From: Paracoccus subflavus
GTDB lineage: Bacteria > Pseudomonadota > Alphaproteobacteria > Rhodobacterales > Rhodobacteraceae
Assembly (NCBI RefSeq): GCF_004310345.1
Contig: NZ_SISK01000005.1
Coordinates: 124,001-188,000, forward strand
DNA: 64,000 nucleotides
Direction: 5' to 3'
The notes beneath the pieces were generated by a model that was not told the origin of the DNA, did no database searches, and was given only the letters and a program-made list of their open reading frames with translations. Made by a program: the position numbers and the translations under genes. Shown here piece after piece: positions 1 through 64,000 of the stretch (the stretch's first letter is position 1; the number at the start of each line of letters is the position of its first letter).

Positions 1-314
1 GCCATGCTTTCGGCCAACTGGTCCAGCGCGGCCAGCGTTTCGGCCGATTCGGGCAGGCCCGGCGCATCGCGGAACAGATAGCGAAAGGCACCGGCGGCGG
101 TTTCCATCGACCGGGCATGGACCGACCGGGTCCGCGCCGCGCCGTCCATCACGGCGACAAGGGGCCTGAGGTCAAGCCGGGTCATCGTAACGGCCGGATT
201 TTCCAGAACCGCCGTGCGGCCCCTGAGGCCTGCGCCGCGGGGGGCTGGGTCGGCCGGGTGCGGAACCGCGGCATCCTGCACGATCCGGGTTCCATGGCTA
301 AGCGAAAACAGCAT
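1..314 (-). CDS. Unidentified protein, truncated by window edge (N-terminal 104 residues)
   Basis: An open frame enters from the left edge and starts at an ATG at 314, preceded by a good ribosome-binding site (GGAGAAAG, about 6 bases upstream on the minus strand). The visible product starts MLFSLSHGTRIVQDAA, then has an Ala/Pro/Gly-rich stretch to about residue 42, followed by a more helical-looking part (VTMTRLDLRPLVAVMDGA and onward). An internal ATG at 185 has no comparable ribosome-binding site, so the 314 start is preferred. I do not recognise a family and assign no function. It lies beyond the terminator that closes the neighbouring operon, so it is probably a separate transcription unit. 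Reality of the gene is likely because of the ribosome-binding site and host-like GC-rich third positions; identity is unknown. Confidence 0.55.
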   Translation of the reverse strand, partial: MLFSLSHGTRIVQDAAVPHPADPAPRGAGLRGRTAVLENPAVTMTRLDLRPLVAVMDGAARTRSVHARSMETAAGAFRYLFRDAPGLPESAETLAALDQLAESM

Positions 315-483
315 ATCTTTCTCCAGAACAATCGTTATCCAGCCGGCGCATGGGACATGCGCCGGACACAGGTTCCGCGGCAGTGCTGCGGCAGGCGATC
401 ATTCGGACTTTGAAAATACTCCGAAACTCTATCGCCAGATAAACTAATATCATATCAAATATTGTTTTTCAAATATCAATTAT

Positions 484-518
484 AAAAAAACCATGCCCTA
501 TATAATATGGCATGGTTT
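484..518 (-). terminator. Rho-independent terminator of the TRAP/thiolase operon
   Basis: A perfect 10-bp inverted repeat, AAACCATGCC at 488-497 and GGCATGGTTT at 509-518 with an 11-base A/T loop, is followed on the minus strand by seven T residues (490-484). It lies 31 bases beyond the stop of the short-chain dehydrogenase gene, the last gene of the operon. The surrounding 420-545 stretch is strikingly A/T-rich for this genome. Confidence 0.88.
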
Positions 519-548
519 AGATTTTGCTTTAAAGAATTCTGGCGGGCG

Positions 549-1331
549 TCATGTCTGCCGCTGGGTGCCCTCCTCACGCCGGAGCGCCGGCAGGCCCACG
601 CCGGTTGCCTCGAACCCGCCGTCCACGGCAAGGGTCTGGCCGGAAATGAAGCTGGCCTTGTCGGAACACAGGAACACGATGGCCTCGGCGATCTCGCGCG
701 CCTCGCCATAGCGGTTCAGCGGGATGGCGTCGTAATAGGCGGCGATGATCTCGGGGGCGTGGACGGCCATGGCCAGCTTGGTCCGGACCGGGCCGGGGGC
801 CACGCAGTTGACGCGGATGCCCTGTTCGCCCAGCTCGGCCGCGAACTGCTTGGTCAGGTGGATGACGGCGGCCTTGGAGGTGCCATAGGCCACCCGCAGC
901 GTCGAGGCCCGAAGCCCCGAGATCGAGGCGATATTGACGATGGCGCCCCGCGTTTTCGCCAGTTCGGGAATGGCGGCCTGCGTGCACAGGAACACCCCGT
1001 CCAGGTTGACGGCCATCACCTCGCGCCAGTCCTCGAAACTGGTTCTGTTCGCGCGCGAAAACAGCGCGACGCCCGCATTGTTGACCAGGGCATCGACGCG
1101 GCCGAATCGGGCAACCGTCTCGCGGATCATGCCGTCCACGGCCTGCGGGTTCGACACGTCGGCCTCGACCGGCAGGACATTGTCCATCGCATCGCAGACC
1201 CGGTGCAATTCGTCGGTGTCGCGATCCACGACGGCGACGCGCCAGCCTTGTTCCAGGAAAATCTCGGTCGCGGCCAGGCCGATGCCCCTGCATCCGCCCG
1301 TCACAAGGGCGACCTTTGCATCCTGCGTCAT
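549..1331 (-). CDS. Short-chain dehydrogenase/reductase (SDR family)
   Basis: This 260-residue protein is a classical NAD(P)-dependent SDR. Visible motifs are the nucleotide-binding TGGCRGIG (residues 11-18), NNAG (84-87), the catalytic Ser near 136, and Tyr149-x3-Lys153 in YGTSK. The acidic VVDRD end of strand 2 (Asp36) suggests NAD rather than NADP preference, which is inference. The start at 1331 gives a 4-base ATGA overlap with the preceding PPC-domain gene, so translation is probably coupled. It is the last gene of an operon for uptake and CoA-dependent breakdown of a carboxylic acid, where it could oxidise a hydroxyl group on the substrate or on a CoA intermediate. The exact substrate cannot be read from the sequence. 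A longer open frame upstream exists but runs through the neighbouring gene out of frame. Confidence 0.9.
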   Translation of the reverse strand: MTQDAKVALVTGGCRGIGLAATEIFLEQGWRVAVVDRDTDELHRVCDAMDNVLPVEADVSNPQAVDGMIRETVARFGRVDALVNNAGVALFSRANRTSFEDWREVMAVNLDGVFLCTQAAIPELAKTRGAIVNIASISGLRASTLRVAYGTSKAAVIHLTKQFAAELGEQGIRVNCVAPGPVRTKLAMAVHAPEIIAAYYDAIPLNRYGEAREIAEAIVFLCSDKASFISGQTLAVDGGFEATGVGLPALRREEGTQRQT

Positions 1332-2158
1332 GTGTCTGTCCTTTCGATAAGCAGTTCCAGCGTCACGCCGACCGGGTTTGTCCCCCGTTCCAGCCTGCCG
1401 CGCATGATGGTGCCGGCAATGTCCACGACCTCGATCGGGATCGTGGCCCGGCCGGCCGTCAAGGTGGCGCCGTCCAGCCGCAATTCGGTGGCATGGCAGT
1501 CCATGCGGCCGCCACCCTCGAAGCGGACATGGTCGATGCTGCCCACGCCATGCAGACGGGCATCCCCGATGCCGTGGCACGCGCACAGCGTTTCGATGGC
1601 CGTCGTCACATCCTCTCCGGGCAGGACCCGGGCCAGCAGGCCCGTGACGCCGCCGCCGCCCTGCGGGGTGAACAGGGTGAAGGCCGTCTCGGGGTCCGGC
1701 AGCGCCTCGAACCAGGCATCCGGCGCGCCGATGCCGGCGACGCGGGCATCCGCCGCCAAAACGGACTCCGATGGCAGCAGGTGGCCCATCGTCCCGCCCC
1801 ATGTGCCGTGGCAATGCAGAAACGGCGCGCCATTCTTCCAGCCGACCGTCGCGGTGGCGCGTCCGATGGTGACGGGACCATGGGGCGCATGGAGGTCCGA
1901 ATACCAGGCCGCATGGATGCCGTCGGTCGATGGCGCGGGCAGCACGAAGCGCAGGGGATCGCAGGTCACGCCGTCCAGCCAGACCACGCCGCCCTTGCAG
2001 CCCGCGTCGGCGAACAGCCGCGCCACCGCCGCCATCACCGTCCGGCCTGCCGGCAGCACGCCCGAAACCGGCCGCAGGTCGGCCCGCACCGCCACCGCGC
2101 GATCGGCCGCGCGCGGGCCGGGATGGATCATCCGCTCCTGACTGACAGGACCGCTCAT
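1328..2158 (-). CDS. Tandem PPC/DUF296-domain protein
   Basis: This 276-residue protein looks like two PPC (DUF296) modules in a row. The first holds the family hallmark FLHCHGTWGG followed by GHLLPSES, with His115, His117 and His126 placed as in the metal-binding or trimer-interface site of prokaryotic PPC proteins. The second half repeats the fold pattern (a GAGTI-like turn around IAGTIMRG, then NPVGVTLELLIE) but lacks the histidines. Prokaryotic PPC proteins are usually single-domain and about 130-150 residues; none has a well-established enzymatic role. The gene sits between an acyl-CoA synthetase and a dehydrogenase, overlapping both by ATGA. That suggests a metabolic or assembly role in the CoA pathway rather than a DNA-binding one. 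The function is unknown. Confidence 0.75.
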   Translation of the reverse strand: MSGPVSQERMIHPGPRAADRAVAVRADLRPVSGVLPAGRTVMAAVARLFADAGCKGGVVWLDGVTCDPLRFVLPAPSTDGIHAAWYSDLHAPHGPVTIGRATATVGWKNGAPFLHCHGTWGGTMGHLLPSESVLAADARVAGIGAPDAWFEALPDPETAFTLFTPQGGGGVTGLLARVLPGEDVTTAIETLCACHGIGDARLHGVGSIDHVRFEGGGRMDCHATELRLDGATLTAGRATIPIEVVDIAGTIMRGRLERGTNPVGVTLELLIERTDT

Positions 2159-3732
2159 GCGATCATGCCGCGGGCTTCCAGTTCCTCGCGGATCATGTTT
2201 TTGGTGATCTTGCCATAGGCCGATTTCGGCAGGGCATCCCAGAACAGGAACCGCTTGGGCATTTTATATCGCGACAGCTTGCCGTCCAGGAAGGCGGCCA
2301 GATCCGCCTCGGCCACGGGGGCGTTCGCCACGCAGACGGCCCAGCCGATCTCGCCCCACAGGGGGTCGGGGACGCCCAGCACCGCGACCTCGCTGATGGC
2401 GGGATGGGTCAGGATCTTCTCCTCGATCTCGCGCGGATAGACGTTCGACCCGCCCGAGATGAACATGTCCGACTGCCGGCCGGTGATATAGACGAAGCCT
2501 TGATCGTCCATGTGGCCCAGATCGCCGGTGCGGAACCAGCCGTCGCGAAAGGATTTCGCGTTGGCCTCGGGGTTGTCGTAGTATCCGGCAAAGACGGCAG
2601 GGCCGATGCAGCAGATCTCTCCGGTTTCGCCCGGCGCGACCTCGGCGCCGTTGTCGTCCTGGATCTGGATCTCGATGCCCGTGCGGGCGTAACCGCAGGT
2701 GCCGATGCGGGCCATGGGTCCGTCCTCGGCCTGGTGCAGATGGGCGGGCAGGACGGTGATGTTGCCCGTCACCTCGCCCAGGCCGAAATACTGGACCAGC
2801 ACCGGCCCAAGGGTCCGCAGCGCGCGTTGCTGGTCCACCCGGTACATCGGCGCCCCGGCATAGATGACATAGCGCAGCGACGAGGTGTCGGCCGCGGCGG
2901 TCGAGGGATGTTCCACCAGCAGCTTCAGGATGGTGGGCACGGTGAACATCGTGGACACGCGCCAGTCGCGCACCAGATCCCAGACCTGGGCCACGTCAAA
3001 GCGTTCGGTGGGCAGCAGGATCGTTTTCACCCCCCGCGCCACCTGGGTCAGTTGATGCACCCCGGCGCCATGCGACAGCGGCGCCACCACCAGCGAGGCA
3101 TCGTCCGCCGTCAGCCCCGGCATCAGGTCGGCCAGATGATTCGTGACCACGAAGGCCATCTGGCCATGCGTCAGGACCGACGCCTTGGGCCGCCCCGTGG
3201 TCCCCGAGGTGAAGAAGAACCAGCAGGGATCGTCCCGGTCCACCGCCGCCACCTGCGGACGTTCCCCCCTGTGGTCGGCGGTGATCGCCGTCACGTCCGG
3301 CCCGAAATCGGCCTGCCCGAAGGCCAGGGTCGTCACCCCGCAGGCCGCCGCGTGGTCCGGGAAGCCTGCGTTGCAGACCATCAGCGTCGCCCTGGATGCC
3401 CGGGTCAGATAGGCCATCTCATCAGGCGTCTGGCGAAAGTTGGCGGGCACCCAGACACCCCCCGCGCGCCAGACCGCGAACATCGCCTGCATCATCTCCA
3501 TGCAGTTCTGGGACTGGCACATCACCCGGTCGCCCTTTTGCAGGCCAAAGCGCATCTGCAGCGCATGGGCGAGCGCATCGGTGCGGGCGTTCCATTCGGT
3601 CCAGGTCCAGCGGGCATCGCCCATCACCAGGGCCACGCCGTCGGGATCGCGCTGCGCGGCCTGCGCCAGAAAGGTCGCAAGGTTCATCACACGGGTGGAC
3701 ACCGGGGCCAACCCGCCCGCCGGATCGGTCAT
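2155..3732 (-). CDS. AMP-forming acyl-CoA synthetase (ANL superfamily)
   Basis: The 525-residue product activates a carboxylic acid to its CoA thioester through an acyl-adenylate. Seen motifs: the P-loop TSGTTGRPK (about 175-183), the adenylate-binding QYFGLGEVTG, the hinge region WFRTGDLGHMDDQGFVYITGR, the SGGSNVYPREIEE motif and a C-terminal PKSAYGKITK holding the catalytic lysine. The ATG at 3732 is chosen because it overlaps the thiolase stop by four bases and has GGAG upstream; an upstream in-frame alternative at 3756 would reach further into the thiolase gene. The neighbours (TRAP transporter, thiolase) suggest it activates the imported acid. The chain length or aromatic nature of the substrate cannot be deduced. 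Confidence 0.92.
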   Translation of the reverse strand: MTDPAGGLAPVSTRVMNLATFLAQAAQRDPDGVALVMGDARWTWTEWNARTDALAHALQMRFGLQKGDRVMCQSQNCMEMMQAMFAVWRAGGVWVPANFRQTPDEMAYLTRASRATLMVCNAGFPDHAAACGVTTLAFGQADFGPDVTAITADHRGERPQVAAVDRDDPCWFFFTSGTTGRPKASVLTHGQMAFVVTNHLADLMPGLTADDASLVVAPLSHGAGVHQLTQVARGVKTILLPTERFDVAQVWDLVRDWRVSTMFTVPTILKLLVEHPSTAAADTSSLRYVIYAGAPMYRVDQQRALRTLGPVLVQYFGLGEVTGNITVLPAHLHQAEDGPMARIGTCGYARTGIEIQIQDDNGAEVAPGETGEICCIGPAVFAGYYDNPEANAKSFRDGWFRTGDLGHMDDQGFVYITGRQSDMFISGGSNVYPREIEEKILTHPAISEVAVLGVPDPLWGEIGWAVCVANAPVAEADLAAFLDGKLSRYKMPKRFLFWDALPKSAYGKITKNMIREELEARGMIA

Positions 3733-4898
3733 TTCTGCCGCTCCAGGATCGAACAATAGTTCGCGACCGCCGTGCCGCCCATGTTGAAGACGCCGGCCAG
3801 CGTCGCGCCGGACACCTGCATCGCGCCCGCGTCATCCATCAGTTGCATCGCCGCCATGACGTGCTGGGACACACCGGTCGCGCCGATGGGATGGCCGCGC
3901 GACTTCAACCCGCCCGAGGGGTTCACGGGCAGCGCGCCGTCCATGCGCGTCGTGCCCTCGCGGATCACGCGCCAGCCCTGGCCGCGCGGGGCCAGACCCA
4001 TCGCCTCGTATTCGATCATCTCGGCGGTGGTGAAGCAGTCATGGGTCTCGACCAGTGACAGGTCGGTGATCGCCAGCCCCGCCTGATCCAGCGCCTTGCG
4101 CCAGACGCGGTGGGCGCCCGCGAATTCGGTCGGGTCGCGGCGCGACAGGGCCAGCATGTCGCCCACTTGGGCGCGGGCGCGGAAGCGGATGGCCCGCGAC
4201 AGGGTTTCGGCCACCTCGGGCGCGGCCAGCACGATCGCCGCTGCCCCGTCGGAGACCAGCGAACAGTCGGTGCGCCGCAGCGGCCCGGCGACCAGCGGGT
4301 TCTTGTCGGACGGGGTGTTGCAGAAGGCCACGTCGAACGCCTTCTGCATATGGGCATAGGGGTTGCGCGCGCCGTTCTCGTGGTTCTTGGCGGCGATCAT
4401 CGCCAGTTCCTCGGACCGGTCGCCGTTCTTCTGGAAATAGCTGTCGGTGATCCGGCCAAAGACGCCCGCGAAGCCGCCGGGCGTGTCGCCTTCTTCGGCG
4501 ACATAGCTGGCCGACAGCAGCACGCCGCCCACATCGGCGATGGGAATGGCGGTCATCTTTTCGGCGCCGATCACCAGCGCGACCCTGCCGCGGCCCGAGG
4601 CGATGAAATCGGCGGCGGCATAGAGCGCGGCCGATCCGGTGGCGCAGGCGTTCTCGGTGCGCATGAAGGGCACGCCCGCCAGGTCCGGGCTGCCCATGGC
4701 GACAAGCGCGCCCTGGAAATCCTGCCGCTGGAAGCCGTTGTTGTAGACGCCGGTGAAGATGCCATCGACGGCATCCGGCGCGATGCCGGCATGGTCCAGC
4801 GCGGGCAGGGCCACCTCGGCCATCAGGGCCATGGTGTCGGGCGCCTCGGACTTGCCGAACCTGGTATGCGCCCAGCCGACGATCAGGGGGTCGGTCAT
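3729..4898 (-). CDS. Thiolase-family protein, SCP-x-like
   Basis: The 389-residue protein is a thiolase-like acyltransferase. The nucleophile is Cys85 in ENACATGSA; later come ETHDCFTTAE and the HPIGATG motif with the active-site histidine. At the C-terminus, where biosynthetic and degradative thiolases have a second cysteine (C-x-G), this protein reads FNMGGTAV, as in SCP-x type thiolases, which carry an Asn-x-Gly pattern there. Such proteins cleave branched or unusual 3-keto-acyl-CoAs, or work with a DUF35 partner; no DUF35 gene is present here. It overlaps the IclR gene upstream and the acyl-CoA synthetase downstream by ATGA, which indicates a translationally coupled operon. Confidence 0.9.
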   Translation of the reverse strand: MTDPLIVGWAHTRFGKSEAPDTMALMAEVALPALDHAGIAPDAVDGIFTGVYNNGFQRQDFQGALVAMGSPDLAGVPFMRTENACATGSAALYAAADFIASGRGRVALVIGAEKMTAIPIADVGGVLLSASYVAEEGDTPGGFAGVFGRITDSYFQKNGDRSEELAMIAAKNHENGARNPYAHMQKAFDVAFCNTPSDKNPLVAGPLRRTDCSLVSDGAAAIVLAAPEVAETLSRAIRFRARAQVGDMLALSRRDPTEFAGAHRVWRKALDQAGLAITDLSLVETHDCFTTAEMIEYEAMGLAPRGQGWRVIREGTTRMDGALPVNPSGGLKSRGHPIGATGVSQHVMAAMQLMDDAGAMQVSGATLAGVFNMGGTAVANYCSILERQK

Positions 4899-5689
4899 GC
4901 TGTTCTCCTTTGTGGGTCAGGACCGGCAAGGCGGGCGGCGGTCGCCTGCGCCTCGCGGTGCAGCGCAGCGGCCAGGTCGGCCTGCCGCGCAGGGGTCATG
5001 CGGTTTTCGATGGCGGCGATGGACAGCGCGCCCGCAGGGCGGCCGTCCGGCCAGCGGATCGCGACGCCCAGACCCCAGGATCCCGGCACCACACGACCGG
5101 GGTTCAGGGCATGGCCATGGGCGCGGGCGCGGGCCAGATCGCTGACCAGGCCCGGCATCAGATCGCCCACCAGCGGCGCCACGCGATCCAGCAGGGCCTG
5201 GGCCTCGGACGGGGGCAGGGAGGCCAGGATCGCCAGGGCGCCGGCGCCGACGCCCGCGGGCTTGCGGTCGCCCCGCATCAGGGCATGGGTGCGGACCGGG
5301 AAATCGCCCTCGATCCGTTCCAGGCACAGGGTATGGTCGTCCTGCGGCACGGTCAGCAGCACCGTGTCGCCGGTATCCTTTGCCAGGCGCACCATGGCGT
5401 CGCGGGCATGGTGCAGGATGCCGTGGCGTTCGGCGGCGAACCCCGCCAGCAGATAGGTTTCCGGACCCAGGTAATAGCGCCGGGTCATCCGGTCCTGTTC
5501 GACCATCCGCGCCGCGCCCAGCGCCAGCAGCAGCCGCCGCGCCGTGGGGCGTGCCAGGCCCGAGGCTGCCGCAAGCTGCGCCAGCCCCAAGCCCTGCGCG
5601 CCACCCCGCCCGACCAGCGACAGCAAGGACAGCGCACGCGCCACCGCCTGCGTCCCGCCGCTGTCGGAAGGGGCTGCCCCGTCACGCAT
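4895..5689 (-). CDS. IclR-family transcriptional regulator
   Basis: The 264-residue product has an N-terminal winged helix-turn-helix (about 15-75, with LGLAQLAAASGLARPTARR as the recognition region) and a C-terminal IclR effector domain containing TVPQDDHTLCLERIEG and GALSIAAIENRMTP. The start at 5689 shares one base with the stop of the TRAP binding-protein gene (TGATG). The regulator is embedded in the operon it probably controls, so autoregulation is likely. A 17-bp IclR-type inverted repeat lies upstream of the first operon gene. The effector is probably the transported acid or its CoA ester, which is inference from gene context. Confidence 0.93.
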   Translation of the reverse strand: MRDGAAPSDSGGTQAVARALSLLSLVGRGGAQGLGLAQLAAASGLARPTARRLLLALGAARMVEQDRMTRRYYLGPETYLLAGFAAERHGILHHARDAMVRLAKDTGDTVLLTVPQDDHTLCLERIEGDFPVRTHALMRGDRKPAGVGAGALAILASLPPSEAQALLDRVAPLVGDLMPGLVSDLARARAHGHALNPGRVVPGSWGLGVAIRWPDGRPAGALSIAAIENRMTPARQADLAAALHREAQATAARLAGPDPQRRTA

Positions 5690-6705
5690 CAGGCAAGCTG
5701 CCGGCCGACGGCGCTTTCCAGAATGGCCCAGGCTTCGTCGCCATAGGTGTTCTTCCATTCCCCATAAAAGCCCGCCTCGCGCAGCTTGTCCTCGAACGCC
5801 TTGGGATCGGGGTCGTTGAAGACGAAACCGTTCGTTTCCAGTTCGCTGCGAAGCGTTCCGTTCATCTGGGCGATATCGGCACGCTGCTTGACGGCGGCAT
5901 CGTTGAAATTGTCGGCCACGGCCTGCTGGATGTCCTCGGGCAGGGCGCCCCAGGCGCGGCGGTTGCCCAGCAGCCAGAAGCCGTCCCACATGTGGTTGGT
6001 CATGGAACAGTATTTCTGCACCTCCCACAGCTTGGCGACCTTCAGGATCGCCAGCGGGTTTTCCTGTCCGTCCACGATGCCGGTCTGCAACGCGGTATAG
6101 ACCTCGGCAAAGTTGATGGATGCGGGGGCCGAACCGAAGGCGGTGAACAGCGACGTCCACAGGGGCGACACGGGAACGCGGATCTTGAAGCCTTCCAGAT
6201 CGGCGGGCGTTTCGATCGGCTTGGTGGACGAGGTGATCTGGCGGAAGCCATTGTCCCAGATTTTTTCCATCACCACCAGGCCCGCGCCCTCGATCTGGCC
6301 GCGCGCATAGGCGCCCAGTTCGCCGTCCATGGCCTTCCAGACGGTGTCATAGTCCGGAAAGGCAAAGCCCACCCCGTTGATGGATGCGTTGGGGACCAGC
6401 GTGGACAGGATCACCGGCGAAAGCTGGAAGAAATCCACCCCGCCGGACCGCAACTGGCCCAGCACGTCGGTATCCGCGCCCAACTGGTTCGACGGAAAGA
6501 TCTGCAGGTCGAACCGGCCGCCCGTGGCCTCGAGGATCGCCTTCTGCGCCTCGGCCAGGCGGACGTTGCTGGGATGGTCCAGCGGCTGGTTGTTGGCCAG
6601 CTTGTAGCTGAATTCGGCGGCCATCGCGGGCCTGACCCGGATGAACGGCGTGGCCAGTGCGCCGGCAGCGGCGCCCAGCATGATGGTACGGCGGGTGATG
6701 GTCAT
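5689..6705 (-). CDS. TRAP transporter periplasmic solute-binding protein (DctP family)
   Basis: A 338-residue exported binding protein with a Tat-type leader (ITRRTIML, then a hydrophobic Ala/Gly stretch ending near PAMAA). The mature part has the DctP pattern: NQPLDHPSN, a central PADLEGFKIRVP with the conserved arginine that pairs with the substrate carboxylate, and GIVDGQENP. The ATG at 6705 has a near-perfect AGGAGG upstream; longer frames lack one. It captures an organic acid in the periplasm and delivers it to the fused permease encoded 33 bases upstream. The ligand is unknown. Confidence 0.94.
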   Translation of the reverse strand: MTITRRTIMLGAAAGALATPFIRVRPAMAAEFSYKLANNQPLDHPSNVRLAEAQKAILEATGGRFDLQIFPSNQLGADTDVLGQLRSGGVDFFQLSPVILSTLVPNASINGVGFAFPDYDTVWKAMDGELGAYARGQIEGAGLVVMEKIWDNGFRQITSSTKPIETPADLEGFKIRVPVSPLWTSLFTAFGSAPASINFAEVYTALQTGIVDGQENPLAILKVAKLWEVQKYCSMTNHMWDGFWLLGNRRAWGALPEDIQQAVADNFNDAAVKQRADIAQMNGTLRSELETNGFVFNDPDPKAFEDKLREAGFYGEWKNTYGDEAWAILESAVGRQLA

Positions 6706-6738
6706 GAAAGTCCTCCTCCCAGAGGGATCAAGCAAGGG

Positions 6739-8613
6739 TTACAGCAAAGCGGTGGAAAACCAGGGCACGGCGGCGATCAGCAGCAGGCCGACCATCAGCG
6801 CGGCCAGATAGGACCAGATCCGTCCCATGACCTGTTCGGCGGGCACATTGGCGATCTTGCAGGCAATGTAAAATCCGATGCCGATGGGCGGCGCCATCAG
6901 GCCGATGTTCATCGCCGTGACGATCACCATGGCATAGTGGATGTCGTGGATGCCCAGGCCGCGCGCGATGGGGAACATGATCGGCGCCAGCAGCACGATG
7001 GCGGGCAGGCCCTCCAGGATGCAGCCCAGGATCAGGAAGATCGCGATGGAGGCCAGCATGAACACGATCCAGCCGCCGGGCAGCCCGGTGACCAGCGTCA
7101 TCAGGTCGCGCGCAAAGCCCGACTGGGTCAGCGCCCAGGCCATCGACGACGCGGCGCCCAGGATCAGCAGGATCGCCCCCGACATGGCGGCGGTTTCCAC
7201 CAGCATCCCGCCCACGCGGCGCAGCGGAATGCCGCCATAGAGCACCGCGCCGATGATGAAGGCGTAAAGCGTGGCGATGGTGGAAACCTCGGTCGCGGTG
7301 GCCACCCCGCCGCCGACCAGGCTGCGGATCATGAAGGGCAGCACCAAGGCGGGCGCGGCGATCAGGGCGGTCCTGCCGATGACGTTCAGGGGCGCGCGGC
7401 GCACGCCCTCCATCCGTTCGCCGCGTGCCTTCCAGCGGGCCAGGATCGCCAGCACGATCAGCAGCACCATGGCGATGGCAAAGCCGCTGGTGAACAGCCC
7501 GGCGATGGACACGCCCGCGACCGATCCCAGAACGATCAGCACGATGGATGGCGGCACGGTGTCCGCCATGGCGGCCCCCGTCGCCAGCAGCGCGGTCATT
7601 TCCGGCGCGGAATGGCCCCGGCGGCGCATTTCGGGAAACAGCGCGGGGGCAACGGTCGCCATGTCCGACACCTTCGACCCCGATATCCCCGACACCAGGA
7701 ACATGGACCCCAGCAGGACATAGCTCATCCCCGCCTTCACATGGCCGAACATGGAGGCAAGAAAGCCGACGATGGCGCGGCCCATGCCGGTCGCATCCAG
7801 GATACAGCCCAGCAGCACGAAAACCGGCACCGACAGCAGGATCAGCGACGACATCCCCTCGTCGATGCGCCCCATCATCACGAAGACCGGTGCGCTGGTG
7901 GCGAATGTCAGGTATCCCAGCGTCGCCAGCGCAAAGCAGAAGGCGATGGGCACACCGATCATCAGCAGAAGGCCCGCGAACAGGCCCAGGAACAGGGGCA
8001 GGTTCCAGTTGCCAAGGCTCAGGACGGCGGGCCTGGCGAACCACAGCAGGGCGGCCAGCAGTCCCGCCACAGCCAGAGTGCCTCCGATGACCGCCCATTC
8101 GCGCGTGCGGATCACCGACAGCACCATCAGCAATCCCATCAGCCCGATGCCCATCGGCAAGGCGGATGCCCGCCAGGACATCGGCAGGCCCAGCGCGGGC
8201 GAGGTGATGAAGGATTCCTCATAGGCATAGGCGACCGCCACCGGCAGCAGCCGGACCAGCAGCACGCAGACCAGCACGCTGCCCGCGATCTCCAGCACCC
8301 GCGCCAACCGGGCCGGCAGCAGCGGCAGGAACACCGTCAACCGCATGTGTTCGTGCCGGTCCACGGCCAGGGCCGCGCCCAGCATGGCCATCCAGATGAA
8401 GCTGATCGAGGCGACCTCGTCCCCCCAGATCAGGGGTTTCGCCAGCACGTAGCGGAAAAAGACATTGGTCAGAACGGTGACGATCATTCCCACCAGCAGG
8501 GCGGCAGCGGCGATTTCCACCGGGCGCATCCAGGCCTCGGCACGCTGGGGTTCGGCCAGCGCCTCGATCCCGCCCAGCGCCGGTTCGGCCTCCTGCGCCT
8601 CGGTATGATGCAT
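6739..8613 (-). CDS. Fused TRAP transporter permease (DctQ-DctM)
   Basis: One 624-residue polypeptide contains the small four-helix DctQ subunit (about residues 30-190, with FFRYVLAKPLIWGDEVA typical of DctQ) followed by the large DctM subunit (from about 230 to the end, with TGLPGGWIVFML and PPIGIGFYI). Two linking hydrophobic helices (around 180-235) join them. TRAP systems usually have separate Q and M genes, but QM fusions are known in some families. The start at 8613 is chosen for the AGGAGG just upstream. It is the first gene of the operon and uses an ion gradient to import an acid across the inner membrane. Confidence 0.93.
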   Translation of the reverse strand: MHHTEAQEAEPALGGIEALAEPQRAEAWMRPVEIAAAALLVGMIVTVLTNVFFRYVLAKPLIWGDEVASISFIWMAMLGAALAVDRHEHMRLTVFLPLLPARLARVLEIAGSVLVCVLLVRLLPVAVAYAYEESFITSPALGLPMSWRASALPMGIGLMGLLMVLSVIRTREWAVIGGTLAVAGLLAALLWFARPAVLSLGNWNLPLFLGLFAGLLLMIGVPIAFCFALATLGYLTFATSAPVFVMMGRIDEGMSSLILLSVPVFVLLGCILDATGMGRAIVGFLASMFGHVKAGMSYVLLGSMFLVSGISGSKVSDMATVAPALFPEMRRRGHSAPEMTALLATGAAMADTVPPSIVLIVLGSVAGVSIAGLFTSGFAIAMVLLIVLAILARWKARGERMEGVRRAPLNVIGRTALIAAPALVLPFMIRSLVGGGVATATEVSTIATLYAFIIGAVLYGGIPLRRVGGMLVETAAMSGAILLILGAASSMAWALTQSGFARDLMTLVTGLPGGWIVFMLASIAIFLILGCILEGLPAIVLLAPIMFPIARGLGIHDIHYAMVIVTAMNIGLMAPPIGIGFYIACKIANVPAEQVMGRIWSYLAALMVGLLLIAAVPWFSTALL

Positions 8614-8959
8614 CCCCCAGCCTCCTGCGGACAGTCCGGCCGCCTTTGCCGGTTCTGCTGTCCATATCGTGGATGTGGACAGATCCTTGTCAGCGCAGGG
8701 ATACCGGCAACGACGAAGGGCTGGCAACAGTAAAACACCCTTTTCGCCGGAAAAGGGAACTCCAAATAACTCCATCAAGATTATTTCGTGTTCCACAATG
8801 CGGAACTCTGGAAAATGACCTTCCTGTCATCAGAAAGGTTCCAGGGTCGGCCCCCGATATTCTGACTGAAGTGTTCCGGGAACTGCATGGCAGGCACAGA
8901 CAGGCCAGGCCCGACCCGCGGATCCCGGCTTGCAAATGCCGATGCCTGTGGGGCAGGCG
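8614..8959. other. Non-coding leader/promoter region of the TRAP operon
   Basis: These 346 bases carry no convincing gene. They separate the end of the PAS-protein gene from the start of the TRAP operon, both on the minus strand. The part from about 8740 to 8840 is A/T-richer and holds two GTTCC...GGAAC inverted repeats listed separately. No clear terminator with a T-run is visible for the PAS gene. Confidence 0.6.
8790..8806 (-). promoter_or_regulatory. Candidate IclR-family operator
   Basis: The minus strand reads GTTCCGCATTGTGGAAC, an inverted repeat of GTTCCnCA and TGnGGAAC in which 14 of 17 positions match the reverse complement. IclR-family regulators commonly bind such 15-17 bp palindromes with TTCC/GGAA arms. 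It lies about 177 bases upstream of the dctQM start, in the leader of the operon that encodes an IclR regulator. A second, shorter palindrome, GTTCCGGGAAC, lies at 8873-8883. Binding is inference. Confidence 0.6.
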
Positions 8960-10537
8960 TCAGCCGGTGGCGCCGGTCAGCGCGGGCTGGTGGGCGGTGT
9001 CGGGCAGGGTCAAGGGATCGGGCAGGGTAAAGCGCACCATCTGCCGGCCTGCCGGCAAACGGGTCACCGTCCAGCCCAGCAGACGGCCCTGCGGGCCTGC
9101 GATCAGGCCGCTGCCGCGCTGGCCTCCCTCGGTATCCGCCAGGCGTGCGGCCAGGGCTTGCAGCCCCGGTCCGGTTTCGGCATGGGCCTGCCAGCAGGCC
9201 AAGGCGGCGCCCAGGCTGCCGGGGACCGTCTGCCACAGGTCGCGATAAACCTGATTGGTCAACGCCACCTGCCCGCCCGGTGCGAAAACCACCACCGCCT
9301 CGCCCATGTTGTCCAGAATGCTGTGGCCCAGGGCCATTTCCCCCCTGAACTTGCGCGTGAGGCTCATTTCCGAGGTGATGTCCTCGAACAGAAAGGCCAC
9401 GGCGCCGTCGGGATGGGGGCGCCCGGTCACGCGATAGGTCTGGCCGCCCGGCAGCGACCATTCCTCGACATGGTGGCCCACCGCTGCGGCGCTTTCCAGA
9501 TTGCTCATCTGCTGGCGCCAGCTTCGGAAATCCTTGGGCTCGGGAACCATGCGCAATTCGCGCAGCTTGTCCAGAAGGTCGAACAGCGTGGGCCGCGCGG
9601 TCAGGAAGCCGGTGGGCAGGTTCGTCAGGTCGATCAGGGCCGGATTGAACAGTTGCAGATGCCGCTGCCGGTCGAAGATCGCCAGGCCGATGGGCAGGTC
9701 GGCAAAGGTCTTGGTCAGGGTCTGGACGAATTCGCGCAAGGACCGCTCGGCCCGCACAGCCGCATCGGCGGGCAGGGCGAACATCATGGTATGATCGCCC
9801 ACCTGATGGCTGTGGCAGTCGTACCACGATACGGCCCCGTTATGCGACAGCGCGGCGCGGCGCGTCTTGGTGCCGGCCCCCGGCACGGGGCGCGGCGATT
9901 CCAGCAGCCGCGGCAGAGGCCAGCCGATCGGTTCGGCCGCGACCGCCTCGGCCTTGCGCAGATAGGCGGCATTGGCCCATGTCACCCGCTCTTCGCCGTC
10001 CTGGCGCCAGACCAGCATCGGGGTCTGATCCAGCGACCGGCGCAGCAGGTCCAGTTCCTCCTCCATCGCCTGCTGGGACATCGAGTCCACGACGATGCCC
10101 GCGTATTCCGCCTGCGGATCGGTGATCGAAACGCGCAGCAGGCCGGGTTCGATCTGATCCACCGCCAGCCGCAGGGCGGCGCTGCCCGATCCCGTCCCGC
10201 CCAGCGATTCGAAACGGCCCAGCCGATCAAGGCGGTCCAGGGCCTCGATCGCATCGGGAAAGCGCGGCCCGATCCATTGCAGAAGGCGCGTCCAGTCGCC
10301 CTCGGCGGCGGAAAGGCGATCCAGAAGGGCGCGGGCGGGGGGGGTGGCATCCACCAGCCGGCCATCGCGGAACAGCATCACCGTGGGCCGGAGGCTGGTT
10401 TCAAGGCCCTGGGGCAGGCGCCGATGCCCCCGTCCCGGCCCCCGGTCCCACCAGCGCAGCGCCAGCACCGCCAAGACCACCGAAACGGTTCCCGTCAGAA
10501 CCGCTGTCAGGACCAGCCCGATTCCCTGCAGGACCAT
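8960..10537 (-). CDS. Membrane-anchored PAS-domain protein without kinase domain
   Basis: A 525-residue protein with one N-terminal membrane helix (residues about 4-28, ending RWWDRG) followed by several PAS-like modules. The central part has phrases such as GLAIFDRQRHLQLFNPALIDLT and the C-terminal part EAVVVFAPGGQVALTNQVYRDLW, characteristic of the PAS_7 type. No histidine-kinase H-box or ATP-binding region is visible after the last PAS module. It is encoded just upstream of regB on the same strand, 64 bases after its stop codon. It may sense redox or a ligand together with the RegBA system, but nothing in the sequence proves a partnership. Confidence 0.8.
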   Translation of the reverse strand: MVLQGIGLVLTAVLTGTVSVVLAVLALRWWDRGPGRGHRRLPQGLETSLRPTVMLFRDGRLVDATPPARALLDRLSAAEGDWTRLLQWIGPRFPDAIEALDRLDRLGRFESLGGTGSGSAALRLAVDQIEPGLLRVSITDPQAEYAGIVVDSMSQQAMEEELDLLRRSLDQTPMLVWRQDGEERVTWANAAYLRKAEAVAAEPIGWPLPRLLESPRPVPGAGTKTRRAALSHNGAVSWYDCHSHQVGDHTMMFALPADAAVRAERSLREFVQTLTKTFADLPIGLAIFDRQRHLQLFNPALIDLTNLPTGFLTARPTLFDLLDKLRELRMVPEPKDFRSWRQQMSNLESAAAVGHHVEEWSLPGGQTYRVTGRPHPDGAVAFLFEDITSEMSLTRKFRGEMALGHSILDNMGEAVVVFAPGGQVALTNQVYRDLWQTVPGSLGAALACWQAHAETGPGLQALAARLADTEGGQRGSGLIAGPQGRLLGWTVTRLPAGRQMVRFTLPDPLTLPDTAHQPALTGATG

Positions 10538-10601
10538 GCCCCTGCTCCCTCCCGCGTTTCCGCAACCATAGGAGGAACAGGCTTAATGAACAGTTAAAAG
10601 A

Positions 10602-11924
10602 TCAGATCGACTGTGCGGGATTCTGTCCCAGCGGCACGCGCGCATCGGCCACGATCCGGTCCAACGGCCAGCGCACCGTGACGACGGCACCCGGCCCGCC
10701 ATTGGCAAAGCCCAGGCGCGCGCCCGACCGTTCCAGCAGGGTCTTGGCGATGAACAGGCCCAGCCCCATGCCATCGTAGCCTTCGCGCGCGGGGCCGCCC
10801 CGGCGGCCGATCAGATAGGCGTCGTCGATGCGCGCCAGCAGGGCGGGGGGATAGCCTGGGCCGTCGTCGCGGATCGTCACGCAGAGCGAGCCGTTGCCGA
10901 TCTGCGAATCGATCACCACGCGGCTGGCTGCGAAATCCACGGCATTCTGGATCAGGTTGCGCAGCGCGTGGATGATGGCCGGGTCGCGGCGGATGGTCAG
11001 CCCGCCCGCCTTGATTTCCACCACCGGGCCGCGGCTGGCATGGGGTTCGGCCGCATCCTCCAGCACGGTCCTGAGCGGGGCCGTGCGCAGATGAAGGTCG
11101 TCCTTGCCCGCCCGGCCCATGCTGCGCAGGATGTCCGCGCAGCGCACGGCTGAATCGCGCAAGGCGATGGCATCGGCCTGCAGGTCCAGGCGATCCTCCA
11201 GTTCCTCGGCCAGTTCGGCCGCGATCAGCTTGATAGTGGCCAGGGGGGTGCCCATCTCGTGCGCGGCGGCGGCGACCACGCCGCCCAGATGCTGCAGCCG
11301 CTGTTCGCGCGCCAGCGCCATCTGGGTGGCGAACAACGCGTTCGATGTCGCCTGAAGCTCGATCGTGACGCGGTGCGCGTAGCCCGCAAAGAATACCACC
11401 CCGATCATCAGGGCGGTCCAGTGACCCAGGGCCAGGGTTGGCGCCATCACCAGTTCGCGCCCGCTGGCGTCGTGCAGGGGCAGCGCGAACAGCGACGCGG
11501 CCGAGATCACGGCCATGGTCGCCGCGCCCAGCAGCAGGGTCTTGCGCAGCGTCAGCGCCGTCGCGGCCACCGTGACCGGGACCAGCACCAGCAGCGCGAA
11601 GGGATTGGCCAGCCCCCCCGTCAGCGCCATCAGCGCCGAGATCTGGACCACGTCAAAGCTGAGCTGCACCACCGCGCGGCGGGCCGATGTCCGACGCGGG
11701 GGCCACAGGACCATCCAGATGTTCATGATGATCGCCGTCGCGATCAGCGCCAGCACGGGCTTCAGCGCGAACTGGATGCCCATGATCAGCGCCACCACCA
11801 CCGCCGCCATCTGGCCGGCGATGGCGAACCAGCGCAGTTGCACCAGCGTGCGCATCCGGATCGGCTCGGCCTCGGGGGGGCGGGCGTGGCGGGCATCGGC
11901 CATGCTGAGAAGGGCTTCGGTCAT
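10602..11924 (-). CDS. regB: RegB/PrrB redox sensor histidine kinase
   Basis: RegB senses the redox state of the quinone pool and phosphorylates RegA. Seen in the 440-residue product: six hydrophobic segments in the N-terminal half, the quinone-binding heptapeptide GGLANPF (about 103-109), the H-box AAAHEMGTPLATIK with His222, the redox-active cysteine Cys262 in VRCADILRSMGRAGKDD (the position of Cys265 in Rhodobacter capsulatus RegB), and an ATPase domain with NLIQNAVDFA, DDGPGYP and GMGLGLFIAK. The ATG at 11924 follows an AGGGA; an upstream ATG at 11942 is possible. Divergent from senC, as in the classical regB-senC-regA locus. Confidence 0.96.
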   Translation of the reverse strand: MTEALLSMADARHARPPEAEPIRMRTLVQLRWFAIAGQMAAVVVALIMGIQFALKPVLALIATAIIMNIWMVLWPPRRTSARRAVVQLSFDVVQISALMALTGGLANPFALLVLVPVTVAATALTLRKTLLLGAATMAVISAASLFALPLHDASGRELVMAPTLALGHWTALMIGVVFFAGYAHRVTIELQATSNALFATQMALAREQRLQHLGGVVAAAAHEMGTPLATIKLIAAELAEELEDRLDLQADAIALRDSAVRCADILRSMGRAGKDDLHLRTAPLRTVLEDAAEPHASRGPVVEIKAGGLTIRRDPAIIHALRNLIQNAVDFAASRVVIDSQIGNGSLCVTIRDDGPGYPPALLARIDDAYLIGRRGGPAREGYDGMGLGLFIAKTLLERSGARLGFANGGPGAVVTVRWPLDRIVADARVPLGQNPAQSI

Positions 11925-11957
11925 GCGTCCCTGGTGCGGCATCGCGGACCTTGATAC

Positions 11958-11989
11958 GCGCGGCGCGATGGGCGATCAATGCGCCGCGC
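11958..11989. promoter_or_regulatory. Inverted repeat in regB-senC divergent promoter region
   Basis: GCGCGGCGC at 11958-11966 and GCGCCGCGC at 11981-11989 form a perfect 9-bp inverted repeat with a 14-base spacer. It lies in the 80-base gap between divergently read regB and senC. RegA-type regulators bind G/C-rich half-sites with variable spacing, so it is a candidate autoregulatory site. An alternative is simply a hairpin in the senC leader. Confidence 0.4.
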
Positions 11990-12004
11990 AAAAAGGAGAA
12001 CGTC

Positions 12005-12631
12005 ATGGCAGACCGCAGGCTTCTGCTGATCGGATCGGTTGCGGCCCTGGCCATGCTGGCCGCGGGGGGGATCTTTCTGGCAACCCGCGGCGACGACCGG
12101 ATCGCCGGTTGCGGCGCAAGCGCGATCGCGGGCGGCATGGACGGCTTTGGCACCGATTTCACCCTGACCCGCCAGGACGGCCAGCGCGTCACGGCCGAGC
12201 AGGTCTTTGCCAAGCCCTCGCTTTTGTATTTCGGCTATACCTTCTGCCCGGACGTGTGCCCGCTGGACAGCGCCCGCAACGCCGAAGCCGCGGCGATCCT
12301 GGCCGAGCAGGGCAGGGAGGTGCAGACCGTCTTCGTGACCATCGACCCCCGCCGCGACACCCCCGAGGTGCTGGCCGATTTCACCGGCCTGTTTCCCGGC
12401 GGCATGATCGCCCTGACCGGATCGGAGGAGGAGATCGCCGCCGTCAACAAGGGCTGGCGCAATTATTACAAGGCCCAGGATTCCGGGGATCAGGAATACT
12501 ATCTGATGGATCACATGACCAACACCTATCTGGTGCTGCCGGGAAACCGGACGGTCGATTTCTTTGGCCGCGACGCCCCGCCCGAGGCCATGGCGGAACG
12601 CGTGGCCTGCATCCTGGATGCCAGCGTCTGA
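12005..12631 (+). CDS. senC: SCO1/SenC/PrrC copper-binding redox protein
   Basis: A 208-residue membrane-anchored periplasmic protein of the SCO family. It has an N-terminal hydrophobic anchor (about 6-26), the copper/thiol motif FGYTFCPDVCP (Cys81 and Cys85) and the distal histidine in LMDHMTNTY, giving the canonical Cys-Cys-His site. SCO proteins help deliver copper to the CuA site of cytochrome c oxidase; in this locus SenC/PrrC also influences RegB signalling. The ATG at 12005 follows GGAG; the frame open upstream of it lacks a better start. The gene is divergent from regB and 81 bases upstream of regA. Confidence 0.96.
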   Translation: MADRRLLLIGSVAALAMLAAGGIFLATRGDDRIAGCGASAIAGGMDGFGTDFTLTRQDGQRVTAEQVFAKPSLLYFGYTFCPDVCPLDSARNAEAAAILAEQGREVQTVFVTIDPRRDTPEVLADFTGLFPGGMIALTGSEEEIAAVNKGWRNYYKAQDSGDQEYYLMDHMTNTYLVLPGNRTVDFFGRDAPPEAMAERVACILDASV

Positions 12632-12712
12632 GAAGTGATTGCCCCCGGCCCGGCCTTGCGGCAGTCTGGCCGACAGCCAGGGTTGGATTGCCGTCAGGGC
12701 GGAAAGGTTGTC

Positions 12713-13273
12713 ATGCAAGATCAAGCTCATGCCCCCAGGGGACCAGGGTCCGATCCCTCGCTGCTGCTGGTCGATGACGACGAGATCTTCGTGACGCGGC
12801 TGGCCCGCGCCATGGAAAAGCGCGGCTTTGTTTCGCGCACCGCCGTCAGCGTGGCCGATGCCCTGGCCCTGATCCGCGACAAGCCCCCGGCCTATGCCGT
12901 GATCGACCTGCGGCTCGAGGACGGCAACGGTCTTGACGTGGTCGAGGCGCTGCGCGATCTGCGCCCGGACGCCCGCATCATCGTTCTGACCGGATACGGA
13001 GCAATTGCCACGGCGGTCGCTGCCGTGAAGATGGGCGCGACGGATTACCTGGCCAAGCCGGCCGATGCCAATGACGTCACATCTGCGTTACTTTCGGATC
13101 GTGAAGCCCTGCCCCCGCCACCCGAAAATCCCATGTCGGCCGACCGCGTGCGATGGGAACATATTCAGCGGGTTTACGAACAATGCGATCGGAATGTCAG
13201 CGAAACGGCACGGCGACTGCATATGCACCGGCGAACGCTGCAGCGCATTCTTGCCAAACGAGGTCCGCGTTAA
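12713..13273 (+). CDS. regA: RegA/PrrA response regulator
   Basis: A 186-residue two-domain regulator. The receiver domain has the acidic pocket LLLVDDDE, the phospho-acceptor Asp65 in AVIDLRLEDGNG, Thr in IIVLTGYG and Lys in YLAKPAD. A four-proline linker (PPPPEN) leads to a C-terminal Fis-type helix-turn-helix, ETARRLHMHRRTLQRILAKR, which is nearly invariant in the RegA/PrrA/ActR family. It controls photosynthesis, respiration, nitrogen fixation and carbon fixation genes in related bacteria. Start at 12713 with GGAAAGG upstream. Preceded by senC and followed by hvrA, the standard order. Confidence 0.97.
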   Translation: MQDQAHAPRGPGSDPSLLLVDDDEIFVTRLARAMEKRGFVSRTAVSVADALALIRDKPPAYAVIDLRLEDGNGLDVVEALRDLRPDARIIVLTGYGAIATAVAAVKMGATDYLAKPADANDVTSALLSDREALPPPPENPMSADRVRWEHIQRVYEQCDRNVSETARRLHMHRRTLQRILAKRGPR

Positions 13274-13352
13274 TAAAAACCCATCTTGTAAGTTTATCTG
13301 TTTCAGATGATATTGCTTTTATCAATTCGATTTATTAACGGATGAACAGAAA
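13274..13352 (+). promoter_or_regulatory. A/T-rich upstream region of hvrA
   Basis: The 79 bases between regA and hvrA are markedly A/T-rich compared with the genome, with repeated TTTAT, ATATTG and ATTTATTAA stretches. H-NS-family proteins prefer curved A/T-rich DNA, so this may serve as hvrA promoter and autoregulatory site. No defined -35/-10 pair or terminator is clear enough to call. Confidence 0.4.
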
Positions 13353-13664
13353 ATGACCATCGACCTGGACAAGATGACGCTCAAGGAATTGCGTGATCTT
13401 CGGGCAAAACTGGACCGTGCGATCAACTCGTACGAGGATCGCAAGCGCCGCGAGGCCCTGGCCGCGATCGAGGAGGCCGCGCGCGAGCATGGCTTCAACC
13501 TGGCAGAACTGACGGGCGGCAAGCCCCGAAGGATCGGAACGGTGCCGCCAAAATACATCAATCCCGAGGATCCCACGATGACCTGGACCGGACGCGGCCG
13601 CAAGCCGCGCTGGGTGCAGGACAGCCTTGAAGGCGGCAAGCAACTGGAAGACCTGCTGATCTGA
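13353..13664 (+). CDS. hvrA: HvrA, H-NS-family DNA-binding protein
   Basis: A 103-residue H-NS-type protein. The N-terminal half (LKELRDLRAKLDRAINSYED) is a coiled-coil oligomerisation segment. The C-terminal DPTMTWTGRGRKPRWV is the hallmark H-NS minor-groove-binding loop. In Rhodobacter capsulatus the hvrA gene lies directly after regA and modulates light- and nitrogen-regulated promoters; the same position here supports the name. The start has little Shine-Dalgarno sequence (GAACAGAAA). Confidence 0.88.
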   Translation: MTIDLDKMTLKELRDLRAKLDRAINSYEDRKRREALAAIEEAAREHGFNLAELTGGKPRRIGTVPPKYINPEDPTMTWTGRGRKPRWVQDSLEGGKQLEDLLI

Positions 13665-13675
13665 GGCGGCTTTTT

Positions 13676-13708
13676 GAAACGGGCGCTTTTGGCAGGGCGG
13701 CCCGTTTC
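13676..13708 (+). terminator. Hairpin between convergent hvrA and HD-hydrolase genes
   Basis: GAAACGGGC at 13676-13684 pairs perfectly with GCCCGTTTC at 13700-13708. It lies 12 bases after the hvrA stop and touches the stop of the convergent gene. There is no proper T-run on either strand, so termination efficiency is doubtful. Confidence 0.4.
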
Positions 13709-14315
13709 AGCGCCTTTCCTGGTTTTCGGCCATCAGCGCGTCGAAACGCTCCAGAAAGGCTGCGCGAACCTCGGCCGGGGGGCGCAGGCGCAGGTCCAGA
13801 TCCGCAAGGATGGATTCGTCCCGCAGCGGGAACAGGCGCCGTGCCTCGGATCGCTCGAACCCGGCGATGCCCACCGCCTCCAGGCGCGCCGAAACGCGGT
13901 CGGCGGCCTTTATGCGGGCCTTTACCGGCTGGGGCAATACCGCGGGCAGGCCGAACCTGCGGTGGATTGCTGCTGCAAGCCGTTCGTCCATGCGGCCATA
14001 TTCCGCGCCCAATGCCGATTTGACCGGGGAAATCATGTCGCCGATCACATATTCGGGCGCATCATGTAAAAGCGCGGCCAGACGCCACTTCATTTCGATG
14101 GCCGGATAAAGCCGGGCCAGAATATTCTCGACCAGCAGGGAATGCTCGGCGACGGAGTAAGGCCAGTCCCCCGCGGTCTGGCCATTCCAGCGCGCCACGA
14201 AGGCCAGACCGTGGGCGATATCGGTGATCTCGATGTCCAGCGGCGTCGGGTCCAGAAGGTCCAGACGCCGGCCCGACAGCATCCGCTGCCAGGCCCGGCG
14301 CGGTCGCGGCGCCAT
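13707..14315 (-). CDS. HD-domain hydrolase (YfbR/5'-nucleotidase-like)
   Basis: A 202-residue protein with the HD metal-binding signature: the first His in SVAEHSLLVENI, the HD pair in ALLHDAPEYVIGDM, and a later Asp in AADRVSARLEA. This arrangement is like YfbR-type deoxynucleoside 5'-monophosphatases and related HD hydrolases often found in alphaproteobacteria. The start ATG lies 6 bases beyond the secB stop, so the two genes are likely co-transcribed. Substrate specificity is not determinable by eye. Confidence 0.82.
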   Translation of the reverse strand: MAPRPRRAWQRMLSGRRLDLLDPTPLDIEITDIAHGLAFVARWNGQTAGDWPYSVAEHSLLVENILARLYPAIEMKWRLAALLHDAPEYVIGDMISPVKSALGAEYGRMDERLAAAIHRRFGLPAVLPQPVKARIKAADRVSARLEAVGIAGFERSEARRLFPLRDESILADLDLRLRPPAEVRAAFLERFDALMAENQERR

Positions 14316-14321
14316 GTCGGA

Positions 14322-14840
14322 TCAGGACAGCCGCTGGTCCGGGGCTGCGCCCGCCGCGCCCTGCGTCTGGGCCCGCCGGGCCAGTTCCTGGCGATACAGC
14401 GCCACGAAATCCACGGGGTCCATGTTGAAGGGCGGAAAGCCCCCGTCCCGCGTCACATCCGAAATGATGCGGCGCACAAAGGGAAACAGCATCCGCGGGC
14501 ATTCGATCATCAGAAAGGGGTGCATCTGATCCTCGGGCACGCCCTCGATCAGGAACACCCCGCCATAGTCTAGTTCGGCCAGGAACAGCGTCGCCTTGTC
14601 GGACTTGTTGGTCGAGGTGACGCGGAACTTGGAAATCACCTCGTACTGGTTTTCCGTACCGCGCTTGCGGGCATCCAGGCTGACCTGGACCGTGATCTCG
14701 GGCTGGACCTCGCCCTGGGGGGCGCCCTTGGTGGCGACGGCATTTTCAAAGGACAGGTCGCGGATGTATTGCGCGAGAACCTGCATCCGCACCTGCGGGG
14801 CCGCTGGCGCCGCGCCGTTGGGGGTTGTTTCGTCGGCCAT
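14322..14840 (-). CDS. secB: SecB protein-export chaperone
   Basis: The 172-residue product keeps preproteins unfolded for SecA-dependent export. It shows the SecB pattern: VLAQYIRDLSFENAVA near the N-terminus, the acidic LFLAELDYGGVFLIEGVPED, then HPFLMIECPRMLFPFVRRIISDVTRDGGFPP and NMDPVDFVALYRQ. A short Ala/Pro-rich N-terminal tail and a C-terminal GAAGAAPD tail are typical of alphaproteobacterial SecB. The start is preceded by AAGGA. The gene is followed by the HD-hydrolase gene on the same strand and preceded by fxsA. Confidence 0.97.
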   Translation of the reverse strand: MADETTPNGAAPAAPQVRMQVLAQYIRDLSFENAVATKGAPQGEVQPEITVQVSLDARKRGTENQYEVISKFRVTSTNKSDKATLFLAELDYGGVFLIEGVPEDQMHPFLMIECPRMLFPFVRRIISDVTRDGGFPPFNMDPVDFVALYRQELARRAQTQGAAGAAPDQRLS

Positions 14841-14897
14841 GGTCTTTCCTTGCAGCTTGCGATCTGGCCCGGCTTCTATCAGCCGCGGCCCGTCTTC

Positions 14898-15449
14898 TCA
14901 ATGGCGGGTCCAGCCCGATCCGTCGTGGCGCGGGGGCACGGTCCTGTCGCCCATGCCGTTGTCGGCGTCGTCGTTGGGCAGGTCTGGGGGGACAGGCCGA
15001 TCCCGCGGCAGATCGTCCTCGACCACGTAATCGGCGTCGATGACCCCCCCTGCATAAGGGGGGCGGTGCGCCTCGCGTCGGGCCGTGGCGACGGTGGTCC
15101 GCACCCGCATCCGCCGGCCCGCCCGCCGCATCAGCAGGTCGCGCACCGGGGGAATCAGCAGCAGCAGTCCAAGGCTGTCGGTCAGAAAGCCCGGCATGAT
15201 CAGCAACAGCCCCGCGACCATCAGCATCATCCCATGGGCCAGCGGTCGCGACGGATCGCGGAGCTGCATCAGGCTGCGCTGCGCCTCCTGCCAGGCGTGG
15301 ACACCCTGGCTGCGGATCACCGCGATCCCCAGCATCGCCGACAGCACCACCAGCCCCAGCGTGGCCCACAGCCCGATCAGGCCGCCCACCTGGATGAACA
15401 GCGCGATTTCGATGATCGGCAGGGCCGCGACCAGCCACAACAGCCACAT
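14898..15449 (-). CDS. fxsA: FxsA family membrane protein
   Basis: The 183-residue protein has an FxsA domain in the first 125 residues: hydrophobic helices at about 2-40 (LLWLVAALPIIEIALFIQVGG) and 72-98 (MMLMVAGLLLIMPGFLTDSLG), with the GFLTD...LLLLIPPVR motif. The C-terminal 60 residues are polar and acidic, probably cytoplasmic. E. coli FxsA affects exclusion of phage T7 by the F plasmid; its normal role is unclear. The ATG at 15449 has AAGGAA upstream. The gene is upstream of secB on the same strand and divergent from the Tim44-like gene. Confidence 0.9.
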   Translation of the reverse strand: MWLLWLVAALPIIEIALFIQVGGLIGLWATLGLVVLSAMLGIAVIRSQGVHAWQEAQRSLMQLRDPSRPLAHGMMLMVAGLLLIMPGFLTDSLGLLLLIPPVRDLLMRRAGRRMRVRTTVATARREAHRPPYAGGVIDADYVVEDDLPRDRPVPPDLPNDDADNGMGDRTVPPRHDGSGWTRH

Positions 15450-15554
15450 GACATTTCCTTTCCGGGTCGGGGGATAACTGGACTTGCCCCGGCCCAATCC
15501 CTACATAATGACCCAGATCACGGATACCAGCCAAGTCGAGATGAGGCCAATCGC

Positions 15555-16211
15555 ATGAACAACCCCTTGCTGCAGTTGCTTGTCCTGGCGGGGATCGCGA
15601 TTTTCCTTATCCTGCGCCTGCGCAACGTGCTGGGTACACGCGACGGATACGAGCCGCCGCAGGTGGACTCGGCCGAACGTTCCCGCCCTCGTTTCGATGT
15701 GATCGAGGGAACGGCCAACGAGGCCGATCACGATATCCTGGATCATGCCGAGGCGGGCAGTTCCACGGCCAGTGCCCTGGCTGCCATGAAGGCCGCCGAG
15801 CCGTCGTTCGCCGTGGGAGAGTTCCTGACCGGCGCCAAGGCCGCCTACGAGATGATCCTGATGGCCTTCGAGCGGGGCGACCTGTCCGAGGTGCGGCCGT
15901 TTCTGGCCGAGCCCGTGGCCGAGGCGTTGCAGTCGGTCATCGATTCACGCATTGCCAACGGCCAGAAGGTCGAGGCGCAATATATCGGAACCCGCGACAC
16001 CAGCCTGGCAGGCGCGGAGTTCGACCCTGTCACCGGCATCGGCGAGGTGTCCGTCCGCTTCGTGGGCGAACTGATCGCCGTCACCCGCGATGCCCAGGGC
16101 AACGTGGTCGAGGGTGATCCCAAGACCCCCCGCAAGCAGCGCGACACCTGGACCTTTGCCCGCCGCATGGGTCAGGACGACCCGAACTGGCAACTGGTCG
16201 CGACCGGCTGA
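15555..16211 (+). CDS. Tim44/TimA-like membrane-anchored protein
   Basis: A 218-residue protein with an N-terminal membrane helix (PLLQLLVLAGIAIFLILRL), a charged linker and a Tim44-like domain: FLTGAKAAYEMILMAFERGDLSEVRPFL through VRFVGELIAVTRD to DTWTFARRMGQDDPNWQLVATG. Bacterial Tim44-like proteins such as TimA of Caulobacter are inner-membrane proteins of uncertain function related to the mitochondrial import-motor anchor. The ATG at 15555 follows GAGATGAGG. Its stop is one base before the start of the Smr gene. Confidence 0.92.
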   Translation: MNNPLLQLLVLAGIAIFLILRLRNVLGTRDGYEPPQVDSAERSRPRFDVIEGTANEADHDILDHAEAGSSTASALAAMKAAEPSFAVGEFLTGAKAAYEMILMAFERGDLSEVRPFLAEPVAEALQSVIDSRIANGQKVEAQYIGTRDTSLAGAEFDPVTGIGEVSVRFVGELIAVTRDAQGNVVEGDPKTPRKQRDTWTFARRMGQDDPNWQLVATG

Positions 16212-16212
16212 C

Positions 16213-16797
16213 ATGGGCCGGCGCCGCCGGGGCCTGACCCCCGAGGATAGCGAACTGTGGTCGCGCGTGGCGCGCACCGCCATGCCCCTGCATCCCGAAC
16301 GGCCCCGGCCGACCGAGTCCGAACCAAGGCCCGCCCCGAAACCCGGTCCCATCCGTCCAGCGGTCCCGGAATTCACCCTGGGCCAGTCGGCCCCCTCGCG
16401 GCCGGTCTCGGTGCCCGGCCCGTCCAGCCCGGCGCAGCGGCTGGCCCAGCAGCCCCTCCGCATGGATCACAAGGTCCACCGCCGCATGGCCCAGGGCAAG
16501 CTTCGGCCCGAGGCGCGGCTGGATCTGCATGGCATGACCCTGGCGGTGGCTCATCCGGTCCTGATCGGCTTTATCCTGTCCAGCCAGGCGCAGGGGCGAC
16601 GGCTGGTTCTGGTGATCACCGGCAAGGGCCGGGGCGATCATGGCCCGCTGCCCACCCGGCCCGGCGCCTTGCGCCATCAGGTGCCGCATTGGCTGGGGAT
16701 GCCGCCCCTTGCCTCGGTGGTCCAGCAGGTCACGGCTGCCCATTACCGCCATGGCGGGGATGGGGCATATTACGTCTATCTGCGTCGCTCAGGCTGA
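16213..16797 (+). CDS. Smr-domain protein
   Basis: The 194-residue product has a long Pro/Arg-rich N-terminal region (about 1-95) and a C-terminal Smr domain: ARLDLHGMTLAVAHPVL, the LVLVITGKGRG loop, then LRHQVPHWLG and HGGDGAYYVYLR. Smr domains are nucleases acting on DNA or structured and colliding mRNA-ribosome complexes. It begins one base after the Tim44-like stop, so the pair is translationally coupled. In several related genomes an mltA gene lies between these two, as I recall; none is present here. Confidence 0.9.
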   Translation: MGRRRRGLTPEDSELWSRVARTAMPLHPERPRPTESEPRPAPKPGPIRPAVPEFTLGQSAPSRPVSVPGPSSPAQRLAQQPLRMDHKVHRRMAQGKLRPEARLDLHGMTLAVAHPVLIGFILSSQAQGRRLVLVITGKGRGDHGPLPTRPGALRHQVPHWLGMPPLASVVQQVTAAHYRHGGDGAYYVYLRRSG

Positions 16798-16885
16798 AAT
16801 CCGGCGACTATCGCCACATCGGGGAACCCCGCCGGGCTGACATGCCGGAACGGTGCCTGTCGCCCTTGACGGGATCGATCCCCAT

Positions 16886-17065
16886 CTATCGCCCGTAATT
16901 CGCCTTGGGCCCCATGAAGTACCACAGGATCAGGCCTACCACCGGCAGGATGGCGATCAGGGCGATCCACAGGATCTTGGTTCCCATCGTCGCATTCGCG
17001 TTGATGACCGAGGCGATTGCCCAGACATCCAGCACGAAGATGACGATTCCGAAAACATAACCCAT
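16886..17065 (-). CDS. Small PLDc_N-type membrane protein
   Basis: A 59-residue membrane protein with two hydrophobic helices: YVFGIVIFVLDVWAIASVI and ILWIALIAILPVVGLILWYF, ending MGPKANYGR. The second helix with LPVVGLILWYF is the hallmark of the PLD-nuclease N-terminal (PLDc_N) domain, here without any nuclease domain. The ATG at 17065 is chosen because AAGGGGGA lies 8 bases upstream; an ATG at 17086 would place that site inside the gene. Function unknown. Confidence 0.82.
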   Translation of the reverse strand: MGYVFGIVIFVLDVWAIASVINANATMGTKILWIALIAILPVVGLILWYFMGPKANYGR

Positions 17066-17121
17066 GATCCGATCCCCCTTTGTCATGCCAGGCCAACCCG
17101 GAACCGGGCCGGCGGTTCCGG

Positions 17122-18429
17122 TTACAGGACGTAGCGCGACAGATCCGTGGACCGCGCCAGATCGCCCAGATGGCGCTCGACATAGGCGGCATCGACCTGA
17201 ACCGCCTCGCCGCCCTTGTCGGGGGCGGTAAAGGACAGGTCCTCGAACACGCGTTCGATGACGGTGTACAGCCGGCGGGCGCCGATGTTTTCGACGGCGG
17301 CATTCACCTCGGCGGCGATGCGGGCCAGGGCGGCGATACCGTCGTCGGCAAAGGATACGGTCACGCCCTCGGTCGCCATCAGGGCGGTGTATTGCCGCGT
17401 CAGGGCATTGTCGGTTTCGGTCAGGATGCGGATGAAATCCTCTTCGGTCAGGGCGCGCAGTTCGACCCGGATCGGCAGGCGGCCCTGCAGTTCGGGCAAC
17501 AGGTCGCTGGGCTTGGCGACGTGGAACGCGCCCGAGGCGATGAACAGGATATGGTCGGTCTTGACGGGGCCGTATTTGGTGCCGACGGTCGTGCCCTCGA
17601 TCAGCGGCAGCAGGTCGCGCTGCACGCCCTCGCGGCTGATATCGCCGCCGCGCGCATCGGTGCGGGCGCAGACCTTGTCGATCTCGTCGATGAAGACGAT
17701 GCCGTTCTGCTGCACGGCCTCAAGCGCGTCGGCCTTGACCGCATCGTCGTCCAGCAGCTTGTCGGCCTCTTCGGCGATCAGCAGGTCATAGCTTTCGGCA
17801 ACCGTGATCTTTCGCCGCACCCGGCGCCCGCCGAACGCCTTCATCAGCCCCGACAGGTCCATCATGCCGCCCAGCGGCTGGCCCGGCTGGCCCGGAATTT
17901 CCATCGCGCCGAAGGGGTTCGAGGTGTCCTGCATCTCCAGTTCGATCACGGTGCCGTCCAGTTCGCCGCGCTTCAGCTTGTCGCGGAACATCTGGCGGGT
18001 GCCGTCGCGCGCGTCCTTGCCGGCCAGGGCCTCGATCACTCGGTCCTCGGCCGATTTGTGGGCGCGGGCCTTGACCGCCTCGCGCATCCGCTCGCGCGTG
18101 TCGATCATGGCCGCGTCGGTCAGGTCGCGGATGATCTGTTCCACGTCGCGCCCGACATAGCCCACCTCGGTGAACTTGGTGGCCTCGACCTTGATGAAGG
18201 GGGCGTTGGCCAGCTTGGCCAGTCGCCGGCTGATCTCGGTCTTGCCGACGCCGGTCGGGCCGATCATCAGGATGTTCTTGGGATAGACCTCGTCGCGCAG
18301 GTCGTCACCCAGTTGCTTGCGCCGCCAGCGGTTGCGCAGCGCCACGGCCACGGCGCGCTTGGCGTCCTTCTGGCCGATGATGAAGCGGTCCAGTTCAGAG
18401 ACGATCTCGCGCGGGGTCAGGTCGGTCAT
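17122..18429 (-). CDS. hslU: HslU, ATPase subunit of HslUV protease
   Basis: A 435-residue AAA+ unfoldase that feeds proteins to HslV. It shows [24 protein letters not shown], the Walker [12 protein letters not shown] (about 57-64), the pore/I-domain start [20 protein letters not shown], the Walker [11 protein letters not shown], and the C-terminal tail LSRYVL that inserts into HslV. Full length for the family. Unusually, hslV is not adjacent: it lies about 2.6 kb upstream on the same strand, with five other genes between. Confidence 0.98.
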
Positions 18430-18497
18430 GGGTCTGCCTTGGTTGGGTTCATCCGCAGATAAACAGTCGCGGCAGGGTTTTGAAGGGTTGCAAACTG

Positions 18498-18515
18498 TAT
18501 CTACACATGTAGATA
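18498..18515 (+). promoter_or_regulatory. Candidate BrnA operator in brnTA promoter
   Basis: TATCTACA (18498-18505) and TGTAGATA (18508-18515) form a perfect 8-bp inverted repeat with two bases between. It sits 65 bases upstream of the toxin start in an A/T-richer stretch. BrnA-type antitoxins have a ribbon-helix-helix fold and repress their own promoter at such palindromes, so this is the likely autoregulatory operator. Confidence 0.7.
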
Positions 18516-18580
18516 TAACCCAAACAGGACTGGAGCCAGGAGGTGCTTATGATGCATTAACCAGCTTAGGAATAAGCACA

Positions 18581-18874
18581 ATGTTCGCATGGGATGAGAC
18601 TAAGCGTCTTGCGACCTTAAAGAAGCATGGCATCGATTTTATTGATGCAGTCGAAATCTTTGCCGATACTTATCTGAAACTTCCAGGAAAGGGTGATGCC
18701 GAGCGACGTTACATTGCCATCGGCATGCTGGGCGGGGCCCATATTGCGGTCGTTTATACGGTCCGGAACGGTATGATCCGCCTCATAACTGCTCGGAGGG
18801 CACGGAGAGATGAACGAAAAGATTTCAGGGCCTTATACTCTGGCGGAAATCCGGCGGATGAAGGGCAGGACTGA
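18581..18874 (+). CDS. brnT: BrnT family toxin
   Basis: A 97-residue ribonuclease-type toxin (RelE-like fold). It begins MFAWDETKRLATLKKHGIDF, the standard BrnT opening (FEWDEAKN..NxxKHGVSF), then IFADTYLKLPGKGDAERRYIAIG, VVYTVRNGMIRLITARRARRDER. BrnT inhibits translation by cleaving RNA. The first half of the gene is less GC-rich than its neighbours (ACCTTAAAGAAGCATGGC, for example), which suggests lateral transfer. An AGGA lies upstream of the ATG. The 3' end overlaps brnA by 65 bases because of a C-terminal extension. Confidence 0.93.
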   Translation: MFAWDETKRLATLKKHGIDFIDAVEIFADTYLKLPGKGDAERRYIAIGMLGGAHIAVVYTVRNGMIRLITARRARRDERKDFRALYSGGNPADEGQD

Positions 18875-19097
18875 CTGGGACCGCCTTGCCCGCGAAGGCG
18901 ATTTCGAGGGCGAGGATGAGGACGATTTCGAGGTGGACTGGTCCACCGCGCGGCTTGTCATCCCCGAGCCCAAGAAAGCGGTATCGATCCGCATCGACCC
19001 GGATGTGCTGGATTTCTTTCGCGCCCAGGGAAAGGGCTATCAGACGCGGATGAATGCGGTCCTGCGCGCCTATATGGAGGCCAAGAAAGCCGGCTAG
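18810..19097 (+). CDS. brnA: BrnA family antitoxin
   Basis: A 95-residue antitoxin that binds and neutralises BrnT and represses the operon. The acidic middle (EDEDDFEVDWSTARLV) wraps the toxin in the characterised Brucella complex. The C-terminal half (KKAVSIRIDPDVLDFFRAQGKGYQTRMNAVLRAYME) is the ribbon-helix-helix DNA-binding domain, with the BrnA hallmark G-x-GYQTR-N-vLR-Y. The ATG at 18810 follows GGAGAG; the long overlap with brnT is supported by the match of the whole N-terminus to the family. Confidence 0.93.
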   Translation: MNEKISGPYTLAEIRRMKGRTDWDRLAREGDFEGEDEDDFEVDWSTARLVIPEPKKAVSIRIDPDVLDFFRAQGKGYQTRMNAVLRAYMEAKKAG

Positions 19098-19213
19098 GCC
19101 TTTCCTGCCTACGGCTTGTCCGGCCGCCCTGCGGCATCGCGCCGCCCCGGCAGCCCCGGAACAAACCCCTTGGCATCACGTTGCCTTGCGCAACGCGAAC
19201 CGGAGGAATCGCT

Positions 19214-19705
19214 ATGTCCACCCCCGAAGACCTGAAGGCCCGACTGTGGAAGGCGCTGCGGTCGGACATGACCGTAATGCTGGGACTGGTCGGCAGCGAA
19301 CACGGTCATACCCGGCCCATGACCGCCGTGATCGAGAACGACGACAACGGCCCATTGTGGTTCTTCACGTCGAAAGACAGCGCGCTGGTGCAAAAGCTGG
19401 CCGGGGGCACGCAGGACGCCGGAGCCCATTTCGTGTCCAAAGGTCACGAACTCTGGGCCTCGATCGAGGGCACCCTGACCGAGCACACCGACCGCGCCGT
19501 GGTGGACCGGCTGTGGAACAGCCACATCGCTGCCTGGTACGAGGACGGCAGGGACGACCCCAAGCTGGCCCTGCTGCGGTTCGACCCCCGAAAGGCCGAG
19601 ATCTGGAAGGACGGCTCCAGCTTGGTGGCGGGCATCATGACCACCCTGGGCCTCGCCGATCCCAAGGAAAGCTACAAGGACAACGTGGCGACCGTCCGGT
19701 TGTGA
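19214..19705 (+). CDS. Pyridoxamine 5'-phosphate oxidase-like / general stress protein 26 family
   Basis: A 163-residue split-barrel flavin-binding-type protein. It shows the family pattern: TVMLGLVGSEHGHTRPMTAVIEND, LWFFTSKDSALVQKL, then HELWASIEGTLTEHTDRAVVDRLWNSHIAAWYEDGRDDPKLALLRF and AEIWKDGSS. Members of this group (general stress protein 26) bind FMN or FAD but mostly lack a known reaction. The ATG at 19214 has CGGAGGA upstream. It is a single-gene unit between brnA and a convergent acetyltransferase gene. Confidence 0.88.
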   Translation: MSTPEDLKARLWKALRSDMTVMLGLVGSEHGHTRPMTAVIENDDNGPLWFFTSKDSALVQKLAGGTQDAGAHFVSKGHELWASIEGTLTEHTDRAVVDRLWNSHIAAWYEDGRDDPKLALLRFDPRKAEIWKDGSSLVAGIMTTLGLADPKESYKDNVATVRL

Positions 19706-19773
19706 CCGCTGTGTGATGACACCCGAGTGCCGGGCCCCGCGCCCGGGATTTGCACATCTGCCGGGCCTGCCCA

Positions 19774-20307
19774 TCACCCGTCCGCCAGAGGTCGATCGTG
19801 ATGCTGCATCAGCAGGCAACCGGGCGTCCGGCCCCGCAGCAAGGGGATCGGCCTGAATCCGGCCTTTTCATAAGCGCGGATGGCCCGGGCGTTGGCGGGA
19901 TCGGGATCGATGACGATGGTCCGATATCCTTCGGCCCGCAGCATGGAGACAAAGGCCGCCAGGGCGCGCGATCCGATGTCCTGCGACAGCGATCCGGCAG
20001 GACCGATCGACAGATCGACCCCCACCGCATCGTCGGGCAGGTCCATCACCCAGGGCGCCTCGGTCAGCCAGGGTTCGACCCGCGCATCGGCGACGCGCCA
20101 GACCTGGATATAGCCCACGGGCCGGCCGTCCAGGGAAAACAGGAAAGGCCGCGTGCTGTCGCGGCCCCCAAGCATGTCGCGGAGATAGCCAAGTTCGGTC
20201 TCGACATCGGCGGCCCACCATTCGTGCCAATGGGGCTGTGCCATCCAGCCCGCCAGCAGGGGCAGGTCGGCTGCCGTCATGGGCGCAAGGGTGATGTCCT
20301 GTTTCAT
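19774..20307 (-). CDS. GNAT-family N-acetyltransferase, AAC(6')-like
   Basis: The 177-residue protein resembles the aminoglycoside 6'-N-acetyltransferase / siderophore acyltransferase branch of GNAT: MTAADLPLLAGWMAQPHWHEWWA at the N-terminus, FLFSLDGRPVGYIQVW in the core, VDLSIGPAGSLSQDIGSRAL for acetyl-CoA binding and VIDPDPANARAIRAYEKAGFRPI at the end. Chromosomal members are common in Rhodobacterales; resistance cannot be assumed. No good ribosome-binding site precedes the ATG at 20307, so the start is less certain than the family. Confidence 0.85.
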   Translation of the reverse strand: MKQDITLAPMTAADLPLLAGWMAQPHWHEWWAADVETELGYLRDMLGGRDSTRPFLFSLDGRPVGYIQVWRVADARVEPWLTEAPWVMDLPDDAVGVDLSIGPAGSLSQDIGSRALAAFVSMLRAEGYRTIVIDPDPANARAIRAYEKAGFRPIPLLRGRTPGCLLMQHHDRPLADG

Positions 20308-20415
20308 TTCTGCATCAAGGTAGGGGATTTTTGCATCATCCGGGATGAAAATCTGGAACGAATCGTCGGCCCGCGGCCTGGTGCGCGTTCCCATTTCATC
20401 AAAAGGACGAAAGCG

Positions 20416-21030
20416 ATGCGACCCCGTGGCGATGCGCCCCCGACCCCCCTGCTGACAAGGCGTGCGCTTGGCGCCTGCCTGGCTGCCGGAACGGCCGCCA
20501 TCAGCCTGGGCCATCGGGCGATCGCGGCGCCGGTCGGAGGGTCCACCATGGATCCGGGCCTGCGCGATGCCGCCTTGCGCGGGCTGGCTGTGGTCCAGTA
20601 CCGGGGCGATCCGGTGGGTGCCGCCGCCGCCCGCGCCACGGCCCTGCGCCTGGCCGAGACGGACCCGGAAGGTGCGCTGCTGCTGCGGCTTTACCGCAAG
20701 CTGGACGTGCTGCCCTCGCAATCCTTCCGGGCCGACATGCCCCCGGCGGCCGAGGCCGACCTGCGCGCCCTGCACGAATCGATCCGCGACAGCAGGCCGG
20801 TGGGTTTCGGCTATACCGACCTGTCTGACCAGGTTTCGCAGCGCGTCGTGCTGCCGTTGGTGCTGGTCAATCCGCCGCAGGGGGTCAAGCTGCTGGCCTG
20901 GTGCCTGAAGGCCGAGGATTATCGGCAGTTCTTCGTCCGCGCCATGCAGGGCCTGATCCCGCAGGACGGCGATTTCACGGCCGAACGCATGGCGCTGCTG
21001 AAAGGACTGGCCGACAAGGAAGGCGTCTGA
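20416..21030 (+). CDS. Predicted exported protein with WYL-like domain
   Basis: A 204-residue protein whose N-terminus looks like a Tat leader (LLTRRALGACL, then a hydrophobic run to AIAAPVGG). The C-terminal part resembles a WYL domain: SIRDSRPVGFGYTDLSDQVSQRVVLPL, then VKLLAWCLKAEDYRQFFVRAMQGL, matching the usual Y-x(n)-R-x(2)-PL and W-C-x(4)-D-Y-R-F-x-R pattern. WYL domains normally bind ligands in cytoplasmic regulators, so an exported one is odd. AAGGA precedes the ATG. It is divergent from the acetyltransferase gene and convergent with hslV. Confidence 0.7.
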   Translation: MRPRGDAPPTPLLTRRALGACLAAGTAAISLGHRAIAAPVGGSTMDPGLRDAALRGLAVVQYRGDPVGAAAARATALRLAETDPEGALLLRLYRKLDVLPSQSFRADMPPAAEADLRALHESIRDSRPVGFGYTDLSDQVSQRVVLPLVLVNPPQGVKLLAWCLKAEDYRQFFVRAMQGLIPQDGDFTAERMALLKGLADKEGV

Positions 21031-21058
21031 CGCGGGCGGGGGCTGGGGGGGCGATCCT

Positions 21059-21616
21059 TCAGCCCCCGATCACCTCGACCGTCAGCTTGCCATTGGTATA
21101 GACGCAGATGTCCGCGGCAATCGCCATGGCCTTGCGGGCCACGGTTTCGGCGTCCAGGTCGGTGTCCATCAGGCCCCGCGCCGCAGCCAGCGCGAAATTG
21201 CCGCCCGATCCGATGGCGGCCACGTCGTGTTCGGGTTCCAGCACGTCGCCCGCGCCGGTCACGACATAGATGTCCTGTCCATCGGTGACGATCAGCATAG
21301 CTTCCAGGTTGCGCAGGTATTTGTCCATGCGCCAGTCCTTGGCCAGATCGACGCAGGCGCGCTGCAACTGGCCGGGCGCGGATTCCAGCTTTTTCTCCAG
21401 CCGCTCCAGCAGGGTGAAGGCGTCCGCCGTCGATCCGGCAAAGCCCACCACCACATCGCGCCCGCCCGGCGTCAGGCGGCGGACCTTGCGCGCCGTGCCC
21501 TTCATCACCGTCTGGCCCACGCTGACCTGACCGTCGCCCGCAACCACCACGCGACCGCCGCGCCGCACCGCCAGGATCGTGGTGCCGTGCCAGCCGGGAA
21601 ATCTGTCATCCGCCAT
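21059..21616 (-). CDS. hslV: HslV, peptidase subunit of HslUV protease
   Basis: A 185-residue proteasome-like threonine peptidase. The catalytic Thr is in [11 protein letters not shown]; HslV is trimmed to expose it. Other hallmarks: [65 protein letters not shown] and [10 protein letters not shown]. An extra ten or so residues precede the catalytic Thr, as in other alphaproteobacteria. GGAG precedes the start. Works with HslU encoded about 2.6 kb downstream in the direction of transcription. Confidence 0.98.
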
Positions 21617-21643
21617 GGGGGTCTCCGTCGTTGCGGGTCAATG

Positions 21644-21676
21644 AAAAAGGGCGGCCAGCCCATGGCTGCCGCCCCC
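21644..21676 (-). terminator. Rho-independent terminator after trxA
   Basis: On the minus strand GGGCGGCAGCC (21675-21665) pairs with GGCTGGCCGCCC (21661-21650), with one bulged base, and is followed by TTTTT (21649-21645). It starts 18 bases after the trxA stop and separates trxA from hslV. Confidence 0.8.
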
Positions 21677-21693
21677 TGCCGAAAGCGGCGGGA

Positions 21694-22014
21694 TCAGATC
21701 GATTCGTCGATCCAGCTTTTCAGCGCGGCCTTGGGGGCGGCGCCCATGCGGTTGGACACGACCTCTCCGTCCTTGAACATGAACAGCGCCGGGATGCCGC
21801 GCACGCCCAGGGCCGCGGCCTGTTCCTGGTTCTCGTCGATGTTGACCTTCACGATCTTGACCTTGCCCGCATATTCATTGGACAGTTCCTCCAGGGCGGG
21901 GCCGATCTGCTTGCAGGGGCCGCACCATTCCGCCCAGAAATCCACGATCACGGGGGTGTCGGACTGCCGGACCTCGGCGTCGAACTGGCTGTCGGTGACG
22001 GCTTTGGTGGCCAT
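21694..22014 (-). CDS. trxA: Thioredoxin
   Basis: A 106-residue thioredoxin that reduces protein disulfides. It shows [18 protein letters not shown] with the redox-active WCGPC (about 31-35), [28 protein letters not shown] with the cis-proline, and a typical C-terminal helix. The ATG at 22014 has GGAG upstream. The gene lies 61 bases after addA on the same strand, as in many alphaproteobacteria, and ends in its own terminator. Confidence 0.97.
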
Positions 22015-22075
22015 GGGATCGCTCCTTCCAGGGATGATTGCCGGCAGGCTGCGGCAAAAGGACTGTGTCCAACAG

Positions 22076-25000
22076 CTATGAAGCCAGGGCCCTGGGGTCA
22101 AGGGCAGCCATGGCGCGGTCCAGGACCGGGTCGGGGATGGTCATCAGGCTGCGGGCCACGGTCCACAGGATCGCCACCGCGACCGGGCGGTCCGGCCAGA
22201 TCATCCGCAGCGCCGCGCGATAGGCCGCCATCTGGCGCAGGATGCCCTCGGGCGTATCCTCGGGGCGGTCGGGAACGACCGCGTTCGACTTGTAGTCAAC
22301 GGCCAGCACCCGGTCGGGGGCAACGATCAGGCGATCAATGCTGCCATGGACCGGGCCGATGCCCGGCAGGGGGGCCGTCAGCGCCACCTCGGCCAGAACC
22401 TGGGCCGAAGGGTCGGGGGTCATCACATGGGCCAGGCCGGGGGCATTGATGACAGCCCCGGCCTCGGCCATCAGGCTGGCCAGCTCGTCCGCGTCGGGCA
22501 GGCCACCCTCGGCCCCCGACAGGATCGCGCGGGCAAGGCGCGGCCAGTCGGCGGGGGGCTGGTGGGGCAGCCGTTCCAGCAGAAGATGCAGCCGCGTGCC
22601 GTAAAGCATGGCGGCCGCGGGGTCCGAATCCCCGGCCGAAGCGCCGATCACCTTGGCCCCGCCCAGGGCGGTCGCGGCGATCGCATCCTGCCGCGGCGGC
22701 GGCGGCGGGGCAGGGCGGCTGGCCCATTCGGGCGGGCGAACGGACAGGGGAAGGCTGGCCTCGGCCCTGGTTTCGGCCGCGACCTTCTGATCGGGCCAGA
22801 TGCCGAAGGACAGCCGGTGCGCGGTGCCGATCCCCTCGATCTCGACGGTGCTGCGATTCAGCGCGCAGCGCTCCGCCCCGCCCGAGATCATGGAATGCCA
22901 GGATTCCAGCCCGTTGCCCGTATCGCCCGCCGCCGCCACGATCAGCCAGCTTTCGGCCCGCGTCATGGCGACATACAGCAGGCGGCGGCGCTCCTCCTCG
23001 GCGCGGCGCTCGTGGTCGCGCACGGCCTGGGCCACGGGGTCGGGGCGGTCGCCCGCGGGCCCGCGCCAGGCGGGCAGGCCGTCCAGCCGGATGGTCTGCT
23101 GGCCGCGCCCCGGCCTGCGGCACCGGGTTTCGGGCAGGATCACCACCGGGCTTTCCAGTCCCTTGGACCCGTGCACCGTCATCACCCGGATCAGGCCGTT
23201 GGCACCGCCCGGCATCTGCCGCTTGACCTGCACGTCGTCGCTGCCCAGCCAGACCAGGAACCCCGTCAGCGACGGCGTTTCCACCCGGTCATAGGCCAAG
23301 GCCTGCGACAGCAGTTCGTCGATGCCGTCCTCGGCCTCGGGGCCAAGGCGGGCCAGCAGCGCGGCGCGGCCCCCATGGCGCACCAGCAGGCGCGAGATCA
23401 GGTCGTAAGGGCGCAGGTGGTCGGCCTGGGTCAGCAGGTCATACAGGATCTCGAAGGCCGGGCGATGGCGCGGCGATTCCCGCAACCGCTGCCACAGGGT
23501 CTGCTGCCCCCGGCCCGCGGCCAGGCGGTACAGGTCGTCCTCGGACACTCCGCAGATCGGCGATTTCAGCACGCCGGCCAAGCACAGGTCATCCTCGGGG
23601 GTCGAGGCCACGGACAGCGCGGCGGTGATGTCGCGCACCGCCAGTTCGGCCGCCAGCTTCAGCCGGTCGGCCCCCGCCACGGGCAGGTTCGCGGCCTTGA
23701 GTTCGCGGATAAGGTTGTCGAACAGCCCCGCCCGCCGCTGCACGAGGATCTGGATGTCGCCCGGCCCGATGGCCCTGACCCGGCCCGACCGGGCATCGGT
23801 GATGGGCGTGCCGATCATCGCCCGGACCTGGCGCGCCACGGCACGGGCAAGCTGGGTGTCGGCGGCGTTCTCGGCCGGTGCGTCCACGGGGCGCGTCCAG
23901 TCGCCGTGGTCGGGATCGGGCGGCTCGGGCAGGGGCGGCCAGATGTCAACGCGGCCCGGCATGTCGGCGCGAAAGGCGATGTGGCAGGGCGGATCGCCCA
24001 GTCCCTGCGCCGCGTCGCCCTGAAACACGGTATCGACCAGCGACAGGATCGCGGGCGAGGACCGGAAGGAATGGGCCAGCCCGCGCTGCTGCATGGGCTG
24101 GCCGACATTGTCGAAGTCCTGCCGGAACCGGTCGCGCACGGATTCGAACACGGCGATGTCGGCGCCCTGAAAGGAATAGATCGACTGTTTCGGATCGCCC
24201 ACCACGAACAGGGTGCGGGGCCGGTCATGCGCCCCCTGACCGCTGGTGAATTCATCGGTCAGCCGCCGGATCACCCGCCACTGGTCGGGGCTTGTGTCCT
24301 GCGCCTCATCGACCAGGATATGGTCGATGCCGCCGTCCAGCCGCCACAGCACCCACTGCGCCATGCTGGATTCTTCCAGCAGGTCGGCGGTGCGGCGGAT
24401 CAGGTCGTCGAAATCCAGCCAGCCATGGGTCGCCTTCTGGATCGCCAGCCGCCGGGTGAAGTCATGGGCAAAGCGGTGCAGCGCCAGTGTCTTTCGGGCC
24501 AGCCCAAGGCCCAGGGACAGGGGCCGGGCCTCGGCCACGCGTTCCATCAGGGCTTCCAGATCGGCCATGAAGGCGGCGCAGGGGCCTTGGCGCAGCGCCT
24601 TGGTGGGGATCGCGCCGATCTTGGGACCGAAGGGCACGCGGGCGGTGGGGCCGAACAGCACGCATTTGCACAGCAGATGCAGGTCCGGCAGGCCGGGACT
24701 GCGCCAGTTGCCGCGCGAAAGCTGTTCGGCCAGTTTCGCATCCGTCGTCCCGCCGCGGCCCAGAAAGGGGATCAGGGCCGCGAACAGATCCGCCTCGTCC
24801 CCCAGAAAGGTCCGGGCCAGCAGGGCGGGCTCGTCAAGGTCCGGGGGCAGGCCCATGGCCCGCCAGATCGGCGCGGGGTCGGGTTCGCGGGGGAAATCGG
24901 CCTCGGACAGGCCCGACAGGAAGGCATCCAGATTGTCGCCCGAAACCAGCCCGGTCAGGTCGCGGATTGCCGCGTGGCCTTGGGCCGCCATGGTCTCGAC

Positions 25001-25477
25001 GATCTCGGCGCGCAGCGCGCGGGCCGATCGGTCGTCCAGTTCCATGAACCCCATCGGCACCCCGGCCTCCAGCGGGAATCGCCGCAAGAGCGCCGCGCAG
25101 AAGCTGTGGATGGTCTGCACCTTCAGCCCGCCCGGCGTCTCGATGGCGCGGGCGAACAGGCGGCGGGCATTGGCCAGGTCCGGGGGGGGCATCGCGGCAT
25201 CGACCCCTTCGCCCAGGTCCGCCAGTTCGCGCCGCAGGTCGGGTTCGGGCAGCATCGCCCACTGGCCCAGGCGGCGCAGCAGGCGGTTCTGCATCTCGGT
25301 CGCGGCGGCCTTGGTATAGGTCAGGCACAGGATGCGTTCGGGGGCCGTGCCCGCCAGCAGCAGGCGCGCCACCCGGTCGGTCAGCACGCGGGTCTTGCCC
25401 GACCCGGCATTGGCCGTCAGCCAGGTGGACCGGGCAGGATCGGCCGCGGCGATCTGGTTGAGGCTGGCTTCATCCAT
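22076..25477 (-). CDS. addA: AddA, helicase-nuclease subunit of AddAB double-strand-break repair
   Basis: A 1133-residue UvrD-like helicase fused to a RecB-type nuclease. Walker A is [12 protein letters not shown] near residues 20-31; the [11 protein letters not shown] motif II lies near 390; [17 protein letters not shown] is motif III and [20 protein letters not shown] motif V. The nuclease motif [11 protein letters not shown] near the C-terminus follows [17 protein letters not shown]. AddAB resects broken ends to load RecA. The ATG at 25477 overlaps the addB stop by 8 bases, so the subunits are translationally coupled. Confidence 0.96.
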
Positions 25478-28415
25478 GGTCCCCGACCCTTTCCGGCTGC
25501 GGCGCATCGGCCAGCGACCATTCCCCGTATCGCGCCAGATGGTCGTAGTCGCCCGCATAGCCCATCTGTTCGGGCGCCCGCATGGCGGTAAAGCCGATCC
25601 CGCCCGACAGGTAAGCCGCGATCAGCCGCACGAAGCCGTCCCAGTTTTCGGATTCCAGCCCGGGGGAATAATCGCGGGAATGGGTCTCGCCCTCGCCGCC
25701 CAGATGGATATAGCGGATGCCTGCCACCTCGGCCGGGCCGATCGCGTCGAACCCGCCGCGCCGCGCCATCGCCGCCTCGAGGATCAACTGCTTGTCAAAG
25801 GACGCCATCTGACGGTCGGTGGGCGGCTTGCCGGACTTGTAGTCATAGATCACCACCCGGCCATCGCCCAGAAGGTCGATCCGGTCGGGACGGGCGGTCA
25901 GCACGAAATCCATTCCCGGCAGCGCGACACGGCCGCGCTTTTCCACGACCACCGGGCGCCCCTCGGCCAGGCGGGCCAGTTCGTCCGCGCAGATCCGGTC
26001 GGCGATGCGCTCCATCCGCGCGGCCCAGAAGGCGCGGGCGGCGGGCCAGGGAACCTCGCGCGACAGCACATCGGCGGTCATGGACAGGAACCGTGCCTTC
26101 AGAACCTCGGGCGGGGTGTCGGGCGCGGGATTCGAGGCGATCAGCGATTCCATGATGGAATGCAGCGTCTGGCCGCGCAGCGCCGCGTCGGGTTCGGGCC
26201 GCAGCGGCGGCAGCGGGCGCAGGCCCAGGACGCGCTTGGCATAAACCGCGTAAGGATCGCGGATCAGCAGCGAGACATCGGTGACGGGCAATTCCCGGAA
26301 CGGCGGCCCCGGCGGAATGGGCGAGGGGCGGGCCGCGGGCCGCACCGGGCCGGACGGGCGCGACAAGGCCGCCGCACGGGCCAGCCACAGGTCGCCCCGC
26401 GCGCGCATGGCCGCCAATGCCTCGGGGCCGCTGCGCTCGGGCAGGCCGTTCATCAGGTTGGTCAGCCGGTTCAGCCAGCGTGACGGGATCGTCTCGGCCT
26501 CGGCCTCGCGGCGCGACCGTGTCAGCACCACGCGCGGCAGTCCCATCGCCTGTTGGAAATCGTGGGCGGCAAGGCCGATCCGGCGTTCGGGCAGCGGCAG
26601 GCCCGCCGCCAGCCGCATGGGCCGCGACAGCCAGGGATCGGGCGTCAGGGCCTGCGGCCAGCCGCCTTCGTTCAGGCCGGACAGGATCACCACGCCGTCG
26701 CCGGCGATGCGCGCCTCGCGCGGGCCGCGGATGTGCAGGTAATGCGCCTCGCCGTCGATGCGCACCGACTGCCGGGACAGTTCGTCCAGCAGCAGGGCGC
26801 AGAATTCGATCGGGCTCAGCGCCGGGCCCTGGTCCGCGTGATCTTCCAGATGCTCGATGGTGGACCGCAGCAGCGTGCCGTCGCGGTCCTGCCACAGGCG
26901 CGAGGCCCCCGCATCGCCGCCCGGCCCGGCGGCCAGCGATTCGGCCAGCGCGACCAGATCGCGCAGCCGGTCGGCCAGGGGCCGGTCGGCGCGGTCGCGG
27001 GCCAGCGGCATGATCCGGTCCAGCAGGTCGGCCAGCCATTCGGCCCAGCGCTTGCGCAGCCCGTCGCCGCGCGCCGCCCAGTCGCGCAGGCATCGGCCGT
27101 CGGGAAAGGCCGGGCCGTTGCGGCGCAGCTCCAGTTCCAGCTCGCGCGCCATCAGCCGCGCCTCGTTGGCGCCGACCAGCGGCGATCCGGTGATCGTCAG
27201 CGGATGCTTCAGCAGCACCAGCAGCCGGTCGATGGTCAGGGGCTGGCCGAACAACGCGGCCACCTGACGCATGAACAGCCCCGGAGCGGTCAGCGACAGG
27301 GGCTGGCCCGCGCTTTCGTCGGGGCACAACCGCCAGCGGTCGAGCGCGGCGATGACGCGGCGGATCAGGCTGCCGTCTGCGGCAATCAGCGTCGCGGGTT
27401 CGTGCCGTTCGGCGGCGTCGCGCAGCAGCAGGGCGATCACCCCGGCCTCCTCGCCCGGCTGCTCGGCCTCGATCAGGGTCAGGTCGCGGGTGGGGTCCGT
27501 CAGGTCGGGCAGGCGCGGACCCTCGGCGATCCACTGGTCCGTGACCGGCGCGGGCCGCAGCGCCAGCGCAACCAGGCGGTTGCGGTCAGGCACCGGCGGG
27601 GGGGTGTCGGTCCAGCGGGCCGGACGGCCCAGCGCATGGATCAGAGGGGCGAACCGGGCCTGCGGGTGATCCTCGAGCCCCGCGTCCAGGCTGTCCCAGA
27701 CCGATTGCGGCTGGTCGAAATCGAACCCCGGCAGCACCACCGCCCCTTCGGGCAGGCGGGCCACCGCCTCCATGAACAGCCGGGTGGCGCCGTGCGATCC
27801 GGTCGATCCCGCGACGATCACCGGGCCGTCCGGCAGGTCGATGCCCCGTCCCCAGTCTTGGCTCAGGGTCTCGGCGGCCAGACGCTGGCGCGCGGCGCGG
27901 TCCACAGGCAGACCGTTCAGGTGCAACCCTGCCGCGATGCGCAGAAAGGCCAGGGCATTCTGCCAGTGGCGGGCGTGATCGCCGGTGTCGATGCCTTCCA
28001 GCGCCTCGGGGCCCAGCCCTTCGTACTGCATTTCCTGCATCAGTTCGGCCAGCGACCGGGCCAGGCTGGCGATGGAATGGCCCGCCGCCAGGTCGCGCCG
28101 CGCATCCAGCAGCTTGGCCACCAGCCGCGCCAGTTGCAGCCGCCGGGCCAGGGGTGCGGATTCCGGCAGGTCGGCCAGCGCGGGGATGTCCAGGTTCGTG
28201 ACCGGCAAAAGGCGTGGCAGCAGCAGCGGTCCGCGCTTGTCGAAGGCGCATTTCATTTCGGCCAGGGTGCGGGTGGCATTGGCATAGATGGTGACCCGGG
28301 CCATCGCCTCGGGGGGGCGGCCCGCCATGCGGTCCAGAAACCCCGCCACGAATTCGCCCGCGAAATCCGCGCCGGGCGGCAGGGCATAAAGGCCGCGGAA
28401 CGGGGGTTCAGCCAT
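25470..28415 (-). CDS. addB: AddB, nuclease subunit of AddAB double-strand-break repair
   Basis: A 981-residue alphaproteobacterial-type AddB. The N-terminal helicase-like part begins FRGLYALPPGADFAGEFVAG and has no Walker A, as expected for this inactivated helicase branch. The middle contains VILSGLNEGGWP and the C-terminus the nuclease motif VVIYDYKSGKPPTDRQ. The cysteine cluster of the Firmicute iron-sulphur AddB is not seen. The ATG at 28415 overlaps the preceding murU gene by 8 bases. Transcribed tsaE/amgK - murU - addB - addA. Confidence 0.95.
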   Translation of the reverse strand: MAEPPFRGLYALPPGADFAGEFVAGFLDRMAGRPPEAMARVTIYANATRTLAEMKCAFDKRGPLLLPRLLPVTNLDIPALADLPESAPLARRLQLARLVAKLLDARRDLAAGHSIASLARSLAELMQEMQYEGLGPEALEGIDTGDHARHWQNALAFLRIAAGLHLNGLPVDRAARQRLAAETLSQDWGRGIDLPDGPVIVAGSTGSHGATRLFMEAVARLPEGAVVLPGFDFDQPQSVWDSLDAGLEDHPQARFAPLIHALGRPARWTDTPPPVPDRNRLVALALRPAPVTDQWIAEGPRLPDLTDPTRDLTLIEAEQPGEEAGVIALLLRDAAERHEPATLIAADGSLIRRVIAALDRWRLCPDESAGQPLSLTAPGLFMRQVAALFGQPLTIDRLLVLLKHPLTITGSPLVGANEARLMARELELELRRNGPAFPDGRCLRDWAARGDGLRKRWAEWLADLLDRIMPLARDRADRPLADRLRDLVALAESLAAGPGGDAGASRLWQDRDGTLLRSTIEHLEDHADQGPALSPIEFCALLLDELSRQSVRIDGEAHYLHIRGPREARIAGDGVVILSGLNEGGWPQALTPDPWLSRPMRLAAGLPLPERRIGLAAHDFQQAMGLPRVVLTRSRREAEAETIPSRWLNRLTNLMNGLPERSGPEALAAMRARGDLWLARAAALSRPSGPVRPAARPSPIPPGPPFRELPVTDVSLLIRDPYAVYAKRVLGLRPLPPLRPEPDAALRGQTLHSIMESLIASNPAPDTPPEVLKARFLSMTADVLSREVPWPAARAFWAARMERIADRICADELARLAEGRPVVVEKRGRVALPGMDFVLTARPDRIDLLGDGRVVIYDYKSGKPPTDRQMASFDKQLILEAAMARRGGFDAIGPAEVAGIRYIHLGGEGETHSRDYSPGLESENWDGFVRLIAAYLSGGIGFTAMRAPEQMGYAGDYDHLARYGEWSLADAPQPERVGDHG

Positions 28416-29094
28416 GCAGCATCCCCTCGGCCAGGGGGATCGCGGCAGGATAGCCCACGTCGCACCAGCCGCCGGGATGGACGATGCCATGGGCGCGGCC
28501 CTGTGCGATCAGCAGATCCCACAGCCGGTTCAGCGAAAACACCCGGTCGGGGATATCCGCCAGCCGGTCGGGGCGGACGATCTGCGCGCCGCCATAAACC
28601 AGATCGCCCCCCCGCGCGATCCGGCCCGCGCCGTCCAGGGAAAAATCCCCCGCCCCCTGCCGCGCCGTGGCCCGATCCAGCGGCACCAGCATCAGCAGAA
28701 CGTCCATGTCGTCGCGCCATGCCGCATTCAGCGCGGCCAGCGGGTTCGGCCCGGTCCAGACCACGTCGGGATTCAGCGTCATCACCGGGCCGGATTTGTC
28801 TTTCGGCCCCCGCCCCAGCAGCGGCAGCGCCTGTCGCAACCCGCCCCCGGTGTCCAGGATCGTGCCCTGCTCATCGCTGATCGCCACGTTCCGGCCCGCC
28901 AGATGCGCGGCGATCCGGTTTCCCAGATGATGCGTGTTGACCACGACCGGTCCCGCCCCTGCGTCCCGGCCCAGATCCAGCGCGCGATCCAGCAGCGTTC
29001 GGCCCGCGACCGGGATCAGGGGCTTGGGCAAGGTGTCGGTCAAGGGCCGCATCCGGGTGCCCAGCCCGGCGGCAAAGATCATCAGCGGGCGCAT
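28408..29094 (-). CDS. murU: MurU, N-acetylmuramate alpha-1-phosphate uridylyltransferase
   Basis: A 228-residue sugar-1-phosphate nucleotidyltransferase. It shows FAAGLGTRMRPLTDTLPKPLIPVAGRTLLD, the standard nucleotide-binding signature, plus VVNTHHLGNRI and DEQGTILDTGGGLRQALP. In Pseudomonas MurU works after the kinase AmgK in a fosfomycin-bypass recycling pathway making UDP-MurNAc. The AmgK-like domain is encoded immediately upstream, overlapping by 13 bases, which supports the assignment. A generic GDP-mannose or glucose-1-phosphate enzyme is less likely. Confidence 0.9.
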   Translation of the reverse strand: MRPLMIFAAGLGTRMRPLTDTLPKPLIPVAGRTLLDRALDLGRDAGAGPVVVNTHHLGNRIAAHLAGRNVAISDEQGTILDTGGGLRQALPLLGRGPKDKSGPVMTLNPDVVWTGPNPLAALNAAWRDDMDVLLMLVPLDRATARQGAGDFSLDGAGRIARGGDLVYGGAQIVRPDRLADIPDRVFSLNRLWDLLIAQGRAHGIVHPGGWCDVGYPAAIPLAEGMLHG

Positions 29095-30464
29095 CGGTCA
29101 CGCAGGCTTTCGACAAGGGCGGCATCGGGGGCGGGAACAGCCGCCAGCACGGCGGCCAGCGGCGCCAGCGCCGGATGGGCCAGGTTGCGCTGCACGTATC
29201 CCCAGACGCGGGGCATGAAATCCAGATATCGCGGCTTGCCGTCGCGCAGGCACAGCCGGGCAAAGATTCCCAGGATGCGCAGGTTCCGCTGCGCCCCCAA
29301 GAGCGCATAGGCCGCGCGGAACCGGTCCGGGTCCAACCCGGTCGCGGCCAGATAACGGCCGATGCAGTCCGCTTCGATGGCGGGGTCCACGTCGCGGCGC
29401 GCGTCCTGCAGGGCCGACACCAGATCATAGGCCGGATGGCAGGCCACCGCGTCCTGATAGTCGATCAGGCCCAGGGGGGCGTCGCCGCGCCAGATGATGT
29501 TTTCGGCATGGAAATCGCGCAGCGCCAGCACGGGGGGCAGATCGGCGGCCAGCCGGGCGTGAAGCGCGGCGATCGGCGGCGCGATATCCGCGCCTTGCGG
29601 ATACCACTCGGCAAACAGCCCAGACTGATCGGCCAGCACCGGTCCGTCCAGGGGGGCCACGAAATCCGGCACCGGGCGGCGGTGCAGATCGACCAGCAGG
29701 TCGGTGATCCGGGCATAGGCGCGGTGCGCCATGCCGGGGTCGCGGTCCAGAACGCGGGCGACCAGATCGTCGCCCAGATCCTGCACCAGCAGCAGCCCCG
29801 CCCCCTGATCCTGGGCCAGAATCGCGGGCGCCCCGAACCCGTGGCCGCGCAGCCAGCCCGTCATCGCCACGAATGGCTCGCAGGCCCGTGACGGATCGTC
29901 CATCAGCACCGCGCTGCCCTGCGTGCCGGTCAGCCGGAAATATCGCCGGGCCGAGGCGTCGCCCGCCAGCGGCCGCACCCGCGCATCACCCCAGCCCGCC
30001 CCCGCCACGAACGCCGCGCGCTGTGCGACGCGGGCCGCATCGGGCGCGATTAGCGTGATGGTGCGCAGATCCGGGTCGGCATGGGCGGCGATGGCAACGG
30101 TCATTGCCGTGTCCGGCAGGCGGTCCAGCCGGTCGGGCCATTCGATCAGGCAGATGGCGCTGTCCAACGCCTCGTCCAGCCCCAGTTCGGCCAGTTCCGA
30201 TGGATCGGTCAGGCGATACAGGTCGGCGTGCCAGATCTCGGTGCCCAAGGGGTCGTCATAGGTCTGGACCAGGGTGAAGGTCGGGCTGGGCACGTCCTCG
30301 GCCCCCTGGCCCTGGCGCGCCCGGATGAAGGCGCGGGCGAAATGGCTCTTGCCCGCCCCCACCGGCCCGTCCAGCAGGATCGTGTCGCCGGGCCGGGCCG
30401 TGGCGGCCAGCATCCGCGCCAGGGCGGCGGTCAAGTCTTGGTCGGCAGTCAGGCGCGTCGTCAT
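29082..30464 (-). CDS. TsaE-AmgK fusion: tRNA t6A ATPase plus sugar kinase
   Basis: A 460-residue two-domain protein. Residues 1-150 are TsaE, the ATPase of the threonylcarbamoyl-adenosine tRNA-modification complex: Walker A LLDGPVGAGKSHFARAF, then VPSPTFTLVQTYD and IWHADLYRLTDPSELAELGLDE, ending IEWPDRL. Residues about 160-460 are an APH-type phosphotransferase like AmgK (anomeric MurNAc/GlcNAc kinase): FVAMTGWLRGHGFGAPAILAQD, LRDFHAENIIWRG (catalytic Asp) and LGLIDYQDAVACHPAYDLV (metal-binding Asp). This fusion is known in Rhodobacterales. It joins tRNA modification and peptidoglycan recycling in one chain, with MurU encoded next. Confidence 0.94.
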   Translation of the reverse strand: MTTRLTADQDLTAALARMLAATARPGDTILLDGPVGAGKSHFARAFIRARQGQGAEDVPSPTFTLVQTYDDPLGTEIWHADLYRLTDPSELAELGLDEALDSAICLIEWPDRLDRLPDTAMTVAIAAHADPDLRTITLIAPDAARVAQRAAFVAGAGWGDARVRPLAGDASARRYFRLTGTQGSAVLMDDPSRACEPFVAMTGWLRGHGFGAPAILAQDQGAGLLLVQDLGDDLVARVLDRDPGMAHRAYARITDLLVDLHRRPVPDFVAPLDGPVLADQSGLFAEWYPQGADIAPPIAALHARLAADLPPVLALRDFHAENIIWRGDAPLGLIDYQDAVACHPAYDLVSALQDARRDVDPAIEADCIGRYLAATGLDPDRFRAAYALLGAQRNLRILGIFARLCLRDGKPRYLDFMPRVWGYVQRNLAHPALAPLAAVLAAVPAPDAALVESLRDRCAR

Positions 30465-30567
30465 GGTCGTGTTCTAGCGGCTTCGAGGGGCGGGGGGAAC
30501 CATCCGCGAACAGGGTTGATGCCGACAGCGGGCAATCCTGCTAGATTGACCGTGAAAGAGGCTTTTC

Positions 30568-31176
30568 ATGGTCCGCACTGCCCTTGCCCTTGTTCTGTCG
30601 CTGGTTCTGACCGGGCCGGCCTTCGCTACGCAGGAATACAGCCTGCCCACGCTGTTCGACGTTCTCGGGGTGGCATCCGATGACGTCCTGAACATCCGGG
30701 CCGAACCGAACGCCTCGGCCCCGATCGTCGGCACCCTGGCCCCCGATGCCAGGGGAATCGAGGTGGTCGAGGAACGCCGGAACTGGGGCCGGATCAACAC
30801 AGGCGGGGGCACGGGCTGGGTGTCGATGCGATACCTGTCCTATCGCACCGATGTCTGGCTGCCGGGCGAACTGCCGCCTGCCTTCCGCTGCCTGGGGACC
30901 GAGCCGTTCTGGGACGCAAGGCGCGAAGGAAACGACCTGGTCCTGCGCAGCCCCGAGGATCAGGAGGGCGACCGCCGCCCCGTCCAGGCCGTTCTGGACA
31001 CCGGCGTCTTCCGCAGCCCCGCGCGTGTGGTCGTGGCGCAGGGCATGACGCTGTTTTCCCATCCGCAAATCTGTTCGGACGGCATGTCGGACCGGCTGTT
31101 CGGGCTGACGGCGACGCTGGTGCTTCTTGGCGACAGCCCGAGGATACTGACGGGGTGCTGCCTGATCGGGCCATAG
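30568..31176 (+). CDS. Exported SH3-domain protein, COG3650-like
   Basis: A 202-residue secreted protein: signal peptide (ALALVLSLVLTGPAFA), a bacterial SH3 domain (VLNIRAEPNASAPIVGTLAPDARGIEVVEERRNWGRI, then GGGTGWVSMRYL) and a C-terminal region with CLGTEPFWDARR and ICSDGMSDRLFGLTATL...LTGCC. The cysteine pattern with GTEPFW is typical of COG3650 periplasmic proteins. Probably binds cell-wall peptides; the exact role is unknown. Divergent from the tsaE/amgK gene, with GAGG upstream of the start. Confidence 0.85.
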   Translation: MVRTALALVLSLVLTGPAFATQEYSLPTLFDVLGVASDDVLNIRAEPNASAPIVGTLAPDARGIEVVEERRNWGRINTGGGTGWVSMRYLSYRTDVWLPGELPPAFRCLGTEPFWDARREGNDLVLRSPEDQEGDRRPVQAVLDTGVFRSPARVVVAQGMTLFSHPQICSDGMSDRLFGLTATLVLLGDSPRILTGCCLIGP

Positions 31177-31312
31177 GACATCCTGGCGACATCTGGCGAT
31201 TCTTGCCGCGTCCGTCGCGGCGCTCTGTCTGCCTGGCGCGTCCCGCCACGCTTGACCGCAACAGGACGACGATGAAAGTGGCTGCAAGAAACCCCTTTTG
31301 ATCGGTTCCAGA

Positions 31313-31942
31313 ATGCCCCTGATCGTCCGCTATCTGACCCATCCGCAGGTTGTCATGGAGCCTGGGAAGGACGTGCGCCAGTGGTCGCTGAATCCGATCG
31401 GCGCGGCCCGTGTCTCTGCCTTGGCCGCTCGGCCCGGATGTCTTTCCAGAACCCGGAGAGTGATCAGCAGCCATGAGGCAAAGGCACTGGAAACAGCCCG
31501 GCCGCTTGCCTTGGCCTTGGGAGCGGACCTGGAAATCCGTCCGGGGATGCATGAAAATGACCGCAGCGCGACGGGCTTCCTGCCCCCTGCCGAATTCGAA
31601 AAGGTGGCGGACGCGTTTTTTGCAAAACCCCTCGACAGCATTCGCGGATGGGAAACGGCAGCCGATGCGCAAAGACGGATCGTGTCCGAAGTCGACGACT
31701 GCCTGGCAGGGCCTCAAGACGGGGATATTCTTTTTGTCGGGCACGGCGGCGTCGGCACGCTGTTGTTCTGCGCCTTGTCCGGTGTCGGCATTGACCGGCG
31801 CTTCGACCAGGGACCAGGAGGGGGCGGTTGCTGGTTTCAGTTCGGCCTGAGGGACCGCAAACCCAAACAGGGATGGCAACCGATGGAAGACCTGACGAAT
31901 GGTGGAGAGAAGCAGACCGGCCAAGGCTCGGGAGAGGCCTGA
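31313..31942 (+). CDS. Divergent histidine-phosphatase family protein
   Basis: A 209-residue protein related to phosphoglycerate-mutase-like phosphatases. The usual RHG triad reads YLTHPQV here: the histidine remains but Arg is Thr and Gly is Pro. The second motif SSHEAKALETARPLA has Lys where Arg is usual, and the distal catalytic motif DILFVGHGGVGTLLF is intact. The C-terminal DQGPGGGGCWFQF is characteristic of a Rhodobacterales subgroup. A TTG 15 bases upstream is an alternative start; no ribosome-binding site decides. Whether it is active is uncertain. Confidence 0.78.
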   Translation: MPLIVRYLTHPQVVMEPGKDVRQWSLNPIGAARVSALAARPGCLSRTRRVISSHEAKALETARPLALALGADLEIRPGMHENDRSATGFLPPAEFEKVADAFFAKPLDSIRGWETAADAQRRIVSEVDDCLAGPQDGDILFVGHGGVGTLLFCALSGVGIDRRFDQGPGGGGCWFQFGLRDRKPKQGWQPMEDLTNGGEKQTGQGSGEA

Positions 31943-31949
31943 GGCCGAA

Positions 31950-32786
31950 TCAACTCAGCCCCAGCACATCCTGCATGTCGTATTCTCCCGGCCCCTTGTC
32001 CTGGCCCCAGATCGCCGCGCGGATGGCGCCGCGCGCAAAGATCGCCCGGTCGGTCGCCAGATGGCGCAGTACGATCCGTTCGCCCGCGCCCGCAAAGATC
32101 ACGTCGTGTTCGCCCACCACGTCGCCGCCCCGGATGGCGGCGAATCCGATGCTGCCTTCGCGCCGTGGCCCGGTGATGCCTTCGCGCGCGGCGGTGCGCA
32201 GTTCGGCAAGCCGCGTGCCGCGACCCTCGGCGGCGGCCTCGCCCAGCATCAGGGCGGTGCCGGAGGGCGCATCGACCTTGTGCCGGTGATGGGCCTCGAC
32301 CACCTCGATGTCCCAGTCGGTGCCCAGGGCGGCCGCGACCTTGCGGGTAAGGCCCAGCAGCAGGTTGACCCCCTGGCTCATGTTGCCGGCCCGGATGATC
32401 GGGGCGTGGCGGGCGGCGGCCCTGAGGCAATCCAGATGCGGCTGTTCCAGCCCGGTGGTGCCGATCACATGCACGGCACGGGCCTGCGCGGTCAGTTCGG
32501 CAAAGGCGACCGTGGCGGCGGGCGTGGTAAAGTCGATCACCGCCTGCGCCTGGGCGATCACCGCCACGGCGTCGTCCCTGACCGTCACCCCCAGGGGCGC
32601 CCCGCCCATCGCCTCGCCCACGTCGCGGCCCAGCCAGGCATGGCCGGGCCGTTCCAGGGCGCCCGCAAGCCGAACCTCGGGATGGTCCGCCACCAGCCGG
32701 ACCAGCATCTGCCCCATCCGCCCCGAGGCGCCGGTGACGACGATCCCCGGCAGGGCGGGGGCATCGGTGTTCTGCAAATCGCTCAT
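31950..32786 (-). CDS. dapB: 4-hydroxy-tetrahydrodipicolinate reductase
   Basis: A 278-residue enzyme of lysine and meso-diaminopimelate synthesis, reducing hydroxy-tetrahydrodipicolinate with NAD(P)H. Seen are the nucleotide-binding [27 protein letters not shown], the GTTGL motif, and the substrate motif [21 protein letters not shown] with the catalytic His and Lys. The C-terminal [34 protein letters not shown] is standard. GGAG precedes the start. Convergent with the histidine-phosphatase gene (7-base gap) and divergent from rbfA. Confidence 0.97.
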
Positions 32787-32860
32787 GATCGGCTCCGGCT
32801 GGCTGTTGGCTGCGTCATATCCCGTTGCGGCGCGGCCCGCGACCCCCTACATCGGGGCGC

Positions 32861-33274
32861 ATGGCACAGAACCGTTTTTCCCAGGGCCCCGGCCCCTCGC
32901 ACCGCCAGCTTCGCGTGGGCGAACTGATCCGCCGCACCCTCTCGGACGTGCTGGCGCGCGCCGACGTGCATGACCCTGACCTGAACCGCCATTCCATCAC
33001 AGTGGGCGAGGTCCGCACCTCGCCCGACCTCAAGGTCGCGACGGCCTATGTGCTGCCGCTGGGCGGCCGCGACGCCGAGGAGGCCTTGGCCGCCCTGCGC
33101 CGCAACGCGCCCGAATTGCGCCATCTGGTCGCCAAGGCGATGACGCTGAAATACGCGCCGCAGTTGCGGTTCCAACTGGATGAAACCTTTGACCGGCTGG
33201 ACGACACCCGCCGCATGTTCGCCGACGAGCGGGTGCGCCGCGATGTCGAGGGTGCGGATGACGATGCGGATTGA
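32861..33274 (+). CDS. rbfA: Ribosome-binding factor A
   Basis: A 137-residue RbfA needed for 16S rRNA maturation and cold adaptation. It shows [50 protein letters not shown] and [29 protein letters not shown]. The ATG at 32861 gives the normal MAQNRF beginning; an upstream in-frame alternative at 32825 has no support. Its 3' end overlaps the next gene by 17 bases. RbfA, a glycosidase and truB form a likely operon. Confidence 0.95.
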
Positions 33275-34019
33275 CCTGCGCCCCCTGGGCGTGGCGGTCG
33301 GGATGCTGTTCGCCCTGACGGTCCCGGCGGCGGCGGAAGGCTGCAGCCGCATGACCCATGACGGCCAGGGCTATGTCGTCTGCGAGGTGTCGGCGGATCG
33401 CGAACCGGCGCTGCGGCTGTGGCAGGATGGGGCGGACGGCCAGCCCCTGCGCAACTTCGCCAACGTCCGCGCGACGCTGGACGCGGGCGAAAGCTTGGCA
33501 TTCGCCATGAACGCGGGCATGTATCACGCCGATTACCGGCCCGTGGGCCTGCTGGTCATCGACCGAGTGGAGGTGCAGCCCATCGTCACCGGTGCCAGCC
33601 GCGACAATTTCGGGATGCTGCCGAACGGCGTCTTCTGCACCGGCGGGGCGCGGCCCTTTCAGGTGATCGAGAGCCGCGCCTTTGCAGAGGCCCGCCCCGA
33701 CTGCCGCCTGGCCACCCAATCCGGCCCGATGCTGGTGATCGACGGCGATCTGCACCCCCGGTTCCTAGTCGATTCGGACAGCCGCTATGTGCGCAACGGC
33801 GTCGGCGTCTCGCCCGACGGGCAGACGGCGTGGTTCGCCATTTCCGATCGTGCCGTGACCTTTCACGAATTCGGCCGGCTGTTCCGCGACGGGCTGGGGG
33901 TGCGCGACGCGCTGTATTTCGACGGGTCCATCAGCCGGCTTTACGCGCCGGGGGTGAACCGCGCCGATTTCGGGCGGTCGCTGGGGCCGATCATCGGGCT
34001 GGTGGAGGGTGCCGGCTGA
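33258..34019 (+). CDS. Exported phosphodiester glycosidase-family protein (NAGPA-like)
   Basis: A 253-residue secreted protein. A signal peptide ([18 protein letters not shown]) precedes a phosphodiester-glycosidase (COG3698/NAGPA) domain: [80 protein letters not shown] and [16 protein letters not shown]. These enzymes cleave GlcNAc-1-phosphodiester-like bonds in polysaccharides. Two ATGs (33258 and 33264) fit; 33258 follows GAGGG. It begins inside the rbfA gene. Confidence 0.87.
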
Positions 34020-34086
34020 TCGGAGCCGGTTGACCTGGGGCGGGCGGCTGGCTATGCCGCCGCCTTTGCCGCGCAGGGGAATTCGG

Positions 34087-34989
34087 ATGGCACGCAAGAA
34101 GGGCCGCGACATCAATGGCTGGCTGATCGTGGACAAGCCTGCGGGCGTCACCTCGACCGCCGTGGTGGCCAAGGTCCGCTGGGCGCTGGACGCCAGGAAG
34201 GCCGGCCATGCGGGCACGCTGGACCCCGACGCGACCGGCGTTCTGGCGGTGGCCCTGGGCGAGGCGACCAAGACCGTCGCCGCCGTCACCGACGCGCTGA
34301 AATGCTATGACTTCACCGTCACCTGGGGGGCCGAGACGACGACTGACGATGCCTCGGGTCAGGTGGTCCGCAGATCGGACGCGCGGCCCGACCGCGCGGC
34401 GATCCAGGCTGCGCTGCCGCGCTTTACCGGCCAGATCATGCAGGTTCCCCCGGCCTTTTCCGCCGTCAAGGTCGATGGCGAACGCGCCTATGACCTGGCG
34501 CGCGCGGGCGAGGAACCGGAACTGGCCGCCCGCCCCCTGTGGGTGGAAAGCCTGACCTTGCTGGAAGGCGATACAAACACCGCCCGGCTGCAGATGATCT
34601 GCGGCAAGGGCGGCTATGTCCGGTCCATCGCCCGCGACCTGGGGCGCGACCTGGGATGCCTGGGGCATGTGGACCATCTGCGCCGAACCTGGTCGGGGCC
34701 CTTTGACGTGGCCGGCGCGGTGCCCCTGGATCAGATCGACCGCGACACGCAGGCAATCCTGGACGACCGTCTGCTGCCGCTGGAGACGGCGCTGGCCGAC
34801 CTGCCGATGCTGCGCGCCACGCCCGAAGGGGCGGTCCGCATCCGCAACGGCAATCCCGGTCAGGTGACCGGCACGGCCGAATGGGGCGATCTGGTCTGGG
34901 TCGCGGACGGCAAGGGGCCGGTCTGCATCGGTCGCTATCAGGGCGGCATGGTCCAGCCCGAGCGGGTCTTCAACCTTCAGCCCAGATAG
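34087..34989 (+). CDS. truB: tRNA pseudouridine-55 synthase
   Basis: A 300-residue enzyme forming pseudouridine 55 in the tRNA T-loop. Hallmarks are [33 protein letters not shown] with the catalytic Asp, [41 protein letters not shown] and [15 protein letters not shown]. The ATG at 34087 follows AGGGGA. The C-terminal domain is short, as in alphaproteobacteria. Its last 13 bases overlap the end of the convergent thiQ gene, so no terminator separates the two units. Confidence 0.97.
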
Positions 34990-35681
34990 GCCCGCAGCCC
35001 CGGCGGCGGGTTGTCCAGCAGCGGACCGGTCGGGACCGGCGGATGCGCGATGCCGCCATCGACCAGAATCGTCTCGGGCGCAAAGCTGCGGGCGTCGTCG
35101 GGATCGTGGGTGACCATCAGAACCGTCGCGCCGGTCTGGTCGGCGATGCGGCCAAGCAGGGCCAGCATCTCGGCCTTCAGGGCCGGGCCGAGCGCCGAAA
35201 ACGCCTCGTCCAGCAGCAGCACGGGCCGCGCCCGCAGCAGCACGCGCGCCAGCGCGACACGGCCCTGTTGGCCGCCCGACAGGGCCGCGGGGCGGCGGTC
35301 CTCCATCCCCTCCAGTCCCACCTCGGCCAGCACCTGCATCACGCGCACGCGCTCCAGGTTGGACAGGCGCAGGTCGGGGCGCAGGCCAAGGCCCGTGTTC
35401 TGCGCAACCGTCAGATGCGGAAACAGGTTCTGGTCCTGGAACAGCATCGATACGGGCCGCCGCCCCGGCGGCAGGTCGGTAATGTCCTGCCCGTCCAGGC
35501 GGATGCGCCCCTGGTCAGGGGCCAGAAACCCGCCGACCAGGGATAAGAGGGTCGATTTCCCCGATCCCGACGGGCCGATCACCGCGACCCGCGATCCGGG
35601 GGGGACGCCCAGGTCGGCGGACAGGGTGAATCTGCCCCGTGCGACCCGGATTCCGTCGAATTCAAGCAAGGCGGCCCCCAT
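34977..35681 (-). CDS. thiQ: Thiamine ABC transporter ATP-binding protein
   Basis: A 234-residue ABC ATPase. Walker A is [17 protein letters not shown]; the Q-loop region is [15 protein letters not shown]; the signature is [17 protein letters not shown]; Walker B is [16 protein letters not shown]; the switch His is in MVTHDPDDA. The D-loop reads SALG rather than SALD, and DEA replaces the usual DEP. It powers import of thiamine or its phosphates through ThiP with binding protein ThiB. The start lies inside thiP, overlapping by 20 bases. Confidence 0.95.
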
Positions 35682-37209
35682 GGTCGAAGATCCAGAACAG
35701 GCCGAAGCTGAGTGTCATCAGCAGGACCGCGCAGGCCGAGGCATCGGCCATGCGATAGGAATTCATAAGCTGGAACAGGTGCAAGGGCAGGGTCGGCCGG
35801 TCGCTGGCGAACAGCGTGATCACACCCAGATCTCCCATCGCCAGTGCCGCCGCAAGCCCGCCGGCAAAGCCCATCGGCCGGGCCAGGCGCGGCAGGGTCA
35901 CCAACCGCAGCCGCGCGATCCCCTGCAGATCCAGCGAATCCGCCAGCCGCCCGTAATCCCCCTGCAACGTCCGCGCCGCCGGTATCAGTGCCCGCAGACC
36001 GAAAGGCAGGGCCATGACCGCATTGATCGCTACCGTGACCGGCAGCGCCAGCGCCTGCGGGCCGAACCAGGGCCGCGCCAGGATGAACAGCCCGGTCCCC
36101 AGAACCAGCGGCGAGGCGATCAGGGGCAGCATTCCTGCGGTTTCGACCCACCGCATCCGACCGCGCGCCAGCGACAGGGCAAGGGTCAGCGACAGGGTCA
36201 GCGCCAATACCGCCGAGATCAGCGCCATCACGACCGATCGCAAGGCAGCCTCCCACACCTCGGGGGGAAGAAGGGGGACATGCGGCAGGCCCCGCGCCGT
36301 CACCGCGGCCATCGGCCAGATCAGGAACACTGCTGCCGCTGTGATCACAAACGCATCGCCGATCCGATGCCAGCCGCCCGGCGCGGCGGGCATGTGGTCG
36401 GCATCCAGTCCCGCGCCGAACCCCGCCGGAATGGCGAACCACCGCGCCAGACTTATCGCGCCGATGCAGATGCCGATCTGGATCAGGCCCAGGCTGGCCG
36501 CCCGGCCCAGGTCGAAATCGAACCGGAACGCCTGATAGATCGCCAGTTCGACCGTCGTGGCGCGCGGCCCGCCGCCCAGGGCCAGGGCCACCGTGAAGCT
36601 GGTCAGGCAGACCAGGAACACCGCCAGCCAGACGCCGGGCAGCACCGCGCGCAGCATCGGGCGTTCCAGATGCCGGGCCGTGTCGCCCGGACCGAAGCCC
36701 AGGCTTTCGGCCAGGCGGAACCGTTCGGCGGGGATCGCCTGCCAGCCTTGCAGGATCAGGCGCACCGACAAGGGCAGGTTGAAGAACACATGCGCCAGGA
36801 TCACGCCCTGCCAGCCATAGATGCTGATCTCGGGCAGGCCCAGCAGGCGCAACCCGTCGTTGACCGCGCCATTGCGGCCGAACACAGCGATCAGCCCCAT
36901 GACCGCCACGATCACCGGCAGGATGAAGGGCGCACCCAGCAGCGTGACCAGAGCCGCGCGCCCGGCAAAGCGCCGCCGGGCCAGGGCACGGGCCACGGGG
37001 ATTGCCAGCAGGGCCGACAGCGTGGCCGACAGCGCCGCCTGCCACAGCGTGAACCGGACCGCGCGCCAGTCCCAGGGCCCAAGCCCGGACAGGCCCTGCG
37101 CCTGCCATGCCACCGCCACCAGCGTGCCCCCGACCAGCACCGCCAGGACCGCGGCCGCGACGGCGCCGCCGATCTCGGCGCGGGTCAGCCGGAAAAGGCG
37201 CGCAGCCAT
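35662..37209 (-). CDS. thiP: Thiamine ABC transporter permease
   Basis: A 515-residue inner-membrane permease of double-domain type, with about twelve hydrophobic segments. Each half carries an ABC permease EAA loop: ESLGFGPGDTARHLERPMLRAVLPG in the first and ADSLDLQGIARLRLVTLPRLARPMG in the second. Two-domain permeases of this length are standard for ThiP and iron Fbp-type importers; the TPP riboswitch and thiB/thiQ neighbours decide for thiamine. The start overlaps the end of thiB by 25 bases. Confidence 0.95.
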   Translation of the reverse strand: MAARLFRLTRAEIGGAVAAAVLAVLVGGTLVAVAWQAQGLSGLGPWDWRAVRFTLWQAALSATLSALLAIPVARALARRRFAGRAALVTLLGAPFILPVIVAVMGLIAVFGRNGAVNDGLRLLGLPEISIYGWQGVILAHVFFNLPLSVRLILQGWQAIPAERFRLAESLGFGPGDTARHLERPMLRAVLPGVWLAVFLVCLTSFTVALALGGGPRATTVELAIYQAFRFDFDLGRAASLGLIQIGICIGAISLARWFAIPAGFGAGLDADHMPAAPGGWHRIGDAFVITAAAVFLIWPMAAVTARGLPHVPLLPPEVWEAALRSVVMALISAVLALTLSLTLALSLARGRMRWVETAGMLPLIASPLVLGTGLFILARPWFGPQALALPVTVAINAVMALPFGLRALIPAARTLQGDYGRLADSLDLQGIARLRLVTLPRLARPMGFAGGLAAALAMGDLGVITLFASDRPTLPLHLFQLMNSYRMADASACAVLLMTLSFGLFWIFDHGGRLA

Positions 37210-38165
37210 TCGTCCAGCGCAGGCTGGCGCAGCGCCTCGGCCTCGTCCTCGGAATAGAACAGTGTCTTTTCGGGGCGCGGCAGGTCGCGCATGACCTGCG
37301 GCCAGTCCCCTGACGGCAGCTTGGCCGGCAGCGACCAGTTGGCCAGCGGGATGGCCGCCTGGAACCCGGGCGTCAGGATCCAGTCCATGAATTGCTGGGC
37401 CAGTTCCGGCTGGTCGGTGGTGCGGACCTGGGCGGCCACCTCGGCCATGAAGTAATGGCCTTCGGGAAACAGCGCGGCCTTTTTCGTGGGATCGTCCTCG
37501 GCCGCGATGTGATAGGCGGGCGAGGTGGTGTAGGACAGGACCATGTCGGCCTCGCCCTCGGTGAACATTCCATAGGATTCGGACCAGCCCTTGGTCACGG
37601 TCAGCACCTTGGGCGCCAGCTTGGCCCAGGCCTCGGGCGCGTCCTCACCATAGACCGCCTTGACCCACAACAGCAGCGCCAGCCCGCTGACCGAGGATCG
37701 GGGATCCTGGATCACGATCTTCAGGTCGTCGGGCGCCTCCAGCAGGTCGGCAAAGCTGGCGGGCGGGTTTTCCAGGCGCGTTTCGTCATAGACAAAGGCC
37801 GTCTCGCCCCAGTTGTAGGGCAGGAAGATCTCGTCCGTCCATTCGATCGGCAGCGACAGGCCCGTGGTGTCCTGCCCGTGCGGCGCGAACAGGCCGGATG
37901 CGCGGGCGCGGGCGGTCACATCGGTGTTCAGGCCGAACACGATGTCCGCCTCGGTCCGCTCGCCCTCCATCAGCACGCGCGACAGCTCGTCCCCGGTGAC
38001 GAAGCGCAGGTCGCAGGCGCAAAAGGCCTCGAAGCCTTCCTCGATCTTCGGGCCGGGACCCCATTCGCTGGTGATGGATTCACCCGCATAGACGGTCAGG
38101 ACGGGCTTGTCCTGCGCCATGGCGGGGGCGGCGGCCAGAAGGGCCAGGATCAGGGGATATTTCAT
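37185..38165 (-). CDS. thiB: Thiamine ABC transporter periplasmic binding protein
   Basis: A 326-residue exported protein with a Sec signal (LILALLAAAPAMAQ) and a mature part beginning KPVLTVYAGESITSEWGPGP. Conserved features include FVTGDELSRVLMEG, DIVFGLNTD, FLPYNWGETAFVYDE and GWSESYGMFTEGEADMVLSYTTSPAYH, matching TbpA/ThiB. It binds thiamine, thiamine phosphate or thiamine pyrophosphate in the periplasm. AAAGGAG precedes the start. It is the first gene of thiBPQ, under a TPP riboswitch. Confidence 0.97.
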   Translation of the reverse strand: MKYPLILALLAAAPAMAQDKPVLTVYAGESITSEWGPGPKIEEGFEAFCACDLRFVTGDELSRVLMEGERTEADIVFGLNTDVTARARASGLFAPHGQDTTGLSLPIEWTDEIFLPYNWGETAFVYDETRLENPPASFADLLEAPDDLKIVIQDPRSSVSGLALLLWVKAVYGEDAPEAWAKLAPKVLTVTKGWSESYGMFTEGEADMVLSYTTSPAYHIAAEDDPTKKAALFPEGHYFMAEVAAQVRTTDQPELAQQFMDWILTPGFQAAIPLANWSLPAKLPSGDWPQVMRDLPRPEKTLFYSEDEAEALRQPALDEWLRAFSG

Positions 38166-38204
38166 CGCTGTCTCCTTTGCGCAGGGTTCACGAAAGAAAG
38201 GACA

Positions 38205-38288
38205 GCGTCACCTTCCCTCCGCCGGTGTTAGCCGGATCAGGTTCAACGGGTCCGCGTTCGCGTCTCAGCCGGATGGCCCCCCGAGGTA
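38205..38288 (-). promoter_or_regulatory. TPP (thi-box) riboswitch
   Basis: On the minus strand the leader of thiB reads, from 5' to 3', GGGGGGCCATCCGGCTGAGA, then a short variable arm, then ACCCGTTGAACCTGATCCGG, CTAACACCGGCGGAGGGAA. The blocks CTGAGA and ACCCGTTGAACCTGATC...GTTAACACCG-like...GGAGGGA are the invariant core of the thiamine-pyrophosphate riboswitch. It ends about 40 bases before the thiB ATG, so ligand binding can hide the ribosome-binding site or cause early termination. No separate T-run terminator is evident, which favours translational control. Confidence 0.96.
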
Positions 38289-38340
38289 GGACCGAATGTA
38301 GGGATTTCACGCCCGCGCACAAGCGGCTAGAAGGGCCGCC

Positions 38341-40998
38341 ATGACCAGGGACATGACCGACCAGCCCACCCCGATGATGGCGCAGTACCTGGCGATCCGG
38401 GACGCCAATCCCGGCGCGCTGCTGTTCTATCGGATGGGCGATTTCTACGAGATGTTCTTCGACGACGCGGTGGCCGCCGCAAGCGCGCTGGACATCGCGC
38501 TGACCAAGCGCGGCACGCACGAGGGCCAGCCGATCCCGATGTGCGGGGTGCCGGTCCATGCGGCCGAATCCTATCTGCTGACGCTGATCCGCAAGGGGTT
38601 CCGCGTGGCCATCGCCGAACAGATGGAGGATCCGGCCGAGGCCAGGAAGCGCGGATCGAAATCTGTCGTGGCCCGCGATGTGGTGCGCCTTGTCACCCCC
38701 GGCACCCTGACCGAGGAATCGCTGCTCGAGGCGCGGCGCCACAACTATCTGGCGGCCTTTGCCCGGGTGCGGGACGATTGCGCGCTGGCCTGGGTGGATA
38801 TCTCGACCGGAGCCTTCCAGGTGATGGACTGCCCATTGCCCCGGCTGGCCCCGGAACTGGCCCGGCTGGCCCCGCGCGAGGTGCTGGCGGCGGGCCACGA
38901 GTTGCGCGATCTGGTCGATGACGCGGGCGCGGCCCTGACCGATCTGCATCCATCCGCCTTTGACAGCGCGGCGGGGCAGCGGCGGCTGTGCGCGCTGTAT
39001 GGTGTGGACACGCTGGACGGGTTCGACAGCTTTACCCGCGCCGAACTGGCGGCCATGGGCGCCATCGTCGATTACCTGGATCTGACGCAGCGGGGCAGGC
39101 TGCCCTTGCTGCGCCCGCCGGTCCGCGAGCGGGCGGGCGGGGCGATGGGGATCGACGCGGCCACCCGGCGCAACCTGGAATTGACCCAAGGACTGTCGGG
39201 CGGGCGCGAGGGATCGCTGCTGGCGGCCATCGACCGGACGGTGACGGCACCGGGCGCGCGCCTGCTGGAACGCCGCATCGGCGCACCCAGCCGCGATCTG
39301 GGCCTGATCCACGCCCGCCATGACGCGGTGGCGATGCTGGTCGAGGATCCGCGCCTGACCGCCGACCTGCGCGAGCGGCTTTCCCGCGTGCCCGACATGG
39401 ACCGGGCGCTGTCGCGGCTGGCGCTGGACCGGGGCGGGCCGCGCGATCTGGCGGCGATCCGCGCCGGGCTGGTGCAGGGCGCGGCGATCGCGGCGCGTCT
39501 GCCGGGCGATGCCGCGCCGGTGCTGGCGGATGCCGCGCGCGACCTGCTGGGCCACGACGATCTGATCCGGCTGCTGGACGACGCGCTGGTGGCCGAACCG
39601 CCGCTGCTGGCCCGCGACGGCGGCTTTGTCGCGACGGGGTTCGACAGCGACCTGGACCAGACGCGCCGCCTGCGCGACGAGGGGCGCGGCGTCATCGCGG
39701 GGATGCAGGCGGATTATGCGGCGCTTGCGGGCGTGCAAAGCCTGAAGATCAGGCACAACAACGTGCTGGGCTATTTCATCGAGACGACGGCCACCCATGC
39801 CGAACGCATGATGGCGCCGCCGCTGAACGCGACCTTCATCCACCGCCAGACCACCGCCAACCAGATCCGCTTCACCACCGTCGATCTGTCGGAACTGGAA
39901 GCCCGGATCCTCAACGCCCGCGACCGCGCGCTGGAGATCGAGCGGGCCGTCTTTGACCGGTTGCGCAGGGCCGTGCTGGACCGGGCCGCCCCCATCGCGC
40001 AGGCCGCCCGCGCCCTGGCCGAGATCGACCTGGCCGCCGGTTTCGCCGACATCGCCACGGGCGAGGGCTGGACGCGGCCCACCGTCGATGACAGCCGTGC
40101 CTTCGTGATCGAGGGCGGGCGCCATCCGGTCGTCGAACGCGCCCTGAAGCGCAAGGCCGAAAGCTTTGTCGCCAACGACTGCGCCCTGACCCAAGGCGAG
40201 ACCCCGGCGATCTGGCTGCTGACCGGCCCCAACATGGCCGGCAAGTCCACCTTCCTGCGCCAGAACGCGCTGATCGCCGTGCTGGCCCAGGCCGGGGCCT
40301 TCGTGCCCGCGCGCGCGGCCCATGTCGGCCTGGTCAGCCAGTTGTTTTCCCGCGTGGGCGCCGCCGACGATCTGGCGCGGGGGCGGTCCACCTTCATGGT
40401 CGAGATGGTGGAAACCGCCGCGATCCTGAACCAGGCCGACGACCGCGCGCTGGTGATCCTGGACGAGATCGGGCGCGGCACCGCGACCTGGGACGGGCTG
40501 TCCATCGCCTGGGCGGTGATGGAGCATCTGCACGGCGCGAACCGCTGCCGCGCGCTGTTCGCCACCCATTACCACGAGATGACGGCCCTGTCGGCCAAGC
40601 TGGACGGGGTCGATAACGCCACCGTCGCCGTGCGCGAATGGGAGGGCGAGGTGATCTTTCTGCACGAGGTCCGCAAGGGCGCGGCGGACCGGTCCTATGG
40701 CGTGCAGGTCGCGCGGCTGGCGGGGCTGCCCGCATCCGTGGTCGAACGCGCCCGCGCGGTGCTGGATGCGCTGGAATCGGGTGAACGCGAGGGTCGGATA
40801 GGGGGCGCGGTCCGCCCCGCCGCGCTGATCGACGACCTGCCGCTGTTCCGTGCCGTCCCACCCGCGCCGCCGCCCGCCCGCACCAGGGACAGCCCGCTGG
40901 AAGCCCGGATGAAGGACATCCATCCCGACCGCCTGTCCCCGCGCGAGGCGCTGGACTTGATCTATGACCTGAAAGCCCTGACCGGAGACACCGCATGA
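38341..40998 (+). CDS. mutS: DNA mismatch-repair protein MutS
   Basis: An 885-residue mismatch-recognition ATPase. The mismatch-binding motif is [15 protein letters not shown] (Phe-x-Glu); later come [25 protein letters not shown], the clamp/lever regions, Walker [17 protein letters not shown], the [15 protein letters not shown] signature and Walker [22 protein letters not shown], then ATHYHEM. Note TATWDG where TSTYDG is usual, common in alphaproteobacteria. An ATG 12 bases downstream is a weaker alternative. Divergent from the thiB riboswitch and overlapping aroC by ATGA. Confidence 0.98.
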
Positions 40999-42095
40999 GC
41001 TTCAACACCTTCGGCCGCGAATTCCGGTTCACCACCTGGGGTGAAAGCCACGGCCCCGCGCTGGGCGCCACCGTGGACGGCGTGCCGCCCGGCGTCGCCG
41101 TTGACGAGGGGTATATCCAGCAATTCCTGGACCGTCGCCGTCCCGGCACCAGCAAGCACACCACCCAGCGGCGCGAGGCCGATCAGGTGCGCATCCTGTC
41201 GGGCGTCTTCGAGGGCCGCACCACCGGCACGCCCGTCCAACTGATGATCGAAAACACCGACCAGCGGTCCAGGGATTACGGCGAGATCGCGCAGGCCTTT
41301 CGTCCGGGACACGCCGACATCACCTATCACCTGAAATACGGTCATCGCGATTATCGCGGCGGCGGCCGGTCGTCGGCGCGCGAGACGGCGGCGCGGGTCG
41401 CGGCGGGGGCTGTCGCGCAGGCGGTGCTGCGCGATCTGCTGCCCGATCTGCGCATCACCGGATACATGGTGCAGATGGGGGCCCTGCATCTGGACCGCAC
41501 GCGCTTCGACGCCACGGCCATCGGCGGCAACCCGTTCTTTCTGCCCGACGCGACCGCCGTGGACCGTTGGTCCGATTATCTGGACGGCATCCGCAAGGAT
41601 CAGAACAGCGTCGGCGCCGCCATCGAGGTGCTGGTCGAGGGCTGCCCCCCCGGCCTCGGCGCGCCGGTCTATGCCAAGCTGGATACCGACCTGGCCGCCG
41701 CGATGATGTCGATCAACGCCGTCAAGGGCGTCGAGATCGGCGAGGGCATGGCCGCCGCCGCCCTGACCGGCACCGACAACGCCGACGAGATGCGGATGGG
41801 CAACGACGGCCCGATCTATCTGTCGAACCACGCGGGCGGTATCCTGGGCGGGATCAGCACCGGCCAGCCGATCGTGGTGCGGTTTTCGGTCAAGCCGACC
41901 AGTTCCATCACCACGCCGCGCCGCGCCATCGACCGCCACGGGCACGAGATCGACCTGATCACCAAGGGCCGCCACGACCCTTGCGTGGGCATCCGCGCCG
42001 TGCCCGTGGCCGAGGCGATGGCGGCCTGCGTGATCCTGGACCATCTGTTGATGGACCGCGCCCAGACCGGGGGCGCGCGGGGGCGGATCGGCTAG
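40995..42095 (+). CDS. aroC: Chorismate synthase
   Basis: A 366-residue enzyme converting EPSP to chorismate with reduced FMN, the last step of the shikimate pathway. Signatures seen are [40 protein letters not shown], the [31 protein letters not shown] region and the C-terminal [18 protein letters not shown]. Start overlaps the mutS stop by four bases (ATGA). It ends the unit upstream of the pst operon. Confidence 0.98.
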
Positions 42096-42152
42096 CGCGT
42101 TTTCAGCATTACTCGGATGGCAAAGGCGCGGCTTGTCCCGCGCGATCCGGGA

Positions 42153-42170
42153 TTGTCATGAAGATGTTAC
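42153..42170 (+). promoter_or_regulatory. Pho box upstream of pstS
   Basis: TTGTCATGAAGATGTTAC contains two 7-base PhoB half-sites, TTGTCAT (42153-42159) and ATGTTAC (42164-42170), separated by four bases. This is the direct-repeat, 11-bp-period layout of Pho boxes (consensus CTGTCAT). It lies 80 bases upstream of the pstS start. PhoB is encoded at the end of this operon, so the unit is probably self-activating under phosphate limitation. Confidence 0.72.
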
Positions 42171-42249
42171 AAATCAGTCGCACAAGCGTCACCACCGGGG
42201 ATTAGGTCACGCACAGCCCCCAGCTTGGGCGAAGTAACAGGAGAGATCC

Positions 42250-43278
42250 ATGTCCACAGTGAAATTCACCGTCTCGGCCCTGGCCGTGATCGCCGCCTCG
42301 GCCAGCGCCGCTGCCGCCCGCGAGCAGATCCAGATCGCAGGGTCGTCCACCGTGCTGCCCTATTCCACCATCGTCGCTGAACTGTTCGGCGAGAACATGG
42401 ACTTCCCGGTGCCGGTCGTCGAGTCGGGCGGAACCGGCAGCGGCATGCAGAAATTCTGCGAAGGCGTCGGCGAAAACACCATCGACATCGCCAATGCCAG
42501 CCGCGCGATCAGCGATTCGGAACGCGAGACCTGCACCGCCAACGGCGTGACCGACATCATGGAGGTCCGCATCGGCTATGACGGGATCGTCTTCGCCAAT
42601 GGCGCGAGCGGCCCCGATTTCGTCTATACCCCCGCCGACTGGTTCAACGCCCTGTCCGCCAAGGTCGTGCGCGACGGCGAGGTCGTGGACAATACCGCGA
42701 ACACCTGGAACGAGGTGAACCCCGACCTGCCCGACCAGGAAATCCTGGCCTTCGTGCCCGGCACCAAGCACGGCACCCGCGAAGTGTTCGAGGAAAAGGT
42801 GATGCTGGCCGGCTGCGAGGAATCGGGTGCCATGGAGGCCTTTACCGCGTCCGGCATGGATGAGGACGCGGCCGAAGAAGCCTGCATGACGCTGCGCACC
42901 GACGGCAAGTCGGTCGATATCGACGGCGATTATACCGAAACCCTGGCCCGCATCGAAAGCTCGCCCAACGGCATCGGCGTGTTCGGTCTGTCCTTTTATG
43001 AAAACAACACCGACAAGCTGAAGGTCGGGACCATGTCGGGCGTCGCACCCTCGACCGAGACGATCGCTTCGGGCGAATACCCGGTGTCGCGTCCGCTGTT
43101 CTTCTATGTGAAGAAGGCGCATATCGGCGTGATCCCCGGCCTGCAGGAATTCGTCGATTTCTTTGTCTCGGACGAAATCGCCGGTCCCGATGGTCCGCTG
43201 GCCCAATACGGTCTGGTGTCCGATCCCGAACTGGCCGCAACGCAGGAAGCCGTTGCCGCCGGAACCACCATGCAGTGA
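42250..43278 (+). CDS. pstS: Phosphate ABC transporter binding protein
   Basis: A 342-residue periplasmic phosphate-binding protein. The signal peptide (TVSALAVIAASASAAAA) is followed by QIQIAGSSTVLPYSTIVAE, the phosphate-binding ESGGTGSGMQKFCEG, and TIDIANASRAIS. The downstream KHGTREVFEEKVM loop completes the ligand site. It belongs to the longer alphaproteobacterial PstS branch. AGGAGAG precedes the start. First gene of pstSCAB-phoU-phoB, behind a Pho box. Confidence 0.96.
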   Translation: MSTVKFTVSALAVIAASASAAAAREQIQIAGSSTVLPYSTIVAELFGENMDFPVPVVESGGTGSGMQKFCEGVGENTIDIANASRAISDSERETCTANGVTDIMEVRIGYDGIVFANGASGPDFVYTPADWFNALSAKVVRDGEVVDNTANTWNEVNPDLPDQEILAFVPGTKHGTREVFEEKVMLAGCEESGAMEAFTASGMDEDAAEEACMTLRTDGKSVDIDGDYTETLARIESSPNGIGVFGLSFYENNTDKLKVGTMSGVAPSTETIASGEYPVSRPLFFYVKKAHIGVIPGLQEFVDFFVSDEIAGPDGPLAQYGLVSDPELAATQEAVAAGTTMQ

Positions 43279-43287
43279 TGCCAACGG

Positions 43288-43324
43288 CCGGGACGGTGCG
43301 GAAAGCCGCGCCGTCCCGGTTTTT
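43288..43324 (+). terminator. Intercistronic hairpin/partial terminator between pstS and pstC
   Basis: CCGGGACGGTGCGG (43288-43301), loop AAAG, then CCGCGCCGTCCCGG (43306-43319) and TTTTT. The 14-bp stem has one G-U pair and is a textbook intrinsic terminator. Placed right after pstS, it should let the binding protein be made in excess over PstCAB, or protect the pstS 3' end. Confidence 0.87.
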
Positions 43325-43353
43325 CCTGTCCGCCTTGTCCGAAGGATCGCCGA

Positions 43354-44559
43354 ATGCCGTTGTCCTGGGCCCTTTTCGCCAGTCTTCTGTTGGCCACGGC
43401 GGGATTTCTTGTCGGGCGCAGCCGCGCCTTTGCCGTGGCGGGCGCCGACAGCCGCGTCCTGCACAGCCGCCCGACCTATCACGGCTACAGCGTCGCGCTG
43501 ACGGCGCTGCTGCCGGCGCTGGCAATTCTGGCCATCGGCACGATCCTGCGCCTGATGGACATGGTGCCCGATGCCGCGGTGCCTGTCGTGGGCATTCTGG
43601 CACTGCTTGCCGCGGTGGCGGGGCTTGGCTGGGGCGTGACCCGGATCGGCCGGGGATTTCAGGCCCGCAATGCGGTCGAACGCATGGTTCTGGGTCTTCT
43701 GATGCTGTGTTCGCTGATCGCCATCGTCACCACGGTGGGGATCGTGCTGTCGCTTGTCTTCGAGACGGGGCGGTTCTTCCAGGTGTATGACTGGAAGACA
43801 TTCTTCTTCGGCACCGAATGGACGCCCCGCTTTCAGGGCAATTCGGAACTGGGCATCGTGCCGCTGCTGTGGGGCACGATGTATATCAGCCTTATCGCGT
43901 TGCTGGTGGCCGTGCCCATCGGGCTGTTCGCCGCCATCTACATGTCCGAATACGCGACGCCCCGGATCCGCAGCCTCGCCAAGCCCGCCATCGAGGTGCT
44001 GGCAGGCATTCCGACCATCGTCTATGGCCTGTTCGCGCTGATCACCGTGGGGCCGATGCTGCGCGACTACTTTGCCGAGCCTCTGGGCCTTGGCAGTTCG
44101 GGATCGTCGGTGCTGACCGCCGGGCTGGTCATGGGGATCATGCTGATCCCCTTTGTCAGTTCGCTGTCCGACGACATCATCAATGCCGTGCCGCAGTCGC
44201 TGCGCGACGGCGCGCTGGGACTGGGGTCCACGCCGTCCGAAACCGTGCGCCAGGTGGTGCTGCCCGCAGCCCTTCCGGGCATTGTCGGCGCCATCCTGCT
44301 GGCCGCCAGCCGCGCCATCGGCGAGACGATGATCGTGGTCCTGGGTGCGGGCGCCGCAGCCCAGATGAGCCTCAATCCGCTCGAGGCGATGACGACCATC
44401 ACCGTCAAGATCGTCAGCCAGTTGACCGGCGACAGCGATTTTAATTCGCCCGAAACGCTGGTGGCCTTTGCCCTGGGGCTGACGCTGTTCGTCATCACCC
44501 TGGGGCTGAACATCGTCGCGCTCTATATCGTCCGAAAATACCGCGAGCAGTACGAATGA
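43354..44559 (+). CDS. pstC: Phosphate ABC transporter permease PstC
   Basis: A 401-residue inner-membrane permease. An extended N-terminal part with about three membrane helices precedes the conserved core: FFFGTEWTPRFQGNSELGIVPLLWGTMYISLIALLVAVP, YMSEYATPRIRSLAKPAIEVLAGIPTIVYG and the EAA loop LGSTPSETVRQVVLPAALPGI. GAAGGA precedes the ATG. It pairs with PstA, overlapping its start by ATGA. Confidence 0.96.
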   Translation: MPLSWALFASLLLATAGFLVGRSRAFAVAGADSRVLHSRPTYHGYSVALTALLPALAILAIGTILRLMDMVPDAAVPVVGILALLAAVAGLGWGVTRIGRGFQARNAVERMVLGLLMLCSLIAIVTTVGIVLSLVFETGRFFQVYDWKTFFFGTEWTPRFQGNSELGIVPLLWGTMYISLIALLVAVPIGLFAAIYMSEYATPRIRSLAKPAIEVLAGIPTIVYGLFALITVGPMLRDYFAEPLGLGSSGSSVLTAGLVMGIMLIPFVSSLSDDIINAVPQSLRDGALGLGSTPSETVRQVVLPAALPGIVGAILLAASRAIGETMIVVLGAGAAAQMSLNPLEAMTTITVKIVSQLTGDSDFNSPETLVAFALGLTLFVITLGLNIVALYIVRKYREQYE

Positions 44560-45914
44560 CCGACATGCCGCTGTCCGACACGGCTGCCGCGCCCAGGCGC
44601 AAGGCTGCATCGCTTCTGAAACAGGATGCGCGCACGCGCCGCCGCAACGCCGCCGAAAAGCGGTTCCGCCTGTACGGCGCCGCGGCCATTGCGATTTCGC
44701 TGGCGGCGCTGCTGGTTCTGCTGGCAACGATCCTGACCAACGGAGCCGGGGCCTTTCGGCAAACCTATCTGAACATCCCCGTCGCCCTGGATGCCGAGGT
44801 GCTGGATCCCAGGGGCAATCGCGACCCGGCCGAAATGGCGCGTGTCCTGACCACGTCGTATGGCCGGGTGCTGGACGCGGCGGTGCGCGACACCATTGCC
44901 CGGCATGACATCCGCATCGAGGGATTGTCCGACGACGACATCGGCGGCCTGATCTCGCGCGAGGCCTCGGCCCAGGTGCGCGACCGCGTGCTGGACGATC
45001 CCGGTCTGGTCGGCCAGACGGTCGAATTCGACGTGCTGACCAGCGGGCGCATCGACGGCTATTTCAAGGGCCGCGTCACCATGGACAGCGCCGAACGCGA
45101 CGGCAACACCTCGCCCCAGCAGTTGCAGCTTGCCCAGGAACTTGCTGACCGGGGCGAGATGGTGACCCGCTTCAACTGGGACTTCCTGACCAATGCCGAT
45201 GCGTCCGACCAGCGCCCCGAGGCGGCGGGCCTGGGCGTGGCGATCCTGGGATCGTTCTACATGATGCTGGTAGTGCTGGTCCTGTCGGTGCCGATCGGGG
45301 TTGCCGCCAGCATCTATCTGGAGGAGTTCGCCCCCAAGAACCACCTGACCGACATCATCGAGGTCAATATCTCGAACCTTGCGGCGGTGCCTTCGATCGT
45401 GTTCGGCATCCTGGGGCTGGCGGCTTTCATCAACTTTGTCGGCCTGCCGCAATCGGCGCCCATTGTCGGCGGGCTGGTGCTGACGCTGATGACGCTGCCC
45501 ACGATCATCATTTCCACCCGCGCGGCGCTCAAGGCGGTGCCGCCCTCGATCCGCGACGCGGCCCTGGGCGTGGGCGCGTCCAAGATGCAATCGGTAGTCC
45601 ACCATGTCCTGCCGCTGGCGATGCCGGGGATCCTGACCGGGACCATCATCGGACTGGCGCAGGCCCTGGGGGAAACCGCGCCCTTGCTGCTGATCGGCAT
45701 GGTGGCATTCGTGCGCAACTATCCCGATGGTCTGCCGGGCGGGCTGATGGACCCGGCTTCGGCGCTGCCGGTGCAGGTCTATAACTGGACGCAGCGGTCC
45801 GATCCGGCCTTCATCGAACGGGCCTCGGGGGCGATCATCGTGCTGCTGGTGTTTCTTCTGTGCATGAACCTGCTGGCGATCTGGTTGCGCCGCAAGTTCG
45901 AGCGCCGCTGGTAA
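44556..45914 (+). CDS. pstA: Phosphate ABC transporter permease PstA
   Basis: A 452-residue permease. The first 210 residues form the DUF3333 type extension with one helix ([20 protein letters not shown]) and a large soluble insert. The permease core follows: [45 protein letters not shown] and the EAA loop [22 protein letters not shown]. The longer PstA with this extension is usual in alphaproteobacteria. It starts with ATGA overlap on pstC. Confidence 0.96.
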
Positions 45915-45934
45915 TCTCGGCCAAGGAGTCCACA

Positions 45935-46735
45935 ATGTATGATACGAGCCGCCGCGTGGAGAATGCCGTGACCCCCAACGATATCAAGATTCAGGCCCGC
46001 AATGTGCAGGTCTATTACGGCGACAAGCAGGCGCTGAAGGATGTGGACGTGGACATCCAGGACAAGACCGTGACCGCCTTCATCGGTCCGTCGGGCTGCG
46101 GCAAGTCCACCTTCTTGCGCTGCATCAACCGCATGAACGACACCATTCCCATCGCCCGGGTCGAGGGCGAGATCCTGCTGGACGGCGAGGATGTCTATGA
46201 CCGCCGCGTCGATCCGGTGCAGTTGCGCGCCAAGGTCGGCATGGTGTTCCAGAAGCCGAACCCGTTCCCCAAGTCGATCTATGACAACGTGGCCTATGGC
46301 CCCCGCATCCACGGGCTGGCCCGCAACCGCGCCGAACTGGACGGCATCGTCGAAAGGGCGCTGCGCGGCGCCGCCCTGTGGAACGAGGTCAAGGACCGTC
46401 TGGCGGAACCCGGCACCGGGCTGTCGGGCGGCCAGCAGCAGCGGCTGTGCATCGCCCGCGCGGTCGCGACCTCGCCCGAGGTGCTGCTGATGGACGAACC
46501 CTGTTCGGCGCTTGACCCGATCGCCACCGCCCAGATCGAGGAGCTGATCGAGGAACTGCGGACCACGTTTTCCGTGGTGATCGTGACCCATTCCATGCAG
46601 CAGGCCGCAAGGGTCAGCCAGAAGACGGCCTTTTTCCACCTGGGTAACCTGGTGGAATACGGCGACACCGACGACATCTTCACCAAGCCCAGGGACAGCC
46701 GGACCGAAGCCTATATCTCGGGCCGGATCGGCTGA
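45935..46735 (+). CDS. pstB: Phosphate ABC transporter ATP-binding protein
   Basis: A 266-residue ABC ATPase. Walker A is [20 protein letters not shown], the signature [15 protein letters not shown], Walker [17 protein letters not shown], and the switch histidine is in [39 protein letters not shown] is diagnostic of PstB. The ATG at 45935 follows AAGGAG; the frame open upstream lies in pstA sequence. Confidence 0.98.
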
Positions 46736-46756
46736 TATCTGACAAGGGGGCAGACC

Positions 46757-47482
46757 ATGAACCGCGAGAAGCATATCTCATCGGCATTCGATCGCGACCT
46801 GGAAACGATCGAGGCGCTGGCCGTCAAGATGGGCGGCATGGTCGAGGCGGCCATCACCGACGCCGCAACCGCCCTGGAAACTAGGGACGAGGAACTGGCC
46901 GAGCAGGTGCTGCGCCGCGACAGGTCCATCGACGATCTGGAACAGAGGCTGAACGACGAAGCCGCGCGGCTGATCGCGCTGCGCGCGCCCACCGCCACCG
47001 ATCTGCGCATGGTGCTGGCGGTGATGAAGATCTCGCATTCGCTGGAGCGTGTGGGGGATTACGCCAAGAACATGGCCAAGCGCACCAGCGTGCTGTCGCA
47101 GATGCCGCCCATCGATGGGGCGGGCCTTGCCTTGCGCCGGATGAGCAATGTGGTGGGAAAGATGATGCAGGACGCGCTGGACAGCTATATCCGCCGCGAC
47201 GCCGGATTGGCGCAGGACGTGCGCCAGCGCGATCTTGAGGTGGATCAGATGTATAACGCGCTGTTTCGCGAATTCCTGACGCATATGATGGAAGACCCGC
47301 GCAACATCACCGCCTGCATGCACCTTCATTTCATCGCCAAGAACATCGAACGCATGGGCGATCTGGCCACCGCGATCGCCGAACAGGTGATCTATCTGGT
47401 TTCGGGCGACCTGCCCGACGATTCGCGCCCCAAGGCCAACAGCGTTCCGATGGCCGATACGGACGCGGCGGCCGGAGGCTGA
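46757..47482 (+). CDS. phoU: Phosphate transport system regulator PhoU
   Basis: A 241-residue, almost all-helical protein with two PhoU repeats, each with the E/D-x(3)-D metal motif: RRDRSIDDLEQRLNDEAARLIALRAP, and RQRDLEVDQMYNALFREFLTHMMEDP. SHSLERVGDYAKNMAKR and AKNIERMGDLATAIAEQ are the conserved third helices. It dampens PhoR/PhoB signalling when phosphate is plentiful. AAGGGGG precedes the start; phoB begins 5 bases after its stop. Confidence 0.97.
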   Translation: MNREKHISSAFDRDLETIEALAVKMGGMVEAAITDAATALETRDEELAEQVLRRDRSIDDLEQRLNDEAARLIALRAPTATDLRMVLAVMKISHSLERVGDYAKNMAKRTSVLSQMPPIDGAGLALRRMSNVVGKMMQDALDSYIRRDAGLAQDVRQRDLEVDQMYNALFREFLTHMMEDPRNITACMHLHFIAKNIERMGDLATAIAEQVIYLVSGDLPDDSRPKANSVPMADTDAAAGG

Positions 47483-47487
47483 GGACA

Positions 47488-48177
47488 ATGACCCGTCAAT
47501 CCCCCTGTGTCCTGGTGGTCGAGGACGAAGGCGCCCAACGCGAGGTGCTGCAATACAACCTCGAGGCCGAAGGGTTTTCCGTCGTGGTGGCCGACAATGG
47601 CGAGGACGCCCTGCTTCTGGTGCAGGAGGAGCAGCCCGACCTGATGGTGCTGGACTGGATGCTGCCAAAGGTGTCGGGCATCGAGGTCTGCCGCCAGGTC
47701 AAGGCCGATCCGGCCACCCGGTCGATCCCGATCATCATGCTGTCCGCGCGCAGCGAGGAAACCGACCGCGTCCGCGGCCTGGAAACGGGTGCCGACGATT
47801 ATGTGGTCAAGCCCTATTCCGTCGTGGAACTGATGGCCCGCCTGCGCACCCAGTTGCGCCGCACCCGCCCCGCCAGCATGGGCGAGCGGCTGTCCTTTGG
47901 CGACATCATCCTGGATGCCGCCGAACACCGGGTGTTTCGCGCGGGCCTGGCGCTGCATCTGGGCCCGACCGAATTCCGGCTGCTGTCCACGCTGATGGAG
48001 AAGCCGGGCCGGGTCTGGACCCGCGAACAGTTGCTGGACCGGGTCTGGGGGCGCGACATCTATGTGGACACGCGCACCATCGACGTTCATGTGGGGCGTC
48101 TGCGCAAGGCGCTGATGCAGAACGGCGGATCGGACCCGGTGCGCACCGTGCGCGGCACCGGCTATTCCCTGGGCTGA
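47488..48177 (+). CDS. phoB: Phosphate regulon response regulator PhoB
   Basis: A 229-residue OmpR/PhoB-family regulator. Receiver domain: VLVVEDEGAQREV, the phospho-acceptor Asp56 in LMVLDWMLPKVSG, MLSARSEETDRVRGLETGADDYVVKPYS. The C-terminal winged helix shows LHLGPTEFRLLSTLMEKPGRVWTREQLLDRVWGRDIYVDTRTIDVHVGRLRKAL. It activates pst and other Pho genes. No phoR kinase gene lies beside it. It is convergent with the sugar-kinase gene with a 9-base gap. Confidence 0.97.
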   Translation: MTRQSPCVLVVEDEGAQREVLQYNLEAEGFSVVVADNGEDALLLVQEEQPDLMVLDWMLPKVSGIEVCRQVKADPATRSIPIIMLSARSEETDRVRGLETGADDYVVKPYSVVELMARLRTQLRRTRPASMGERLSFGDIILDAAEHRVFRAGLALHLGPTEFRLLSTLMEKPGRVWTREQLLDRVWGRDIYVDTRTIDVHVGRLRKALMQNGGSDPVRTVRGTGYSLG

Positions 48178-48186
48178 GACCCGGGA

Positions 48187-49062
48187 TCAGGTTCGCCCGG
48201 CGATAAAGGCCATCACCTCATCCAGCCCCGGAATGGCCTCGCCCGCGCCGGGCCGCGTCACCTTCAGCGCCGCCGCCCCAGCCGCCAGCCGCAGCGCGTC
48301 GGGCACCGTGTCGCCGCGATCCAGCGACGCCGCGAAATAGCCCGCAAAGGTATCGCCCGCCCCCGTGGTATCGACCGGACGCACGGCAAAGGCCGGCTGG
48401 CGATAGACCGCGCCGGTGATCAGGTCGCGATACTCCGCACCATCCGCGCCGCGCGTGATCAGCAGGCCCCGGACCGGCAGCGGACCGGGAATCGCCGCGA
48501 ACAGCGCCTCGGCCTCGCCCGCGTTCATGGCCAGGATCGTCGCATGGGGCAGAACGGCGCCTACCGCGTCGATGTCGAAGGGCGCGGCGGAATAGATCAC
48601 CCGGGCGCCCGCTGTTCGGGCGATCCGGGCGGCCTCGACCTGGGCGCTTGTCTCGTTCTGGATCAGCAGGCTGTCCTGCGCCGTGATGGCCGACAGCGGC
48701 TTTTCCAGCATGGCGGGGGCGATGGCGCGATTGGCGCCCGGGTGGATGACGATGGCATTCTCGGCGGCGCTGTCCAGCAGGATGACGGCATGGCCCGTCG
48801 GCTGGTCCGCCAGCCGCAGGATGCCGGCGGTATCGACGCCGCGTTCGGTCAGCCGGTCGATCACCCAGCCGTCGCCCGCCCCCATGGCGCCCAGATGGTG
48901 GGTCACGGCACCCGCGCGGGCGGCGGCGATGGACTGGTTCGCCCCTTTGCCCCCCAGGCCGCAGACATGACCGCGCGCCGCCAGCGTCTCGCCCGGCCGG
49001 GGCAGGCGGTGCAGTCGATAGACATGGTCGATGTTGATCGAACCCAGGTTCCAGATGGCCAT
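48187..49062 (-). CDS. PfkB-family carbohydrate kinase (ribokinase-like)
   Basis: A 291-residue sugar kinase. It has the N-terminal GSINIDHVYRLHRLPRPGET and GGKGANQSIAAARAG motifs and the C-terminal VDTTGAGDTFAGYFAASL with the catalytic Asp of the PfkB family. The overall pattern is closest to ribokinase (RbsK), but the monovalent-cation site is not secure by eye, so a related nucleoside or sugar specificity is possible. GGAGG precedes the ATG. It stands alone between phoB and the petABC terminator. Confidence 0.88.
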   Translation of the reverse strand: MAIWNLGSINIDHVYRLHRLPRPGETLAARGHVCGLGGKGANQSIAAARAGAVTHHLGAMGAGDGWVIDRLTERGVDTAGILRLADQPTGHAVILLDSAAENAIVIHPGANRAIAPAMLEKPLSAITAQDSLLIQNETSAQVEAARIARTAGARVIYSAAPFDIDAVGAVLPHATILAMNAGEAEALFAAIPGPLPVRGLLITRGADGAEYRDLITGAVYRQPAFAVRPVDTTGAGDTFAGYFAASLDRGDTVPDALRLAAGAAALKVTRPGAGEAIPGLDEVMAFIAGRT

Positions 49063-49114
49063 GGCATTTCCTCCAGGCGGATGTTGACCGAACCGTGCGG
49101 CATGTCCAGCAATG

Positions 49115-49140
49115 AAAAACGCGCCCCCCAGGGGGCGCGT
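49115..49140 (-). terminator. Rho-independent terminator of petABC
   Basis: ACGCGCCCCC (49119-49128) and GGGGGCGCGT (49131-49140) make a perfect 10-bp stem with a two-base centre. On the minus strand the stem is followed by TTTTT after the shared T. It lies 25 bases after the cytochrome c1 stop codon. Confidence 0.88.
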
Positions 49141-49164
49141 CGGGATCCCTATCAGGCGGAAGGA

Positions 49165-50610
49165 TCAGGTCTTGCGGTGCAGTTTCTGCTTGTGCGGCGC
49201 CCAAAGCCGCTTGTTGGTCAGATACAGAAGCGAGGTCAGCACGATCAGGAACAGAACCGACACCAGGCCCACCTGCTTGCGGTCGGTCAGCTTGGGTTCG
49301 GCCGTCCACATCATGAAGGCCGCCACGTCCGCGGCCATCTGGTCCACCGTCGCGGGCGTGCCGTCGGCATAGGTCACAAGATCATCCGACAAGGGCGCCG
49401 GCATGCTGATGAGACCGCCCGGAAAGGCGGTGTTTTCGTAAAGCACGCTGCCGGCCTGTTCGACCTCTTCACCGGTATAGCCGGTCAGGACGGCATGGAT
49501 GTATTCCGGGCCGCCGATACCGTTCACCAACTGGCTGATCCCGGTGCCATAGGGACCGCTGAATCCGGCCCGGGCCTTGGCCATCAGCGACAGGTCAGGC
49601 CCCATGCCCTCGCCCACGACCGTCGGGAAATGGTCCGTCGGCAGGCGGGCGCGTTCTTCGCCCGTTTCGGGGTCCAGCAGGGGCGCCAAGCCTGCGGCAT
49701 AGGCGCGGACCTGGTCTTCGGGCAGGCCGGGGCCGCCATCGTCGTGCAAAGTGCGGATCGGCACGAACTTCATGCCATGGCAGGCGGCGCAGACCTCGGT
49801 ATAGACCTGCAACCCGCGCTGAAGCTGGAACTGGTCGTATTTCCCGAAAGGCCCTTCGAAGCTGAAGGCGATATCCTCGATCGTGGCGGCGCCATGATCG
49901 CCGCCGTCCTTGGCTTCCTCGCCATGCTCGTCTGCGGCCATGCCCTCGATGTCGTCATGACCCTCTTCGGCGACCACCGTGCCGCTGGTTTCGGCCGGTG
50001 CTGCGGCCTCGTCGCCCTCGGTTACGGCAACGGCATCCCCGGCGGGTTCGCCGGCGCCCTCGGGCTCGGTGGCATCGGCAGCCCCCGCATCGGCCCCGGA
50101 TGCTTCGGCGGCGGGCTCATCGGTTGCTGTCTCTCCGGCCGGGGGGGCCTCGACTGCGGTTTCAGCGACCGGAGCTTCCCCAGCCGCGGTTTCCCCGGCG
50201 GGGGCCTCCCCGGAAGGGGTGCCCTCGGCAGGGGTCTCGGACGTGCCAGGAGCCGGGGCCGCATCGGCGGCAGGAGCCGCGCTCTCGGGCGCCCCCTCTG
50301 TGGTGGCCGTGGGGGCCGCCGGGGCCTCCATCGGGGTTTGTTCGGCCGCTCCGGGAACCGCGGTGGGCTCGGACGACTGGGTCGGCGCGGTCGCCGATTC
50401 CCCGGCGGGGGTCTGACCCGAACCCGCCTGGGCAGGGGCCGCGGGCGCCTGGGTCTGATCGGCCGATGGCTCGGCGGCGGGCGGCGTCACGGTTTCCTGC
50501 GCCGGCTGCGGGGCCGGGGTGGTGGTGACGGCCTCCTGGGCAAGGGCGCCGCCCCCGCCGCAGATCGCAAGGGCCAGGGCGGCAGAAAGCGTTTTTGTTC
50601 TGAGCATCAT
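49165..50610 (-). CDS. petC: Cytochrome c1 of the bc1 complex, with long acidic extension
   Basis: A 481-residue cytochrome c1. The signal peptide ([18 protein letters not shown]) is followed by about 215 residues rich in Ala, Pro, Glu and Gly before the haem domain. The c-type haem motif CAACH is near 274-278, the axial Met is in [13 protein letters not shown], and the C-terminal anchor is [20 protein letters not shown]. The acidic extension is a known feature of Paracoccus cytochrome c1 and appears somewhat longer here. It helps electrostatic docking of the membrane cytochrome c. Adjacent ATGs at 50610 and 50607 are both possible starts. Confidence 0.97.
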
Positions 50611-50623
50611 TCCTTGGCTTTCC

Positions 50624-51946
50624 TTACTCGGCCATGCGCGTGGGGGAATCGTAATGCGCAAGGTAGTCTTCCTCGATCGTGGCGGGCATCGGTTCCGGCT
50701 TCTCGATCACGCCCAGCAGCGGCAGGATGACCAGGAAATAGGCGAACCAGTAGGCCGAGGCGATCAGCGAGATGGTGGCATAGGGTTCCTCGGCCGGCAT
50801 GGCGCCGCACCACATCAGCAGCACGAAATCAAACACCAGGATCCAGAACCACCACTTGAACTGCGGGCGATAGCGTCCCGACCGGACCCGGCTGGTGTCC
50901 AGCCAGGGCACGAGCGCCATCACCAGGATCGCGCCGAACATCGCCAGCACGCCGAAGAACTTGGCGTCGATGATGCCGAAGGACAGGAACTGGACGATCT
51001 GCACGACCCAGACATCGGCGGTGAAGGCGCGAAGGATCGCGTAGAAGGGCAGGAAGTACCATTCCGGCACGATATGGGCCGGTGTCGCCAGCGGGTTCGC
51101 CTCGATATAGTTGTCGGGGTGGCCCAGGTAGTTCGGCATGAAGCCCACCACCGCAAAGAATACGATCAGCACGACGCCCAGCGCGAACAGATCCTTCAGC
51201 ACGAAATAGGGCCAGAAGGGCAGCGTGTCGCGGGCGGCCTCTTGCTTGCTGGTGCGGCGCACCTCGACCCCGGTGGGGTTGTTGTTGCCGGTGGTGTGGA
51301 ACGCCCAGACATGGACGATGGCCAGCCCGAGAATCACGAAGGGCAACAGATAGTGCAGCGAGAAGAAGCGGTTCAGCGTGGCGTTGTCCACTGCCGGTCC
51401 GCCCAGCAGCCACTGCTGCAGCGCGCCGCCGATGCCCGGAATCGCGCCGAACAGTCCGGTGATCACGGTCGCGCCCCAGAAGGACATCTGGCCCCAGGGC
51501 AGCACATAGCCCATGAACGCCGTGGCCATCATCGCCAGATAGATCAGCATGCCGATGATCCAGGTGACTTCGCGCGGCGCCTTGTAGCTGCCGTAATACA
51601 GGTTGCGGAAGATGTGCAGGTACACCGCCACGAAGAACAGCGAGGCGCCGTTCGCGTGCAGATAGCGCAGCATATAGCCGCCGTTGACGTTGCGCATGAT
51701 GTGTTCGACGCTGGCGAACGCCATGTCCACATGCGGCGTATAATGCATCACCAGGACAATTCCGGTAACGATCTGCAGCACCAGGCAGAACATCAGCACG
51801 ATGCCCCAGATCCACATCCAGTTCAGGTTCTTGGGCGTGGGGATCATCAGGGTGTCATAGATCAGCCCGACGATCGGCAGGCGGCGGTAAAGCCATTTTT
51901 CCGAACCCGTCCTGGGCTCGTAATGGTCATGCGGAATTCCGGCCAT
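50624..51946 (-). CDS. petB: Cytochrome b of the bc1 complex
   Basis: A 440-residue, eight-helix membrane protein carrying two haems. Haem-ligand histidines lie in [29 protein letters not shown] and [23 protein letters not shown]. The Qo-site motif is the [14 protein letters not shown] sequence. The C-terminus has an extra alphaproteobacterial tail. It oxidises ubiquinol and drives proton translocation. AGGAGGG precedes the ATG; it lies 12 bases after the Rieske gene stop and 13 before petC. Confidence 0.98.
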
Positions 51947-51958
51947 GAAAAGCCCTCC

Positions 51959-52519
51959 TCAGCCCAGTTGGATGGTGGTGTCGCTGATAAACTCGGCGAC
52001 GGGAATATGCAGGTTCTGCGGTGCAGGGCCGCGGCGAATGCGCCCGGCGGTATCATAGTGCGAGCCGTGGCAGGGGCAGAACCAGCCGCCGAAATCGCCG
52101 GCGCCGTCGCCGATGGGCACGCAGCCCAGATGGGTGCAGACGCCGATCTGGACCAGCCATTCGCCGGCCTCGTCCAGGGTGCGGTTCTCGTCCGTGGCGG
52201 GCAACGAGGGGTCGTTTGCGTTCTGCGCGTTCTGATCCATCAGGTCGGTCAGCGGAACGGCACGGCCGGCCTCGATCTCCTCGGGGGTGCGGCGGCGGAT
52301 GAACACGGGCTTGCCCAGCCATTTCACCGTCAACTGGGTGCCTTCGGCGACCCCGCTGACATCGACCTGGATCGAGGCGAGCGCCTGGACATCGGCCGAA
52401 GGGTTCATCTGGTTCACAAGCGTCCAGGCGGCGGCGCCGGCGGCCACGGTGCCTGCGCCCGCCGTGGCGTAATAGAGGAAATCCCTCCGGGTGCCTACGT
52501 GTTCGTCTGCGTGGGACAC
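51959..52519 (-). CDS. petA: Rieske iron-sulphur subunit of the bc1 complex
   Basis: A 186-residue [2Fe-2S] protein. The first helix is a Tat-type signal anchor ([15 protein letters not shown]). The cluster motifs are CTHLGCVP and [10 protein letters not shown] choose a GTG start at 52519, giving (M)SHADEHVG as in Paracoccus; GGAG lies 8 bases upstream. A TTG start 15 bases further upstream would put that GGAG inside the gene. First gene of petABC, which together makes the cytochrome bc1 complex. Confidence 0.96.
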
Positions 52520-52771
52520 GGGTGTATTCTCCAATTCCAGGCCGGGACCGGCCGATACGACAATCCGGGCCGCGTATCGTCGCAGCCTTCGCGCCCGCGG
52601 TTCTAGCCTTCAATTATGTGTCAGTCCAGCGGGTAAGCCAGCCTGTTCGGGCCGAGGGTCCGGGAGGTGTTGGAAAAGTGTCGCGGGCATTTCGTCGCAG
52701 CCCTGCGCGAAACGGGCATCAGCCCCCGGCCGCAGGGGTCGCGCCGCCATGGGGATATTGCGTGCCAGAGG

Positions 52772-53539
52772 TCAGAGCAGCCTCTGGCTGCGAAAGCTGA
52801 GTTCGCGCGATTTGCCGATGATCAGGTGGTCATGGATGGTGATTCCCATGCTGTCCGCGGCCTGGGCGATGCGGGCGGTCATGGTGATGTCGGACTCGGA
52901 AGGGGTGGGATCGCCCGAGGGATGGTTGTGGACCAGGATCAGGGCCGAGGCGTTCAGTTCAAGCGCGCGGCGGATGATTTCGCGCGGATAGACCGGAACA
53001 TGATCCACGGTGCCACGGGCCTGTTCCTCGTCCGCGATCAGGACGTTCTTGCGGTCCAGATACAGGACGCGGAACTGTTCGATCTCGCGATGGGCCATCG
53101 TGGTATGACAGTAATCCAGCAGCGCGTCCCAGCCTGACAGGACCGGGCGGTGCATGATCCGGGCCCGCGCCATGCGCTGCGCCGCAGCCTCGACGATCTT
53201 GAGTTCGGTGACAACCGCGGGGCCAACCCCGTCGATCTGTTCCAGCCGCGTGGCGGGGGCTGTCAGCACGCGGTTGAAGTCGCCGAAGGCTTCAATCAGG
53301 CGGCGGGCCAGCGGCTTTACGTCTTGGCGGGGAATGGCGCGGAACAGGACCAGTTCCAGCAGTTCGTAATCCGGCATCGCGGCGGCCCCGCCCAGCATGA
53401 AGCGGTCGCGCAGCCGGGCGCGGTGATCGGCCAGATAGGACGGCGCCTTTCCTTCCGGAACGGGGGACACCATCGCCTCGTCCGATGCGGGTTGGAACAA
53501 AGGCAACGATATTTCGGCAAAGGTGCGATTCGGGTCCAT
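52772..53539 (-). CDS. radC: RadC-family JAB1/MPN protein
   Basis: A 255-residue protein. A helix-hairpin-helix-like N-terminal part includes LLELVLFRAIPRQDVKPLARRLI and IDGVGPAVVTELK. The C-terminal JAMM metalloprotease-like motif is LILVHNHPSGDPTPSESD. The reported DNA-repair role of RadC has been questioned; the JAMM residues suggest a metal-dependent activity. The ATG at 53539 is preferred; a TTG at 53560 also opens the frame. It lies upstream of petA on the same strand, with a 252-base gap. Confidence 0.93.
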   Translation of the reverse strand: MDPNRTFAEISLPLFQPASDEAMVSPVPEGKAPSYLADHRARLRDRFMLGGAAAMPDYELLELVLFRAIPRQDVKPLARRLIEAFGDFNRVLTAPATRLEQIDGVGPAVVTELKIVEAAAQRMARARIMHRPVLSGWDALLDYCHTTMAHREIEQFRVLYLDRKNVLIADEEQARGTVDHVPVYPREIIRRALELNASALILVHNHPSGDPTPSESDITMTARIAQAADSMGITIHDHLIIGKSRELSFRSQRLL

Positions 53540-53587
53540 GGCGCCACCATTGACCCGCAAATGTGAAGGAAGGGTTAACGCCGTCCG

Positions 53588-54748
53588 TCAGCCCCGCATC
53601 CCGTCCCAGAAGCTTTTCACCTTGTTGAAGAAGCTATCCGACTGCGGGCTGTTGTCGGCCTGTTCGGCCTCGAAGTCGCGCAGCAGCTCGCGTTGGCGGG
53701 GGGTCAGGTTCACGGGGGTTTCGACCACCAGTTCGATCAGCATGTCGCCCGCCTCGCCAGCGGCGCCGGGGCCGTGGCGCAGCGGCGGCATCCCCTTGCC
53801 GCGCAGGCGCATCTGGCGGCCCGACTGGCTGCCTGCAGGCACCTTGACCCGGGCGCGGCCGCCGTCGATGGTGGGCACCTCGACCTCGCCGCCCAGGGCT
53901 GCGGTCGCCATGCTGACCGGCACCTGGCAGGCCAGCACCTTGCCGTCGCGCAGAAAGATGGCGTGGTCCCTGACCTCGATGAAGATGTACAGATCGCCCG
54001 CCGGGCCGCCGCGCAACCCGGCCTCGCCCTCGCCGGCCAGACGGATGCGGGTGCCGGTTTCGACCCCCGCCGGGATGTTCACCGACAAGGACCGTTCGCG
54101 TTCGATCCGGCCCGCGCCGTGGCAGGCCTTGCACGGATTCTTGACGATCTGGCCCTGGCCGCCGCAGGTGGGGCAGGTGCGTTCCACGGTGAAAAAGCCC
54201 TGCTGGGCGCGAACCTTGCCCATGCCCGCGCAGGTGGGACAGGCGGCGGGCTGGGTGGCGCCCTCGGCCCCGGTGCCCTGGCATTCCTCGCAGGCCGTCG
54301 ATCCGGGAACGCTGATGGATTTCTTGATGCCGGTATAAGCCTCTTCCAGGCTGACGCGAAGGTTGTAGCGCAGATCCTGGCCGCGTTGCGCGCGAGAGCG
54401 GCCCCCGCCGCCACCACGCCGGCCCATCATGTCGCCGAACAGATCCTCGAACACATCGGCAAAGGCGGTGCCGAAGTCGCCCGGATGGGCGCCGCGTCCA
54501 TTGAAGCCGCCGCCCATGCCGCCATCGAAGGCCGCATGGCCGAAGCGGTCATAGGCTGCCTTTTTCTGGTCGTCCCTGAGGCAGTCATAAGCCTCGTTGG
54601 CTTCCTTGAAGCGGGACTCGGCCTGGGGATTGTCCTTGTTGCGGTCGGGATGCAGTTCCTTCGCCTTCTGGCGATAGGCCTTCTTGATTTCCTCGGCCGA
54701 GGCCCCGCGCGTCACGCCCAGAACCTCGTAATAGCAACGCTTGGCCAT
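53588..54748 (-). CDS. dnaJ: Chaperone protein DnaJ
   Basis: A 386-residue type I J-protein, co-chaperone of DnaK. The J domain has [16 protein letters not shown] and the HPD motif in [13 protein letters not shown] glycine-rich linker ([11 protein letters not shown]) precedes four zinc-finger repeats: [32 protein letters not shown]. The C-terminal substrate-binding domains are complete. Note RCYYEVLG where DYYEVLG is usual. The ATG at 54748 follows AGGACAG. It lies 80 bases after dnaK. Confidence 0.98.
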
Positions 54749-54778
54749 TTTCTGTCCTGTCTTGTTCCCCAACGAAAC

Positions 54779-54808
54779 GGCCGGCCCGCGTCATCGCACG
54801 GACCGGCC
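54779..54808 (-). terminator. Hairpin in the dnaK-dnaJ intercistronic gap
   Basis: On the minus strand GGCCGGTCCGTG (54808-54797) pairs with CGCGGGCCGGCC (54790-54779) over 12 bp including two G-U pairs, with loop CGATGA. It is followed by GTTTCGTTGG, a poor T-run. It probably gives partial termination or stabilises the dnaK mRNA, so that DnaK is made in excess over DnaJ. Confidence 0.55.
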
Positions 54809-54828
54809 CCGAAAGGGTGCGGCCCGGA

Positions 54829-56745
54829 TCAGCCGCGCTTCTTGTTTTCGCCCAGGTCTTCGAAATCGGCATCCACGATGTCGTCGTCGACGTTGCGGGG
54901 CTGATCGCCATCGTCATCGCCCGCGTCGCCCGCACCCTGCTGCGCCTTGTAGATGGCCTCGCCCAGCCGCATCGACGCATCCATCACATTCTGGATGCCG
55001 CCGCGGATCTTGCCCGCGTCGTCGGACTTGAGCGATTCCTCCAGCGCGCTCACGGCCAGTTCGATCGCCTCGACCGTCGATCCGTCCACCTTGTCGCCAT
55101 GATCCTCGAGCGATTTCTTGGTGGAATGGATCAGGCTTTCGGCCTGGTTCCTGGCCTCGACCAGCTCGCGGCGCTGCTTGTCGGCGTCGGCATTGGCCTC
55201 GGCATCCTTCACCATCCGCTCGATATCCTCGTCGGACAGGCCGCCCGAGGCTTGGATGGTGATGTTCTGCGTCTTGCCGGTGCCCTTGTCCTTGGCGCTG
55301 ACCGAAACGATGCCGTTGGCGTCGATGTCGAAGGTCACCTCGATCTGCGGCATGCCGCGCGGCGCGGGCGGAATGTCCTCGAGGTTGAACTGACCCAGCA
55401 GCTTGTTGTCGGCCGCCATTTCCCGTTCGCCCTGGAACACCCGGATGGTCACGGCATTCTGGTTGTCCTCGGCGGTCGAGAAGATCTGCGACTTCTTGGT
55501 CGGGATCGTGGTGTTGCGGTCGATCAGGCGGGTGAACACACCACCCAGGGTCTCGATGCCCAGCGACAGCGGCGTCACGTCCAGCAGCACCACGTCCTTG
55601 ACATCGCCCTGCAGAACGCCCGCCTGGATGGCTGCGCCCAGGGCCACCACCTCGTCGGGGTTGACGCCCTTGTGGGGTTCCTTGCCGAAGAACTCGGTCA
55701 CGGCCTCGATCACCTTGGGCATCCGGGTCATGCCGCCGACCAGGACCACCTCGTCGATGTCGGATTTCGACACGCCGGCGTCCTTGATGGCGTCCGCCAC
55801 CGGCTTCATGGTGCGCTTGATCAGGTCGGCAACCAGGCTTTCCAGCTTGGCGCGGGTCAGCTTGATGACCAGGTGCAGCGGCGTGCCGCTGTTCTTGTCC
55901 ATCGAGATGAACGGCTGGTTGATTTCGGTCTGCGACGACGACGACAGCTCGATCTTGGCCTTCTCGGCAGCCTCCTTCAGGCGCTGGAGGGCCATCTTGT
56001 CGCGGGTCAGATCGACACCGTGTTCCTTTTTGAACTCCTCGGCGAGGTAGTTCACGATCCGCATGTCGAAGTCTTCGCCGCCCAGGAACGTGTCGCCGTT
56101 GGTGGACTTCACCTCGAACAGGCCGTCGTCGATCTCCAGGATGGTGATGTCGAAGGTGCCGCCACCAAGGTCATAGACGGCGATGGTCTTGCTGTCCTTC
56201 TTGTCCAGGCCATAGGCCAGGGCTGCCGCGGTCGGCTCGTTGATGATGCGCAGAACCTCGAGGCCGGCGATCTTGCCGGCGTCCTTGGTGGCCTGACGCT
56301 GCGCGTCGTTGAAATAGGCGGGCACCGTGATGACGGCCTGCGTCACCGGCTCTCCCAGATAGCTTTCGGCGGTTTCCTTCATCTTCTGAAGGATCATCGC
56401 GCTGACTTGGGCGGGGGAATATTTCTCGCCCTTCACCTCGACCCAGGCGTCGCCGTTGCCGCCATCCACGATGTTGTAGGGGACAAGTTTCTTGTCCTTT
56501 TCCACGGCCTCGTCGCCGATGCGGCGGCCGATGAGGCGTTTCACCGCAAAGACGGTGTTGGTGGGGTTCGTGACCGCCTGGCGCTTGGCCGGCTGGCCGA
56601 CAAGGCGTTCGCCATCCGTGAAGCCCACGATCGAGGGCGTGGTGCGGGCGCCTTCGCTGTTCTCGATGACCTTGGGCTGGCTGCCGTCCATGATCGCGAC
56701 GCAGCTGTTCGTGGTGCCGAGGTCGATGCCGATGACTTTTGACAT
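54829..56745 (-). CDS. dnaK: Chaperone protein DnaK (Hsp70)
   Basis: A 638-residue Hsp70. The ATPase signatures are [38 protein letters not shown] and [16 protein letters not shown]. The substrate-binding domain has [27 protein letters not shown] and a complete lid. The C-terminal tail is short and Asp/Gly-rich, without the typical EEVKD ending. AAGGA precedes the ATG. First gene of dnaK-dnaJ, behind a candidate heat-shock promoter. Confidence 0.99.
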
Positions 56746-56858
56746 GGGTCTGTTCCTTCTTGCGGCGATTTTTCTGGACTTCAGGTCCGTTACGGCCCCC
56801 GAGGCCCGATCCCAAAATGCATGAACGCGTCCGGCAGGCCGGGCGCTTCGGGGGTGTA

Positions 56859-56885
56859 TATAGGGATGGTTTCAAACCCCGCAAG
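56859..56885 (-). promoter_or_regulatory. Candidate heat-shock (sigma-32) promoter of dnaKJ
   Basis: On the minus strand CTTGCG (56885-56880) is followed after 15 bases by CCTATA (56864-56859) and then TACACC. This resembles the alphaproteobacterial RpoH consensus CTTG-n(15-17)-CYTATnT. It lies about 115 bases upstream of dnaK. No CIRCE element is seen, so control through RpoH rather than HrcA is likely. Confidence 0.55.
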
Positions 56886-56911
56886 CACCGCATGCAGGCA
56901 ATTTGCACCGT

Positions 56912-57799
56912 TCAATCGGCTGCGCCCCAGCTCAGCGATTCATGGCGGCGGGTCGTGAAGTTGATCAGCAGGCCCAGCATCAGCGCCGCCAATGAAAACC
57001 ACAGCCCGTAGAACGGGTCGGTCCTGAGAGGGTCGTAGTTGATGAACAGAAAGCCCCGCTGCTGGTCGATGATGTGGAACAGGGGGTTCCACATGAACCA
57101 GGGCAGCAGCAGGCCGGGAACCAGATTGCCCACGAACATCTTGCCCGAGGCGAACATGTTGACGCGCTGAAAGACCGTGGTGATCAGCCGCGACCCGCGC
57201 GGCGACCAGGGCCGGATGCCCAGAAACACCACCCCGATACAGGCGCCCGACAGCCAGGACAGCAGATACATGGCAAGGCAGCCGGGCCAGAACTCCACCT
57301 CGAGCGGGGCGATGGACACATGATACAGCCACAAGATCGCGATGCAGCCGATCGTCTGGCGATACAGCACCGCCAGCGCCGCCGCCGTGATCAGGATCGC
57401 CGGGCTAAGCGGTTCGTGCTTGCCCAGCCCCCCCGAGACCGAATGGCTGCCCGCCACCGCGCCCGTTGTCTGCACATGGATCATGAACATGAAGATCCCC
57501 GACAGCATGTACAGCATGAAGTCGCCGCGGATCGGGGATTGGCGCACCCCCATGACCAGATAGATCGCCAGAAAGGCCAGCAGGAAGATGGCCGATTGCG
57601 CCACGGTCAGCAGCAGGCCGACAATGGCGTTGCGATGGTCGTTGCGCAGGTTGTAGACGGTCTGATGATAGATCAGGCCCAGCCTGCGCCCCGCCGCCGC
57701 CAGCATGGTGCCGCTTTGCCGCTGGCTGAACACGATCCGCACCTGTCCCTGGTTGCCGGTGGCCGGCAGGCGCTTGCCCAAGCCGTTGTGCCCCACCAT
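56912..57799 (-). CDS. ABC-2 type polysaccharide export permease
   Basis: A 295-residue permease of the KpsM/Wzm type with about six hydrophobic segments (for example VGLLLTVAQSAIFLLAFLAIYLVMG and LAMYLLSWLSGACIGVVFLGI). The C-terminal NPLFHIIDQQRGFLFINYDPLRTDPFYGLWFSLAALMLGLLINF matches polysaccharide and capsule exporters. The start is uncertain: the ATG at 57799 lacks a good ribosome-binding site, and GTG codons near 57740 or the ATG at 57706 are alternatives. No ATPase (KpsT/Wzt) gene is adjacent in the window. Confidence 0.85.
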   Translation of the reverse strand: MVGHNGLGKRLPATGNQGQVRIVFSQRQSGTMLAAAGRRLGLIYHQTVYNLRNDHRNAIVGLLLTVAQSAIFLLAFLAIYLVMGVRQSPIRGDFMLYMLSGIFMFMIHVQTTGAVAGSHSVSGGLGKHEPLSPAILITAAALAVLYRQTIGCIAILWLYHVSIAPLEVEFWPGCLAMYLLSWLSGACIGVVFLGIRPWSPRGSRLITTVFQRVNMFASGKMFVGNLVPGLLLPWFMWNPLFHIIDQQRGFLFINYDPLRTDPFYGLWFSLAALMLGLLINFTTRRHESLSWGAAD

Positions 57800-57866
57800 A
57801 AAGGTGATCGGCCGTTGCCACAATCGGCCAGGCCGCGCCGCATGGGCCGTTTCGGAAGGAAACTGT

Positions 57867-58664
57867 ATGGAATTTGAACGACTCATCGGGGAAATGCGGC
57901 GCCTGGCGCTGCAGGCCGGCGCGCGCATCATGGAAATCTACGAGGCCGAGGATTTCGACATCCGCGCCAAATCCGACGAATCGCCCGTCACCGCCGCGGA
58001 CGAGGCGGCTGACGCGCTGATCTCGGCCGGGCTGCGGGCGGCCTTTCCCGACATCCCCCTGATCACCGAGGAGCAGGCCGCCAGCCATAGCCAGGCCGCG
58101 CAGACCTTTCTGATCGTCGACCCGCTGGACGGCACCAAGGAGTTCGTGCAGCGGCGCGGCGATTTCACCGTCAATATCGCCTATGTGGAAAACGGCGTGC
58201 CCCTGCACGGCGTGGTCTATGCCCCCGCCAAGGGGCGGCTGTTCCACACCACGGCCGACGGCCGCGCCGTCGAGGAGCATGGCCCCTTTGGCGACACGCC
58301 GGGCCAGACCGTGGCCATCGGGGTGAACCCCATTCCCGACAATCGCGCGCTGATGGTGGTGGCCTCGAAATCGCACCGGGACGCCGCGACCGACGACTAT
58401 ATCGCGCGATACGGCGTGCGCGACATGACCAGCGCGGGATCGTCGCTGAAGTTCTGCCTGGTCGCCACGGGCGAGGCGGATCTGTATCCCCGCCTGGGCC
58501 GCACGATGGAATGGGACACCGCGGCAGGCGACGCGGTCCTGCGCGGCGCGGGCGGAGAGGTGGTGCGATTCGACGACCACACGCCCCTGACCTATGGCAA
58601 GCCGGGGTTCGAGAATCCGTTCTTCATCGCCTATGCGCCGGGCGTCCTGCTGGTCCGGGGCTGA
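57867..58664 (+). CDS. cysQ: 3'(2'),5'-bisphosphate nucleotidase CysQ
   Basis: A 265-residue inositol-monophosphatase-fold enzyme that hydrolyses PAP from sulphate assimilation. It has KSDESPVTAADEAAD, LITEEQA, the metal motif FLIVDPLDGTKEFVQRRGDFTVNIAYVENG typical of CysQ, and C-terminal RTMEWDTAAGDAVLRGAGG. GGAAGGA precedes the ATG. It is divergent from the permease gene and one base ahead of kdsB. In the capsule context it may also serve sulphated polysaccharide metabolism, which is inference. Confidence 0.94.
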   Translation: MEFERLIGEMRRLALQAGARIMEIYEAEDFDIRAKSDESPVTAADEAADALISAGLRAAFPDIPLITEEQAASHSQAAQTFLIVDPLDGTKEFVQRRGDFTVNIAYVENGVPLHGVVYAPAKGRLFHTTADGRAVEEHGPFGDTPGQTVAIGVNPIPDNRALMVVASKSHRDAATDDYIARYGVRDMTSAGSSLKFCLVATGEADLYPRLGRTMEWDTAAGDAVLRGAGGEVVRFDDHTPLTYGKPGFENPFFIAYAPGVLLVRG

Positions 58665-58665
58665 G

Positions 58666-59466
58666 ATGTCGGTCTGGATCGTCATTCCCGCGCGTCATGC
58701 CTCGACCCGCTATCCGGGCAAGCCGCTGGTCGATCTGCGCGGTGCCTCGGGGCAGGCGCGCAGCCTGATCCGGCGCAGTTGGGACGCGGCGATGGCAGTG
58801 CCTGGCATCGACCGGGTTGTGGTGGCCACCGACGACGACCGCATCCGCGATCATGCCCAGGGCTTCGGGGCCGAGGTGGTGATGACCAGCACCGCCTGCC
58901 GCAACGGCACCGAACGCTGCGCCGAAGCCGTGACCCGGATGGGCCTGCCCCCCGACATCGTGGTCAACCTGCAAGGCGACGCGCCGCTGACCCCCGCCTG
59001 GTTCGTCGAGGATCTGGTATCGGCCCTGCGCGCCGATCCGGGATCGGACGTGGCCACGCCGGTCCTGCGCTGCACCGGGGCGATGCGCGCCGACCTGATC
59101 GCGGACCGCCGGGCGGGACGCGTGGGCGGAACCACGGCGGTCTTTGGCCAAGACCGCCGCGCGCTGTATTTCTCCAAGGAGGTGATCCCCTATGGGGGGG
59201 ACGATGTCGGCCCCGGCGATCCCAGTCCGGTCTTTCATCACGTCGGCGTCTATGCCTATCGCCCCGCGGCGTTGGCGGACTATTCCCTGTGGGGGGAAGG
59301 GCGGCTGGAACGGCTGGAAGGGCTGGAACAGTTGCGCTTTCTTGAACAGGGCCGCCGCATCCTGTGCGTCGAGGTCGAGGCGCGCGGCCGCCAGTTCTGG
59401 GAGCTGAACAATCCCGAGGATGTCCCCCGGATCGAAGCCATGATGAAGGCGATGGCCCAGGACTGA
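58666..59466 (+). CDS. kdsB: 3-deoxy-manno-octulosonate cytidylyltransferase
   Basis: A 266-residue enzyme that makes CMP-Kdo for lipopolysaccharide or capsule. It has VIPARHASTRYPGKPLVDL (the CMP-sugar synthetase signature), RVVVATDDDRI, the TACRNGTERCAEA segment, VVNLQGDAPLTP and the C-terminal FHHVGVYAYRPAALADY. LQGDAPLTP replaces the commoner LQGDEPLI/IP, as in KpsU-type and some alphaproteobacterial forms. It starts one base after the cysQ stop, so the two are coupled. Confidence 0.93.
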   Translation: MSVWIVIPARHASTRYPGKPLVDLRGASGQARSLIRRSWDAAMAVPGIDRVVVATDDDRIRDHAQGFGAEVVMTSTACRNGTERCAEAVTRMGLPPDIVVNLQGDAPLTPAWFVEDLVSALRADPGSDVATPVLRCTGAMRADLIADRRAGRVGGTTAVFGQDRRALYFSKEVIPYGGDDVGPGDPSPVFHHVGVYAYRPAALADYSLWGEGRLERLEGLEQLRFLEQGRRILCVEVEARGRQFWELNNPEDVPRIEAMMKAMAQD

Positions 59467-59648
59467 ATGTTCGCGGCGGCGCGTCCGTTGATTTATGAAA
59501 ATGCAATGTGCTTTGACGATGATAATAATGGCGTCATTCCGCCGGCGGGGATATGGTCCGCAGGAATGATGCAGCTTTCCAAGGCGGTGGGCGTTATGCT
59601 GCGCATGGCTCCGGTCGCAGTGTTGAATCGAACAAGGGTGTCAGAAGA

Positions 59649-60545
59649 ATGACTCGCAAGGTAACAAAGGCCATTTTTCCGGTCGCCGGTCTGGGAACAC
59701 GGTTTCTTCCCGCCACGAAAAGCATCCCGAAAGAGATCATGACACTGATCGACCGGCCGCTGATCCAGTATGCCATCGACGAGGCGCGGGCGGCGGGCAT
59801 TACCGAGTTCATCTTTGTCACCTCGCGCGGCAAGGGCGCGCTCGAGGATTATTTCGATCACGCGCATGAACTGGAAAGCAGCCTCAAGAAATCCGGCAAG
59901 ACCGCGCTTCTGGACCTGCTGCGCACGACCAACATGGAATCGGGCGCCATCGCCTATATCCGCCAGCACAAGGCGCTGGGCCTGGGCCACGCGGTCTGGT
60001 GTGCCCGGCGCCTGGTCGCGGATGACGAGCCTTTCGCGGTGGTGCTGACCGATGACGTCATCATGGGCGAGCCCCCCTGCCTGCAACAGATGATCGAGGC
60101 TTATGGCGAAACCGGCGGCAGCATGGTCGCCACCATGGAGGTTGCGCCGGAAAAGGCCCAGGCCTATGGGGTTCTGGACGTGGCCGAGGATATGGGCGCC
60201 ATCGTCAAGGCGCGCGGCATGGTCGAAAAGCCTGCCCTGGGCACGGCGCCGTCGAACCTGGCGGTGATCGGTCGCTATATCCTGGCCCCCAGCGTGATGC
60301 AGAACCTCAACAAGCTCAAGGCCGGGTCGGGCGGAGAGATCCAGTTGACCGACGCCATCGCCGACGAGATCGAGGCCCGGCGCGACGTGTTTGGCCTGCG
60401 TTTCCGCGGCCAGCGCTTCGATTGCGGATCGAAGGCGGGTTTCCTGCAGGCGACGGTGGCCTTTGGGCTGGAACGCGACGATCTCAAGGAGGAATTCGCG
60501 GAATACCTGCACGATCTGATGTCGCTGCGCCGGGCCGCCGAATAA
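59649..60545 (+). CDS. galU: UTP-glucose-1-phosphate uridylyltransferase
   Basis: A 298-residue enzyme making UDP-glucose. Signatures: KAIFPVAGLGTRFLPATKSIPKEIMTLIDRPLIQYAIDEA, HKALGLGHAVWCA, VVLTDDVIM, GVLDVAEDMG, MVEKPALGTAPSNLAVIGRYIL and RFRGQRFDCGSKAGFLQA. The start follows AGAAGA. A 182-base, partly A/T-rich gap after kdsB probably carries its own promoter. It feeds galE, which begins three bases downstream. Confidence 0.97.
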   Translation: MTRKVTKAIFPVAGLGTRFLPATKSIPKEIMTLIDRPLIQYAIDEARAAGITEFIFVTSRGKGALEDYFDHAHELESSLKKSGKTALLDLLRTTNMESGAIAYIRQHKALGLGHAVWCARRLVADDEPFAVVLTDDVIMGEPPCLQQMIEAYGETGGSMVATMEVAPEKAQAYGVLDVAEDMGAIVKARGMVEKPALGTAPSNLAVIGRYILAPSVMQNLNKLKAGSGGEIQLTDAIADEIEARRDVFGLRFRGQRFDCGSKAGFLQATVAFGLERDDLKEEFAEYLHDLMSLRRAAE

Positions 60546-60548
60546 TCC

Positions 60549-61531
<983 letters not shown>

Positions 61532-61535
<4 letters not shown>

Positions 61536-62581
61536 CCGACGCGCCCCCCCCGGCCTGGCGGCGGGCCTGGTCGGCCTGGAGGCTGCAGGGAAAGCGCCGC
61601 ACGCTGCTGCGCCGCTGCCTGCGTGCCGGGCGCGAACTGACCCCGCTGGCTGATCGGACGGCGGCAATCCGGCCCGGCGACATCCTGTGCCTGGCTACTG
61701 TCCGCAACGAGATGTTGCGCCTGCCCGAGTGGCTGGACCATTACCGCCGCCTGGGGGTATCGGCGTTTCTGATCGTGGACAATGCCAGCACCGACGGCAC
61801 CGACCGCTTTCTGCGCGGCCAGCCCGATGTGTCGCTGTGGCGCGCCGCGGGCGCCTATCGCGAGGCGCGGTTCGGCATGGACTGGCTGGGGGCGCTGCTG
61901 TTCCGCCACGGCCACGGGCACTGGTGCGTCACGGCGGATGCGGACGAATTGCTGATCTATCCCGGCTGGGACAGCCGCCCGCTTCCCGACCTTGTCGCGC
62001 ATCTCGACGCGGCGGGGCGCCCGGCCATGGGCGCGATGATGCTGGATCTGTATCCCCGTGGCCCGCTGGACCGGGCGGATGCGCCCGAGGGCGCGCCCCT
62101 GACCGATCGGCTGCCCTGGTTCGACCCCGCGCCCTATCGCTGCCGCATGGTGCATCCACGACGCAACCGCATCCTGCACGGCGGCGCCCGCGAGCGGGTC
62201 TTTTTCGCCAGCGAACCGCAGCGCGGCCCGACGCTGAACAAGCTGCCCCTGATCCGCTGGGACCGGCGGTATGTGTACATCAACTCGACCCATTCGGCCC
62301 TGCCGCCCCGGCTGAACGACGAATACGACGGTCCCGGCGACCCGCGCCTGTCGGGCATCCTGCTGCATGGCAAGTTCCTGCCCGACAGCGCGGCCCGTGC
62401 CGCCGAGGAACTGGACCGCGGCCAGCATTTCATCGACCCCGTGGCTTATCGCCCTTATCACGCAGCCGTCGTCCAGGCGCCGGTGCTTTGGCATGAGGAT
62501 TCGGTCCGTTACCGGGACTGGCGACAACTGCAGAACCTGGGACTGATGGATTCCGGTGACTGGATGACAACCGAAGGTTGA
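61532..62581 (+). CDS. Glycosyltransferase family 2-like protein, copy A
   Basis: A 349-residue putative glycosyltransferase. A basic N-terminus precedes the catalytic core: DILCLATVRNEMLRLPEWLDHYRRLGV, FLIVDNASTDGTDRFL, and the D-x-D-like VTADADELLIYPGW. The C-terminal part (WFDPAPYRCRMV, LNKLPLIRWDRRYVYINSTH, LLHGKFLPD) is shared with copy B downstream. It starts at a GTG overlapping the galE stop (GTGA). It probably adds a sugar to a surface polysaccharide; the donor is unknown. Confidence 0.85.
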
Positions 62582-62674
62582 CCAGACCCCGGTTGTCTTG
62601 CCAAATGGCGCCGGTCGCTGTGGGGCAGGCGGGATGGCGGACGGGCACGGAACATTCCGAGGACAGGGCGTACC

Positions 62675-63697
62675 ATGTCGCGGCTAGGCATCCTGGCCGA
62701 TCGCCTGCGCCGCCGGATCGAACGGCGGCGGCTGATCCTGCGTGCCATCCGCGGCCGGTTCGCCTTGCGCGCGGTGACGGACCGCACGGCCCGGATCGGG
62801 CCAGGCGACATCCTGTGTTTCGTCACGCTGCGCAACGAACGCGCGCGGCTGGCCTTTTTCCTGGACTACTACCGGTCGCTGGGGGTGCGCCATTTCCTGG
62901 TGGTGGACAATGCCAGCACCGATGGCGGCGGGGATTGCCTGCGCGAACAGCCGGACGTGTCCCTGTGGTGGACCGACGCCAGCTACAAGGCGGCGCGGTT
63001 CGGCATGGACTGGATGAACGGGCTGCTGCGGCGGCACGGGCGGGGACATTGGTGCCTGACGGTCGATCCCGACGAATTCCTGGTCTATCCGCATATGGAG
63101 GACCGGCCCCTGCCTGCGCTGACGGCCTGGCTTTCCGATATCGGCCGGCAGTCCTTTCCCGCCATGCTGCTGGATCTGTATCCCAAGGGGCCGATCGAGG
63201 ATGCCGTCTGCCCCGAGGGTCAGGATCCCTTTGCCATCGCCCGCTGGTTCGACCCCGCCAACTATTCGATCCACAAGAACGGCCATTTCGGCAACCTGTG
63301 GATTCAGGGTGGACCGCGCAGCCGGGTGTTTTTCCGGGATGACCCCTGGAATGCCCCGGCCTTGAACAAGATTCCGCTGGTCCGGTGGTCGGGGCGCAGC
63401 GCCTATGCCAGTTCCACCCATATGCTGCTGCCCCGCGGACTGAACCGCGTCTATGACGAGGACGGGGGCGAACGGATCTCGGGCTGTCTGCTTCATGCCA
63501 AGTTCCTGTCCGGCCTTGCCGACAAGTCTGCCGAGGAACTGGACCGGCGCCAGCATTACGCCGACAGCCGGGAATACCGCGCCTATCGCGACGGCCTTGG
63601 ATGCGGCACGGGCCTGTGGTGCAGCCAATCGCGCGAATACCGCGACTGGCGCCAGCTCGAGGATCTGGGCCTCTTGTCCAGCGGAAACTGGGCATGA
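62675..63697 (+). CDS. Glycosyltransferase family 2-like protein, copy B
   Basis: A 340-residue paralogue of the preceding protein, with colinear motifs: DILCFVTLRNERARLAFFLDYYRSLGV, FLVVDNASTDGGGDCL, LTVDPDEFLVYPHMED, then LNKIPLVRWSGRSAYASSTHMLLP and LLHAKFLS. The high similarity along the whole length and the adjacent position indicate a tandem duplication followed by divergence. Its stop overlaps the start of the next gene (ATGA). Confidence 0.86.
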   Translation: MSRLGILADRLRRRIERRRLILRAIRGRFALRAVTDRTARIGPGDILCFVTLRNERARLAFFLDYYRSLGVRHFLVVDNASTDGGGDCLREQPDVSLWWTDASYKAARFGMDWMNGLLRRHGRGHWCLTVDPDEFLVYPHMEDRPLPALTAWLSDIGRQSFPAMLLDLYPKGPIEDAVCPEGQDPFAIARWFDPANYSIHKNGHFGNLWIQGGPRSRVFFRDDPWNAPALNKIPLVRWSGRSAYASSTHMLLPRGLNRVYDEDGGERISGCLLHAKFLSGLADKSAEELDRRQHYADSREYRAYRDGLGCGTGLWCSQSREYRDWRQLEDLGLLSSGNWA

Positions 63698-64000
63698 CGC
63701 GAACCGTGCACCTGGGGGTCGTGCTGCTGTGCCATGCCGATCTGGATCTGGCGGCCCGGCTGGCCCGGATCTGGGCCGAGGGCGGGGCACGGGTGGCGAT
63801 CCATGTCGATGCGCGGGTGCCCGGCGCGCATCTGGTCGGCCTGCGCCATGCGCTGCAGGATTGCGAAGGGGTGATCTTTACCCGTCGGCGGCGCTGTTCC
63901 TGGGGACGCTTCAGCCTTGTCCGCGCGACCCAGGACGCGGCAGCGGCCCTGCTGAGTCGGTTTCCCGAAACCACCCATGTCTATCTGGCCAGCGGGGCCT
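63694..64000 (+). CDS. Core-2/I-branching-type glycosyltransferase, truncated by window edge
   Basis: The first 102 residues of a protein starting MTRTVHLGVVLLCHADLDLAARL. It contains AIHVDARVPGAHL, VIFTRRRRCSWGRFSLVRATQDA and THVYLASGA, matching the N-terminal half of core-2/I-branching beta-1,6-N-acetylglucosaminyltransferase-like proteins (GT14, fused to a DUF5928 domain in Rhodobacterales). The expected YLxSGxxLPI continuation lies outside the window. ATGA overlap with copy B indicates the same operon. Confidence 0.82.
   Translation, partial: MTRTVHLGVVLLCHADLDLAARLARIWAEGGARVAIHVDARVPGAHLVGLRHALQDCEGVIFTRRRRCSWGRFSLVRATQDAAAALLSRFPETTHVYLASGA

Follow-up and report, generated by a model that had tools for sequence, protein, structure and literature searches.

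WYL domains appear in the accessible literature as ligand sensors that are tied to transcription or to defence enzymes. According to the available part of the domain survey in the PafBC paper, more than 90 % of the WYL proteins carry a helix-turn-helix (HTH) motif, and export is not mentioned there (PMC6789036). The 2014 WYL survey by Makarova and colleagues describes a groove with four basic residues and a cysteine, and the terms 'signal peptide', 'periplasm' and 'secreted' do not occur in it (PMC4012209). Furthermore, no report of an exported WYL protein was found in the open-licence literature under WYL combined with periplasm, signal peptide, twin-arginine or hslVU.

The closest described systems are the YafY-type HTH-WYL regulators without a WCX domain (class B in the available text of PMC6789036), the ssDNA-sensing WYL activators PafBC and DriD, and the defence regulators BrxR and CapW. 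About half of the BrxR family is co-localised with defence systems, as stated in the accessible sections of PMC9122601. The window analysed here is a stretch of 64,000 nucleotides from Paracoccus subflavus (contig NZ_SISK01000005.1, positions 124,001 to 188,000). It encodes a member of a genuine family of predicted exported WYL proteins, which has a fixed address between hslU and hslV as well as a mobile offshoot that is often located at defence loci. With export as predicted, such a conserved branch means that the WYL fold has a role without any DNA-binding part.

Domain architecture of the window protein

The open reading frame has exact boundaries, with the ATG at 20416 and the stop codon at 21028–21030 (Table 1). 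WYL is the sole Pfam match in the protein (PF13280, E value 3.4e-8, 33.8 bits against a cut-off of 21.8); the same profile scores above its curated cut-off in L076, L144, L154 and L052, and a search of NCBIfam with the window protein gave nothing meaningful. Neither a winged HTH (by Pfam) nor a WCX domain is present, and the protein ends 24 residues past the WYL match.

Table 1 The predicted exported WYL gene and its surroundings in the window
Feature	Position	Strand	Basis
WYL-domain protein with predicted export, 204 aa	20416..21030	+	sequence and orthologs
Ribosome-binding site AAAGGA, 8 nt upstream of the ATG	20402..20407	+	sequence
Tat-like leader, residues 1–37, putative cleavage after AIA (by eye)	20416..20526	+	leader rule and alignments
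Twin arginine, residues 15–16 (LLTRRALG)	20458..20463	+	invariant in 18/18 rows; RR pair in 45/45 rows
Helical linker, residues 46–110, alignable with the linker of HTH-WYL regulators	20551..20745	+	alignments and AlphaFold
WYL domain, residues 116–180	20761..20955	+	Pfam (3.4e-8) and structure comparison
hslV, convergent neighbour, next gene downstream of the ORF	21059..21616	-	PF00227
hslU, far flank of the insertion site	17122..18429	-	Pfam and locus comparison

The input to AlphaFold was the window protein together with 10 orthologs, one of which is cut. The program predicts a leader helix, helices ahead of the barrel, a five-stranded barrel and a single helix (residues 188–202) as the final element; one of the five models was confident (76.7), the others reached 44.6–50.4, and the leader itself is of low confidence. 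The Sm/SH3-like barrel of this prediction, with its one confident model in five, is also found by structure searches. All of the best 30 rows in Foldseek are PafBC, BrxR, CapW or DriD, with PafBC at 9.2e-7, and a second structural aligner places BrxR first (Z 14.2, 97 residues, 2.5 Å), its first rows not named WYL being a CRISPR Cas-related protein (8.6) and Sm/Hfq-like folds (7.7). The window protein thus almost certainly possesses a WYL fold. The initial annotation had proposed a WYL-like C-terminal domain, no DNA-binding region and a position next to hslV. The profile and structure comparisons that it had named as a check of the domain were run and gave WYL, no HTH was recognised by Pfam, and hslV was found as the convergent neighbour, so that these proposals stand.

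A twin-arginine leader and predicted export

Substrates of the twin-arginine translocation (Tat) pathway carry an S/T-RR-x-F/L motif, a weakly hydrophobic run and a −3/−1 cleavage site. The leader of the window protein begins with an n-region and TRRAL; 17 uncharged residues and then AIA|A follow, with the site placed by eye; a permissive cleavage-site rule already flags a position near residue 27. The twin-arginine-like leader, which had been noted before in this reading frame, is confirmed and is conserved across the family.

The family set comprised 45 full-length rows, from which copies cut by a contig end, broken copies and twins from the same genome were omitted (L063, L072, L074, L077, L081, L082, L084–L089, L123, L124 and the G-handle twins). 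An RR pair is present in the leader of all 45, the rows having entered through an RR-motif pattern with the forms of L098 and L099 added by hand and no listed row rejected by the pattern. It is also invariant in the 18 rows of a diverse alignment and represents the fixed part of the leader across the family. As to the alignments themselves, a few rows of A3 begin about a codon off the ATG, and A2 includes one row cut by a contig end.

The strict form of a leader rule of our own demands [ST]RRx[FLIVM] followed by an uncharged stretch of 13 or more residues whose mean Kyte-Doolittle value is at least 0.8; the loose form accepts RR alone in place of the motif. By this rule, a leader of the Tat-substrate type is recognised in 40 of the 45 family rows (strict) or 42 (loose). 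Among the other called genes of the window and of 19 fetched regions, it is recognised in 3 of 234 (strict). Two of these three, one Rieske-like and one solute-binding-like, are by eye presumably real Tat substrates. The five family rows failing the strict rule, and the three failing even the loose one, do so because an arginine interrupts the hydrophobic run. The most distant members, with about 34–43 % identity, keep the RR leader (ILRRNLFGG in L098, GRRSLIAALLG in L099 and LSRRQFAGAALG in L154; also written ILRRNLFGGIALAMLM, GRRSLIAALLGAGAVPTKALA and LSRRQFAGAALGMAALPGAASGA, respectively), and L074, L084 and L085, which lie outside the 45-row set, still carry an LTRRAL leader. L072, the second copy of Phaeovulum (twin G486:C42), has no recognisable leader. 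TatC is encoded in the genome of the window.

Judged from these leaders, the window protein can with good confidence be predicted to be exported to or across the inner membrane, and the RR pair together with the weak hydrophobic region makes Tat the likely route rather than Sec. The proposed export signal was not refuted; it persists down to the distant members. Since this signal stands in place of the DNA-binding part, the protein is predicted to work very probably outside the cytoplasm.

Alternatively, the leader might remain as an uncleaved N-terminal anchor, and the protein would then sit on the outer face of the inner membrane beside a membrane partner. A positive n-region ahead of a hydrophobic run predicts an N-in, C-out topology, in agreement with such an anchor, and the hydrophobic region is weak (median best 13-residue Kyte-Doolittle value 1.35). 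Nevertheless, a cleavage site of the −3/−1 type is found in 42 of the 42 rows passing the loose rule, albeit with a permissive site pattern, and we regard permanent anchoring as unlikely.

Much less probable still is an HTH-less WYL protein that stays in the cytoplasm, its leader unused for export, and acts as a modulating partner of complete HTH-WYL regulators. Genes of the mobile clade B (see below) are divergent from an HTH-WYL regulator in Rhodobacter capsulatus and Phaeovulum, and PafBC is a WYL heterodimer according to the available text of PMC11804915, both of which would suit such a partner. However, this explanation accounts neither for the invariant RR pair and the uncharged stretch in members of about 35 % identity nor for the rarity of such leaders among other genes.

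Probable origin from HTH-WYL regulators

Residues of about 50–200 of the window protein align with the linker and the WYL domain of other WYL proteins at 25–35 % identity, and these relatives, where read in the right frame, begin with an HTH. A profile comparison between the leader and the HTH N-terminus gave no match (probability 0.1 %). Because the mature part aligns with HTH-WYL proteins and the leader does not, replacement of the HTH by a signal peptide would be the simplest history. The window protein would accordingly be a WYL protein of the YafY (HTH-WYL) lineage in which a putative Tat signal peptide replaced the DNA-binding domain. The linker helices, the WYL domain and the groove residues R143, R170 and C163 are common to it and the YafY-type proteins, whereas the exported family differs by the Tat-like leader in place of the HTH, by H120 in place of an arginine and by a VHPxxGVK motif.

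A derivation of the leader from the recognition helix of the HTH was also considered. MAFFT aligns the HTH helix ([ST]xRx[LI]) to the RR motif, with R at the second arginine column in 21 of 21 HTH rows, and GLSRRQF of L154 resembles the HTH helix of L023 (GVSRRQL). Because the profile comparison of both N-termini gave no match, this derivation was set aside and the resemblance is noted as a curiosity.

The groove and its probable ligand

The groove residues were compared between 46 rows of the exported family and 21 HTH-WYL relatives. R143 and R170 are kept in all 46 rows and C163 in 45. In all 46 rows, F occupies position 173 and A, S or E position 176; the relatives have mostly H or R at the former and mostly R at the latter. 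Peculiar to the exported family are K158 (44/46), H120 (46/46; R in 21/21 relatives) and the stretch VHPxxGVK at positions 151–158 with H152 in 45 of the 46 rows. In terms of the canonical groove of four basic residues plus cysteine, R143, R170 and C163 are present, two canonical arginines are replaced and K158 is gained. The groove, having kept three residues but lost the arginine pair, therefore appears constrained yet re-tuned.

By spacing and alignment, R143 and R170 map to R181 and R208 of PafB, and F173 and position 176 would correspond to R211 and R214 of PafB, whose mutation abolishes ssDNA binding as reported in the accessible part of PMC11804915. The exported family has the WYL fold in common with PafBC and DriD and retains the equivalents of PafB R181/R208, but it possesses neither an HTH nor a WCX domain, R211/R214 are changed to F173/A176, and the tyrosine of the WYL motif (Y196 in PafB) is changed to K158. 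The arginine pair with which PafBC binds ssDNA is not present in the exported family, and ssDNA binding in the PafBC manner seems unlikely on these alignments. In addition, most mature proteins are close to neutral or slightly acidic, with a median pI of 6.1 (range 4.7–9.2), which argues to some extent against a general nucleic-acid binder. The ligand is probably a small anionic compound or a peptide, and binding is likely to take place in the periplasm.

The reading which we favour, and which we consider somewhat probable, is that of an HTH-less WYL protein of the YafY lineage that would be exported by Tat and act as a periplasmic ligand-binding protein. It builds on the fold, the conservation of the leader, the absence of an HTH, the fixed locus and the purifying selection in element-borne copies, which the sequences establish. 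The protein would fold in the cytoplasm and then be exported by the Tat pathway; cleavage would follow after about residue 37, or the leader would stay as an anchor; and the mature protein would bind its ligand in the periplasm through the SH3/Sm-like groove.

A fixed address between hslU and hslV

The window clade and the distant members occupy a constant site. At 21 of 21 loci with both flanks visible the gene is located between hslU and hslV and on the strand opposite to both, and at two further loci (G018, and L037/L063 at a contig end) hslV alone is visible. No hslU or hslV is in view at 25 loci of clade B, comprising 24 tree rows and L072, which was placed by similarity.

A survey within the genus covered 30 hslU loci from 41 genomes. 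The exported WYL gene is missing at 16 of the 30, with a gap of 13–246 bp between hslV and hslU, and at six more, with other DNA of 523–1291 bp in between; two show the gene in full, and at five, the window among them, hslV lies outside the flank examined. In G026 a remnant of 24 residues with 71 % identity is left in a hslV–hslU gap of 177 bp (L185 2896–2967), which, by its sequence, is a probable scar of gene loss. The genomes closest to the window by HslU (about 95–96 %) belong to the non-carriers, the examined flank yielding no WYL match at a threshold of E 1e-4. Repeated loss fits this pattern of presence and absence; regain is also possible.

Other genes have been found in the interval as well. 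In the window, a BrnT/BrnA toxin–antitoxin pair at 18317–19097 (+) lies between hslU and hslV, accompanied by a pyridoxamine-oxidase-like gene and a GNAT gene. In a Ruegeria genome, the stretch from hslU to the exported WYL gene contains a gene for another small protein (L066 3357–3746), which begins in a Tat-like manner (MITRRSLFATAAG).

Distribution, decay and selection

Within the genus, 14 of 125 genomes possess a copy at E 1e-20; three of these copies (G018, G073, G128) are broken, and a contig end truncates a fourth (G075). A draw from the family gave a strong match (at least 124 bits) in 10 of 394 genomes, one of them (G490) with an internal stop and the next best match being at 83 bits; a draw from the order gave matches of at least 172 bits in 11 of 390 genomes, followed by 105 bits. 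The sub-threshold matches inspected in both draws are HTH-WYL proteins. Among 24 genomes from other families of the class no match exceeded 42 bits. A scan of one genome per species (84,980 species), which needs exact short peptides and misses distant kin, yielded 48 loci. These loci we assign to the Rhodobacterales by the genus names in the record titles, with a taxonomy drawn in part from a tree listing. By the searches run, the family is restricted to the Rhodobacterales and its distribution is patchy.

The several broken copies imply that the gene is dispensable. Together with the remnant in G026 they would also suit a relic, i.e. an HTH-less regulator in the process of decay. However, intact copies are present across genera, the pN/pS values of nine element-borne copies (0.155 for the mature part, 0.25 for the leader) indicate purifying selection, and the leader motif and the groove are strongly conserved. 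Decay is thus a disfavoured explanation with very little probability left to it.

The mobile clade and its surroundings

The tree separates a clade B of 26 rows (support 95/89), the sub-groups of which track their surroundings. In nine cases the gene is located behind that of a conjugative coupling protein (tested with Pfam T4SS-DNA_transf in L047, the others by clustering and gene order). Several adjoin paired DNA methylases in viral contigs or in similar chromosomal stretches (Pfam tested in L120). The viral contigs account for five loci, two of them cut or broken, and are prophage-like; no phage record matched the exported WYL protein. A plasmid search gave two records from two sister strains. 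The plasmid copy of Paracoccus, annotated merely as 'WYL domain-containing protein', adjoins a C-terminal fragment of Cas1c: on pNSM5TCa of Paracoccus sp. SMMA_5_TC (L125 10911–11291) the type I-C Cas1 match covers only profile positions 252–340 of 340, about the last quarter, beside the exported WYL gene and near phage-like genes.

Three copies are located directly upstream of cas3, of type I-E in L076 and L078 (two R. capsulatus strains) and of type I-C in L075, and one copy adjoins a CRISPR array. The idea of an array beside every clade B gene was rejected: among the loci collected by the time of the scan, arrays were found at just one, which is represented by two copies from one species (L079 and L094). 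The scan required at least three exact 20-mers and therefore misses degenerate arrays. Repeat-like ORFs lie farther off in L138 and L139. At CRISPR loci, HTH-WYL regulators encoded divergently to the exported WYL gene (L076 2966–3829, L078 2773–3759, L079 2913–3896) also match the first 300 of the 1009 positions of a Cas3c model and perhaps reflect a WYL-Cas3 fusion.

Eighteen clade B regions of 8.8–20 kb (L126–L142, L145) were surveyed for defence genes, some of which were tested on a smaller locus from the same contig. Known or candidate defence genes are present in 11 of the 18, a count that depends on picks by eye and serves as a lead rather than a statistic. They comprise AbiJ/PDC-S32, multiubiquitin-E2 (Pfam only), NsnAB, a CBASS cyclase, a ThsB-like TIR, AIPR, type I restriction, Dnd/Pbe, one I-C and two I-E systems. 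One more region shows a CRISPR array alone, and in six (L128, L131, L133, L137, L142, L145) no defence gene was recognised by eye. A simple operon is inadequate as an explanation, since the exported WYL gene and the defence genes occupy opposite strands in L127, L129, L130 and L136.

The WYL gene as a fixed backbone of the conjugative element was likewise rejected, as L165 and L166 encode the coupling protein but lack the WYL gene in the roughly 1.5 kb compared behind it. The identity is 95 % for L165, where the common sequence stops after 52 bases of the compared stretch, and 88 % for L166, with no match there. The ORF ahead of the coupling protein (L047:2-1846) was considered as a relaxase and gave no Pfam match.

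The mobile clade resembles BrxR and CapW in being often beside defence genes, BrxR also being the best structural match. It differs in that the family has no DNA-binding domain, is predicted to be exported and at several loci is strand-opposed to the defence genes; an HTH with promoter binding ahead of defence genes, as in BrxR/CapW, is not found, and the window copy does not precede a defence operon.

These surroundings suggest a role in exclusion or defence: in the periplasm, the WYL protein would encounter DNA on its way into the cell, or else a component of a phage or of conjugation, and would prevent entry. As part of the same reading, the elements would carry the gene for themselves and the chromosomal copy would be a resident version. 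The coupling proteins, viral contigs and plasmid, the position first in line before cas3 of types I-E and I-C and the defence genes in the regions surveyed by eye speak in favour of both. Against this, cargo slots hold defence genes anyway and a third of the regions (6/18) show none, the strand is opposed in four loci, the gene is missing from the compared stretch in two elements closely related to the conjugative one, the window copy lies outside any defence locus save for the BrnT/BrnA pair farther off, and the ssDNA arginine pair is lost. We therefore hold an exclusion role, and with it the resident version, to be rather improbable. Slightly less probable again is the wider proposal that a WYL family moved from cytoplasmic regulation to envelope exclusion or defence. 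Its members would use Tat for export, reside at hslVU in chromosomes of the Rhodobacterales and travel with conjugative elements, prophages and CRISPR-Cas operons, and they would intercept incoming DNA or an envelope component of the invader. With mobile copies located next to cas operons and defence cargo, envelope-stage defence or element exclusion becomes directly testable, for example in R. capsulatus.

Two cargo regions contain further genes. In L127 (4836–6014) multiubiquitin is fused to a prokaryotic E2 as cargo behind the coupling protein. In L132 (6126–14290), genes for a ThsB-like TIR, a TIR plus TGT-like protein, Ogg and a QueC-like protein lie beside the exported WYL gene and may represent an unlisted defence system of the 7-deazaguanine type.
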